Assembly: GCF_000239275.1 (NCBI RefSeq)
Contig: NZ_JH417599.1
Location: forward strand, 1 to 46,717
Length of the DNA: 46,717 nucleotides
Direction of reading: 5' to 3'
From: Megasphaera geminata F0357
GTDB taxonomy: Bacteria > Bacillota > Negativicutes > Veillonellales > Megasphaeraceae
Both the position numbers and the translations under genes were made by a program. The notes beneath the pieces were generated by a model. It saw only the letters and a program-made list of their open reading frames with translations, was not told the origin of the DNA and made no database searches. This document shows positions 1 through 46,717 of this stretch, piece after piece. Position 1 is the first letter of the stretch. Every line of letters begins with the position of its first letter.

Positions 1-2
1 AG

Positions 3-500
3 GTGGCCATGGCCAAGGAAATCGTCGACCTGAAGGCCGACAATAAAGAACTGCGCAAGCAGGTGGAAGAAATGAATGACCGGCTGAATGCGGTTCTCGG
101 CCTGCTTGATGCAGGCAAAACCAGGGATTTCCCGGATGTACCGGAAAACCACTGGGCTTATGAATATATCCGTGTTCTTGCCGGCAACGGCCTCATCCAG
201 GGGTATCCCGACGGTACCTTCGGCGGCGATCGTTCCATGACGCGGTATGAATTTGCCGCTCTCCTTTACAGGGCGCTGAAGAACGGGGCTCCCGTCGATG
301 ACACGATGGACAGGGCTATGAATGAGTTCGAGCCGGAATTGCGTCAGATCCGTGCAGACCGCATCCGTGTGGATCGCGTTTCCGGTAAGGACAATGACCG
401 GAATAAGGTGGAACGTGTACACATCAACAATGACGATAACAAGGATAACAATGATTATCGTGATGTGTACGGCTCCCGTATTTCCGCCGAAATGAAATAA
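3..500 (+). CDS. S-layer homology (SLH) domain protein, 5' end cut by window edge
   Basis: This is the 3' part of a gene that probably begins before the window. The reading frame is open from the first bases and no ribosome binding site precedes the in-frame GTG/ATG codons near position 3. Residues 5-35 form a heptad-like, charged coiled coil (KEIVDLKADNKELRKQVEE). They are followed by one clear SLH repeat at about residues 43-90, with FPDVPENHWAYEYI, GYPDGTFGGDR and TRYEFAALLYRAL. The tail is very rich in Asp, Asn and Arg. In Negativicutes, SLH domains tether outer-membrane proteins to polyamine-modified peptidoglycan, so a cell-envelope anchoring role is likely (family knowledge). Whether the lost N-terminus carries a signal peptide or further SLH repeats cannot be seen. 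A strong hairpin terminator follows. Confidence 0.8.
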   Translation: MAMAKEIVDLKADNKELRKQVEEMNDRLNAVLGLLDAGKTRDFPDVPENHWAYEYIRVLAGNGLIQGYPDGTFGGDRSMTRYEFAALLYRALKNGAPVDDTMDRAMNEFEPELRQIRADRIRVDRVSGKDNDRNKVERVHINNDDNKDNNDYRDVYGSRISAEMK

Positions 501-544
501 TGTATTGCCCGTAAAACTTCCGGCAGATGCCGGAGAATATCTAA

Positions 545-585
545 AAACAAGAGCACCGACCCATACGGGGCGGTGCTCTTGTTTT
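545..585. terminator. Rho-independent terminator after the SLH gene
   Basis: The arms AAAACAAGAGCACCG (545-559) and CGGTGCTCTTGTTTT (571-585) form a 15-bp perfect stem around an 11-nt loop. The A-run and T-run at its foot let it work in both directions. It ends the SLH gene on the plus strand and could back up the thiolase terminator on the minus strand. Confidence 0.85.
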
Positions 586-595
586 ACAACTACAA

Positions 596-627
596 AAAAA
601 GAGTTCCCCATTGAAGGGAACTCTTTT
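596..627 (-). terminator. Terminator of the thiolase gene
   Basis: The arms AAAAAGAGTTCCC (596-608) and GGGAACTCTTTT (616-627) form a stem. Read on the minus strand it is followed by a run of T residues. It lies about 40 nt past the thiolase stop codon. Confidence 0.85.
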
Positions 628-666
628 AGACTGCTATCCGGCGAAGCGGGCGCTCCGGAGGATAGG

Positions 667-1851
667 TTACTGATTGTTTTCCACTATGCAGGCCGTGCCC
701 TGGCCGCCGCCGATGCAAAGTGTTGCCAGGCCGTATTTGCCACCTTTTTCTTTAAGGCCGTAGAGCAGGGTTACGAGAATCCGGGCACCGGACGCACCGA
801 TCGGATGACCGAGAGCGATAGCGCCGCCGTGGATGTTGACTTTGCTCATATCGAAGCCGAGTTCCCTGCAGCAGTATGCCGCCTGTGCACCGAACGCTTC
901 GTTAGCTTCAATGAGGTCGAGATCGCTGCCCTTGAGGCCCGCTTTTTCAAGCGCTTTGCGGGAAGAGGGAACGGGGCCCGTACCCATGATAGCGGGATCA
1001 ACGCCTGCAGATGCATAGCTCTTAATCGTTGCGAGCGGTTTGATGCCGAGTTCTTTTGCCTTGTCGGCGGACATGATGACAAATGCGGCCGCGCCGTCGT
1101 TGATGCCGGATGCATTACCTGCCGTGACCGTACCGCCGTCGCGTTTGAAGGCCGGTTTTAATTTGCCCAGGGCTTCCGCCGTTACGCCTTCGCGCGGGAA
1201 TTCATCCGTATCTACAATGATATCGCCCTTCTTGCCGTGAATGACGACAGGAACGATTTGATCTTTAAACGTACCCGATTTAATGGCTTCGACAGCTCTG
1301 GCCTGAGAGGTTGCGGACAATTCATCCTGCATTTCACGGGTTATACCGAATTTTTCAGCTACGTTTTCAGCCGTAATACCCATGTGGTAGTTGTTGAATG
1401 CGTCCCACAACCCGTCTTTAATCATTCCGTCCACGAGTTTGCCGTCGCCCATACGATAGCCCCAACGGGCTTTCTGTACGAGGTAGGGAGCCTGGGACAT
1501 GTTTTCCATGCCGCCCGCCACAACAACGTCAACGTCGCCGGCTTTGATCATTTGTGCTGCCAGAGATACGCAACGGAGGCCGGAACCGCAGACTTTGTTA
1601 ATCGTCATTGCCGGAGTTTCAACGGGCATGCCGACTTTGATCATAGCCTGACGAGCCGGGTTCTGACCGAGGCCGGCCTGCAATACATTGCCCATGACCA
1701 CTTCGTCGACGGCGTCTTTGGCAATGCCCGCGCGTTTAATGGCTTCTTCGATTACGACCGCGCCGAGTTCGACGGCAGAGACATCTTTGAAAGCACCGCC
1801 ATATTTACCGATAGCTGTACGGCATGCGCTTACGATTACTACATCTTTCAT
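667..1851 (-). CDS. thlA: Acetyl-CoA acetyltransferase (thiolase)
   Basis: The 394-residue product has the full length of biosynthetic thiolases. It would condense two acetyl-CoA to acetoacetyl-CoA, the entry step of butyrate/caproate-type fermentation, in the cytoplasm. The nucleophilic cysteine is C88 in [10 protein letters not shown]. The second catalytic pair is H349 in [10 protein letters not shown] and C379 in LCIGGGQG. The start ATG at 1851 follows AAAGGGTGG at a normal distance on the minus strand. The gene stands alone: its own terminator lies downstream and about 300 nt of non-coding DNA precede it. A Rex-like palindrome lies 80-97 nt upstream, which would fit redox control. The usual partners (3-hydroxybutyryl-CoA dehydrogenase, crotonase) are not in this window. 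The alternative symbol atoB/phaA is possible, since the sequence alone does not separate these uses. Confidence 0.93.
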
Positions 1852-1930
1852 TGAATACCACCCTTTCTCGTCATATCTTATAGATTAAACAAACACATAA
1901 GTAAGGTAATAAGCAGACCGGAATCAAAAC

Positions 1931-1948
1931 TTGTTCTTGATTTCACAA
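1931..1948. promoter_or_regulatory. Candidate Rex-type redox operator upstream of thiolase
   Basis: The 18-bp sequence TTGTTCTTGATTTCACAA has a perfect Rex half-site (TTCACAA, i.e. TTGTGAA on the minus strand) and a partial second half (TTGT...). The outer four bases are palindromic. Rex represses fermentation genes, including thiolase, in clostridia at high NAD+/NADH. The site is 80-97 nt before the thiolase start codon. Only one half-site matches fully, so this is a suggestion. Confidence 0.35.
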
Positions 1949-2126
1949 TCTCTATGTCTATATAGTATATTTTTTCATCTGTAATTACAAGGGAAAAATA
2001 TAATATCCTTATGCCGAATTATCATCATAAAAGGAAAACATCCATTATAGGTAATACATAAAAACTAAAGCCGTATATAAAATATGTCCAGATGCATATG
2101 TGCGAAATATCACATACAAGAAGACA

Positions 2127-2157
2127 AAAAAAGCATCTTCCGCAGAAGATGCTTTTT
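2127..2157 (-). terminator. Terminator of the small membrane-peptide gene
   Basis: The arms AAAAAAGCATCTTC (2127-2140) and GAAGATGCTTTTT (2145-2157) enclose a CGCA loop. On the minus strand the stem is followed by seven T residues. It begins about 20 nt after the stop codon of the 27-residue reading frame at 2179-2262. Its presence shows that a minus-strand transcript ends here. Confidence 0.85.
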
Positions 2158-2178
2158 AAGGATTGATGGAAGTTATGC

Positions 2179-2262
2179 TTAGAAAAGATTTGCGATGAAG
2201 CTGTATCCCAATAAGATCGCCATGGAAACAATCAATTTTGTGTTATCGCTGACGTGTGTCAT
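2179..2262 (-). CDS. 27-residue single-pass membrane peptide, unknown function
   Basis: I do not recognise this gene. The reading frame begins with ATG at 2262, preceded by AGGAAAGGGG and an 8-nt spacer on the minus strand, which is a strong ribosome binding site. It ends with TAA at 2179. The peptide starts MTHVSDNTK (polar), continues with a hydrophobic stretch LIVSMAILLGYSFIANL and ends in Phe, so it looks like a small inner-membrane peptide with a short outside or cytosolic head. A strong terminator follows directly and a candidate promoter lies about 110 nt upstream, giving a complete monocistronic unit of about 250 nt. Alternatives are a leader peptide, a type I toxin peptide, or the 5' mark of a small regulatory RNA. 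Translation is inferred from the ribosome binding site only. Confidence 0.55.
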   Translation of the reverse strand: MTHVSDNTKLIVSMAILLGYSFIANLF

Positions 2263-2370
2263 GTTAAGATCCCCTTTCCTGGAATTGTATCTTCACATAA
2301 ATATTGTTTAAAAGTTGCAGATAAAGTAAGTTCTATGAAGAACATCCTTTATTTGTCTATATCTTACCAC

Positions 2371-2398
2371 GCATGTAAATAAAATCAACGACCTAAAA
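2371..2398 (-). promoter_or_regulatory. Candidate promoter for the 27-residue peptide
   Basis: On the minus strand TTGATT (2398-2393) and TAAGAT (2376-2371) are separated by 16 nt. The match is moderate (four of six in the -10 box). The predicted 5' untranslated region would be about 100 nt. The DNA from here to 2663 is A+T-rich and I see no gene in it. Confidence 0.35.
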
Positions 2399-2663
2399 AG
2401 TTATTGTTACCCCTTCAAAATGATATAAAGTAATGGACGGACAGGAGAAATTGCTATAATAGGCGATTCATAGGCTGCTTTGTTTAATCTATAAGGATAT
2501 GGACGAAGATTTAATTTAAAAATTTAAGTAATAAAAATTTATATAAGATCATTAATTATGTGGAAATTAAAATTAAAAAGAAAATACCTTAAAATATAAT
2601 GGATTAATCGGGGTCGTGATAAAAGTATCATGTCCCTGCGATTGTATTTCCGGGCAACTGAGC

Positions 2664-2692
2664 TCGACAGCATGAAGTACGGTCTATATAAT
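2664..2692 (+). promoter_or_regulatory. Sigma-A promoter for the 2720 gene and dGTPase
   Basis: TCGACA (2664-2669) and a perfect TATAAT (2687-2692) are separated by exactly 17 nt. Transcription would start near 2699, just before the ribosome binding site GGGAGGAAA and the ATG at 2720. Confidence 0.75.
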
Positions 2693-2719
2693 AAAACATA
2701 ACAGCGGGAGGAAACAGAA

Positions 2720-3364
2720 ATGGGATTTTTAAACGGCATTTTCGGAAAACTGTCCTTAGAGCCTGTGGATACAAAAATATATGATGAGGCGTTAGCTCTG
2801 TTTAATGACGAAGCGGCGCAGAATGCGACCGCGGAGGAGGTCGAGAGGCGCAGTATTGTTAACGGGTTGTGTTGTGACACTTTGCCTGACGGAGAGGGGG
2901 AGTTCGGATTTGCCCGAACCAATCCCGTTCCGGTGAACGGGTTGTTCGGAGCATGGTCGTATCTGTCGCGTCTTCGTTCCCTGCGGACGGGCGGGCCCGT
3001 TTATTTCCAACTGGCGGAGCGGGACGGTTCGCTGGCGCTGTTTGAAGTGATCAGCCGCAGCGGCAGTAACGCTTTCGATCTGTGGTTCAGCCTCTGTCAT
3101 CCGCGTCGGTCGCATAATGTCCCGGAAGGATATATTCTGGAAAGGGAAGCCGTATTGCCGCGGGGTATAACGACGACGGCCGATACTTTCCCGAAAGGCT
3201 TGTATAGGGAAATACTGAAAGAGGCGAAGCGGCGGCTCCACGTGAAGGTGGCCGATAAGGAAAGTAAATACATTGACACGGAGCAGGCCCTTGCCGGCCT
3301 GGAAACGCTTCGCGCCGAAAGGAGGCACAATGAAAAATGCTTTTGCCGCCGTTCGGATGGATGA
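2720..3364 (+). CDS. Conserved-looking hypothetical protein, 214 residues
   Basis: I do not recognise the family. The gene has a good promoter at 2664-2692, a strong ribosome binding site (GGGAGGAAAC) and normal codon use for this region, so it is a real gene. The product looks soluble: it has no signal peptide or membrane segment. It starts MGFLNGIFGKLSLEPVD and has a central segment AWSYLSRLRSLRTGGPVYF followed by a mixed alpha/beta pattern. The C-terminal third is basic and helical (LYREILKEAKRRLHVKV), with a Cys pair near the end (EKCFCRR). The last 35 nt overlap the dGTPase start, so the two are translationally coupled and may share a nucleotide-related role. This is inference from position only. 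Confidence 0.75.
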   Translation: MGFLNGIFGKLSLEPVDTKIYDEALALFNDEAAQNATAEEVERRSIVNGLCCDTLPDGEGEFGFARTNPVPVNGLFGAWSYLSRLRSLRTGGPVYFQLAERDGSLALFEVISRSGSNAFDLWFSLCHPRRSHNVPEGYILEREAVLPRGITTTADTFPKGLYREILKEAKRRLHVKVADKESKYIDTEQALAGLETLRAERRHNEKCFCRRSDG

Positions 3365-4562
3365 ACGCCATCCGAACTGGTCATATGCTTCTGCCCGCAA
3401 GGGGAATCTCTACACGCGGCACGGTGATTTCCGTACTGAATTCGGCAGAGATTATACGCGTATTATCCATTCGCTCGCATACAGCCGTTTAAAACATAAG
3501 ACACAGGTATTTTTTACGACGAAAAATGATCATATTTCGACGCGGATCGACCATGTGAACCAAGTCAATTCCGTAAGCAATACGATCGGCGTTTATTTGG
3601 GGCTAAACACGGAGCTTATCAGCGCCATTGCCCTCGGTCATGATTTGGGCCATTCGCCCTTCGGACATCTCGGTGAACGGGTATTGCAGAAAATCAGCCG
3701 GGATGAGCTGGGCAAAACGTTCTGGCATGAGCAGCAGGGACTGCGTGTTGTCGATGAAATTGAAACGCTTCTTGATCCGGCGGGAAAGACGCAGAATCTC
3801 ATGTTGACGTATGCCGTGCGGGACGGCATTATCAGCCATTGCGGCGAAGTGAGTTCTACGGTTATCAGGCCGCGGGAGGAAGCGATGGACCTGGTCGATA
3901 TTACGCGGCCGAGTCAGTATGCGCCGTACACGTGGGAAGGATGCGTTGTAAAAATAGCCGATAAAATAGCTTATCTGGGCAGGGATATTGAAGATGCCGT
4001 GCGTTTGCGTATTTTAAAGGAAGACGGCAAGCCCTTGCAGGACCTGCTCTGCGAGTTGAACAGCCACTTCCATGAAAATATGCAGTCCGTCACCAATACG
4101 TCCATTATGTACCCGTTGATTACGGATATTTGCCGGGAGAGCTCACCGGATAAGGGGATCGTCTTGTCTGAAGCGCATATTAAGTTGATGGATACGGTTA
4201 TGCGCTTTAATTATGAGTATATATATAAAAACAAGCGCTTGGAAATTTATCATAACTACGCGCAGCTTATTTTGGAATCCATTTATAATCTGCTTCAGGA
4301 ATGTTACGGCAGTACCCGCACGATGGATAATATTCGCCGCCTCAGCGAAGCGTATCCGACTTTAGGGCGGCATTTTGAAAAGAGAATGATGAAATTTTCC
4401 GATATCGGCCGGGCCGAGGCGAACCCTGAGGAATACGGGAATGACGTTATTTATCACATCGGCGAAAGCGAGGCCGATTACAAGAAAGCCTGCATAGACT
4501 ATATTGCGGGCATGACCGACACGTATGCCGAGAAAATTTTCGGGGAAATGACGACCTTTTAG
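3330..4562 (+). CDS. dgt: dGTP triphosphohydrolase-like HD protein
   Basis: The product is 410 residues, the usual size of bacterial dGTPase-like proteins, which cleave dGTP (or other dNTPs) to the deoxynucleoside and triphosphate. The start chosen is ATG 3330, five nt after AGGAGG; an in-frame start at 3273 lacks a ribosome binding site. The N-terminal signature YSRLKHKTQVF (residues 51-61) supplies the first metal-binding arginine/histidine region. HDLGHSPFGHLGE (104-116) is the HD metal site. A conserved DKIAYLGRDIEDAVR segment follows. The gene overlaps the preceding unknown gene by 35 nt and is followed by the infC promoter, so it closes the transcription unit. The substrate could be any dNTP, because the family name overstates specificity. 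Confidence 0.9.
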   Translation: MKNAFAAVRMDERHPNWSYASARKGNLYTRHGDFRTEFGRDYTRIIHSLAYSRLKHKTQVFFTTKNDHISTRIDHVNQVNSVSNTIGVYLGLNTELISAIALGHDLGHSPFGHLGERVLQKISRDELGKTFWHEQQGLRVVDEIETLLDPAGKTQNLMLTYAVRDGIISHCGEVSSTVIRPREEAMDLVDITRPSQYAPYTWEGCVVKIADKIAYLGRDIEDAVRLRILKEDGKPLQDLLCELNSHFHENMQSVTNTSIMYPLITDICRESSPDKGIVLSEAHIKLMDTVMRFNYEYIYKNKRLEIYHNYAQLILESIYNLLQECYGSTRTMDNIRRLSEAYPTLGRHFEKRMMKFSDIGRAEANPEEYGNDVIYHIGESEADYKKACIDYIAGMTDTYAEKIFGEMTTF

Positions 4563-4572
4563 AGAAGAAACC

Positions 4573-4601
4573 TTGACTTTAATGAGTCGTATTGGTATAA
4601 T
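4573..4601 (+). promoter_or_regulatory. Promoter of the infC-rpmI-rplT operon
   Basis: TTGACT (4573-4578) and TATAAT (4596-4601) are separated by 17 nt, a near-consensus sigma-A promoter. It begins 10 nt past the dgt stop codon and drives the IF-3/L35/L20 operon through a leader of about 120 nt. Confidence 0.9.
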
Positions 4602-4607
4602 TTCTTA

Positions 4608-4732
4608 TGTTAAAGATTAAGCAGAAGCCGTCCGCTTCTCACCTTACATGGCGTTCGTGTTACTAAGGTCGTCTCTTGCGCAGATATGAGCGGATAGCCA
4701 TGCTATTCGCTCTTTTTTTGCGGAGGTGAAAG
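4608..4732 (+). ncRNA. infC leader with attenuator hairpin (L20-leader type)
   Basis: The untranslated leader contains a small hairpin (AGAAGC 4623-4628 with GCTTCT 4634-4639) and a longer pairing (ACCTTA 4641-4646 with TAAGGT 4664-4669). It ends in a terminator: GAGCGGATAGC (4688-4698) pairs with GCTATTCGCTC (4702-4712) with one G-U pair, followed by seven T (4713-4719). In Firmicutes the infC leader is autoregulated, by L20 binding that promotes premature termination. The position and terminator fit this class. The L20-binding mimic itself is not something I can confirm by eye. Confidence 0.75.
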
Positions 4733-5251
4733 ATTATTAGTAAGGAATTGCGTATCAACGAACAAATCAGAGCCAAGGATGTGCGCTTGGTCAGTGATAC
4801 GAATGAACAGCTCGGTGTTATGTCTTTGCGCTCTGCACGCCAGATTGCGGAAGAACGCCGTCTGGATTTGGTGGAAGTGGCTTCCAACGCGAACCCGCCC
4901 GTATGCCGCATTATGAATTACGGTAAGTACCGTTATGAACAGCAGAAACGGGAAAAGGAAGCAAAAAAGAAACAGAAAGTGTTTACCCTTAAGGAAGTTA
5001 AGCTGCGTCCCAATATTGAAGACCATGATTTTTACGTGAAGATGAAGGCGGCGCAGCGTTTCCTGGACGAAGGCAGCAAGGTGAAGGTTACGATTATGTT
5101 CAGGGGCCGTGAAATGAGCCATCCCGAATTGGGCGAAAAGCTGCTCGTCCGTTTTGCAGATGAGTTGAAAGAAGTCGCCCATGTTGAAAAGGCGCCTAAG
5201 ATAGAAGGCAGAAATATGACCATGGTCATTGCTGCCAATAAGGCGAAGTAA
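4733..5251 (+). CDS. infC: Translation initiation factor IF-3 (AUU start)
   Basis: IF-3 binds the 30S subunit and checks the initiator tRNA and start codon. The frame contains no ATG or GTG in the right place. The product matches IF-3 when begun at ATT 4733, six nt after GGAGG (4722-4726), giving (M)[13 protein letters not shown], the same MISK opening as in Bacillus IF-3. The product is 172 residues with the N-domain motif [19 protein letters not shown], the linker [10 protein letters not shown] and the C-domain ([14 protein letters not shown]). An AUU start is the known device by which IF-3 represses its own translation. TTG 4748 is the next possible start but would remove conserved residues. 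The gene is followed by rpmI and rplT, the conserved operon order. Confidence 0.95.
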
Positions 5252-5267
5252 GAGGAGGAATTTTATA

Positions 5268-5465
5268 ATGGGGAAATTGAAAACCCGCCGTGCTGCGGCA
5301 AAACGTTTTAATGTGACAGGTACAGGTAAATTCAAACGCGCCAAGGCTTATAAGAGCCATATTTTGGAAAAGAAGTCTCCGAAGCGTAAACGTAATCTTC
5401 GCAAAGCGACTCTTGTCGCCAAGAGCTACATTGAAACAGTGCGCAAGATGTGCCCGTTTGTTTAA
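5268..5465 (+). CDS. rpmI: Ribosomal protein L35 (bL35)
   Basis: This is a 65-residue, highly basic protein of the large subunit. Its hallmarks are [14 protein letters not shown] at the start and [16 protein letters not shown] in the middle. ATG 5268 is preceded by GAGGAGG at 5252-5258, directly after the infC stop. An upstream in-frame extension to 5229 would overlap infC and is not supported. Middle gene of infC-rpmI-rplT. Confidence 0.96.
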
Positions 5466-5503
5466 TCCGTTTGACAGTACTGTAAGAGTGGGAGGAATAT
5501 ATA

Positions 5504-5854
5504 ATGGCCAGAATTAAAGTTGGCGTTACAGCACACGCCCGTCATAAAAAAATCATTAAGATGGCAAAAGGGTATCGCGGTACACGCAGCCGTCTTTTCA
5601 AAAAAGCTAATGAAAGCGTAATGAAGGCGCTCTTTTATGCGCGTCGCGACCGGCGCCAGAAAAAACGTGAATTCCGCAAGTTATGGATTACGCGTATCAA
5701 TGCGGCAACCCGCGCAAACGGCATGAGTTACAGCCGCTTTATTAACGGTTTGATGAAGGCCGGCGTGATCGTCAACCGTAAAATGTTGGCTGATCTTGCT
5801 GTAAACGATGCGGCTGCATTTACTAAACTGGTGGAATTGGCAAAAGCGCAGTAA
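5504..5854 (+). CDS. rplT: Ribosomal protein L20 (bL20)
   Basis: The 116-residue protein has the L20 signature: an N-terminal [17 protein letters not shown] arm and [17 protein letters not shown]. It binds 23S rRNA early in assembly and is the expected repressor of the infC leader. The start ATG follows GGGAGGAA. A GGACCGCAC/GTGCGGTCC terminator follows 13 nt after the stop codon. Confidence 0.97.
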
Positions 5855-5867
5855 TATACTGAAGCAT

Positions 5868-5895
5868 GGACCGCACGTAACGGTGCGGTCCTTTT
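5868..5895 (+). terminator. Terminator of the infC operon
   Basis: GGACCGCAC (5868-5876) pairs with GTGCGGTCC (5883-5891), followed by TTTT. It separates the ribosomal operon from trmL. Confidence 0.85.
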
Positions 5896-6044
5896 GTATG
5901 ATTACACATCTCTTTTTCTGGCGGCATGAGCCGTTTCTTCATTGAACCTCCCTGTTAAGCGGGCAGTTGGCTTTCTTATGATATTTTATGATAAAATGTC
6001 CAGAGGATTTATGAAAGAACGGTTCTGAAAAGAAGCGCGATTTC

Positions 6045-6073
6045 TTGTCTTTGCACTCTGTATCCTGTACAAT
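6045..6073 (+). promoter_or_regulatory. Promoter of trmL
   Basis: TTGTCT (6045-6050) and TACAAT (6068-6073) are 17 nt apart, with a TG pair just before the -10 box. Transcription would begin near 6080, which places the in-frame ATG at 6079 outside or at the very edge of the mRNA. This supports the start at 6094. Confidence 0.6.
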
Positions 6074-6093
6074 TACAAATGGAGCGTGACGCA

Positions 6094-6579
6094 ATGCATA
6101 TTGTAATGGTGGAACCGGAGATTCCCGGCAATACAGGTAATATTTCCCGCCTGTGCGCGGCTAATCATATAACCTTGCATCTTGTAAAGCCGTTGGGTTT
6201 TTCTTTGGAAGACAGATATTTGAAACGGGCCGGGCTTGATTATTGGGATCTGCTCAGGCTGGAAGTGCATGAGAACTTTGCGGCGCTTCAAATGAAGTAC
6301 CCGGATAATCGATATTTTTATTTAACGACGAAGGCTGAACGGTGCTATGCGGATATTGCGTTTCTCCCTGAGGATATGCTTGTTTTCGGAAAGGAAACGA
6401 AAGGGCTGCCCGAAGAGTTGTTGAAGGCCAATAGGGAGCACTGTTTCCGTATTCCCATGATTGACGAGGCGCGGAGTCTCAATTTGTCCAACGCGGTTGC
6501 CATTGTTTCGTATGAAGCGCTGCGTCAGCTTGATTTCCCCGACCTTGCCAAAAGCGGCAGGGGAATAGAGAATTTGTAA
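6094..6579 (+). CDS. trmL: tRNA (cytidine(34)-2'-O)-methyltransferase
   Basis: This is a SPOUT-fold methyltransferase of 161 residues that methylates the 2'-O of the wobble base in tRNA-Leu isoacceptors. Motifs seen are MHIVMVEPEIPGNTGNISRLC at the N-terminus, LVFGKETKGLPEELL in the middle, and the knot region RIPMIDEARSLNLSNAVAIVSYEALRQ at the end. The start at 6094 follows GGAG by nine nt; starting at 6079 would add five residues not typical of the family. Probably cotranscribed with the ylbF-like gene 17 nt downstream. Confidence 0.92.
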   Translation: MHIVMVEPEIPGNTGNISRLCAANHITLHLVKPLGFSLEDRYLKRAGLDYWDLLRLEVHENFAALQMKYPDNRYFYLTTKAERCYADIAFLPEDMLVFGKETKGLPEELLKANREHCFRIPMIDEARSLNLSNAVAIVSYEALRQLDFPDLAKSGRGIENL

Positions 6580-6596
6580 TAAGAGAGGGTTCCGGC

Positions 6597-6947
6597 ATGG
6601 AAGAAGTATATGTGAAAGCAAATGAGTTGGCTACGGCAATCGGTGCGTGCGAAGGGTATAAAAAGCTCCTTGCCGCCGGCGAAAAATTGGCGGGGGAAGA
6701 ACCGACACGCAAGAACGTACGCGATTTTCTCGTCTTGCAGGCTAAGCTTGCGTACGCACAGTCCATGGGCGATAAGCCGATTAAGAAAAAGGTTGAAGAC
6801 TTGAACCGTTTGGCGGAAATTCTTAAAAATAAACCTGTAGCCATGGAATATTTACAGGCGTATAACGCATGGCAGTCGAAGGCCGGCGAAATTTATCAGA
6901 TTATTCAGAATTCCATGGCGGAAGGGATGAGCATTCTTGACCAGTAA
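6597..6947 (+). CDS. YlbF/YmcA family regulatory protein
   Basis: The 116-residue helical protein has the YlbF-type pattern: an N-terminal helix (YVKANELATAIGACEGYKKL), the FLVLQAKLAYAQSMGDKP loop and a final helix with YLQAYNAWQSKAGEIYQIIQ. In Bacillus the YlbF-YmcA-YaaT complex modulates RNase Y processing and thereby sporulation, competence and biofilm genes. In a non-sporulating coccus only an RNA-turnover role is reasonable. The start follows GAGAGGG. Its 3' end overlaps murB by 11 nt, so the two are coupled. Confidence 0.82.
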   Translation: MEEVYVKANELATAIGACEGYKKLLAAGEKLAGEEPTRKNVRDFLVLQAKLAYAQSMGDKPIKKKVEDLNRLAEILKNKPVAMEYLQAYNAWQSKAGEIYQIIQNSMAEGMSILDQ

Positions 6948-7866
6948 GGCTATTGCGGCGTTTGAGGAGCGCCTTGCAAAAGAGGTGCCGTCAGACCGTG
7001 TTTTTATTGATGAACCTATGCGCGAGCATACGACCTTTGCCGTCGGCGGTCCCGCGGATGTTCTCGTCCTGCCCCGCTCCGTAAAGGAGTTGTCGTTGGC
7101 CATTCGTGCGGCACGGGCCCTGCATATCCCTTTGACCGTTCTGGGCGGCGGTTCCAACGTTCTCGTTCTTGACGGCGGGATCCGCGGTGTCGTCATCCAG
7201 CTGAACGATATGAAGCGTGTCTTGTCCTGTCATGATGACAGAATACACGCCGCGTCCGGGTATATGCTTGCCGATGTCTGTAGGTTTGCGCGCGACAATT
7301 CACTGACAGGGGCGGAGTTTGCCTGCGGCATTCCCGGTACGCTCGGCGGCGCCGTTTTTATGAATGCCGGGGCGTACGGCGGTGAAATGAGCCATATTGT
7401 TTCCCGCGTACGTACGGTTAACGGGCATGGCGGCGTTACGACCTATGAACGCGGCACATTCGGCTTCGCTTATCGGACCAGCGTGTTTCAGGAGCTGCAG
7501 GAATACGTGGTCGAAGTGGAATTACAGTTACAACACGGCGACAGGGCGGAAATTCAGGCGATGATGGATGACCTGACGGAGCGTCGGATGAGTAAGCAGC
7601 CCCTTGAAATGCATAGTGCCGGCAGTACCTTTAAGCGGCCGCCCGGATATTTCGCAGGGACGCTTATTGATCAGACCGGTTTGAAGGGCCTGTCACACGG
7701 CGATGCGGAAGTGTCGACGAAGCATGCGGGCTTTGTCGTCAATAAAGGCAATGCGACCGCGGCGGATATTCTTGCCGTCATCCATGAAGTGCAGCAATGT
7801 GTCAAAGAAATGCACGGCGTTGATTTGGAAACGGAAGTACGCATTATTGGCGAAGCGGCGGAATAA
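6937..7866 (+). CDS. murB: UDP-N-acetylenolpyruvoylglucosamine reductase
   Basis: MurB is an FAD enzyme that reduces UDP-GlcNAc-enolpyruvate to UDP-MurNAc with NADPH, the second committed step of peptidoglycan synthesis. The product has 309 residues. FAD-binding elements are TTFAVGGPADVLVLPRS, LGGGSNVLVLDGG and CGIPGTLGGAVFMNAGAYGG. The proton-donor region is SAGSTFKRPPGYFAG and the end has KHAGFVVNKGNA. The start is TTG 6937, overlapping the previous gene by 11 nt, with AAGGGA nine nt upstream. murB here is separate from the dcw cluster 9 kb downstream, as in many Firmicutes. Confidence 0.95.
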   Translation: MTSKAIAAFEERLAKEVPSDRVFIDEPMREHTTFAVGGPADVLVLPRSVKELSLAIRAARALHIPLTVLGGGSNVLVLDGGIRGVVIQLNDMKRVLSCHDDRIHAASGYMLADVCRFARDNSLTGAEFACGIPGTLGGAVFMNAGAYGGEMSHIVSRVRTVNGHGGVTTYERGTFGFAYRTSVFQELQEYVVEVELQLQHGDRAEIQAMMDDLTERRMSKQPLEMHSAGSTFKRPPGYFAGTLIDQTGLKGLSHGDAEVSTKHAGFVVNKGNATAADILAVIHEVQQCVKEMHGVDLETEVRIIGEAAE

Positions 7867-7931
7867 GCCGCCGCAGCTTAAAGGCCGTACGCCCCGGTTT
7901 TATTAAAAAAGTAAAGCCCCGCTCAGGATAG

Positions 7932-7988
7932 ACAAGACCCGTAAGGCACCGCCTTACGGGTCTTGTGATATTCCCGGGGAATATTTTT
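7932..7988 (+). terminator. Tandem hairpins ending the murB unit
   Basis: The first hairpin is a perfect 16-bp stem (ACAAGACCCGTAAGGC 7932-7947 with its complement 7951-7966) with a three-base loop and no T-run. Two nt on, ATATTCC (7968-7974) pairs with GGAATAT (7978-7984) and is followed by TTTTT to 7988. Together they form a strong termination module between murB and typA. Confidence 0.75.
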
Positions 7989-8044
7989 GTTGCACATCGG
8001 GGTATCATCCCTCACGTTAAGAATGTGGAACCCCCATAGGTTTA

Positions 8045-8074
8045 TTGGATATAATGCATTTTCTGTGCTATACT
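8045..8074 (+). promoter_or_regulatory. Promoter of typA
   Basis: TTGGAT (8045-8050) is followed after 18 nt by TATACT (8069-8074) with an extended TGC (8066-8068) in front. The typA ATG lies about 40 nt beyond, after GGAGAG. Confidence 0.6.
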
Positions 8075-8119
8075 GATACAGTTATATAAAAGCAGAGTTT
8101 TCTGATAGGAGAGAAATAC

Positions 8120-9932
8120 ATGGAACGTAAGGATATCCGCAACATTGCAATCATTGCCCACGTTGACCACGGTAAAACGACGCTCGTCGATGCGATGCTC
8201 AAACAGAGCCACGTTTTCCGCTCCAACGAAAAAATCGCCGAACGGGTCATGGACTCCGGCGATATTGAACGTGAAAGAGGCATTACGATTTTATCTAAAA
8301 ATACATCCGTCATGCACGACGGCGTTAAAATAAATATTGTCGACACTCCGGGCCATGCCGATTTCGGCGGCGAAGTGGAACGTGTCCTCAACATGGTTGA
8401 CGGGGTGCTTCTTCTCGTCGACGCGTTTGAAGGCCCGATGCCGCAGACGAAATACGTACTGCGCAAGGCCTTGGAACAGAATTTGAAACCTATCGTCGTT
8501 ATCAATAAAATTGACAAACCTGACGCGCGTATTGAAGAAGTTGAAGACGAAGTGCTGGAGCTTTTCATGGAACTTGATGCAAGCGATGAACAGCTCGATT
8601 TCCCCGTTATTTATGCTAACGGCCGTGACGGCGTGGCTAAGACGGATATGGCTGACGAAGCTGTGGATTTGCAACCTCTCTTCAAGGCGATTGTGGAACA
8701 CTGCCCGTGCCCGAAGGGTGACCTTGAAGGCCCCCTCCAATTCATGGTTACGACCCTGGACTATGACGATTATGTAGGGAAAATTGCTGTCGGCCGCATT
8801 GTGCGCGGCAATATGAAGCCGAATCAGAATGTCCTTGTCGTTGACGGGGAAAGTCAGCGCAAAGCGAAGATCGCCCGCGTTTATACTTATGAAGGGTTGA
8901 ACCGCATCGAACGGGAAAACGGCGCCTCGATGGGGGATATAGCTTGTATCGTCGGTATTCCCGATATTAAAATCGGTGAGACCGTAGCGGACCCGACCAA
9001 TCCGGAAGCACTGCCCAAAATAGATATTGACGAACCGACATTGTCCATGATTTTTTATGTAAATGACAGTCCTTTTGCCGGACAGGAAGGCGATCTTGTA
9101 ACGAGCCGCCATCTTCGTGACCGGCTTTTCCGCGAAGTACAGACCAACGTATCCCTGCGCGTCGAAGAAACGGGATCCGCCGACGCGTTCAAGGTGTCGG
9201 GGCGTGGCGAGCTCCATATTGCCGTCCTCATTGAAGAGATGCGCCGTCAGGGATATGAAATGCAGATCGGTAAACCGAGCGTCATTACAAAAGAAATTCA
9301 CGGGCAGAAATGTGAGCCGTTGGAAGCGTTGACGATCGATGTACCGCAGGAATTCATGGGAGCCGTTATGGAACGTCTCGGCACACGCAAAGCGGAGATG
9401 GTCAATATGGTTGACCTCGCCGGCTATACGCGCCTTGAATTTATCATTCCCGCCCGCGGGCTTATCGGGTTCCGCAGCGAATTCCTTACGGCTACGAAAG
9501 GCAACGGTATTATGTATCATGTCTTTCACGGCTATGCGCCCTGGAAAGGGGAAATCCCGGGCCGTACGCGCGGCAGCCTTGTTGCTTTTGAAGGGGGCGA
9601 AACGACGGCTTACGGCATTTATAACCTGCAGGACCGCGGTACTATGTTCATCTCACCGGCACAGGATTATTTATTTGGGTCAGGTCATCGGTGAAAGTAA
9701 TCGTGATGTCGATATTGACGTTAACCCGTGCAAGAAGAAGCATCTCAGCAATACCCGTTCCTCCGCCTCCGATGAAGCGCTGCGTCTCGTACCGCCCCGT
9801 ATCATGAGTTTGGAACAGGCGCTTGAATGGATTAACGATGACGAACTGGTCGAAGTTACGCCGAAGAGCATTCGGCTCCGCAAGGCTATTCTTGACAAAC
9901 ATGACCGCAAGAGGGCCGCAAAGAAAAACTGA
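8120..9932 (+). CDS. typA: GTP-binding protein TypA/BipA (frameshift near 9667-9672)
   Basis: TypA is a ribosome-associated translational GTPase needed under stress and for 50S assembly in the cold. G-domain motifs are [14 protein letters not shown] (G1), RGITI (G2), [11 protein letters not shown] (G3) and NKIDKPDAR (G4). EF-G-like domains and the TypA-specific C-terminal domain follow. The frame breaks after FISPAQD and continues in the next frame as [18 protein letters not shown] to the typical end [17 protein letters not shown] near 9932. Removing one T of TTT 9670-9672 restores one open frame of about 603 residues, so a one-base sequencing insertion is likely. If real, the mutant would lack the last 80 residues, and typA can be lost in some bacteria. 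Terminator follows. Confidence 0.92.
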
Positions 9933-9946
9933 GCGTATTTTATGCA

Positions 9947-9973
9947 TAACCGGCCGCAGGGCCGGTTATTTTT
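9947..9973 (+). terminator. Terminator of typA
   Basis: TAACCGGCC (9947-9955) pairs with GGCCGGTTA (9960-9968) over a GCAG loop, followed by TTTTT. Confidence 0.9.
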
Positions 9974-10026
9974 GTAGTAAGTAAGGCCCCCCGGCTAGGC
10001 CAAGGGGGCTTACTTACTACAAAAAA
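9969..10026. repeat. Long inverted repeat (about 22-bp stem)
   Basis: The left arm TTTTTGTAGTAAGTAAGG plus CCCCC (9969-9991) pairs with GGGGG plus CTTACTTACTACAAAAA (10004-10025) with one bulged C. The loop is 12 nt. It overlaps the T-run of the typA terminator on one side and the minus-strand terminator of the antitoxin locus on the other. It has no T-run after the stem on either strand, so it is not a simple terminator. It could be a small mobile or REP-like palindrome or a transcript-protecting hairpin. Confidence 0.7.
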
Positions 10027-10053
10027 CTGGCAGCCCTTGTGCAAGAGCTGCCA
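10021..10053 (-). terminator. Terminator of the antitoxin/toxin-remnant operon
   Basis: TGGCAGCCCTTG (10028-10039) pairs with CAAGAGCTGCCA (10042-10053) with one mismatch. On the minus strand the stem is followed by six T (10026-10021). It lies 46 nt past the stop codon of the toxin remnant. Confidence 0.75.
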
Positions 10054-10098
10054 TGACCATAAGACGATGACGGAAGACCGGAATGTCAAGTACAAGTA

Positions 10099-10200
10099 TT
10101 AAAATAAATCGGTGTGGGAACCTGTGCGAACAAGAAATAGTTCTTTAGCGAGCTTTAAATCTTTCCTAAATCTGTTGGATGCGATGATATCCAGCTTCAT
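10099..10200 (-). pseudogene. Internally deleted YafQ/RelE-family toxin
   Basis: This short frame starts with ATG 10200 on the minus strand, inside the 3' end of the antitoxin gene, and stops at 10099. Its 33 residues join the start of a YafQ-type mRNA interferase (MKLDIIASNRFRKDLKLAK) directly to its last residues (LFLVRTGSHTDLF), the C-terminal end usual in this family, where the LVRTGSHSDLF pattern carries part of the active site. Family members are about 90 residues, so roughly 55 residues are missing from the middle, in frame. The stop codon and a terminator are preserved. The remnant cannot fold as an RNase. I infer inactivation of the toxin by a clean deletion with retention of the antitoxin. 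Confidence 0.75.
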
Positions 10201-10471
10201 TGTCTACATCCTTTACCAAATCCGAGAAGCTGTGGTACCGTTTATATTTTTCCGGATGTGCTTTCATTTCGTTATATTCAGCTAGGGCGTTGCGGGGTTC
10301 CGCATTGAATGTATTACGGCGGACGTCAAATGGAATCCCGTCACACCGAACCGCACTTTTCAGGAACATAGTAATGGCAGAAGACATGTTCAGTCCCAAG
10401 TCATTAAACAATCTTTCAGCTTCTTTTTTGAGATTTTCGTCTACACGGACATTGATGTTAGCAGTAGTCAT
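10166..10471 (-). CDS. RelB/DinJ-family antitoxin
   Basis: The product is about 101 residues. It has the N-terminal ribbon-helix-helix of the DinJ family: ANINVRVDENLKKEAERLFNDLG followed by LNMSSAITMFLKSAV. This domain binds the operator of its own operon, while the rest wraps the toxin (ending in HSFSDLVKDVD). The start chosen is ATG 10471, six nt after AGAGGTG; a GTG three codons earlier sits inside the ribosome binding site. The 3' end overlaps by 35 nt the start of a toxin gene that has lost its middle. A promoter lies upstream. The antitoxin may survive as an orphan that still represses itself or neutralises a related toxin elsewhere. Confidence 0.88.
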   Translation of the reverse strand: MTTANINVRVDENLKKEAERLFNDLGLNMSSAITMFLKSAVRCDGIPFDVRRNTFNAEPRNALAEYNEMKAHPEKYKRYHSFSDLVKDVDNEAGYHRIQQI

Positions 10472-10503
10472 AGCGTCCACCTCTTTCTTTAACTATTGAC
10501 TTA

Positions 10504-10532
10504 ATTATAAAGTATAAATAGGAAAATAGCAA
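10504..10532 (-). promoter_or_regulatory. Promoter of the antitoxin operon
   Basis: On the minus strand TTGCTA (10532-10527) and a perfect TATAAT (10509-10504) are separated by 17 nt. Autoregulation by the antitoxin would act here; I did not find an obvious RHH palindrome. Confidence 0.65.
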
Positions 10533-10718
10533 TATAAAGAATGACAATGTTTTACTATTGCTATACAGTTTGATTAAGGGTAGGAGGATGCCAAGCTCTA
10601 CAGCCCTTTCGTTCATGATTGCCGCCCCCTTAAATGAGAAAAAACACAAAATTCATAAGGGAGGATACCTTGCGATTTGAAATTGAATATTTTGGCTCCG
10701 GGCCGCAGGGCCGATTAT

Positions 10719-10914
10719 AAAGGCAGTTTAATGATATATGAAACATGGGGCAATAGGAAGTATACGTATAGAAATCACCGATTTTGGTGCAGCGGATATT
10801 ATGTTGATATGGTAGAAAAAGATAGACACGTATACAGCTAATCAATTAAAGGAAGAGGAGATGTCAGAACAACTGACATTGAATTATGATGACCCGTTTA
10901 CGAGGGATAAGTAA
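10719..10914 (+). pseudogene. IS200/IS605-type transposase TnpA, C-terminal remnant
   Basis: Translation from 10719 gives KGSLMIYETWGNRKYTYRNH followed by RFWCSGYYVD. This is the block before and around the catalytic-tyrosine region of Y1 HUH transposases (NRHFWCxGYYVxTVG). The frame then fails (stop near 10839) and resumes in another frame as NQLKEEEMSEQLTL and YDDPFTRDK, the normal C-terminal end of IS200 TnpA, stopping at 10914. The N-terminal half with the HUH motif is absent. This is a degraded insertion sequence fragment next to the toxin-antitoxin remnant, so this spot has been an insertion or deletion site. The DNA from 10533 to 10718 holds no recognisable gene. Confidence 0.75.
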
Positions 10915-10930
10915 CCGATAGCAATGGCGG

Positions 10931-10960
10931 ACCGGGCATGCGCTTCCATGCGCAGCCGGT
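10931..10960. repeat. Imperfect hairpin just after the IS200-like remnant
   Basis: ACCGG (10931-10935) pairs with CCGGT (10956-10960) and TGCGC (10939-10943) with GCGCA (10950-10954), giving an interrupted stem. IS200/IS605 elements carry subterminal hairpins recognised by TnpA, and this one begins 16 nt past the remnant's stop codon. It may be the right end of the old element. Confidence 0.4.
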
Positions 10961-10970
10961 AACAGTTTTC

Positions 10971-10999
10971 ATGACAACGGTACTGAATAGTGGTATTAT
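10971..10999 (+). promoter_or_regulatory. Promoter of the 2-hydroxyacid dehydrogenase gene
   Basis: ATGACA (10971-10976) and TATTAT (10994-10999) are 17 nt apart. The ATG at 11053 follows after a leader of about 45 nt with AGAGGGGG as ribosome binding site. Confidence 0.6.
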
Positions 11000-11052
11000 A
11001 ATAAAAGTATTACTAAATAACGATAAAAATTTAACTCAGAGGGGGATTCATC

Positions 11053-12006
11053 ATGAAAAAAAGAATCGTCGGTGTAGTCGGGCTGGGACATGTAGGCGCA
11101 CACGTCGCCTTTGTCCTGGGTATGCGCGGTGCTGCCGATGTTGTTAAACTCTGCGACATTAATGAACAGAAAGCTGTCAGTGAACGTCAGGATTTAATGG
11201 ATGCCGTCATGTTCATGCCTCATCGGGTTGAATATGTGCCGGCTGCATATGAAGAACTCGGGGATTGCGATATCATCATCAACGCCATGGGTAAGGTCGC
11301 GCTCTGTGCCACCGGCAGCCGTGATGACGAAATGGGCTTTACCGTTCCCGGAGTCGCCGGGTATATCTCCAAAATCATGGCCGGCGGGTTCAACGGCTGC
11401 TTTATAAATATTACGAATCCCTGTGATGTTATTACAAACCTGATCCAACGCCTGAGCGGTCTGCCGGCCCGTAAGGTTATAGGTACGGGCACAGGCCTCG
11501 ACAGCTCCCGCCTGATCAGCGCCATCTCTCAGCAGACGGGTTTGGATCATCATTCTTTCTCGGCCTTTATGTTCGGCGAACACGGCAATTCTCAGATGAC
11601 GCCGTGGTCTGTAGTCACATTTGCGGGGCAGCCGTATTTGGAAATTGCGGAGCATGACGAACGGTTCCGCTTTGATCGGAAGGAATTGCAGGAACGCGCC
11701 ATCAAAGGCGGCTGGGTAACATTCGTCGGCAAACAGTGCACGGAATACGGCATTGCTTCTACAGGTGTCCGCATTGCCGAAGCCGTTCTCCATGATGAAC
11801 AGGTCATTATGGCCGCCAGCGTCAAGCTTGACGGACAGTACGGCGAATCCGGCATTTACTGCGGCGTACCTGCCGTTATCGGGGCCGGCGGCGTGGAACG
11901 CATTATGGAATATACCCTTACGCCGGAAGAATTAAAGGAATTTCACGGTTGCTGCGATAAAATCCGCGCCAATATCGAAAAAGCCGATGCCTTGCTGAAG
12001 AAATAA
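11053..12006 (+). CDS. L-2-hydroxyacid dehydrogenase of the LDH/MDH family (L-2-hydroxyisocaproate dehydrogenase-like)
   Basis: The 317-residue NAD-dependent dehydrogenase reversibly reduces a 2-oxo acid to the L-2-hydroxy acid in the cytoplasm. It has a Rossmann motif VGLGHVGAHVAF (8-20), CDINEQKA for NAD selectivity, NITNPCDV (119-126), the substrate-binding R153 in LDSSR and the catalytic H177 in FGEHGNSQ. In the specificity loop (KVALCATGSRDDE), alignment on R90 puts Leu84 where lactate dehydrogenases have Gln and malate dehydrogenases have Arg. A hydrophobic residue there suggests longer, non-polar oxo acids such as 2-oxoisocaproate, as in amino-acid fermentation. This is inference; lactate use is not excluded. 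Single gene with its own promoter and terminator. Confidence 0.85.
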   Translation: MKKRIVGVVGLGHVGAHVAFVLGMRGAADVVKLCDINEQKAVSERQDLMDAVMFMPHRVEYVPAAYEELGDCDIIINAMGKVALCATGSRDDEMGFTVPGVAGYISKIMAGGFNGCFINITNPCDVITNLIQRLSGLPARKVIGTGTGLDSSRLISAISQQTGLDHHSFSAFMFGEHGNSQMTPWSVVTFAGQPYLEIAEHDERFRFDRKELQERAIKGGWVTFVGKQCTEYGIASTGVRIAEAVLHDEQVIMAASVKLDGQYGESGIYCGVPAVIGAGGVERIMEYTLTPEELKEFHGCCDKIRANIEKADALLKK

Positions 12007-12043
12007 ACGGGCGGCGGTAAACTGTTCGTCTTTTATGTTTTAG

Positions 12044-12076
12044 GGAGAGACTGTGTTCGGACGGTCTCTCCGTTTT
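12044..12076 (+). terminator. Terminator of the dehydrogenase gene
   Basis: GGAGAGAC (12044-12051) pairs with GTCTCTCC (12064-12071), followed by GTTTTTATTT. Confidence 0.85.
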
Positions 12077-12106
12077 TATTTGAAACCATTCAGTCTTGTA
12101 TCTTGT

Positions 12107-12282
12107 GGGCGCAATTCTAAGTATCCCGACGCGGTTGGCTTTGGGATACAGAGGAAGAAAAGCGCAGTAGTTTATGGCGTTCCTCCTCCTCTGCGAGTCG
12201 TCAGAACGCGCATAAACCTTGCGGGCGCAATTCTAAAATTTCACGGCTTCGTAGAAGCTGTGAAATTTTAGAATTGCTGCCC
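12107..12282. repeat. 176-bp structured element with terminal inverted repeats
   Basis: The element opens with GGGCGCAATTCTAA (12107-12120) and closes with TTAGAATTGCTGCCC (12268-12282), inverted copies with one extra base. A direct copy of the opening motif sits inside (12223-12236; CTTGYGGGCGCAATTCTAA shared over 19 bp with one difference). That inner copy starts a 24-bp hairpin, 12227-12250 against 12254-12277, loop GTA, one G-U pair. Two more inverted repeats lie between: GTATCCC (12121-12127, approximately) with GGGATAC, and GTTTATGGCGTTC with GAACGCGCATAAAC. There is no credible gene inside. The arrangement resembles a miniature inverted-repeat element or a structured RNA. The T-run needed for a terminator is absent. 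Confidence 0.6.
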
Positions 12283-12283
12283 T

Positions 12284-12312
12284 TTGCGAAAAAGGGACGG
12301 TGATGGTATGAT
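12284..12312 (+). promoter_or_regulatory. Candidate promoter of the HAD/M16/gluQRS unit
   Basis: TTGCGA (12284-12289) and TATGAT (12307-12312) are separated by 17 nt. It lies directly after the structured repeat and 29 nt before the next start codon. Confidence 0.5.
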
Positions 12313-12340
12313 GTGGTGTATCGTCTTGTAGGAGGAATAA

Positions 12341-12997
12341 ATGTTTAGGCATGTGTTGTTTGACCTCGACGGGACGCTGACGGAGTCGCATGAAGGTATC
12401 CTCAGATCCGTCGCGTATGCATTGGAGAAAGAAGGGGAGCCGACGGACGGCCGCCTTGATCGGAAGATTGTTATCGGCCCGCCGCTTATGTATACGTTTA
12501 CTCATACATACCGTTTCCCGAAAGAGAAGGCCCGGCGTGTGTACGGGTATTTTCAGGAGCGGTACGGCACAATCGGCTTGTTTGAAAATCACCCGTATGA
12601 CGGTATTCCGGCATTGCTGAAGAGTCTTCATGATGCGGGCATCCGGTCTTATGTGGCGACATCGAAGCCGCGCGTTCATGCCGTTGCCATTTGTGATGCA
12701 TTCGGCCTGACCCCTTATTTATCGAAGATCGCCGGCGCCGAATTCGGCGGCGAGGAAGATAAAACCGCTATTATGGAGGGCATCCTGAAGGGGATCCCGG
12801 ACCGGCGAAACGGCGAGACCGTCATGGTCGGTGATCGCAGGTTTGATGTCATCGGGGCCCGCAGGTGTGACATTCCCGTTATCGGTGTCGGTTTCGGTTA
12901 CGGCAATGAAAAGGAACGGGAAGAATTTACTCCCGATTATTATGCGCCTACCGTAGCGGCGCTTCGGGATATTTTACTGAATAAGGAGATAATTTAA
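12341..12997 (+). CDS. HAD-superfamily phosphatase, phosphoglycolate phosphatase-like
   Basis: The product has 218 residues. HAD motif I FDLDGTLTES (residues 7-16) carries the aspartate nucleophile and acid/base. The cap is helical and of the subclass I type. Motif II is VATSKP near residue 105, and the end of the Rossmann domain has VMVGDRRFDVIGARRCDIPVIGVGFGYG (motif IV). This layout is that of the Gph/PpaX/YsaA phosphatases acting on small phosphoesters (2-phosphoglycolate, pyrophosphate, nucleotides); the substrate cannot be read from sequence. The start ATG follows TAGGAGGAA. The TAA stop shares its last A with the ATG of the M16 protease gene, so the two are coupled. Confidence 0.88.
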   Translation: MFRHVLFDLDGTLTESHEGILRSVAYALEKEGEPTDGRLDRKIVIGPPLMYTFTHTYRFPKEKARRVYGYFQERYGTIGLFENHPYDGIPALLKSLHDAGIRSYVATSKPRVHAVAICDAFGLTPYLSKIAGAEFGGEEDKTAIMEGILKGIPDRRNGETVMVGDRRFDVIGARRCDIPVIGVGFGYGNEKEREEFTPDYYAPTVAALRDILLNKEII

Positions 12998-15930
12998 TGG
13001 TACATAAGTCAGGTTGGGAAGTTTCCGCAAAACATCACGGTTTTCGCGTGGATAAGGTTGAATATATAAAAGAGGCGCAGAGCACGGCGTACGAGATGAT
13101 TCATGAACAGTCGGGCGCAAGGGTGTTTTATCTTGCAAACGACGATGATAACAAGGTGTTCTCCGTCTCGTTCCGGACAACGCCGACAGACAGTACGGGC
13201 GTGCCTCATATTTGTGAACATTCGACGCTCTGCGGTTCGCGCAAATTCCCTCTGAAAGAGCCGTTTGTCGAGCTCGTAAAGGGCTCGCTCAATACATTTC
13301 TTAACGCCATGACTTTTCCCGACAAGACGATGTATCCCGTGGCCAGCCGCAACGCCGTTGATTTTAAGAATTTGATGGATGTTTATCTGGATGCCGTGTT
13401 CTTTCCGAATTTTTTGAAAGATCCGCAGATTCTCAGTCAGGAAGGCTGGCATTATGAGCTGGAAGCTCCGGACGCTCCGCTCACATACAGCGGTGTCGTG
13501 TATAATGAAATGAAGGGTGTGTTCTCGTCGCCCGATGCGCAGCTTGAATGCAGGGTGATGCAGCATCTGTTTCCGGATACGACGTATGGTGTCGAATCCG
13601 GCGGCGATCCCGATGATATTCCCGATTTGACGCAAAAAGATTTCGTCGCTTTCCACAGACGGTATTATCATCCGTCGAACAGCTACATCTTCCTTTACGG
13701 CGATCTGGATATCGATGATACGCTGGCTTTCATTGACCGTGAATATTTGAGCGCTTTTTCGGCTGAAGATGTTCATACGGAAATTACGCGGCAGGCATGC
13801 CCGGGCAGTGTCGTAAAAACATATCCCTACGGCATCGCTTCCGATGAAAGTACGGAACACGGGACGCTGCATTCTCTGACATATGTCATTGACGACGCTC
13901 TCGATACGACGCTGGGGCTGGCTATGAGGGTACTGACTTATGTATATCTCACTTCGCCGGCCGCTCCCCTGAAAAAGGTGTTTGTCGATGAAGGACTGGG
14001 CAAAGATATTTCCGGCGATTTCCAGGACGGTATTTTACAGCCGTTGTGGGGGATCAGGATTAACGGTTCCGAGCCGGATGCGCAGAAACGGATTTTGCCG
14101 CTTATGCGGGATTTCTTCCGCAAAGTTGTCGCACAGGGGATTGACAGGACTCTTTTTACCGCTTCCTTAAACCGCCTTGAATTCGCTCTTCGCGAAGCGG
14201 ATTTTTCCGGTCGTCCGAAGGGGTTGATCTACGGTATCTGCTGCATGAATACATGGCTTTATGACCGCGCGCCGGGAGATGCTATCCGCTACGAAGATTC
14301 TCTGAAGATCCTGCGCGCCGGTATTGAAACGGACTATTTTGAACGGATTATTGAAAAATATATTCTCCATAATCCCCACTATGCGCTTGTGTCCCTCGTG
14401 CCAGAACCGGGACTCACGGAGCAGAAAGAAAAGGCCCTGGCTGATAAGCTCGCGGCGTATAAAGCAACCTTATCCGAGAAGGAACTGGAAGATATCATGG
14501 CGGCCGCAAAGGCGTTGAAAAAACGTCAGGAGACACCCGATTCGGCGGAGGCGCTGGCGTCAATTCCCATGTTGTCACGTGGCGATTTAAAAAAGGAAGC
14601 GGACTATGAAGAAGCGGCTGTCTCCGAAGCCGGCGGCGTACCTTTCTGCCATGTGGAGGATAGGACGAACGGTATCATCTATATTAACGCCTTCTTTGAT
14701 TTGCACGGTTTTACTAAGGACGAATTGCCCTATGTCTATCTACTTGCCGACGTGCTTGGCGATTTGGATACAAAAAGCCGTGACTACAGCGAGCTTTCCG
14801 CGTTAATCGATCTTCATACGGGCGGCATCCTGTACAGCGTCGGTTCCATTTCAAAGCGGGGCGACGGCAGTGATTACATGCCCTTTTTCCGCATAAAAGC
14901 AAAGGCCTTGACCTGTAATACGGAAAAGGCCGTGGAGCTTTTGCAGGAAATTACATTACAAACCGTTTATACGAAAGGCTCCCGTCTGGCCGAGCTTATT
15001 GAAGAAGAAAAAACCGGCTGGGATGCGGATGCCTTCCGTAACGGCCAGACATTGGTGACAAAACGGCTGCTCTCCTATGTTTCGCAGCAGGCGGCTTTTG
15101 ATGAGGCCGGCGAACTGTCCTATTATCAGTTTCTCAGTAAAATCGCCGCAACTGTCCGTGAAGAGACGCCGCGTATCGGCAATAAGCTTGACGAAATCAT
15201 GAAAAAACTTTTCGTCCGTGCCCGTCTTACCGTAGCGGTAACGGGCGGGAAAGACGAAGCGGAGACACTTGTGGCGGCATTGCCGCAATGGCTTGATGCC
15301 ATGCCGGCCGGCACTGTCGGGGATTCGCTTTTCGATTTTGATTTGGAGCGTAAAAATGAAGGCATTATGACAAGCGGCAACGTGCAGTATGTTGCCAAAG
15401 GCGGCAACTTCTGCAGCCACGGTTATGCGTATACGGGCGCTATGGCGGTGCTCGGCACTATCCTCCAGTATGAGTATTTGTGGATTAAGGTCCGCGTTCA
15501 GGGCGGGGCGTACGGAGCCCATACGCGGTTTAATTTTAACGGGCATATGGTCTTCTGCTCATATAGAGATCCTCATCTTGCCGCCACGCTTAAAGCGTAT
15601 GACGATTTGGCCGATTATTTGGCGACATTTTCCGTGTCCGAACGGGAAATGACAAAGTACGTTATCGGCACGCTCAGCCGCATCGATGTGCCTCTTACCC
15701 CGCAGCTCCGCACGGTAGCGGCTATGGCCAATTATTTCAATAACGATACGAAGGAAGAAAATCAGCAACGCCGGGATCAGATCCTGACGGCCGACGCTGA
15801 GGATATCCGTGCGCTGGCTCCGCTTGTCAAAGCGGTTATGAAGGACAATACCGTTTGCGTCATGGGCAGCGAACGCAAGATCAAAGAAGAAAGCCGCTTC
15901 TTTAAAGAAACCGTTTTCTTACCGAAGTAG
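12997..15930 (+). CDS. M16-family zinc metalloprotease (presequence-protease/PreP type)
   Basis: The product is 977 residues, the length of single-chain M16C peptidases (PreP, falcilysin, CtpA-like) that fold two homologous halves into a chamber and degrade short unstructured peptides. The inverted zinc motif HxxEH is H71-I-C-E-H75, with the distal ligand expected in the following helical segment (FVELVKGSLNTFLNAMT). The C-terminal half has RVQGGAYGAHTRF, the conserved Arg/Tyr substrate-binding block (about 835-850). There is no signal peptide, so it should act in the cytoplasm on peptides. The start follows AAGGAG at the 1-nt overlap with the HAD gene; gluQRS follows after 10 nt. Confidence 0.93.
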   Translation: MVHKSGWEVSAKHHGFRVDKVEYIKEAQSTAYEMIHEQSGARVFYLANDDDNKVFSVSFRTTPTDSTGVPHICEHSTLCGSRKFPLKEPFVELVKGSLNTFLNAMTFPDKTMYPVASRNAVDFKNLMDVYLDAVFFPNFLKDPQILSQEGWHYELEAPDAPLTYSGVVYNEMKGVFSSPDAQLECRVMQHLFPDTTYGVESGGDPDDIPDLTQKDFVAFHRRYYHPSNSYIFLYGDLDIDDTLAFIDREYLSAFSAEDVHTEITRQACPGSVVKTYPYGIASDESTEHGTLHSLTYVIDDALDTTLGLAMRVLTYVYLTSPAAPLKKVFVDEGLGKDISGDFQDGILQPLWGIRINGSEPDAQKRILPLMRDFFRKVVAQGIDRTLFTASLNRLEFALREADFSGRPKGLIYGICCMNTWLYDRAPGDAIRYEDSLKILRAGIETDYFERIIEKYILHNPHYALVSLVPEPGLTEQKEKALADKLAAYKATLSEKELEDIMAAAKALKKRQETPDSAEALASIPMLSRGDLKKEADYEEAAVSEAGGVPFCHVEDRTNGIIYINAFFDLHGFTKDELPYVYLLADVLGDLDTKSRDYSELSALIDLHTGGILYSVGSISKRGDGSDYMPFFRIKAKALTCNTEKAVELLQEITLQTVYTKGSRLAELIEEEKTGWDADAFRNGQTLVTKRLLSYVSQQAAFDEAGELSYYQFLSKIAATVREETPRIGNKLDEIMKKLFVRARLTVAVTGGKDEAETLVAALPQWLDAMPAGTVGDSLFDFDLERKNEGIMTSGNVQYVAKGGNFCSHGYAYTGAMAVLGTILQYEYLWIKVRVQGGAYGAHTRFNFNGHMVFCSYRDPHLAATLKAYDDLADYLATFSVSEREMTKYVIGTLSRIDVPLTPQLRTVAAMANYFNNDTKEENQQRRDQILTADAEDIRALAPLVKAVMKDNTVCVMGSERKIKEESRFFKETVFLPK

Positions 15931-15940
15931 GTGGTTATAT

Positions 15941-16897
15941 ATGCGCAGTCGTTTCGCGCCCAGCCCGACGGGATATCTCCACCTGGGCAATGTCTGGACG
16001 GCTATGCTCGGCTGGCTGCAGACGAAAAAGGCCGGCGGAATTCTTGTCCTTCGGGTGGAGGACATTGACGAGCAACGTTCAAAGACCGAATATATGACGG
16101 CCTTTACGGAAGATATGCTTCGTCTCGGCCTGACATGGGACGAAGGGCCGGATGTGGGCGGCCCGTACGGGCCGTATATTCAGCGGGAACGATATGGCCG
16201 TTATCATGAGGCGATAGAACGACTCGCGGGAATGGGCCTTATTTATCCTTGCTATTGCAGCCGCGCCAGACTTCAAGCCGTTGCCGGGGCCCCTCATGAC
16301 GGGGACATGCCTGTCTATGACGGCCGTTGCTACGGCATGAGCGAGGCGGAACGGGAGAAGAACAATAAGCCGCCTTCTCTGCGCGTGCATGTTCCCGATT
16401 GCGTTATTTCTTATCAAGACGGCGTTTACGGCGAACAATGTGAAAACCTGCGCCGAGACTGCGGTGATTTTGTCGTTCACCGGGCCGACGGCATGTACGC
16501 GTATCAATTGGCGGTTTCGGTCGATGACGGCGCCATGGGCATAACGCATGTCTTACGGGGCAGGGACCTGCTCAATTCAACGGGACGGCAGATCGCGTTA
16601 ATGCGCCTTCTCGGCTATAAGAACAGGATCGAGTATACGCATGTCCCTCTTCTCGTTGACAGTGAAGGCCGCCGTCTTTCCAAGCGTCAACACGGCATGA
16701 CCGTACGTGACCTGTGGGCGGCCGGCGCCGACTCACAGCAGATTCTCGGCTATTTGGCCTATAAAGGCGGCCTTGTGGACACGCCCGGACGATACGGGTT
16801 GGGTGAATTGGTTCAACGTTTTGACACGGCGAAGATCGCCTGTACCGATATTTCCATCGATGCCGCACCGGCAGACATAATAAAAACATTTATATAA
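15941..16897 (+). CDS. gluQRS: Glutamyl-Q tRNA(Asp) synthetase
   Basis: This GluRS-like enzyme of 318 residues lacks the anticodon-binding domain. It attaches glutamate to the queuosine of tRNA-Asp. Class I signatures are RFAPSPTGYLHLGN (HIGH variant) at residues 4-17 and GRRLSKRQHG (KMSKS variant) near 246-255. A zinc-site pattern CYCSR ... YDGRCYG (about 104-130) is typical of GluQRS. A full-length GluRS would be about 480 residues. The start ATG follows TAGGTGG. Last gene of the HAD-M16-gluQRS unit, closed by a strong terminator. Confidence 0.92.
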   Translation: MRSRFAPSPTGYLHLGNVWTAMLGWLQTKKAGGILVLRVEDIDEQRSKTEYMTAFTEDMLRLGLTWDEGPDVGGPYGPYIQRERYGRYHEAIERLAGMGLIYPCYCSRARLQAVAGAPHDGDMPVYDGRCYGMSEAEREKNNKPPSLRVHVPDCVISYQDGVYGEQCENLRRDCGDFVVHRADGMYAYQLAVSVDDGAMGITHVLRGRDLLNSTGRQIALMRLLGYKNRIEYTHVPLLVDSEGRRLSKRQHGMTVRDLWAAGADSQQILGYLAYKGGLVDTPGRYGLGELVQRFDTAKIACTDISIDAAPADIIKTFI

Positions 16898-16905
16898 GTA
16901 TTGCG

Positions 16906-16946
16906 GAAGTATAGGAACAGGTACCTGTTCTTATACTTCTTTTTTT
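16906..16946 (+). terminator. Terminator after gluQRS
   Basis: The arms GAAGTATAGGAACAGG and CCTGTTCTTATACTTC (16906-16939) form a near-perfect palindrome around GGTACC, followed by seven T. The next 240 nt are A+T-rich and non-coding as far as I can see. They contain a lone TTGACA near 17108 without a matching -10 box. Confidence 0.9.
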
Positions 16947-17183
16947 GTGGCAATATACGCCCTCCTTTTAACGGAAAGCGGGGAATTTTTAGTGCATACC
17001 GAAATATCCCTGAGATTACCGACAAAATTTTCCGAAAATTTAACGAATATATTAAATCAATATATAGTACACATACAATAATATTACATAAAAAACTACT
17101 ATATTTATTGACAGGACCGGTTCGGAACGCTTGTAAATCGCATAGGTATCGGAAAAAAAGCAAAAATAATTACACTCTTTATA

Positions 17184-17213
17184 TTGTCATAAAGTGTTTA
17201 TATGTGGTAGAAT
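17184..17213 (+). promoter_or_regulatory. Promoter of the dcw cluster (PmraZ)
   Basis: TTGTCA (17184-17189) and TAGAAT (17208-17213) are separated by 18 nt. The spacer and -10 box lie inside the MraZ-type repeat array at 17191-17230. Confidence 0.7.
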
Positions 17214-17230
17214 GTGGTGAAAAGTGAAAC
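17191..17230 (+). promoter_or_regulatory. MraZ operator: four 10-bp repeats
   Basis: Four consecutive 10-bp units all carry GTG at positions 4-6 after an A/T triplet: AAAGTGTTTA, TATGTGGTAG, AATGTGGTGA, AAAGTGAAAC. MraZ octamers bind tandem GTG-containing boxes with a helical-turn period upstream of mraZ, and the AAAGTG form is the one described in Mollicutes. The array covers the promoter spacer, the -10 box and the transcription start, as expected for autorepression. Confidence 0.8.
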
Positions 17231-17258
17231 GAATGACAGGAAAGGAGTTGAGAGTCCG

Positions 17259-17699
17259 ATGTTTATGGGTGAATATGCACACACCGTCGATGCGAAAGGC
17301 CGCGTTATCATGCCGGCAAAATTTCGTGAAGAACTGGGTTCGGTTTTTGTTGTGACCCGCGGGCTCGAAGGCTGCCTTTCCGTATATACGCAGGAAGCCT
17401 GGAGCCGATTTGCGGAAGCGATGAAAAAACTCCAGGCATCCAAGGAAAACGTGCGTGCATTCAAACGTTTCCTCTTCGGCAGCGCCGCCGAACTGGAGTT
17501 CGACAAACAAGGGCGGATTCTTATTCCCTCCACATTGCGGGATTATGCGGAACTCGTTAAGGATGTGATTATCCTCGGTACAGGCGATAAAATTGAAATC
17601 TGGAGCAAGGGTGCGTATGAAGCCTATGCGGCCAAGACGGTTCCCGCAATGGAGGCCATTGCTGAAAATCTGGAAGGCTTCGGCGATTTGGACTTTTAG
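17259..17699 (+). CDS. mraZ: Transcriptional regulator MraZ
   Basis: The product is 146 residues with two AbrB-like halves, each with a DKGR/DAKGR signature: MFMGEYAHTVDAKGRVIMPA at the start and LEFDKQGRILIPSTLRDYA in the second half. MraZ forms ring-shaped octamers and controls the dcw operon. ATG 17259 was chosen because family members begin MFMGEY and AAAGGAG lies upstream. A start at 17214 would lie at the predicted transcription start. The operator is described separately. rsmH starts 8 nt after the stop codon. Confidence 0.95.
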   Translation: MFMGEYAHTVDAKGRVIMPAKFREELGSVFVVTRGLEGCLSVYTQEAWSRFAEAMKKLQASKENVRAFKRFLFGSAAELEFDKQGRILIPSTLRDYAELVKDVIILGTGDKIEIWSKGAYEAYAAKTVPAMEAIAENLEGFGDLDF

Positions 17700-17707
17700 G
17701 AGGTCAC

Positions 17708-18640
17708 ATGGAATTTCATCATGTCAGTGTCCTTCAGGCTGAAATCGTACATGCCGTCGCCGGTGACCCGACGGGGATTTATGTCGATTGTACCCTCGGC
17801 GGCGGCGGGCACAGTCGCGCGTTGGCGGAGCTGCTCGCGCCGACGGGAACGATCATCGGTCTCGATCGGGATAAAAACGCTGTCGCCGCCGCATCGGAAA
17901 GAATGAAAGATGCCGCCTGCCGGTTTATTCCGGTACAACGTAATTTCAAAGATATGGGTGCCGTGTTGGACGAATTGGATATTGAACGCATAGACGGCGT
18001 TATGTTCGATTTAGGTGTGTCAAGTTATCAGCTCGATACGCCGGAAAGAGGATTTTCGTACCAACATGACGGGCCTCTCGACATGCGTATGGATACGGAG
18101 GCAAAACGCAGCGCCTATGATGTTGTCAATACGTATGATGAAGCCGGATTATACCGCGTTATCAGGGATTACGGCGAAGAGCGGTGGGCAAGGCGAATCG
18201 CCCGGTTCATTGTAGCCGCCCGTCGTGAAAAACCTCTTGAACGAACGGGAGAACTGGTACGGATAATCAAACAGGCCGTGCCGGCAGCCGCCAGAAAAGA
18301 CGGCCCTCATCCGGCAAAACGTACCTTTCAGGCTATTCGTATAGAAGTAAATGAAGAACTGTCAATTTTACGTAACGCCTTTGAAACGGCTGCCGGACGA
18401 TTAAAGCGGGGCGGCCATATGGGCATCATTACCTTTCACTCATTGGAGGACAGGATTGCCAAACAGACGCTGAAACGTCTGGCGACAGATTGTATTTGTC
18501 CGCCCGGCATTCCCGTCTGTACGTGTAATCATCAGGCTGTCCTTAAAATAGAAGGGAAGGGGATTGTACCGTCGGCAGCCGAATTGGCGGCGAATCCCCG
18601 CGCACGAAGCGCTAAACTGCGTGTCGGTACGCGCATATAG
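17708..18640 (+). CDS. rsmH: 16S rRNA (cytosine(1402)-N4)-methyltransferase
   Basis: RsmH (MraW) methylates N4 of C1402 in 16S rRNA with S-adenosylmethionine. The 310-residue product has the SAM motif YVDCTLGGGGHSRAL (residues 24-38), GVMFDLGVSSYQLD, the FSY..DGPLDMRMD motif and the end TFHSLEDRIAK ... NPRARSAKLRV. The start follows TAGGAGGTC, overlapping the end of mraZ. Second gene of the dcw cluster. Confidence 0.96.
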   Translation: MEFHHVSVLQAEIVHAVAGDPTGIYVDCTLGGGGHSRALAELLAPTGTIIGLDRDKNAVAAASERMKDAACRFIPVQRNFKDMGAVLDELDIERIDGVMFDLGVSSYQLDTPERGFSYQHDGPLDMRMDTEAKRSAYDVVNTYDEAGLYRVIRDYGEERWARRIARFIVAARREKPLERTGELVRIIKQAVPAAARKDGPHPAKRTFQAIRIEVNEELSILRNAFETAAGRLKRGGHMGIITFHSLEDRIAKQTLKRLATDCICPPGIPVCTCNHQAVLKIEGKGIVPSAAELAANPRARSAKLRVGTRI

Positions 18641-18687
18641 AACTGTTGTAAAGGTTAAGTTGTTGCGGAAACGGATGTGTTATAATT

Positions 18688-19050
18688 ATGTTGGCAAGAA
18701 AAGCTGGATATATGGGGTATCGGGGCGGTCGCAGCGTTTCCGTGCCTGCGGGCGGAGAGAAACAGCGGTTTAACCGGCTTATCGCACAGTCCGTGTCAAT
18801 TATTTTCCTTATTGCTTTTTTCCTTATTGTATATGTCGCTTTATCCGCCACAAGGACCCATTACGGCTATTCGCTGATGCAGGAAAAAAGACAGGTGCAG
18901 CAATTACAGCGGGATAACGAGATTTTACGTGTCGAAATAGCCAAGCTCGAATCACCCGAACGGATTTACAGGACGGCGACGACCGATTTGGGAATGGTTA
19001 CGCCGGCGACGATTTTATATAAACAGCAACGTGATTCGAAACAACGCTGA
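18688..19050 (+). CDS. ftsL: FtsL-like septum formation protein
   Basis: The 120-residue protein has a short basic N-terminus, one membrane helix at about 35-54 (SVSIIFLIAFFLIVYVALSA) and then a coiled coil (LMQEKRQVQQLQRDNEILRVEIAKLE). This is the bitopic FtsL/DivIC plan, and the place after rsmH is the ftsL position. FtsL with FtsB and FtsQ activates septal peptidoglycan synthesis. The start is uncertain: ATG 18688 (MLARKAGY) has no clear ribosome binding site and lies next to a TATAAT (18681-18686), while ATG 18712 has a weak GGA before it. The gene is followed by a hairpin and then murE, with no ftsI between. Confidence 0.82.
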   Translation: MLARKAGYMGYRGGRSVSVPAGGEKQRFNRLIAQSVSIIFLIAFFLIVYVALSATRTHYGYSLMQEKRQVQQLQRDNEILRVEIAKLESPERIYRTATTDLGMVTPATILYKQQRDSKQR

Positions 19051-19060
19051 ACGACAAGGG

Positions 19061-19084
19061 AGCAGCCTTTTTGCGAAGGCTGCT
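19061..19084 (+). terminator. Hairpin between ftsL and murE
   Basis: AGCAGCCTT (19061-19069) pairs with AAGGCTGCT (19076-19084) over a TTTGCG loop. The following sequence ATTGTTGTTTG is only moderately T-rich, so it may be a partial terminator that lowers murE-onward transcription. It occupies the place where ftsI is found in most dcw clusters. Confidence 0.5.
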
Positions 19085-19127
19085 ATTGTTGTTTGCTGTA
19101 GGACTATAGATTGAGGAGGGATGTTGT

Positions 19128-20622
19128 ATGAAAACGGTCCGGGAACTTTGCAGGGAGATTAAGGGCGTTTACAATATAGAAGGCAATGACGGAGTGGAAA
19201 TCACGGGCATTTCGGCCGATTCCCGGGAAATCGAACGGGGGGATCTTTTTGTCTGCATTGCCGGTGCCCATGTAGACGGAGCCGTATTTGCGGGGCAAGC
19301 CGCGGAAAAGGGCGCCGTGGCCGTACTCACGACAACATCTCGATCTGCCGCAGCAGGTTACGCAGATTACTGTTGCCGATATTCACGGGGCTATTGAAGA
19401 TATGGTACCTTTTTACTACGATTATCCCGGCAAAAGTATGCGTATGATCGGTGTTACCGGCACCAACGGCAAGACGACGACATCGCATATTATTGCGCAT
19501 ATTCTGCGCACGGCCGGCTATCATGTCGGCGTTATAGGCACAATCCATGCACTCATTGACGATGAAGAATTGGAAATCCGCAATACAACGCCCGATGTCG
19601 TTGAATTGCAGAAGCTTCTGTTTCTCATGCGGGAGAAGGGTATGGACTATGTGGTGATGGAAGTGTCGAGTCATGCGCTGGCGCTTAACCGCGTAGCCGG
19701 CATCGAATATGATACGGCCGTATTCACCAACCTTACACAGGACCATCTGGATTTCCACAAGAGCTTTGAAAATTATGTAGCCGCCAAGGCCAAGCTTTTT
19801 ACGAGCCTGACGACAGAACAGCATTGCAAAGACAATAAGACGGCCGTTATCAATAGCGACGACTCTCATGCAAAAGAAATTTTGCGAGCCGCGCATTGCC
19901 GGATCCTCACGTATGGTGTCGAGAATGATGCCGACCTTAAAGGGGCTGACTTGAAAGTCGGCTTGAAGAACTCTTCTTTTACCGTTACGGGCCCTTTCGG
20001 CCGTGTTTCCCTCCATATGCATATTACAGGCCTTTTCAATGTTTATAATACGCTGGCTGCCATCGGCGCGGCCTATGCCGAAGGTATTCCGTCGGAAACC
20101 GTCGCCGGCGCCGTTCAGTCCTTCCGCTCCGTACCGGGCCGTTTTGAATTGGTTGAAGCCGGTCAGGATTTTGCCATTGTCGTCGACTATTCTCATACGC
20201 CGGACAGTCTGGAAAAAGCATTGACGACGGCGCGTGCAATGAACCCGAGGCGCATCATTGCCGTCTTCGGCTGCGGCGGCGACCGCGACAGGACGAAACG
20301 CCCCATCATGGGTAAAATCGGTGCGGAAAACGCGGATATTCTCATTGTGACTTCCGATAATCCCCGCTCTGAAGATCCTGAATGCATTGTTTCCGAAATA
20401 GAGGCGGGCGTCGTGACCGGACTTAAACAAGGAAGGCACTATGAAGTCATTACGGATAGACGGGCCGCCATTATGCGTGCCGTGGAAATAGCCGAAAGCG
20501 GTGATATTGTCCTCATTGCCGGCAAGGGGCATGAAACATACCAGATTTTAAAAGACGGGACGATACATTTTGACGATAGAGAAGTTGCCCGCGAAGCGGT
20601 GCAGCGGTTGAAGGAGAGATAA
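19128..20622 (+). CDS. murE: UDP-MurNAc-tripeptide synthetase MurE, meso-DAP type (frameshift near 19334)
   Basis: MurE adds the third residue to UDP-MurNAc-L-Ala-D-Glu. The N-domain (ISADSREIERGDLFVCIAG) lies in the first frame and the ATPase/ligase part in the next: GVTGTNGKTTTSH (P-loop), DHLDFHKSFENY and the C-domain DNPRSEDP. DNPR is the signature for meso-diaminopimelate rather than lysine. The frames switch between VLTT and HLDLPQQVTQ. Removing one A of AA 19334-19335 gives a continuous protein of about 498 residues, the normal size. MurE is essential, so a one-base sequencing insertion is the simplest reading. The start ATG 19128 follows GAGGAGG. murF follows after 2 nt. Confidence 0.94.
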
Positions 20623-20624
20623 AG

Positions 20625-21998
20625 ATGGCCATGTTTACGGATGCGGAAGTCGTTCTCGCGACGGGTGCGCGGATTCTGCAGCAAGGTCGCAGGGATATGC
20701 TTTATCGGAATGTCACGACAGATACGCGTACTGTCGGTGAAGACGATCTTTTTGCGGCGTTGAAGGGGGAAAAGTTCGACGGCCATGATTTCATTGAGCA
20801 GGCCGTCAGTGACGGCGCTGCCGGCGTTATCGTGGAAGATGCGGCGCGCCTTTACCCGGACGGCGATTATACGATTTTTGTCGTCAAGAATACACGTAAG
20901 GCATATCAGGATCTGGCGCTTTTCCATCGCCGCCGTTTTTCCATTCCCGTCGTGGCCGTCACCGGCTCGGCCGGGAAGACATCGACACGTGCGCTTATTG
21001 CCACGGTCCTCGAACAGAAGTACAATGTATTGCAGACCGAAAAGAATTTTAACAATGAAATCGGCTTGCCGCGTACCCTGTTGCAGCTGACGAAGGAACA
21101 CGGTGCCTGCGTCGTGGAACTGGGAATGCGCGGGTTGGGACAGATTAAGGAACTTGTCGATATAGCCGAACCGACCGTCGGTGTCGTTACCAATGTCGGT
21201 AAGAGCCATATTGAGCTGCTCGGTTCGCAGGCCCAGATTGCCAAAGCCAAGGGGGAGCTTGTCGAAGCTCTCGGCAGTGACGGCACGGCCGTTCTTAACC
21301 AGGACGATAAACGCGTTGCCGCTATGGCAGGCAAGTGCAAAGGCAAGGTTGTCGGCTTCGGCATTATTAACGATGCGCCCGTTATGGCCGGCACGATCAA
21401 AAACAGCGAAAAGGGCCTGTCTTTCACGTGCCGTTGTTTCGATCAGGTTATCGATGTACATATGGCCGTTATCGGTACGCATAACGTATACAATGCGCTG
21501 GCCGCCGTGGCGGTCGGCCGTCTTCTCGGCCTGAGCGAACATCAGATGCAAAAGGGGCTTGCCGAGTATAAGGGCGTGCCTATGCGTCAGGAACTCGTCA
21601 ATATCGATAATGTAGTCTTTGTTAATGATGCGTATAATGCCAATCCCGCCTCGATGAAGGAAGCCGTCGATACGCTCGTCACGCTGACGGGAGGACGGAA
21701 GATAGCGGTTCTCGGCGGTATGCTCGAACTGGGAGACTGGGCGGAAAAAGAGCATGAAAAGATAGGCACCTATTTAGCCGACAAAAAGGTGGATATTCTT
21801 ATCGCCCTGGGCGATGAGGCGCGATTCATGGCAAAAGCGGCTAAAGCGGCGGGCATGAATGAGGTATATACTGTTACGACGCATGCGGAAGCCGCAGCTG
21901 TTCTCCGCCGCATAATGAGGCAGGGGGATACGGTTCTCCTCAAAGGGTCGCGCGGCTTTGCCATGGAAAAGATTTTGCCTTACATCGAAAGGAAGTAA
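20625..21998 (+). CDS. murF: UDP-MurNAc-tripeptide:D-Ala-D-Ala ligase MurF
   Basis: The 457-residue Mur ligase adds D-Ala-D-Ala to the tripeptide. The N-domain has TDTRTVGEDDLFAALKGEKFDGHDF, the ATP loop is VTGSAGKTSTRAL, and central and C-terminal motifs include NVGKSHIELLGS, NDAYNANPASMKEA and LLKGSRGFAMEKI. The start ATG 20625 is eight nt after AAGGAG in the end of murE. Intact frame. The mraY start codon lies 5 nt past its stop. Confidence 0.96.
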   Translation: MAMFTDAEVVLATGARILQQGRRDMLYRNVTTDTRTVGEDDLFAALKGEKFDGHDFIEQAVSDGAAGVIVEDAARLYPDGDYTIFVVKNTRKAYQDLALFHRRRFSIPVVAVTGSAGKTSTRALIATVLEQKYNVLQTEKNFNNEIGLPRTLLQLTKEHGACVVELGMRGLGQIKELVDIAEPTVGVVTNVGKSHIELLGSQAQIAKAKGELVEALGSDGTAVLNQDDKRVAAMAGKCKGKVVGFGIINDAPVMAGTIKNSEKGLSFTCRCFDQVIDVHMAVIGTHNVYNALAAVAVGRLLGLSEHQMQKGLAEYKGVPMRQELVNIDNVVFVNDAYNANPASMKEAVDTLVTLTGGRKIAVLGGMLELGDWAEKEHEKIGTYLADKKVDILIALGDEARFMAKAAKAAGMNEVYTVTTHAEAAAVLRRIMRQGDTVLLKGSRGFAMEKILPYIERK

Positions 21999-22003
21999 TG
22001 TGA

Positions 22004-22970
22004 ATGTTTAATACGCTTATTTTGGGTTTTGTCGTCAGCCTCGTCGTCGGTCTGGCTTTAGGACCGATTGTTATCAAAAAACTGAAGGAATTCCACGCTC
22101 GTCAGGAAGAACGTGAAGAAGGACCGGAAAGTCATAAGTATAAGGCCGGCACACCTACAATGGGCGGTATTTTAATTCTCGTCGCGCTGACCGTTTCGTG
22201 CCTTGTTTTCAACGGTGCGGATATATCGAAACTTCTGGCACTTTTCCTTACCCTGGGCAACGGTTGTATCGGGTTTCTCGACGATTCCGTAAAAGCGCTG
22301 AAAAAACGTAATCTCGGGCTGACGGCGAAACAGAAACTGGCCGCACAGGCGGCCGTTTCCGTTATTTTCTGCTTTATCCTGAAGGGGGTCCTCGATTTTC
22401 CGACGACCCTTTGGATTCCTCTCACTGCCGTTACCGTGGATTTGGGGCCTTTCTATTATATTCTCGTATTCTTCATGATTGTCGGCGCGACGAATGCCGT
22501 AAATCTGACGGACGGGTTGGACGGTCTGGCTGCAGGTTCCTGTGCCATTACGTCCGTAGCCTATGTAGTTATTGCCGTGGCTCTCGGGTACGGCAATATT
22601 GCCGTTTTCGGCGCGGCTTTGGCCGGCGCCTGCCTGAAGCTTTCTCTTTTACAATCAACATCCTGCGAAGCTGTTTATGGGAGATACGGGATCTCTTGCT
22701 TTGGGCGGCGGCCTGGCGGCTATGGCTGTTTTGACGAAGACGGAAATACTGCTCATTCCGGCAGGCGCCCTCTATGTCATGGAAGCACTTTCCGTTATTT
22801 TACAGGTTATTTCCTTTAAGACGAGAGGGGTCCGGATTTTTAAAATGAGCCCTATTCATCATCATTTAAAACTGTCCGGCTGGAGCGAAGTAAAGGTTGT
22901 TACCGTGTTTTGGGTGTTCTCGGCGATAGCGGCCGTTTTCTCCATTATCATTGTCCTTGCCGGTAAATAG
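22004..22970 (+). CDS. mraY: Phospho-MurNAc-pentapeptide transferase MraY (frameshift near 22637)
   Basis: MraY is the multi-pass membrane enzyme that moves phospho-MurNAc-pentapeptide to undecaprenyl phosphate, forming lipid I. The first frame holds [12 protein letters not shown] (residues about 45-56), [16 protein letters not shown] and [13 protein letters not shown], the conserved Asp clusters. The second holds [18 protein letters not shown] and the HHH motif in [14 protein letters not shown]. The switch falls at CTGAAGCTTTC; removing one A of 22637-22638 reads [18 protein letters not shown] and restores about 321 residues, the family length. Essential gene, so a one-base sequencing insertion is likely. 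The start ATG follows AAAGGAAG. Confidence 0.94.
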
Positions 22971-22990
22971 CGGATAAAGAGGGTGTCAAT

Positions 22991-24359
22991 ATGAGCGTAA
23001 CGGATTTTTCGGGCAAACGAATAGTTGTCATCGGCGCCGGTATCAGCGGCAGAGCGGCGGCCGCCGTTTTAAAGCGCCATGGCGGGACGGTTGTTTTAAA
23101 TGATATTAAAGGACATGACGAAAATGCCGAACCGTGGCGCACGTTGCGGGCCCGGGGTATAACCTGCATTTTCGGACGGCAGGACAGTTCCGTTCTGGAC
23201 GGGGCCGATATTGTCGTGCCTTCACCCGTTATTTCACCGGAAATTCCGATCATGAGGGAAGCGGTGAAGCGTAATCTGCCCGTTTGGAGCGAAGTGGAAG
23301 TCGCCTGCCGGGTAACGGATGCCGATTTTATCGGCATTACGGGGACGAACGGCAAGACGACGACAACAACCCTCGCGGGTGAGATTATGAAAGCTTCAGG
23401 CAGGCAAACAGCAGTCGGCGGCAATATCGGTTCGGGCTTATCCGAACAGGCGGAAGATTTGCCGCATACGGCTGTCGTCGTAGCGGAACTGTCAAGCTTC
23501 CAGCTTGAATTCACACAATCTTTAAAGGCAAAAAGCGCCGTAATTTTGAACCTTACGCCGGATCATCTCGAACGTCATCATACAATGGCCGCATACGGTG
23601 AAGCCAAAAAACGGATTTTCCGTAATCAGGACGCTTCGGATTATGCCGTTCTCAATTATGACGATCCTCTCGTCCGTTCCATGGGAAAGGATTTGACCGG
23701 GACGGTCCTTTATATTTCCGTATATACGGAAGTGCCGGCCGGAGCTTATGCGAAAGGCGGCGATCTTTATATCCGGTTACAAGATAAAGATATTTTTGTC
23801 TGTGCGGAAACGGATCTGCATCTTTTCGGCAAACACAATATTCAGAATTGTCTTGCCGCGGCGTTGCTGACGTATGTAGTGGGCGTTCCCGTTCGAGACG
23901 ATTCGCGCGGTCCTGAAACAATTCCGCGGCGTGGAACATAGACTTGAATGGGTCCGTACTGTTGCCGGTGTTCCCTATTACAATGACTCGAAAGGAACGA
24001 ACACGGATGCGTCGGAAAAGGCATTGGAAGCCTTCCCCGACGGCCATCTCATTCTCATTGCCGGCGGCCATGATAAACTGACGGATCTCGGCCGCTTTAT
24101 GGGGCTGGTAAAAGAGAAAGTCGACACACTCATCCTTTTAGGCGAGGCGGCGGACCGTTTCGAAGAAGAAGCCCGCAAAGCGGGCGTGACGGATATCCGC
24201 CGGGCCGGGTTTTCCATGGAAAAAGCCGTGCAGTCGGCGTATACAATCGCAAAACCGCCGCAGACCGTGCTGTTGTCCCCGGCGTGTTCAAGCTATGATA
24301 TGTATCATCATTTTGAAGAACGGGGGAACGACTTTAAAAATATCGTCCGTTCCTTATAG
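22991..24359 (+). CDS. murD: UDP-MurNAc-L-Ala:D-Glu ligase MurD (frameshift near 23894)
   Basis: MurD adds D-glutamate to UDP-MurNAc-L-Ala. Seen in order: a dinucleotide-like N-domain VVIGAGISGRAAAAVLKRHG, the P-loop GITGTNGKTTTTTLAGE, NLTPDHLERHHTM, and in the next frame YYNDSKGTNTDASEKAL, LIAGGHDKLTDL and LLSPACSSYDMY. The frame changes at VVGVPV. Dropping one base of GTTCGAG (23892-23896) gives VPVETIRAVLKQFRGVEH, as in other MurD proteins, about 455 residues in all. A single-base sequencing insertion is likely. The start follows AGAGGGTG. No ftsW lies between murD and murG. Confidence 0.94.
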
Positions 24360-24401
24360 ATATACCTTTGCTTTTTAAATGAACGAGGAGGAAAAAGTTT
24401 C

Positions 24402-25553
24402 ATGCGCCGTGTAATTATATCCGGAGGCGGTACGGGCGGACATATATATCCCGCCATAACGATTGCCGAAGCCATCAAGGCGACGGAACCGACAGAGATT
24501 CTATATGTCGGTTCGAAAACGGGACTGGAAAACACATTGATCCCCAAGCAAGGGTATAATTTCGTGACCCTTGATGTACGCGGATTGGAGCGTAACCTAT
24601 CCGTCCGCAATCTGGTGACTCTCGGTAAGACGGCAGGCAGCCTCTTTCAGGCGGAACGAATTATCCGTAAATTTAAACCGCAGGTTGTTATCGGTACGGG
24701 CGGTTTTGTCTGCGGTCCCGTTCTCCTGGCGGCGAGCCTCAGCGGTATCCCGACGCTTATTCAGGAGCAGAATGTCATTCCCGGTGTGACCAATACGGTT
24801 CTGGCGTGTTTTGTCAATCGCATTGCCTTAGGATATGAAGAAGCGGCGAAACGGTTTAAACAAAAGCATAAACTCGTCTTTACGGGAAATCCCGTACGCA
24901 ACGATATCCTGACGGTCAGCCGCAGTGAAGGGCTCGCTTTTTTCGGGTTTGACCCGGCCAAATTCACCCTTATCGCCGCCGGCGGCAGCCGCGGCGCGCG
25001 GAGTATCAATACGGCGATGATTAAAGTGCACGAGCATTTTAAAGATGCCGATGATATTCAAATCCTTCACATTACGGGTGACCATGAATACGACAGAGTG
25101 ACAAAACAGCTCGGCAGTGTGAATTATCACGGGTTTTACGGCAAGACGAGCCGTATTATCCCGTATTCCCACCATATGCCGGCCGTCCTGGCGGCCGCCG
25201 ATCTTGTTGTCTATCGCGCCGGTGCGGTCGGGTTGGCGGAACTTGCCGCACGGGGCTTGCCGTCCATCCTTATCCCCTATCCCTATGCGGCTGAAGATCA
25301 CCAGCGCTATAATGCGCAGGCCTTTGTTATGAACGGCGCGGCCCGGATGATTCTTGACAAACTTCTGACGGGGGAAGAACTGTTGGATGAAATTGTACGG
25401 GTAAAAGAGGACCGCCGCCTCTTGCAACAGATGGCAACGGCCAGTCTCGCCATGGGCAGAACCGACGCGGCGCAGGCGATTGCCGATATTGCCCTGGAGC
25501 TGGCGGGAAAAAGTAAATTCGCTGAAAAGAAAACGAGGGATAACGATGGTTGA
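24402..25553 (+). CDS. murG: UDP-GlcNAc transferase MurG (lipid II synthesis)
   Basis: MurG is the peripheral membrane GT28 glycosyltransferase that adds GlcNAc to lipid I. The 383-residue product has the first G-loop SGGGTGGHIYPAITIAEA at the start, GTGGFVCGPVLLAA, QEQNVIPGVTN, GGSRGARSIN (third G-loop) and the donor-site RAGAVGLAELAARGLPSILIPYPYAAEDHQ. The start follows GAGGAGGAAA 42 nt after murD. It overlaps murC by 8 nt. Confidence 0.96.
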   Translation: MRRVIISGGGTGGHIYPAITIAEAIKATEPTEILYVGSKTGLENTLIPKQGYNFVTLDVRGLERNLSVRNLVTLGKTAGSLFQAERIIRKFKPQVVIGTGGFVCGPVLLAASLSGIPTLIQEQNVIPGVTNTVLACFVNRIALGYEEAAKRFKQKHKLVFTGNPVRNDILTVSRSEGLAFFGFDPAKFTLIAAGGSRGARSINTAMIKVHEHFKDADDIQILHITGDHEYDRVTKQLGSVNYHGFYGKTSRIIPYSHHMPAVLAAADLVVYRAGAVGLAELAARGLPSILIPYPYAAEDHQRYNAQAFVMNGAARMILDKLLTGEELLDEIVRVKEDRRLLQQMATASLAMGRTDAAQAIADIALELAGKSKFAEKKTRDNDG

Positions 25554-26931
25554 TTTAGATAAAGTGAGCCGTATCCATTTTATCGGCATCGGCGGCGTGG
25601 GTATGCGCGCCATTGCCAATATATTTATTGATAAGGGATACAGCGTGTCCGGTTCGGATGCAAAAGAATCGGCCGCTACGGCGCGGTTACGTGAAAAGGG
25701 CGCGCGTGTCCATATCGGACACAGTGCGGATAACTTGAAAGATGCCGAAGCGGTTGTTATTTCCTCGGCCATCCGCCGTACGAATGAAGAACTGACGGCG
25801 GCGCGAGAACGCCGCATCCCCGTCATCCATCGTTCGGATGCGCTCGTTCATATTATGGGCTGGGGCAAAGCTATTGCCGTTGCCGGCGCTCACGGGAAAA
25901 CGACAACTTCATCCATGCTCGGTCAGGTGTTTTTGGAAAGCGGCACGGATCCGACGCTCGTTATCGGCGGAGAAGTGGATTACCTGCACAGTAATTCCGT
26001 TCTCGGCAAGGGCGAATATGTTATTGCCGAAGCGGATGAAAGCGACGGTTCTTTTTTAAAGGAGCACCCGTATATTGCCGTCATCACGAATATTGACGCG
26101 GACCACATGGATTACTACGGTACGCTTGCCAATGTTATCCATGCATTTAAAGAATTCATTAATCGCCTCGACCCGGTGGAAGGGCTTGCCGTACTGTGCG
26201 CCGACGATGACAGGGTGCGCGCCCTCCTGCCGGAAGTGGACCGTTTGTATGTGACCTACGGCATAGAGGCCGAGGCCGATTACAGGGCCGGGAATATCGG
26301 GTATGAAGAGGGAAAGCTGGTTTTTGACGTTTTTTATCATGAGCAGCTCCTCGGTCCGCTGGCCTTGAATGTCCCGGGTAATCATAACATCCTCAATGCG
26401 CTCGCAACAGTGGCCGCGGCTCGCTCCTGCGGTATCGGATTCGATGAAATCGCCGGCGCGTTGTCTCATTTCCACGGTGCTAAACGCCGGTTTCAGACAA
26501 AGGGGCATGTCAGGGATATATGGGTTGTCGATGACTATGCCCATCATCCGACGGAAATCAATGCCACTCTCTCGGCGGCCCGCAGCATGGGGACGCATCG
26601 TGTTGTCTGTCTCTTCCAGCCGCACCGGTATACGCGGACGCAGCTTTTGGCGGATGAATTCAGCAGAGCGTTTGTCTGTGCCGATAAATTGATCCTGACG
26701 GATATTTACGGCGCCGGTGAAGAACCTATCCCCGGTGTGGACGGTGCGTTCCTGACGGAGAAAGTCAAAGCCGCCACCGGGCAGGATGTGGCATATGTGG
26801 CGACGAAAGACGGGTTACTGAACTACTTGCGCGAAAATGCGAGACCGCGCGATTTAATTCTCACTATGGGCGCCGGCGATATTTATAAAGTCGGTGAAGC
26901 CTTTGTTGCGGCGGAGGGGTCTGAAAGATAA
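25546..26931 (+). CDS. murC: UDP-MurNAc:L-alanine ligase MurC
   Basis: MurC adds L-alanine to UDP-MurNAc. The 461-residue product has RIHFIGIGGVGMRAIA (residues 9-24), the P-loop AVAGAHGKTTTSSML, EADESDGSFL, NIDADHMDYYG, VVDDYAHHPTEI and FQPHRYTRT. ATG 25546 lies inside the end of murG after CGAGGGA. An upstream in-frame ATG at 25480 would overlap murG far more and is not supported. ddl follows directly. Confidence 0.96.
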   Translation: MVDLDKVSRIHFIGIGGVGMRAIANIFIDKGYSVSGSDAKESAATARLREKGARVHIGHSADNLKDAEAVVISSAIRRTNEELTAARERRIPVIHRSDALVHIMGWGKAIAVAGAHGKTTTSSMLGQVFLESGTDPTLVIGGEVDYLHSNSVLGKGEYVIAEADESDGSFLKEHPYIAVITNIDADHMDYYGTLANVIHAFKEFINRLDPVEGLAVLCADDDRVRALLPEVDRLYVTYGIEAEADYRAGNIGYEEGKLVFDVFYHEQLLGPLALNVPGNHNILNALATVAAARSCGIGFDEIAGALSHFHGAKRRFQTKGHVRDIWVVDDYAHHPTEINATLSAARSMGTHRVVCLFQPHRYTRTQLLADEFSRAFVCADKLILTDIYGAGEEPIPGVDGAFLTEKVKAATGQDVAYVATKDGLLNYLRENARPRDLILTMGAGDIYKVGEAFVAAEGSER

Positions 26932-27879
26932 ATGACGGATATGAAAGCTATGAAAGCCCGGAAAATTGCCGTGGTCGTCGGCGGGCCGTCGACGGAAGCG
27001 GAAGTTTCACGTCGTACAGGCAAGGCCGTTACGGACGCATTGCAAAAAAAAGGGTATCAGGCGGAAATTGTTGAACTGGTGCCGGCAGAATTGGCGGCAA
27101 CCTTGCAGGACAAGCGGTTTGATATCGTTTTTAACGCCCTGCACGGACAATACGGTGAGGACGGAGTTCTTCAGGGCATGTGCGAAATGATGAATATCCC
27201 CTATACGGGGCCGGGAGTTATGGCCAGCGCCGTCGGAATGAACAAGATAATCAGCAAGAGCGCTTTCCGCGGCGCCGGTATTTCAACGGCGCCTTTCGCC
27301 TATTATTTTATTGAACAGGGCCTTGATGAAATTGCCGCCGATATGAGCAGAGAATTCCCCCTGCCCGTCGTTATCAAGTCGGCGGCACAGGGATCCAGTA
27401 TCGGTACGGTTATCGTGCGTGACGAGAAGGATATAAAGCCTGCTTTAAAAGAAGCGTTCACGTACGGGAAATCCGTTGTGGCGGAAATGTTTCTCTCCGG
27501 CCGTGAATTTACGGTTGCCGTCATGGACGATCTGGCCTTTCCGGTTATTGAAATCATTTCTAAAACAGGTAAATACGATTACCGCTCCAAATATACGCCG
27601 GGACTGACGGAACATATTTGTCCGGCCGCGATTTCCGCCGCGCTGACACGAGAAATGCAGGATTTATCCGTCGCCGTTTTTCGCCTCCTCCATTGCCGGG
27701 GGATTGCCCGTGTCGACCTGATGACGAACGGCGAGGGCAGGCCTTTTGTCCTGGAAATTAATACGATGCCCGGCATGACTGAAACCAGTCTTGTTCCCGA
27801 CGCGTCCCGTGCTATGGGGATGCCTTTTGAGGATTTGTGTGAACGGATTCTGGCGGAAGCATCGACCGGTAAATTTTAA
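26932..27879 (+). CDS. ddl: D-alanine:D-alanine ligase
   Basis: The ATP-grasp enzyme has 315 residues and supplies D-Ala-D-Ala to MurF. It shows VVVGGPSTEAEVSRRTG at the N-terminus, ALHGQYGEDGVLQGMCE, the YTGPGVMASAVGMNK segment and the metal-binding end LEINTMPGMTETSLVPD. YDYRSKYTPG keeps the tyrosine associated with D-Ala (not D-lactate) specificity. The ATG follows the murC stop directly, with GGAGGGG in the end of murC. Confidence 0.95.
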   Translation: MTDMKAMKARKIAVVVGGPSTEAEVSRRTGKAVTDALQKKGYQAEIVELVPAELAATLQDKRFDIVFNALHGQYGEDGVLQGMCEMMNIPYTGPGVMASAVGMNKIISKSAFRGAGISTAPFAYYFIEQGLDEIAADMSREFPLPVVIKSAAQGSSIGTVIVRDEKDIKPALKEAFTYGKSVVAEMFLSGREFTVAVMDDLAFPVIEIISKTGKYDYRSKYTPGLTEHICPAAISAALTREMQDLSVAVFRLLHCRGIARVDLMTNGEGRPFVLEINTMPGMTETSLVPDASRAMGMPFEDLCERILAEASTGKF

Positions 27880-27902
27880 TTTTATATATAAGGTTTTACT
27901 AT

Positions 27903-28811
27903 ATGTTACATACACATTTCGACGACACCCGCTCCGGCGAATATAACCATAATCGGCATACCGACGGCTTCAAGCCGTTTGCGGCACAGGATATTTCGGA
28001 AGAAACGCATTACAGTCCGCACATGGATCCCGAGGCGGTACGGACAGAAACACAGGAACGCATTGCCAGGCGGCACAGGAAACGATTGAAAAGAGAAGCG
28101 GCCCTGCGCAGACGTAAACGCCGGCTGCAGATTATCGGCGCGGCCGTTATTATTTTCATTTGTTTGCTGTTGCTGCGTGTCTTGCCGATCCCTTTCGGCA
28201 CTGTTGTTATTGACGGTAACGGCATTATGCCCGATGAAGATGTTCTCCGTGTCGGCGGCATACCGTCGACAGTAAACGTAGTCCGGCTTTCGACGAGTGA
28301 AATTAGAGAACGGCTGTTACGCGACCTGCGTGTGGGCGATGTCAGCGTAGAACGTGAACTGCCGGCAACCATTCATATTTTTGTGAAGGAACGCAAGGCC
28401 GTAGCCGTCGTCATGACACTGTACGGTTTTGCCTACATAGACGATACGGGAACGGTTATCGGCCTGGAACCGCAAATTAAAGGAGTTGCCGTGCCGATTA
28501 TTACCGGCAAGAAAGTGGATACTCTTTTATTGGGGGACCGGCTCGATGATATACCCATGAAGCATGCAATGGCATATTTGGAAGAACTGTCCCCGGAAAT
28601 ATCGTCGCAAATCGCCGAAATCAATGTGGGCAATCCGAAAGAGCTGATCGCCTATACGACGGACGGCCTGTCCATTCACCTCGGAAACGGTGACAGGACG
28701 GCCGAACGCGCTGCCGTGACGCAGGGCCTCCTGGAAGAAATCAGGAACAACCGTTTATCCGTACAGTACATCGACGTTAATCCGGACGCCCCGATTATAA
28801 AAGAAAAATAA
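27903..28811 (+). CDS. ftsQ: FtsQ/DivIB-type division protein with POTRA domain
   Basis: The 302-residue bitopic protein has a long hydrophilic N-terminus with a very basic stretch (ARRHRKRLKREAALRRRKRR, about 55-74), one membrane helix (about 76-95, IIGAAVIIFICLLLLRVL) and an external POTRA-like domain beginning FGTVVIDGNGIMPDEDVLRVGG. A second beta domain follows (YGFAYIDDTGTVIG). This is the FtsQ/DivIB plan, and the slot before ftsZ is typical. FtsQ scaffolds FtsL and FtsB. The ribosome binding site before ATG 27903 is weak (AAGG), so a downstream start is possible. ftsA is absent after it. Confidence 0.87.
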   Translation: MLHTHFDDTRSGEYNHNRHTDGFKPFAAQDISEETHYSPHMDPEAVRTETQERIARRHRKRLKREAALRRRKRRLQIIGAAVIIFICLLLLRVLPIPFGTVVIDGNGIMPDEDVLRVGGIPSTVNVVRLSTSEIRERLLRDLRVGDVSVERELPATIHIFVKERKAVAVVMTLYGFAYIDDTGTVIGLEPQIKGVAVPIITGKKVDTLLLGDRLDDIPMKHAMAYLEELSPEISSQIAEINVGNPKELIAYTTDGLSIHLGNGDRTAERAAVTQGLLEEIRNNRLSVQYIDVNPDAPIIKEK

Positions 28812-28821
28812 ACAATGCCCC

Positions 28822-28860
28822 GCCGGCGATATAATGATATATCGGCAGGCATAGATTTTT
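28822..28860 (+). terminator. Terminator after ftsQ
   Basis: CGATATA (28827-28833) pairs with TATATCG (28838-28844), extended by GCC/GGC across a small internal loop, then ATAGATTTTT. It separates the mur-ftsQ operon from ftsZ. Confidence 0.6.
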
Positions 28861-28893
28861 GCCCGGGTATTACGGATAAAGGCAGCCCGATTA

Positions 28894-28922
28894 TCGACAA
28901 ACCCGTTCTTTTAGTGTATTAT
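28894..28922 (+). promoter_or_regulatory. Dedicated promoter of ftsZ
   Basis: TCGACA (28894-28899) and TATTAT (28917-28922) are 17 nt apart. With the terminator just upstream this would make ftsZ a separate transcription unit. Confidence 0.65.
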
Positions 28923-28979
28923 GTAAGAGAACTTTGAGTCTGTACACGTAACACAGGATACTGAAGGAGGATATTATAA

Positions 28980-30004
28980 ATGGCCGAGTTTGCAAAAATT
29001 AAAGTAATTGGTGTCGGCGGCGGAGGGAACAATGCCGTTAACCGCGAATGATAGAAAGCGGCTTGCAGGGCGTCGAATTTATCTCTGTAAATACGGAAAA
29101 CCAGGTACTGGAAGTTTCTCAGGCCGATTTGAAAGTCCAGATCGGTGAGAAGCTGACGCGCGGTCTCGGCGCCGGCGCTAATCCGCAGAAGGGAGAGCAG
29201 GCCGCCCTGGAAAGCAAAGAAGATATTATGAAAGCCCTCCAAAGTGCGGACATGGTATTCGTAACGGCCGGCATGGGCGGCGGCACGGGTACGGGCGCGG
29301 CCCCGATTGTTGCGGAAATCGCCAAAGAAATGGGCGCTCTTACCGTAGCGGTCGTTACCAAGCCGTTTGCTTTTGAAGGTAAACGCCGTAAAGAACAAGC
29401 TGAAAAGGGCGCGGCATATTTAAAAGAAAAAGTAGATACGATCATTACGATTCAAAACGATAAACTGTTGCAGATTATCGACAAGAAAACGCCGCTCAAT
29501 GAAGCGTTCAAAGTTGCCGATGATATTCTCCGCCAGGGTGTACAGGGTATTTCCGATCTCATTACGACGACAGGCCTTATCAACCTTGATTTTGCCGATG
29601 TCCGCACGATTATGGAGGATCAGGGCGAAGCCATTATGGGTATCGGTGTAGCGACCGGTGAAAATCGCGCCGTCGACGCTGTGGAAAGCGCTATTAAGAG
29701 CCCCCTGCTGGAAACGGGCATTGACGGCGCACAGAGTATCCTGTTGAATGTGACGGGCGGTCCCGATATCAGCCTTTACGAAATCAATGAGGCCGCTGAA
29801 AAAGTATCGGAAGCCGTATCTCCCGATGCCAATATTATCTTCGGCTCCGTTATCGATCCGGATATGAAAGATTCCATCCGCATTACTGTTGTCGCGACCG
29901 GCTTTGGCAAGGATGCTTCTTCCGTCCCCACTTTCGGTAAAGGTGCAGGTATTGCGGAACCCAAAGATACAGGTGCCGTGGAAATTCCGGCGTGGATGAG
30001 ATAA
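28980..30004 (+). CDS. ftsZ: Cell division GTPase FtsZ (frameshift near 29043-29048)
   Basis: FtsZ polymerises into the division ring. From ATG 28980, 10 nt after GAAGGAGG, the first 22 codons read [22 protein letters not shown] and then hit a stop. The next frame continues [19 protein letters not shown] and has the tubulin signature [24 protein letters not shown] and the end EIPAWMR, the conserved C-terminal peptide that binds anchoring proteins. NRMIE is the normal join, so two surplus bases (one CG of CGCGA, 29043-29047) or one missing base explain the break. FtsZ is essential; a sequence error is likely. Corrected length is about 340 residues. It has its own promoter and terminator. Confidence 0.95.
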
Positions 30005-30020
30005 TAAGAGACACTGAGAA

Positions 30021-30049
30021 AGCGGATCCGCAACGGACCCGCTTTTTTT
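30021..30049 (+). terminator. Terminator of ftsZ
   Basis: AGCGGATCC (30021-30029) pairs with GGACCCGCT (with one mismatch), followed by seven T. Confidence 0.85.
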
Positions 30050-30079
30050 AGAATAGGCACGTGAGGGGAGGGAAGCAAC

Positions 30080-30545
30080 ATGCGTTGTCCTTTTTGTAAA
30101 CATGACGATACAAGGGTAACGGATTCACGGGCTACCGATGACGGCCGCGCCATACGCCGCCGCCGCGAATGCCAGGCTTGGTAACGACCGCTTTACTACG
30201 TATGAAATGGTTGAAGAGGTCCCGCTTTATGTCGTAAAGAAAGACGGAAGCAGGCAGCTTTTTGACCGGAATAAGATTTTAAACGGCCTTTTACGGGCCT
30301 GCAATAAGCGGCGTGTTACGCGCCAGCAACTGGACGATATCGTTCTCAAAGTGGAGCGGAACATACGCAACACATTGGCACAGGAAGTGCCGAGCGTAAA
30401 AATCGGCGAAATGGTACTTTGCGAGTTAAAGAGTATTGATGCGGTTGCTTACATCCGCTTTGCTTCCGTGTATCGGCAGTTTGCCGATCTGGACAGCTTC
30501 ATGGCGGAACTCAAGTCTTTGATGGGTAATAATAACAACGCTTAA
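30080..30545 (+). CDS. nrdR: Ribonucleotide reductase repressor NrdR (frameshift near 30180)
   Basis: NrdR senses ATP/dATP and represses ribonucleotide reductase operons. The N-terminal zinc ribbon [20 protein letters not shown] with the first CxxC and RRRRECQAC with the second lie before the break. The ATP cone follows in the next frame: [20 protein letters not shown] and [14 protein letters not shown]. Removing one G of GG 30180-30181 gives [17 protein letters not shown], with two residues between the last Cys and RFTT as usual, about 154 residues in all. A one-base sequencing insertion is likely. The start follows GAGGGGAGGGAA. Confidence 0.93.
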
Positions 30546-30570
30546 ATATCCCGGCGAGTAGGAGGTGTTG

Positions 30571-32050
30571 GTGACGGAACGGTATATCGACAACTTTTTA
30601 AATAATCAATCCGCAGCTGCGCATTGCCGTTATCGGGGATGTCATGGTGGACCGGTACGTATACGGCAAGGTGGAGCGCATTTCTCCGGAAGCGCCCGTG
30701 CCGATTAACAAGGTCAATAAAGTGACCTCCGTCCTGGGCGGCGCCGCCAATGTGGCTGCCAATCTGGCGCAGCTGGATTGCAATGTCTACTTGGCCGGCC
30801 TTATCGGGGAAGATGACAACGGCGGCCTTTTAAAAGGGCTCCTCGCGGAAGCGGGCATTGACGGTTCGGGCCTTGTGACACGAACGGGCCATGCGACGAC
30901 GACAAAGATGCGCATCCTCGGTGCGCGGCAGCAAATGGCGCGTCTCGATTTTGAGGAAATTACATCCTTTACGGCGCAGGAACAGGCCGAATTGACGGGA
31001 TGGCTTGACGATCGGATTTCAGCCGGTCTGGACGGTATCGTCCTGTCGGATTACAGTAAGGGCGTTTTCACGAACGGCGTTGCCGCGCTCGTTATTGCGG
31101 CAGCCGGCAAGGCCGGTATCCCCGTTCTTGTCGATCCGAAGGGCAGCGATTGGTCCCAGTATAACGGTGCCGATTTTGTCACGCCCAATATAAAGGAAAT
31201 CTCACAATGCATCGGATATGACGTGGCGAATGAAACGGAAGCGGTCGTTAAAGCGGCGGTATCCCTGCACAAGCTGTATAATTTCCTCAATCTCATGATC
31301 ACGCGCTCCGAAATGGGGATTACCCTGGTCAGTAAAGACGGTAAGGTTTGGAATAATCCGGCCATATCGCAGGAAGTATTTGATGTGTCCGGCGCGGGTG
31401 ATACCGTAGCAGCTTCGTTTATCGCCGCCATTGCCGGCAAACTGTCCATCCGTACGGCTCTAAATATTGCCAATGCGGCTGCCGGTATTGTTGTCGCCAA
31501 GGTCGGCACCTATCCGGTCCATCGCAGTGAGCTTTTACAGCTTTGGTCGAACTGGCGGCCGCTGCGCTGGGAACCGTACCGGCCGTTGACGCGGGAAACA
31601 ATGGCCGAAAAGATTCGGATGTGGCAGGATAAGGGCGAGACCGTCGTCTTTACCAACGGCGTGTTTGACGTCCTCCACCGGGGGCATATCCTTTACCTGC
31701 AGCAAGCGGCTATGCTGGGGCAGCATCTTGTTGTCGGCCTTAATTCGGATGCGTCGGCGCGTCGTTTGAAAGGGGAAACGAGGCCTTTCAATAAACAGGA
31801 AGACAGGGCCGTTCTTTTAAATGCTCTCGGATGTGTCGATGACGTGGTCATCTTTGAAGAAGATACGCCGAAAGAACTGTTGGCACAGTTGCGTCCGGAT
31901 ATTCTCGTCAAGGGCGGCGACTACCGGGTTGAAGAGATTATCGGCCGTGAGTATGCGGAGCGCGTTGAAGTCATTCGCTTTGAAAGCGGCTATTCGACGA
32001 CGGAGCTGGTGCGGAAAATCGCTGATTCAGTGAAGAAAGGGAAGCTATGA
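30571..32050 (+). CDS. hldE: Bifunctional heptose kinase/adenylyltransferase HldE (frameshift near 30597-30606)
   Basis: HldE phosphorylates heptose 7-phosphate at C1 (N-terminal PfkB kinase) and later adenylylates heptose 1-phosphate (C-terminal domain), for LPS core. Kinase motifs are LGGAANVAANLAQL and DVSGAGDTVAASFIA. The transferase has FTNGVFDVLHRGHILYL and the end LVKGGDY. GTG 30571, six nt after GGAGG, begins VTERYIDNF; the conserved QLRIAVIGDVMVDRY is in the next frame. One surplus base in the A/T-rich stretch around 30597-30606 would join them, giving about 493 residues. First gene of hldE-hldD-gmhB-heptosyltransferases. Confidence 0.93.
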
Positions 32051-33012
32051 TTATCGTAACAGGCGGCGCCGGCTTTATCGGCAGCAATATTGTCAGAAAA
32101 TTAAATGAACGGGGCATTGATACTATCCTTGTCGTCGATGATTTGACGGACGGCCGTAAATGCCGCAACCTTCAGGGACTGGACTTTTTCGATTATATGG
32201 ATTATGAGGATTTCACCGCCGATATGGCGGACGATACCTTTTCTTACGGCCCGGTTGACGTGGTCTTCCATGAAGGGGCATGCTCCGACACGATGAACTA
32301 TGACGGCCGGTATATGATGAAAAATAACTACGAAGGCAGCAAGGCCGTTCTTCATTACTGTGCGGAACGGGCGATTCCCTTCCTCTATGCATCTTCCGCT
32401 TCGACTTACGGCAGCGGCAAAAACGGCTTCCGTGAAGAGCCTGCCTGTGAAGAGGCGTTGAATCCCTATGCGTACTCAAAACTTCAATTCGACCGGTATG
32501 TGCGCCGTGTTTTGCCGTTGGTAAAAGGACAGGTAGCGGGTTTCAGGTATTTCAATGTTTTCGGCCCGCAGGAAAACCACAAAGACCGGATGGCGTCACT
32601 TATTTTCCAAAAGTATCATGAACTGCAGGAAAAGGGGAAAATCACTCTCTTTGAAGGCACGGCGGGCTATGAAAACGGCGGTCAGATCCGCGATTTCATT
32701 TACGTCAACGATGTCGTTAATGTACTCTTCTATTTCTGGGAACATCCCGAACTGTCCGGAATTTATAACTGCGGCACCGGTACGGGCCATACGTTCAATG
32801 AATTTGTTACGGGTATTATCGATTATTGCGGTAAAGGTTCTATTGAATATATCCCGTTCCCGGAAATTCTCAAGGGCAAGTATCAAAGCTATACGACCGC
32901 CGACACTGCAAAACTCATGGAAGCGGGTTATGATAAAGGATTTACCCCTCTTGAAGAAGCGGTTGAAGAATATTGCGGGATCCTTGCAAAGAACGACGGA
33001 TATTTCTCCTGA
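32047..33012 (+). CDS. hldD: ADP-glyceromanno-heptose 6-epimerase
   Basis: HldD epimerises ADP-D-glycero-D-manno-heptose to the L-glycero form, the donor for the LPS core. The 321-residue SDR enzyme has MIIVTGGAGFIGSNIVRKL at the N-terminus, FLYASSASTYG, the catalytic YAYSK (Tyr-Lys) and GFRYFNVFGPQENHKDRMAS, a family-specific block. It overlaps hldE by ATGA and gmhB by one nt, so the genes are translated as one coupled unit. Confidence 0.96.
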   Translation: MIIVTGGAGFIGSNIVRKLNERGIDTILVVDDLTDGRKCRNLQGLDFFDYMDYEDFTADMADDTFSYGPVDVVFHEGACSDTMNYDGRYMMKNNYEGSKAVLHYCAERAIPFLYASSASTYGSGKNGFREEPACEEALNPYAYSKLQFDRYVRRVLPLVKGQVAGFRYFNVFGPQENHKDRMASLIFQKYHELQEKGKITLFEGTAGYENGGQIRDFIYVNDVVNVLFYFWEHPELSGIYNCGTGTGHTFNEFVTGIIDYCGKGSIEYIPFPEILKGKYQSYTTADTAKLMEAGYDKGFTPLEEAVEEYCGILAKNDGYFS

Positions 33013-33530
33013 TGAAAGCTGTTTTTTTTGATCGTGACGGCGTGTTGAATGTCGACGCCGGCTATGTATACAAAAAAGAGGATTTTGTTTGGACGGAAGG
33101 TGCCAGGGAGGCTCTTGCGTGGCTGACCGACGCGGGCTATGCCGTTTTTATCGTTACCAATCAAAGCGGCGTGGCCCGCGGTTATTATACGGAAGAAGAG
33201 GTGCGCCGCCTGCATGATTGGCTTTGTGCCGAAGCAAAGGCGGCAGGCGGCGCCATTACGGCCGTATATTATTGTCCCTATCTGGAAGGCGCGCCTGTCA
33301 AAGCGTATGACCGCAGGAGTTCATGGCGTAAACCGGAGCCGGGGATGATTTTGCAGGCATTTGCCGATTTTGATATTGACAAAGCGCAGTCCTTTTTAAT
33401 CGGCGACAGCCCCCGCGATCTTGAGGCGGCCCGGCGTGCCGGCCTGGACGGGTATTTATTTACGGGCGGTTCGTTGAAAGACTTTGTTGTGCATATTGCA
33501 GAGGAGAGACATAAGGGTGGAGCAGTATAA
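33012..33530 (+). CDS. gmhB: D,D-heptose 1,7-bisphosphate phosphatase
   Basis: GmhB removes the C7 phosphate from heptose 1,7-bisphosphate between the two HldE reactions. The 172-residue HAD protein has motif I FFDRDGVLNVDAGYV, FIVTNQSGVARGYYTEEE, a zinc-loop-type segment YYCPYLEGAPVKAYDRRSSWRKPEPGM, and LIGDSPRDLEAARRAGL. ATG 33012 shares a base with the hldD stop. The zinc loop here has only one Cys, unlike the four-Cys loop of E. coli GmhB. gmhA, the isomerase of the pathway, is not in this window. Confidence 0.93.
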   Translation: MKAVFFDRDGVLNVDAGYVYKKEDFVWTEGAREALAWLTDAGYAVFIVTNQSGVARGYYTEEEVRRLHDWLCAEAKAAGGAITAVYYCPYLEGAPVKAYDRRSSWRKPEPGMILQAFADFDIDKAQSFLIGDSPRDLEAARRAGLDGYLFTGGSLKDFVVHIAEERHKGGAV

Positions 33531-34546
33531 CAATATATTGATCATTAAGATGAGCTCACTCGGTGACGTCTTGCATGCCTTGCCGACTCTCTATGCGCTG
33601 CGGCAAAATCAGCCGAATGCACGTATTGTCTGGGCAGTGCATGAGGAATTCGCGGCTCTCCTGCCGGCGGCGCCTTATATTGATGAAGTTATCCGTATAG
33701 ATAAGAAAAAATTGAAGAAACTGTCCTACTGGCGCAAATTGAGAAGTATCCTGCATCCCTATCATTTTGATATTTCCATCGACTTACAAGGACTGGCTAA
33801 AAGCGCCGTCGTCGCTTTACAGCGGCGCCGGGAAAAAAGTCGGTTATTGGGAAATGCGCGAGGGCAGCTTCCTCGTCAGCAAGGGGCTGGCCGGTCCCCA
33901 TAAAAAGGGACATGTCATTGAACGGTATCTGGATGTGGTCCGTTGTCTCGGCGGGACCGTTGAGGCCGTGGAATTTCCCTTACCTTCCATTGAACAGGAA
34001 CGGGCCCGCATGCGTGAGGCGCTTAGGATGCGGACGGGAGGAAAACCCTATATTGCCGTCGTCCCCGGCGCACGGTGGGCTGTCAAAGAGTGGCCTCTTG
34101 CGTATTGGCAAGTTTTTGTGCGGCGCGTGACGGACAGCGGTATGCACGTCGTTCTCCTCGGCGGCCGCGACGATGTGTCGAAAGGACGGGTCATAGAAGA
34201 GTCTGCGGCTTCCCCGCTGCTTTTCAATTATACGGGCCGGACGACCTTAAAAGAGTTGACGGCCCTCATTGCGGACGCCGTTTTATACGTCAGTGCGGAT
34301 ACGGGACCGCTTCATTTGGCTAATGCGCTGAAAAAGGAGCTCATCGCTCTTTTCGGGCCGACCAGCCCGGAACGGACGGGACCGTACGGCGGCAAAGAGG
34401 CGGCGTACATTCATCTTCTCGTATCTCCCACGTCCGTCGCCACTGCGGACCGTCCCCTCGTGGACGATCCGGACTGCATGGCACGGATAACCGTTGACAG
34501 CGTATGGCAAACCTATGCCTCTATTATGGAGAAAACACTGAAATGA
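33517..34546 (+). CDS. Family-9 heptosyltransferase, WaaC-like (frameshift near 33816-33822)
   Basis: GT9 enzymes add heptose from ADP-heptose to the LPS inner core at the cytoplasmic face. The N-terminus NILIIKMSSLGDVLHALPTLYAL is typical of heptosyltransferase I. The C-half has VVPGARWAVKEWPLAYW, YVSADTGPLHLANAL and ALFGPTSPERTGPYG. GTG 33517 follows GAGGAGAG and overlaps gmhB by 14 nt. The frame shifts after KSAVVAL; removing one base at TTACAGC reads VALSGAGKKVGYWEM and gives about 342 residues. A sequencing insertion is likely. The exact acceptor (Kdo versus Hep) is inference. Confidence 0.9.
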
Positions 34547-35583
34547 TTAATTTGAAAGATAAACGGATTATAGTTACCTTTTTGATGCATCTGGGAGACC
34601 TTATCCTGGTCACGCCGTTTTTACAGGTTCTGCGCCGTCATGCGTACAATTCGGAAATAACGCTGGCCGTCGATAAAAAAGTTGCCGATGTTGTACGTTA
34701 TAATCCGAATATAGACAAACTCGTGGAAATAGATAAAAAAGGAAGGGACAACTCGATCGGTGCCCTTTGGCGCATTGGCAGGAAACTGCACGGACACGGC
34801 TATGACCTTCTCATCAATCTCCATCCCAATGAGCGGACGTCTTTTCTGGCGGCAGCTATAGGGGCTAAAGAATTCGTCGGCATGAGTCATTTTCTCTTCC
34901 GTCCCATGATGGATAAATATACCCGCCTCGACCGCATACATCTTCATGCGGCCGATATGTATGTCGATGTATTGAAACAACTGGGCATCGACGATTGCCG
35001 TAATGACGGGCTGCAAATCTTCACGTGCTCCGCGTGGGATGAGAAGGCGGCGGCTTTTTATGCCTCGTGCGGCGTGGCGGACGGCGATCGGCTTATCGGT
35101 TTTAATATCGGCAGTGCCGTGCCGCAAAAACGGTGGCCGCCCAAACGGTTTGCCGCCGTGGCCGATTATTTTGCGCTCCAAGGATATACATGCGTTTTTT
35201 TCGGCGGCGCTATGGACAGAGAAATGGTCAATGATGCCGTATCTCTTATGGAATCACAGGCCATCGTGGCGACCGGGAAGTTTTCCGTCGGCGAGCTGGC
35301 GGCGGCCGTGAGACGGTGCAGCCTTTTTATTACCAACGACAGCGGCCCCATGCACGTGGCTGTCAGTCAGGACGTTCCCGTCGTCGCCCTCTACGGGCCG
35401 AGCAATCCCAAATTCTACGGTCCGTACACGAAAAAAGCCATTGTCCTGGAGTCGACGGATACATACGCGACCGGCAAGAGCATGAAAAAAATTATACGGG
35501 AAGGTACCTATCGCGGTATTTCGATCATTACAACGAAACATGTTATTGAAGCGGCTGAGACAATGTTGTGTCAATACCGATAA
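34543..35583 (+). CDS. Family-9 heptosyltransferase, WaaF-like
   Basis: This is a second GT9 protein of 346 residues, intact. It starts MINLKDKRIIVTFLMHLGDL, a divergent form of the GT9 N-terminus, with GYDLLINLHPNERTSFLAAA and GFNIGSAVPQKRWPPKRFA. The donor-binding end reads FITNDSGPMHVAVSQDVPVVALYGPS. ATG 34543 overlaps the previous stop (ATGA), so it is coupled to the WaaC-like gene and probably adds the next core sugar. Last gene of the heptose operon; no hairpin follows before the next promoter. Confidence 0.9.
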   Translation: MINLKDKRIIVTFLMHLGDLILVTPFLQVLRRHAYNSEITLAVDKKVADVVRYNPNIDKLVEIDKKGRDNSIGALWRIGRKLHGHGYDLLINLHPNERTSFLAAAIGAKEFVGMSHFLFRPMMDKYTRLDRIHLHAADMYVDVLKQLGIDDCRNDGLQIFTCSAWDEKAAAFYASCGVADGDRLIGFNIGSAVPQKRWPPKRFAAVADYFALQGYTCVFFGGAMDREMVNDAVSLMESQAIVATGKFSVGELAAAVRRCSLFITNDSGPMHVAVSQDVPVVALYGPSNPKFYGPYTKKAIVLESTDTYATGKSMKKIIREGTYRGISIITTKHVIEAAETMLCQYR

Positions 35584-35612
35584 TTGAAGTTTCGGTGAAA
35601 GTACCGTATAAT
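35584..35612 (+). promoter_or_regulatory. Promoter of the outer-membrane protein gene
   Basis: TTGAAG (35584-35589) and TATAAT (35607-35612) are 17 nt apart, beginning at the stop codon of the preceding heptosyltransferase. A leader of about 50 nt with CGGAGGTG leads to ATG 35669. Confidence 0.85.
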
Positions 35613-35668
35613 ATAGATAATGTAACTTGAAGTTTGGTATTGCAATTTAATTTCGGAGGTGCAGAACT

Positions 35669-36262
35669 ATGAAAAAAGTATTCACAGCGGCGGTGGTGGC
35701 TACCCTCGTTTCGGCCGGCGCCATGGTATATGCTGCCGGTACACCTGTTCAGAATCGTCAGACAGGCGACCTGAAAGTTGATCTTAACTACGGGTTCAAC
35801 CAGAAAATGGGCCATCGCGATGCGCGTTCTCATTTCTCCGGCGGTGACGTGACCTATGTACTCAATGATAAAGTTGACGTCCAGTATGACAATAACAATA
35901 CGAAAGCAAGCAGCAACGGCGACCGTGTAAATGAACACGGCTTACGCGCCATCTACCATTTTAACCCGTATGTTTCCGCGTTCGGCGGCGCTACAAAGGT
36001 CGATACGAAATTCGCAGGCCATCGCGAACACGATTGGGGCGGTCAGGTGGGCCTTGAAGGCCGGGTGCCCATTGCCGATAAAGTAACGGGCTTCGGCTCC
36101 GTCGGCATCGGTGACGACGTTAACACTTACGAAATAGGCGTAGGCTACAACTTCAACGAGAACCTCGATGCCCACGTAAAATACCGTCGCGACGACATTG
36201 ACGTAAACAACTATGATGATGATGTAAAAGGCTGGCAGGTAGGCATGGGCTATAAGTTCTAA
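35669..36262 (+). CDS. Small outer-membrane beta-barrel protein
   Basis: The 197-residue product has a Sec signal peptide (MKKVFTAAVVATLVSAGAMV, cleavage likely after VYA at residue 22). The mature part alternates polar and hydrophobic residues in short strands (LKVDLNYGF, VTYVLNDKVDVQY, YVSAFGGATKVD, GQVGLEGRVP, TYEIGVGYNF, LDAHVKYRR). It ends WQVGMGYKF, the C-terminal aromatic beta-signal read by BamA. The pattern suggests an eight-stranded barrel. Its function is unknown; OmpX/OmpW-like adhesion or permeability roles are possible. It has its own strong promoter and terminator and lies beside the LPS genes. Acidic repeats (DDIDVNNYDDDVK) lie near the end. Confidence 0.85.
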   Translation: MKKVFTAAVVATLVSAGAMVYAAGTPVQNRQTGDLKVDLNYGFNQKMGHRDARSHFSGGDVTYVLNDKVDVQYDNNNTKASSNGDRVNEHGLRAIYHFNPYVSAFGGATKVDTKFAGHREHDWGGQVGLEGRVPIADKVTGFGSVGIGDDVNTYEIGVGYNFNENLDAHVKYRRDDIDVNNYDDDVKGWQVGMGYKF

Positions 36263-36282
36263 CCTACAACAGTCACATAAAA

Positions 36283-36305
36283 GAGAGCCGCAAGGCTCTC
36301 TTTTT
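36283..36305 (+). terminator. Terminator of the outer-membrane protein gene
   Basis: GAGAGCC (36283-36289) pairs with GGCTCTC (36294-36300) over a GCAA loop, followed by TTTTT. It marks the left edge of the A+T-rich CRISPR block. From 36306 to 36486 the DNA is A+T-rich and non-coding; a TATAAT at 36465-36470 is the best promoter element, with only a poor -35 box. Confidence 0.9.
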
Positions 36306-36486
36306 GTGTGGGGAAATTAGGGGCCGTGAATATAGGTAGCAATAAATATGTGATTATTTGTATAGTATAAAAATAAGTTTTAGTTAAAGGCGAAGGGAAA
36401 ATAATGAATAATTAATATAGAACTATTATTACAGGAATGTTACAATAGCTATATGTAATTCATGTATAATGTGAGGTGAATTTAGA

Positions 36487-37449
36487 ATGGAAGATTTGGG
36501 AAAATCGGAGTTAAAAGCTATTTTGCACTCTAAAAGGGCTAATATATATTATCTTGAAAAGTGTCGTATTATGCAAAAAGACGGACGAGTGCTATATCTT
36601 ACAGACGGTAAAAAAGCCAATTTATATTGGAATATACCGATTGCCAATACAACGGTTATTTTACTCGGAACAGGAACCTCTATCACTCAGGCAGCCATGA
36701 GGTTGTTGGCTGCAGCAGGAGTCCTTGTCGGATTTTGTGGTGGGGGCTGTACGCCCTTATTCTCAGGTGGGGAGATAGAATGGCTAAACCCTCAAAGTGA
36801 ATATCGGCCGACTGAATATTTGCAACGGTGGATATCTTTTTGGTTCAATGAAAATAAACGATTAGAAGCAGCCAAATATTTTCAACGCAAGCGATGTGAA
36901 TATTTAGAAAAAATTTGGGACAAAGATCGTGAATTGGGGCAATATCAATTCTACTTAGATGATAAAGCTGTAGAACAGGCATTGACAATATATAAAAGGA
37001 ATATTGAAGTTGCTGGAGATGTTACAAAGCTGCTGACATCGGAAGCTGAATTTACTAAAAGACTATATAAATATGCGGCACAGAAAACAGACAATAATGA
37101 ATTTATAAGAAATCATGACGGAGCGGATAGTTCCAATACATTTTTAAATCACGGAAATTATTTGGCTTATGGACTAGGGGCGTGTACTTTGTGGGTTTTA
37201 GGTATACCGCACGGATTGGCCGTGATGCACGGGAAAACGAGACGAGGGGCTTTGGTATTTGATGTCGCAGATTTAGTGAAAGACACCCTAGTATTGCCGT
37301 GGGCTTTTATATCAGCATTAGAAGGACGCAAAGAACAAGAGTTCAGGCAAACTTGTTTACAAAAATTTACGGAACATAAGGCGTTGGATTTTATGTTTGA
37401 AGAAGTCAAAAATGTGAGCGCTCTATTTAAGGCGGATGATATATTATGA
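36487..37449 (+). CDS. cas1: CRISPR integrase Cas1, type I-F
   Basis: Cas1 inserts new spacers at the leader end of the array; in type I-F it works with the Cas2-3 fusion. The product is 320 residues. The N-terminal beta domain begins LKAILHSKRANIYYLEKCRI with VLYLTDG; the I-F hallmark GTGTSITQAAMRLLAAAGVLVGFCGGG follows. Candidate metal ligands are E186/E188 (LLTSEAEFTKRLYKYAA), H248 (GLAVMHGKTRRGALVFD) and D259/D262. The start follows GAGGTG. It overlaps cas3 by 4 nt (ATGA). The base composition is visibly richer in A+T than the LPS genes to the left. Confidence 0.95.
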   Translation: MEDLGKSELKAILHSKRANIYYLEKCRIMQKDGRVLYLTDGKKANLYWNIPIANTTVILLGTGTSITQAAMRLLAAAGVLVGFCGGGCTPLFSGGEIEWLNPQSEYRPTEYLQRWISFWFNENKRLEAAKYFQRKRCEYLEKIWDKDRELGQYQFYLDDKAVEQALTIYKRNIEVAGDVTKLLTSEAEFTKRLYKYAAQKTDNNEFIRNHDGADSSNTFLNHGNYLAYGLGACTLWVLGIPHGLAVMHGKTRRGALVFDVADLVKDTLVLPWAFISALEGRKEQEFRQTCLQKFTEHKALDFMFEEVKNVSALFKADDIL

Positions 37450-40400
37450 TGGTTTTATTTACCAGTCTTAGCGAGAAAAAATCTATCTCTACGGTTAGGC
37501 GCATTCTTGACAGCTTTGCCGATAGAATCGGGGATAATACTTGGAAAACGGTTATAACGGCAGACGGTCTTGAGGCCGTTCATACCTTATTGCGCAAGAG
37601 TGCGACCAAAAGTACAGCGGTATCTTGTCATTGGATACGATCGCGCAGTCGAAGTGAATTGGTTTGGGTTGTGGGTAACAGGGACGCTTTTAATGAAGCG
37701 GGGGCGGTACCGGTAAATCAGACAAGTAAGAATATAAATCGTCTTGACTGGGAAAATAACTGGCATTACATGCCGTTGTTGAAAGCCCTCGTTGCTGTGG
37801 CTGCACTTTTTCATGATTTAGGTAAAGCGTCAGACCATTTTCAAAAAAAGTTAGCACAAAAATCATTGAAAGCTGATCCGTATCGTCATGAATGGATTTC
37901 CTGTAAGATTGTAGAGGCATTGGTAAATAGTACTGATTCGGTAAATGACGATATGAAGTGGTTAATGGCATTAAAGGAAGGACGTGTGGACTTTTTTGAA
38001 TTACGTAATTATATAGATAAGAATGTAGTAGACTTTAAAGCAAAATCTTTGAAACCAACGTTTGATTATTGGATGCAATTACCGCCTTTGGCTCAAGCCG
38101 TATGTCATTTAATTTTGGGACACCATAGATTGCCGGTATTTGGTGGAAAATCATCCGGTAAAAACGAATGGGAGCAGAAGGAAGATAAACAAGACTGGAA
38201 AAGATATAGCGGAGAGAAAAAGTCAGTAGCGGATTTATGGAAAAGTATAAATGCACGATGGGGATATAGGAATGATAATTCGGACATTGAAAAGGATAAT
38301 GTTGATGTTGTATCTTGTTTTACTTTTTCCAAAGGATTAATTGGTGTAAATACCCCTTTATGGGCGAAAAGTGTAAAAAAATGGTCTGCACGGTTATATG
38401 CGTGTTTTGTGTACAATCCAGATATTTTTGTTAGACAAGAAGACCATAGCGGAGATTTTAGAAGCCTTATGACGTATAGTCGCTTATGTCTGGTGTTAGC
38501 AGATCATTATGTGTCTTCTACGGTCAGTGACGGCACAAAATTCAAGGCAGAAAAAAATACATTATGGGCTAATACGCGAAACGGGAAAATGAATCAAGGA
38601 TTAGAAGAACACTTAGTACGTGTATGTGAACAGGCCGTGCGAATTGCTCATAATTTACCGCGTCTGTCTGAAAATATGGAAGCCGTTCAAGATAACAAGG
38701 CTTTAAGTAAGAAAAGTCCTAAGGCATATAAATGGCAAGATATGGCAGTTGACAAAATTAAATTATTTAGAAAACAATCGGAACATGATAATGCCTTTTT
38801 TGTAATTAATGCAGCCAGCACCGGATGCGGGAAAACATATGCCAATGCAAAAATTATGCAAGCTCTTTCTAAAAAAGGCAATTCATTACGATATATCTTA
38901 GCGTTAGGACTACGATCATTGACTTTACAAACAGGGGACGAGTATAAAGAACGAATTCATCACAATGAATCTGAATTGGCCGTATTAATTGGGTCTTCGG
39001 CTATCAGCAAATTACATGATGAAGAAAAAAACGAGTACGAACCTGCACTTGTTGATGAACCGGAATCCCTTCTTACGGAAGAAGTTTGGTATAAAGATAC
39101 GGAAGATGGGGAACAGATTCAATTCTTGTGATATATTTTTTGATACACAAACCAGTCGCATGTTAAGTAAGAAACAGGCACAGAAGAATCATGCCCTCAT
39201 GTACAAGCCGGTGTTGGTAGCCACTATTGACCATATTATGGGAGCGACGGAAAGCATTCGCGGCGGGAAATTTATTTTGCCGAGCTTACGGTTAATGTCT
39301 TCCGACCTGGTAATTGATGAAATTGATGATTTTAGCCAGAAGGATTTAATAGCCATTTGCAGATTGGTTCATTTAGCAGGTTTATTCGGTAGAAATGTAA
39401 CGATTTCATCAGCTACCATTCCTCCGGATTTAGCCGAAGTATTATATCGATCGTATGCAGCCGGGTTAGACTGTTTTTCATCGTTTTATGGGTCTATTAA
39501 ACGGCTGGTAGTTATTCATTGTGATGAATTCGGCTGCCAAGTAATGCCTGCAGCACGTAAAGGAGATTTTAAGCCGTGCCATGAGCGATTTATTCAGAAA
39601 CGTGTGAAAAATTTGGGGCAGCAACCGGTAAAACGCAGGGGAATTATTCAAGAGATCAATCGAGCAAAAAATATATCACAAGAAGATTTGTCGACTATGG
39701 AGGAACAATATTTCGCATGTATGAAAGATGCGGCCGAACAACTTCATTATGCTCAGCACGTTACGGATAAAAAAACGGGCAAACAGGTTTCTTTCGGCAT
39801 TATACGCGTAGCTCATATTGATGCATGTGTGCGGCTTTGCAAGTATTTACTGGATTGTCTTTGGAGTAAAGATATATCTGTACGTCTGATGGCTTATCAC
39901 AGTCGACAAATCTTATTATTGCGGCATGAGCAGGAAAAGTACTTGGATTCTGTACTGAAACGAAAGGAACAACAAGAACGCATCGTGGATTTTGTTGAAC
40001 CGATTGTCAGATCTCATATAGATAATTGCTCGACTGACAATATCTTATTTATTGTAGTAGCGACTCCGGTTGAAGAAGTGGGGCGTGACCATGATGCCGA
40101 TTGGGCGGTCATAGAACCTTCGTCCTATCGCTCTATTATCCAATTGGCTGGACGAGTAAGGCGGCATAGAAATAGGGATAATGTGGAACCTAATATTGCT
40201 GTCATGCAGTTTAATCTAGCCGGACTACGGAAACAGAAAGTAGCCTTTACACACCCCGGATATGAAACAAGTGTGTTAACAGTAGAACATGATTTAAAAA
40301 AATGTCTTAATGAGCAGCAATTAAGAGAACGAATCGATGCAGTCCCTCGTATTAACAAACCTAAAAAGCTATGTCCCCATGATAAACTCATTGATTTAGA

Positions 40401-40872
40401 ACACTGTGTAATGGAAGAATTAAACCGCTTGGACAACGCCGGTCCGGAAGTGATAAACGGATGGATTAATGAAGGCTGGTGGTTGACAGGAATGCCGCAA
40501 TACATCAATCGATTTAGAGAAAGTTCTGATAAGGATGTAAAATTATTTGCTGTATTTGAAGATGGGAGAATCAGGTTTAAAGAATATAGCGGGATAAATG
40601 GTGTCGTTGATAAGACAGAAATTTATAATATATCACAAGATGCTGCATTATCGCCTTTAGCAGAAAACCGATTATGGATAAGTAGAGATTATGAGGCGGC
40701 ATTGCGTGAGCGATCGGAAGTCGGTGAAGATGAGGAAGAAAAATTGCTAGCGGTGGCAAAGCTATATGGAGAGATTGTACTTCCCGATAAAAATCAATCC
40801 AGCAAAAATGAATGGTTGTATTCTGATCAATTCGGATTATTTAAAAAGAAAGGTGGCGAAGAAGAGTTATGA
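37446..40872 (+). CDS. cas3: Cas2-Cas3 fusion nuclease-helicase, type I-F (frameshift near 39108)
   Basis: This is the type I-F effector that unwinds and cuts target DNA and takes part in adaptation. Residues 1 to about 95 resemble a Cas2 domain (MMVLFTSLSEKKSISTVRRI). An HD nuclease follows (ALFHDLGKASDHFQKKL, HD at 123-124). Then comes the SF2 helicase: Walker A ASTGCGKTYAN near 458, DEID box (LVIDEIDDFS) near 620, SSATIPPDLAE, and motif VI QLAGRVRRHR near 898. The frame breaks just after KDTEDG; taking one G from GGGG 39108-39111 reads DGNRFNSCDIFFDTQ and gives about 1141 residues, the family size. A homopolymer error is likely; if real, interference would be lost. It overlaps csy1 by ATGA. 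Confidence 0.94.
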
Positions 40873-42035
40873 ACACATTAGAAGAATATATAATGAAGGA
40901 GTCGGAGGCGTGGAGTAAAAAGAATAAGCCGATAACTTGGATGGATAATATTATTGAAAATATTGGAAAATGCCGAGTGGCAACCCATGTAGGTAAATTT
41001 ACTCATTCAAAGTCTAAGGTTTCGATAAGAATTTTCAACGGATTTAATACTAATATAAAATATGTTATTACAGAATCAGTTAAATGCAAAGAGGATATCG
41101 TTTATGAAAGTGCAGCATATATGGCGGCGGCTAAGTTTTTAGATTTAATGTTGGAAGACGGCAATAGAGTGATTGATCATATTGTTAATAATGATATGGA
41201 AGTTCAGACTTTGGTTGAACAATATGGTGGAAATTATAATATACTTTTAGAAAAATTAAAAATGGCAACTAATTTGATAGAAAATAGTAGCACCGAAAGT
41301 ATATTAAAGCAAGTGTATTTCCCTATAAATGAGCGACAATATCACTTGTTAACAATATTGCCTAATTCGTCTGTAATGTGTGAGCTTTCTCGCCGAATTA
41401 GGGAGATGATAAGTATACGAAATGATGCACGAGATACTAAGAAGGAGTCGGATATAGGGCAGTATAAAGAAATACTAAATAGAACAATTATTGGTTTTGG
41501 TGGGGCACAACCTCAAAACGTTAGTGTCTTAAATTCCATGAATGTAGGTAAGTATACTTTGTTAGAGAGCTTGCCTCCTATGATTGAAAAACGAAATTTA
41601 CGATATCCTAAGAAAGACTTCTGGAATGAAACGATGAGGTATTACTATGTTTCGGGGATTATGAAGGAACTTCATTTAAACTTATGTAATGATCGGAATA
41701 ATTTGACCATAAGAAATAGAATTAAGGAGAATATACATAGTCTAATAGATAGGGTGCTTCAAATGAAATATAAACTTTGGTCAGAGTATCCTTGTTGGAT
41801 AAAGCACGATATATATGGACAGCTGCCTAAAGAACAGATAGTATGGCTAGACCTTGAAAATGATATGGATCTTAATAGCGAGATGATTGATACTCTTAGT
41901 AAGGCATTCTCAAGGTGGCTGATACACACTTACGGAAGAGTGTTAAAGAAAGACAGCCTTTCTCTAGGTAGTGAAGAGTTTAGATATTTTGCACATTGTA
42001 TGGAAGATGTGCTTAAGAAGGAGGTGATGAGATAG
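40869..42035 (+). CDS. csy1: Csy1/Cas8f, large subunit of the I-F surveillance complex
   Basis: Csy1 sits at the crRNA 5' handle and, with Csy2, recognises the CC protospacer-adjacent motif. The 388-residue product is intact and carries the family block GFGGAQPQNVSVLNSMNVGKY (about 212-232), comparable to GGTKPQNIS in gamma-proteobacterial Csy1, followed by LLESLPP. It is somewhat shorter than the about 430 residues of Pseudomonas Csy1. The start overlaps the cas3 stop (ATGA). Confidence 0.9.
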   Translation: MNTLEEYIMKESEAWSKKNKPITWMDNIIENIGKCRVATHVGKFTHSKSKVSIRIFNGFNTNIKYVITESVKCKEDIVYESAAYMAAAKFLDLMLEDGNRVIDHIVNNDMEVQTLVEQYGGNYNILLEKLKMATNLIENSSTESILKQVYFPINERQYHLLTILPNSSVMCELSRRIREMISIRNDARDTKKESDIGQYKEILNRTIIGFGGAQPQNVSVLNSMNVGKYTLLESLPPMIEKRNLRYPKKDFWNETMRYYYVSGIMKELHLNLCNDRNNLTIRNRIKENIHSLIDRVLQMKYKLWSEYPCWIKHDIYGQLPKEQIVWLDLENDMDLNSEMIDTLSKAFSRWLIHTYGRVLKKDSLSLGSEEFRYFAHCMEDVLKKEVMR

Positions 42036-42038
42036 ATT

Positions 42039-42903
42039 ATGAAAAAGTATATTCTTATATCTGAACTGGCGATACATAATGCTAATGCTATGAGCAGTAC
42101 TATTACAATTGGCGTGCCAGCTATGACCGCTTGGCTTGGAGCGGTACATGCATTAGAAAGGAAAATAAATAAATCATATAAATTTGAAGGAGTGCAATTT
42201 CCGTGTACAACTGTGTCTTATTTAAAAACAGATCTACAGGTGTATAAAGGTCACGGGGATTATGCCAATTCAATTATAGGTACGGCAAACCCTTTAGATG
42301 ATAAGGGTAAACGTGCCTCCTTTATAGAGGAACCGAGAATTCATTTGAAGGTATCTCTATTAATAGAAACTGAAGGCCTTGCCGGGGACTGTGAAGATAA
42401 ATTTATAGAGATTTTTTCAAAAGAATTATATAAAAGTAAGTTTGCCGGTGGCGATGTAATGGATTTTGAACGTGTACGACTTGTTTATAGTAATGGAGAC
42501 GTACATGATACCAGAAAGATAGTATCAATGCTCATGCCGGGGTTTGTTGTAGTAGAGCGTAAATTTCGTTTTAGATAATAGTGATGAGGATGCGTTAGAG
42601 CGATTGTTGAATTATTTGGCTGTTTACAATACAAAAGAACAGCATGAAGGAAATGCTGAATGGATTAAAAGTAAAAAAGAATCCGGTTGGTTAGTTCCTA
42701 TAGCAGTTGGATTTAAACGGATTTCAGAGATAGGGAAGATTAAAGGGCAGAGAGATAAAAGCAAAAACCATTGCTTTGTGGAGCCGGTTGTAACTATCGG
42801 TGAATTTAAAATGGCTTATCGTTTTGAATCAATTGATGACATGATGTGGCACTATGAGTATAAAGAAAATGAAAAACTTTATTTGTGTGTAAATCAACAA
42901 TAG
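42039..42903 (+). CDS. csy2: Csy2/Cas5f, I-F complex subunit (frameshift near 42561-42568)
   Basis: Csy2 pairs with Csy1 at the crRNA 5' handle. The N-terminus KYILISELAIHNANAMSSTITIGVPAMTAWLGAVHAL fits Csy2, as does the later LLNYLAVYNTKEQ and GWLVPIAVGFKRIS. The frame breaks after FVVVERK and resumes as VLDNSDEDALERLLNYL; removing one base of AAATTTC (42561-42567) restores about 287 residues. A sequencing insertion is likely. GGAGGTGATGAG lies upstream of ATG 42039. Confidence 0.9.
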
Positions 42904-42915
42904 GAGGAATGGACA

Positions 42916-43940
42916 ATGACAAAGAAAAAAGACGGAGTGGCATCGGTATTAGCATTTGAGAAAAAATTGGTTTTTTCGGACGGGTATATGTACGGTACAA
43001 CTTGGGAGGAAAGGGAAAGTAAGGCATCTCCGATTAAATTGATGGAAAAAGCTGTGAGAGGCACGATTTCTAATCGATTAAAGAAGGCGATTACCGATGA
43101 CCCTGTGAAACTAAATGCTGAAGTAGAAAAAGCTAATTTGCAGTTGGTTGATGCAGCAGCTTTAGATTTGGCACAAGATACACTGAAATTAGTATTTACA
43201 TTAAAAATATTACCTGGGATTGAATTTCCTTCTGCATGTAATGATAAAACTCATCAAGAAAATATTTATAAAATGGTTATCAGTTATATCGAGAACTATG
43301 GGTTTGATATATTGGCGAAACGGTATGCTATCAATATTGCTAATGCACGTTTCCTCTGGAGAAATAGAGTGGGAGCGGAAAAAATTGAAACATGTATTCG
43401 TGTCTTAAATAATTCGTCTCAGGAATGGAAATTTGACTCGTATAATTTCCAATTAAATGATTTTGATGTACGGATCTCGAATTTGAGTGAATTGGCGGAA
43501 ATAATTGCAAAAACTTTATCCGGAAAGAATGAGACGGTGTTGTTGGAAGTAACTTCTTATGCCAAGGTTGGTAAAGGGCAAGAAATTTATCCCAGTGAAG
43601 AATTAGTCTTGGATAAAGGACGCGGGCGGAAAAGTAAAATTCTATATAGTATAGATGGAATCGCCGCTATGCATTCACAAAAGCTTGGGAATGCTGTTCG
43701 CACGATAGATACTTGGTATCCTGAATGTGAAAGTAATGAAGGTAGAGCAATTGCAGTGGAAACATATGGGGCTGTTACTAATTTAGGGTGTGCATATAGA
43801 AGAACTTCGGATAAAAAAGATTTTTATACTTTATTTGACAAACAGTCTAAAGTGGAGAGTTAGCTGAAGAAGCTGATAAGCATTATGTTATGGCTATATT
43901 GGTTCGCGGTGGTGTATTCGGACAAAGTGAGAAGGAGTAG
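42916..43940 (+). CDS. csy3: Csy3/Cas7f, backbone subunit of the I-F complex (frameshift near 43849)
   Basis: Six copies of Csy3 line the crRNA spacer. The product starts MTKKKDGVASVLAFEKKLVFSDG and includes RFLWRNRVGAEKIE and YPSEELVLDKGRGRKSKILY. The open frame stops at 43863 after FDKQSKVES, but the next frame continues SGELAEEADKHYVMAILVRG, then GVFGQ, to a TAG at 43940, the conserved Csy3 ending. Restoring one A in AAA 43849-43851 joins them as about 341 residues, the family length. Unlike most other breaks in this window this one fits a lost base. The start follows TAGGAGGAA; the stop lies 2 nt before the cas6f ATG. Confidence 0.92.
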
Positions 43941-43942
43941 AG

Positions 43943-44515
43943 ATGAAATATTATCAGGATATTACGTTATTGCCTGATACGGAAATTCCTTTACATTTTC
44001 TCTTGTCCAAAGTTTTTTCACAAATTCATCTTGAATTTGCAGAAGTAAAAAATAGAGAAGGGAATATACCGTACGCCCTTTCCTTTCCGGAATATGGGGA
44101 AAACACATTAGGCACTAAATTACGGATTTTTAGCAATGAAAAGGCTGAATTAGAGAAATTAGATTTGAGAATAAAGCTAAGTAAGTTTGAAGATTATATA
44201 CATATAACAAGAATTAGAGATGTTCCTACGAATGTTAAAGAATATGAAATATTCAGCCGTTATCAGGTAGATGGATCCGTACATCAAAAAGCGAACCAAT
44301 ATGTGAAACGCCATGACGGAGTTACGTATGAAGAAGCCGTGAAATTTTTGCAGCAAAAAGTAAGTAAAACAAAACTACCGTACATACAGATGATTAGCTT
44401 ATCCAACCGCAACCACTTTAGACTGTTTGTCAAAAGGACGACAGTTAACAGTCCCTTACAAGGAGAATGTGGATCTTATGGACTAAGTTTACAATGTGCA
44501 ATACCTAAATTTTAA
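43943..44515 (+). CDS. cas6f: CRISPR endoribonuclease Cas6f (Csy4)
   Basis: Cas6f cuts the pre-crRNA at the 3' base of the repeat hairpin and stays bound. The 190-residue product is intact. The catalytic histidine is H29 (LLSKVFSQIHLEF), the same number as in Pseudomonas Csy4, and the serine region is MISLSNRNHFRLFVKR. The end VNSPLQGECGSYGLSL is the family C-terminal block. The start follows GAGAAGGAG in the csy3 tail. The CRISPR leader begins right after its stop codon. Confidence 0.94.
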   Translation: MKYYQDITLLPDTEIPLHFLLSKVFSQIHLEFAEVKNREGNIPYALSFPEYGENTLGTKLRIFSNEKAELEKLDLRIKLSKFEDYIHITRIRDVPTNVKEYEIFSRYQVDGSVHQKANQYVKRHDGVTYEEAVKFLQQKVSKTKLPYIQMISLSNRNHFRLFVKRTTVNSPLQGECGSYGLSLQCAIPKF

Positions 44516-44647
44516 CCAAAAATTTCTGAAACTCGTTGGAATTGCATAAAATAGCGGTTGAAATAAGAGACGAAAATAATTGGGTATTAATAAGACAAAT
44601 CTCAATAGCATAAGTCTGTGTCTGGAGTGAAGTGTTTTGGTGGAACA
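44516..44647 (+). promoter_or_regulatory. CRISPR leader
   Basis: The 132-bp A+T-rich non-coding stretch between cas6f and the first repeat is where the array promoter and the integration signals should lie. I see no clean pair of -35/-10 boxes (TTGAAA near 44559 and TATTAA near 44586 are too far apart) and no clear IHF site. Confidence 0.7.
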
Positions 44648-46717
44648 GTAAACTGCCGAATAGGCAGTTTAGAAACCTGTACCCTTATAGGTTAGGAGGT
44701 GAGAGCGAGTAAACTGCCGAATAGGCAGTTTAGAAATTATGCTTTTCATGTTTTTTAATAACGTCGTCGTAAACTGCCGAATAGGCAGTTTAGAAAGAAT
44801 GGGCGGAGGATCTCATCATAAAAGAATTGTAAACTGCCGAATAGGCAGTTTAGAAATTGAGGTCGCCCACTTCCAGATCCTGGAAGTCGTAAACTGCCGA
44901 ATAGGCAGTTTAGAAACAGCGCCGGCTTACCTGCTCGGTACCGAGATACGTAAACTGCCGAATAGGCAGTTTAGAAAAGTCGGCGGCGTGAGCCATATCC
45001 TCATCGCCGGTAAACTGCCGAATAGGCAGTTTAGAAATACATCACCGCGCGCGGTTGCCGCAACACGTCGTAAACTGCCGAATAGGCAGTTTAGAAATGA
45101 ATAAACTCGTCCCGCTTGGTCATCCTTGTGTAAACTGCCGAATAGGCAGTTTAGAAATTGATAAGATGGCGTTACATGGCAAGGAGGTAGTAAACTGCCG
45201 AATAGGCAGTTTAGAAAAAAGAAAAAACCGGGGCGAAAAAGAAAAAAAAGTAAACTGCCGAATAGGCAGTTTAGAAATTCGGCCAATCTGTTACTTTTAT
45301 GACCTATTAGTAAACTGCCGAATAGGCAGTTTAGAAAATTGACGGGAATATGCCAAACGACAACCAATAGTAAACTGCCGAATAGGCAGTTTAGAAATTT
45401 AATGTTGACAAGGAAAGGGCCACAGCAGAGTAAACTGCCGAATAGGCAGTTTAGAAAGCCATGCCCGATGAATCCATCGCTGGTCTTATGTAAACTGCCG
45501 AATAGGCAGTTTAGAAATGATATCCAAATACTTCATTATCCTTTTCAGTGTAAACTGCCGAATAGGCAGTTTAGAAATTGACAGCTTGGCGCTTGGACGG
45601 CGGCATCGTGTAAACTGCCGAATAGGCAGTTTAGAAATGGCATTGGCCTACAGTGGATTTCTCGTTATCGTAAACTGCCGAATAGGCAGTTTAGAAATAT
45701 ATTACGTATTTGCGCTTCCGAAAGCGCTTGTAAACTGCCGAATAGGCAGTTTAGAAAAAACTGGCAACCTCGACGCTAATACTACTCTAGTAAACTGCCG
45801 AATAGGCAGTTTAGAAAATCATCAACACCGCATCACATGCCCGCTCCAAGTAAACTGCCGAATAGGCAGTTTAGAAATTCAGTGCCGGACATAACTTGCT
45901 GTGCATTCAGTAAACTGCCGAATAGGCAGTTTAGAAAAGTAGAATCTTTTTCGCCATATTCAAAGTTTTGTAAACTGCCGAATAGGCAGTTTAGAAACAA
46001 TACATCAGAAAGAACACTGGAAGCTGTATGTAAACTGCCGAATAGGCAGTTTAGAAATATATAAAGACGGCCTAAAGCTCTGCCTGGAGGTAAACTGCCG
46101 AATAGGCAGTTTAGAAAGTGCGGCATATACAAGAGCGACGAAGAGACCAAGTAAACTGCCGAATAGGCAGTTTAGAAAAAGTGGTAATTCAACACCTGCG
46201 CCCTTCTGCGGTAAACTGCCGAATAGGCAGTTTAGAAAAATTATTGTTAATCCCGTTATGCAGACGTCAGGTAAACTGCCGAATAGGCAGTTTAGAAAGA
46301 TAAAGTACTGGCCGAAACGCAAGCAACGCGGTAAACTGCCGAATAGGCAGTTTAGAAAATATCATCAATGATTCTATCAATTGTCTCCTTGTAAACTGCC
46401 GAATAGGCAGTTTAGAAATCGTTGCTTAAATCCCCGCCGAAAAATCCAAAGTAAACTGCCGAATAGGCAGTTTAGAAACAGCACAGTAAGTACTCGGTGC
46501 CGTTTTTGTCGTAAACTGCCGAATAGGCAGTTTAGAAATTGCTGATATGACAAATCAGTCCTTACATTTAGTAAACTGCCGAATAGGCAGTTTAGAAAAG
46601 AATACTCCAATCGTCCCGGTGCTCGATAACGTAAACTGCCGAATAGGCAGTTTAGAAATGTGGCGTCTTATCCGACGTTGCAGACGTTTGGTAAACTGCC
46701 GAATAGGCAGTTTAGAA
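44648..46717 (+). CRISPR. Type I-F CRISPR array, 35 repeats and 34 spacers, open at window end
   Basis: The 28-bp repeat starts GTAAACTGCC and ends AGTTTAGAAA. Its centre is a hairpin: TAAACTGCC, loop GAATA, GGCAGTTTA. Repeats begin at 44648, 44709, 44769, 44829, 44889, 44950, then every 60 nt to 46090, then 46151 and every 60 nt to 46691. The last one lacks only its final base because the window ends. All copies look identical by eye. Spacers are 32 nt, except the first (44676-44708), fifth (44917-44949) and twenty-fifth (46118-46150), which are 33. All 34 spacers look different. The cas operon lies on the leader side in the same direction, so the newest spacers should be at the 44676 end. 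Reading frames across the array (VNCRIGSLE-type repeats) are artefacts of the repeat. Confidence 0.98.

Follow-up and report, generated by a model that had tools for sequence, protein, structure and literature searches.

The window analysed here, positions 1 to 46,717 of a Megasphaera geminata F0357 contig of 109,557 bases, carries at 36487-44515, on the plus strand, the I-F genes cas1, cas2-3, csy1, csy2, csy3 and cas6f, each of which was matched in a profile search by its own NCBIfam and Pfam I-F model, far beyond chance. The first gene, cas1 (Cas1f; 36487..37449), is intact and encodes 320 amino acids (TIGR03637, 477 bits). It is followed by the cas2-3 fusion (37446..40872), which as assembled lies in two frames, with 561 amino acids to 39131 and the remainder in another frame to 40872; PF21384 occupies residues 1-79 of this reading, the HD and helicase parts lie behind, the Pfam models Cas3_I-F_Cas2, Cas3_HD and Cas3-like_C_2 are matched, and TIGR02562 is found on both pieces. 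The product of csy1 (cas8f; 40869..42035; 388 amino acids; PF09611, 237.7 bits) matches the ordinary Pfam family across residues 21-374 of 388, and its N-terminus is short, as in the other Negativicutes loci tested, the match beginning at model position 28. Two frames as assembled are also seen in csy2 (cas5f; 42039..42903), with PF09614 on both pieces (167.6 and 109.6 bits), and csy3 (cas7f; 42916..43940; PF09615, 429.4 bits) has a frame break near the C-terminus, its last stretch lying in another frame. The operon closes with an intact cas6f (csy4; 43943..44515) of 190 amino acids, in which His29 is kept (TIGR02563, 129.6 bits; PF09618, 177.9 bits).

The scores of csy1 and of both pieces of csy2 and cas3 lie below the NCBIfam whole-protein cut-offs, while the Csy1, Csy2, I-F Cas2-domain and Cas3 C-terminal models of Pfam pass theirs, and the DEAD and HD matches of the cas3 piece fall under the Pfam cut-offs. 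In alignments of up to 84 loci, E186, H248, D259 and D262 of Cas1 (Cas1f alignment) and H29 of Cas6f are among the conserved columns, and H123 and D124 of Cas3 are conserved; we take these to be the catalytic positions. As in type I-F1, then, csy1-4 stand in one operon (csy2 and csy3 split as assembled), a cas2-cas3 fusion (likewise split) adjoins cas1, and the catalytic residues of Cas1, of the Cas3 HD domain and of Cas6f are kept.

Between cas6f and the first repeat lies a leader-like stretch of 132 bases (44516..44647, plus strand), recognised by its position and, by eye, its AT richness. The CRISPR array begins at 44648, on the same strand, and the part within the window, to 46717, holds 35 of its 60 repeats, the last one short by one base; directly beyond the window, still within the array, come 10 N (46718-46727), and the array continues to contig position 48202 and has 58 complete spacers. 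The repeats are palindromic and 28 nt long and the spacers mostly 32 nt, five of the complete ones being 33 nt. Known I-F1 systems have a 28-nt repeat, 32-nt spacers and a CC PAM. No further repeat copies with up to 3 mismatches were found elsewhere in the genome assembly, which is 88% complete. Degenerate repeats sit toward the far end of the array, and the cas6f side would therefore be its young end. The canonical gene order and long array described in the sequence-only reading of this DNA are borne out by the profile matches and the repeat count, and a leader-like stretch is in place.

Matches to the 58 complete spacers were sought in 380 Negativicutes genomes and, for 57 of them, in a phage collection, the low-complexity spacer 10 being left out. 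Phage or prophage is matched by six of the 58, with at most 4 mismatches at best. Four of them (12, 15, 35 and 37) have targets in Microviridae of animal faeces (best 2, 3, 4 and 4 mismatches): spacer 12 (45338..45369, plus strand) matches a replication initiator gene, with 2-3 mismatches and a 5'-CC flank, and spacer 15 (45518..45549, plus strand) a stretch annotated as similar to VP1, with 3 mismatches and the same flank. Spacers 42 and 43 match one prophage of the sibling species G339, 1.9 kb apart and with 2 mismatches each. This region, itself present in IMG/VR as a contig, encodes a DNA helicase, a primase-helicase and a DNA polymerase belonging to phage families. Further matches of spacer 42 lie in a homologous G345 region and in several viral contigs. 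In shuffled-spacer controls, 1 match was obtained in 20 sets (up to 7 mismatches) and, in a second comparison, 4 in 20 sets (up to 8 mismatches).

At five of the six best matches (spacers 12, 15, 37, 42 and 43) the protospacer is flanked on its 5' side by CC, the PAM of type I-F, and at that of spacer 35 by TC; CC makes up 0.049 (4.9%) of the dinucleotides in the phage loci compared. The proportion is 5/7 if the doubtful spacer 11 is counted, whose 5-mismatch match, flanked by CG, is probably due to chance. Weaker homologous matches without CC were seen for spacer 35 in three loci and for spacer 37 in one, and partial matches of spacers 10 and 29 in genomes of the class stand outside this count. 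Since the CC flanks are those of the I-F PAM, the array is, judging from its spacers, a product of I-F adaptation machinery directed against phages of such hosts, which would have worked within the Megasphaera geminata lineage or in a close donor; the spacers may have arrived together with the island described below. A search of viral contigs with a microvirus replication protein confirmed no relatives, and two degenerate spacer patterns gave 0 matches. For faecal Microviridae that have no host entered in their records, some of the spacers suggest a bacterial one.

The island beside metH

The cas genes have a G+C content of 37.4%, against 50.3% for the contig. Among the Negativicutes loci with sufficient flanking sequence, 31 with the HNH variants, the module is poorer in G+C than its flanks in 28, as against 38 of 65 others. 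At the left island edge (36263..36486) homology to the sister species G339 stops at about 36309, and it resumes at 48434, so that about 12.1 kb in the window contig correspond to about 670 bp in G339. This short stretch holds a 123-aa open reading frame, and no Csy3 was found in G339. The island lies beside metH, and the junction of an outer membrane protein gene with metH is common, among seven genomes compared, to the window genome (G000) and G339; at this place G338, G333, G334, G342 and G345 carry other genes. The I-F locus of G338 (Colibacter massiliensis), in turn, occupies a site which is about 105 bp long in the window genome (contig 83104-83210), as judged from 1.9 kb of left flank and a right flank limited to about 590 bp (69% identity); the remainder of the latter is on another contig of the window genome, and the comparison with G339 recovered the left flank alone at this place. 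The empty site in related genomes, for which it had been proposed to look, thus exists in G339, and the site used by G338 is empty in the window genome. Flanking sequences of 6-7 kb were scanned for tRNA genes at 11 I-F loci; none lay beside the window island, and a model of insertion at a tRNA was dropped. A metH neighbour that seemed to be shared with G345 is only 38% identical, and we do not propose a common hotspot of insertion.

As the nearest I-F relatives occupy different sites, independent insertion fits best, and what happened at the metH site would be insertion rather than loss; the likeliest source of the island lies within Negativicutes. The main competing explanation assumes vertical inheritance in the group of G338, G339 and G000, with relocation in the chromosome and loss in G339. 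In the rpoB host tree the window genome is sister to G339, then to G338, and this order, ((G000,G339),G338), fits the I-F pair of the window and G338 save for the missing copy of G339. The closest I-F-bearing host thus carries the closest I-F, and here the I-F distance is 5.1 times that of rpoB, as against 6.9 to 40 times for the eight highest ratios listed. However, each of the two copies lies where the other genome has none (for the 105-bp site with the short right flank mentioned), the genes after the outer membrane protein gene are different ones in G338, and the mismatch in G+C is strong. We therefore regard vertical descent as rather unlikely, though a rival to be taken seriously, and prefer separate insertion of the island beside metH.

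Frame changes in three cas genes

While cas1, csy1 and cas6f are open, one frame change each is present as assembled in cas2-3 (near 39131), csy2 (near 42563-42574) and csy3 (near 43848-43857). The system had been called complete, which holds for the presence of all six genes but not for their frames, three of the six being broken in the assembly. Frame switches outside the island were counted by comparing open reading frames of the relatives G339 and G338 with the contig. With thresholds of 60% coverage and 40% identity, 82 genes (79,486 bases) remained, and 12 of them contained 13 switches in all. Genes reading as der and as an ispH-rpsA fusion are broken on the same contig, and so is rpoB on another contig of the genome.

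The breaks could mean that the system has decayed and that cas2-3, csy2 and csy3 are true pseudogenes, and with 3 breaks in the 8.0 kb occupied by cas genes, compared with 13 in the contig's 79.5 kb of conserved sequence, some excess is possible. This excess is not significant (about 1.3 breaks expected; Poisson probability about 0.15), and a living cell could hardly afford to lose der, the ispH-rpsA fusion and rpoB, which are broken too. Moreover, the repeats are intact and the spacer targets mostly have the PAM. Decay was judged improbable. Because of the 13 switches in the 82 genes, error is the likelier cause, and the better reading is that the three breaks stem from assembly or sequencing.

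A probable Negativicutes branch of type I-F

Csy3 was found in 35 of 380 Negativicutes genomes (about one in eleven), two of which, G244 and G253, have only the HNH variant, and in 7 of the 15 genomes of the genus, Megasphaera geminata F0357 included. Among 398 genomes drawn evenly from the phylum it was present in 4, all Negativicutes and Megasphaera geminata F0357 one of them. Outside the class the count is about 0 of 384; 14 of the rows listed for this sample belonged to the class and 10 did not, and the 374 rows without a match were taken as lying outside it because the sample is ordered by kinship. The portion of a 2019 survey available to us names no I-F among the Cas subtypes exceeding 1% in its Firmicutes set of 1,189 genomes (PMC6452273), and two vaginal Megasphaera phylotypes encode CRISPR-associated proteins whose type is not named in the part of the report consulted (PMC8767330). 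No recognisable paper on canonical I-F in Negativicutes came up in the literature searched, only papers on HNH-Cascade. The known host range of I-F is thereby widened, in the phylum sample to the diderm class Negativicutes only.

For phylogenetic comparison we used 36 Negativicutes loci including the window, eight loci from plasmid or phage collections, ICP1 and, out of at least 568 named loci retrieved by a Csy3 alignment, the best 80, a set that favours window-like loci. Five of these 80 were dropped as duplicates. The six-gene trees contain neither the three HNH variants nor any outside-class locus that lacked one of the six genes, and near-duplicates were thinned by hand. In the larger six-gene tree, with 84 loci of which 51 lie outside the class, all 33 Negativicutes loci form one clade with an SH-aLRT of 100, and in the thinned tree of 50 loci (24 and 26) all 24 do so, with support of 100/100 and in 100% of 200 bootstraps. 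One clade is also found in the Cas1 tree rooted on E. coli Cas1e (28 of 28 loci, 100/98) and, more weakly, in the Cas6f tree (66/100). The Csy3 tree needs 4 changes and has one Negativicutes clade in 0% of 200 bootstrap trees; its starred branches force only one change and are compatible with such a clade. With its long branches (HNH variants, ICP1 and others), this tree was set aside as too weak a test of single origin. The Negativicutes clade stands beside a mostly Pseudomonadota radiation and, by midpoint and by the Cas1e root, within it, the root of the Cas1 tree being weak, as the outgroup branch is very long. In the 32 Negativicutes loci counted (the split locus L049 and the HNH variants excluded), the first model position matched by Csy1 always lies between 28 and 61; of the 82 other loci, 78 begin at position 10 or lower.

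These results make it highly probable that the I-F systems of Negativicutes are a branch which parted long ago from the mostly proteobacterial radiation. Standing as one clade beside that radiation, they imply that any transfer across phyla would have been old; it was probably common to the class, the recent step having taken place within it. As to direction, passage from Proteobacteria to Negativicutes is what we infer. The window locus is neither nested in nor sister to a proteobacterial clade; its sister is the locus of G338 (100/100 in the six-gene tree, 99/82 for Cas1), which is also the nearest by path in the Csy3, both six-gene, Cas1 and Cas6f trees.

Within the class, the I-F tree departs from the rpoB host tree, in which both large host families are single clades. 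G334, of the window's genus, and Mitsuokella multacida, of another order, are joined in the I-F tree (100/100); their DNA is 78-80% identical over most of the operon, and the I-F distance is 0.216 as against 1.10 for rpoB. The same tree joins G342 with G287 (89/82) and G345 with G279 and G281 (97/100), while G263 and G264, near-identical in rpoB (0.026), are distant in I-F (1.03). Some host signal is left, with a Spearman coefficient of 0.29 between host and I-F distances over pairs of 24 genomes. In all likelihood, I-F keeps moving among the families and orders of the class.

The sequence-only reading had taken the locus for a case of transfer across phyla. Acquisition by transfer is supported, but hardly as a fresh event between phyla, the locus being sister to that of G338 from its own genus. 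The position expected for it, inside or next to a proteobacterial clade, is that of the Negativicutes clade as a whole and not of the window locus itself. A deep Negativicutes clade following the species tree had been named as evidence to the contrary; the clade itself does appear (33/33, 24/24 and 28/28 loci), yet it departs from the host tree. The proposal was thus probably right in outline and wrong in timing.

An origin of I-F in Negativicutes, with later passage to Proteobacteria, would agree with the unrooted six-gene trees, where the clade is one side of a branch; we consider it very improbable, as the midpoint and the Cas1e-rooted Cas1 tree put the clade inside other diversity and the positives of the phylum sample all belong to this one class. 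Least credible is a recent direct transfer from a donor outside the class, such as a proteobacterium: the island is low in G+C, its Csy3 is 63.2% identical to that of Colibacter and 62.6% to a Desulfobacterales protein, and the best outside-class match ranks third for Csy2 and Csy3, right after the two copies of the Colibacter locus, and seventh for Cas3, but it ranks only 12th for Cas1 and 15th for Csy1 and Cas6f (duplicates counted), G338 is nearest by path in every tree and the starred sister in the Csy3, both six-gene and Cas1 trees, within starred sets of Negativicutes only, and the short Csy1 N-terminus is common to the class.

Function and known counterparts

With a probability of roughly 0.8, the window locus would be an ordinary chromosomal type I-F1 system of adaptive immunity against phages. 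Cas1 and Cas2-3 would capture 32-nt pieces of phage DNA beside a CC motif, and new pieces would be inserted at the cas6f end of the array. Guide RNAs would arise by Cas6f cleavage of the repeat hairpin, the targeting complex would consist of Csy1, Csy2 and several copies of Csy3, and the target would be degraded by Cas2-3. We would expect the system to be expressed and to cleave.

A separate problem is adaptation. A search of the 380 genomes of the class gave no match to the RecC family above the cut-off, the E. coli control being positive; a single sub-threshold match, of 19 bits, was seen in G133. Many of the Negativicutes I-F arrays have dozens of repeats. According to a suggestion made in the 2019 survey, adaptation in the Cas4-less types I-E and I-F may rely on RecBCD (PMC6452273). 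Long arrays in Negativicutes without detectable RecC argue against a strict dependence of this kind. We lean, by little more than even odds, towards the view that an old, class-specific branch of I-F spreads among families and adapts to single-stranded DNA microviruses and temperate phages without RecBCD; if true, this would run counter to that suggestion. The class offers a natural case of I-F array growth without detectable RecC, which makes the proposed dependence testable.

Type I-F3, borne on Tn7-like transposons, is without cas1 and cas2-3 and has Cas8 and Cas5 fused, while cas1 and cas2-3 are present in the window, and csy1 and csy2 are separate genes. The I-F1 (Ypest) systems of Gammaproteobacteria such as Acinetobacter, Shewanella and Providencia share with it the same six genes, their order and the Cas2-3 fusion, as well as the palindromic 28-nt repeat, 32-nt spacers and CC PAM; the window differs in belonging to a separate Negativicutes clade and another phylum and in a Csy1 match that begins 28 positions in. 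The canonical I-F of Colibacter massiliensis (loci L036/L086), from the same genus, has the same gene order and is nearest in every tree, whereas it occupies another chromosomal site, its proteins are 40-79% identical depending on the gene, and the letters of its repeat are different. HNH-Cascade of Selenomonas sp., an I-F1 variant, is also an I-F system of Negativicutes, described as being without Cas3 and carrying an HNH domain at the end of Cas8 (PMC11459484); loci L052, L067 and L068 of our set resemble it. The window differs in having Cas1, Cas2-3 and a Csy1 that belongs to the ordinary family. The system of Megasphaera geminata F0357 is new as a member of type I-F1, not as a kind.

Array length and viral targets of the spacers

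The array of the window's I-F1 island comprises 60 repeats on the contig (44648 to 48202); a scaffold gap of 10 N lies within it (contig 46718-46727, directly after the window end), and the actual repeat number may differ from 60. The heptosyltransferase gene (window 33484-34546) is split by a frame break, which again points to errors in the assembly of this genome.

Four spacers of the array match Microviridae from faeces (L251, L252, L265 and L266), whose records do not name a bacterial host. These matches suggest that the four microviruses have a Negativicutes host. Spacer 37 was also matched, with 7 mismatches and without the CC motif, in a record labelled Listeria phage LM 4-11-1 (OR847206.1). 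This match resembles those of spacer 37 in Microviridae capsid genes, and the host label of the record may be wrong.

I-F operons in other genomes

Two I-F operons, one from a genome of the window's genus (L035, 5363-14195) and the other from Mitsuokella multacida, a member of another order (L043, 5328-14159), share 78-80% DNA identity. The operon of G333 is rearranged, with csy1-csy2-csy3-cas6f followed by the array and then by cas1-cas2-3 (L034, 10238-19936). In G345, the I-F island (G345:C1:278267-289096) adjoins a metH-like gene, which is 38% identical to the metH next to the window's island; its cas operon has the opposite orientation. A full I-F operon, adjoining hemL, thiE and rapA, was also present in a record labelled Acinetobacter phage MD-2021a (CAKLQF020000007.1), which looks like bacterial chromosomal DNA.

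RecC search and probable HNH-type loci in the class

A family search of the 380 Negativicutes genomes gave no RecC match above the cut-off, and Csy3 was present in 35 genomes of this same set. I-F loci of three genomes (L052, L067 and L068, in G244, G253 and G266, respectively) hold csy3, cas6f, csy2 and Csy1, the latter ending C-terminally in what was judged by eye to be an HNH motif, and neither cas1 nor cas3 was found in the examined stretch of these loci. HNH-Cascade is known from Selenomonas sp., and the three loci match its description (PMC11459484).
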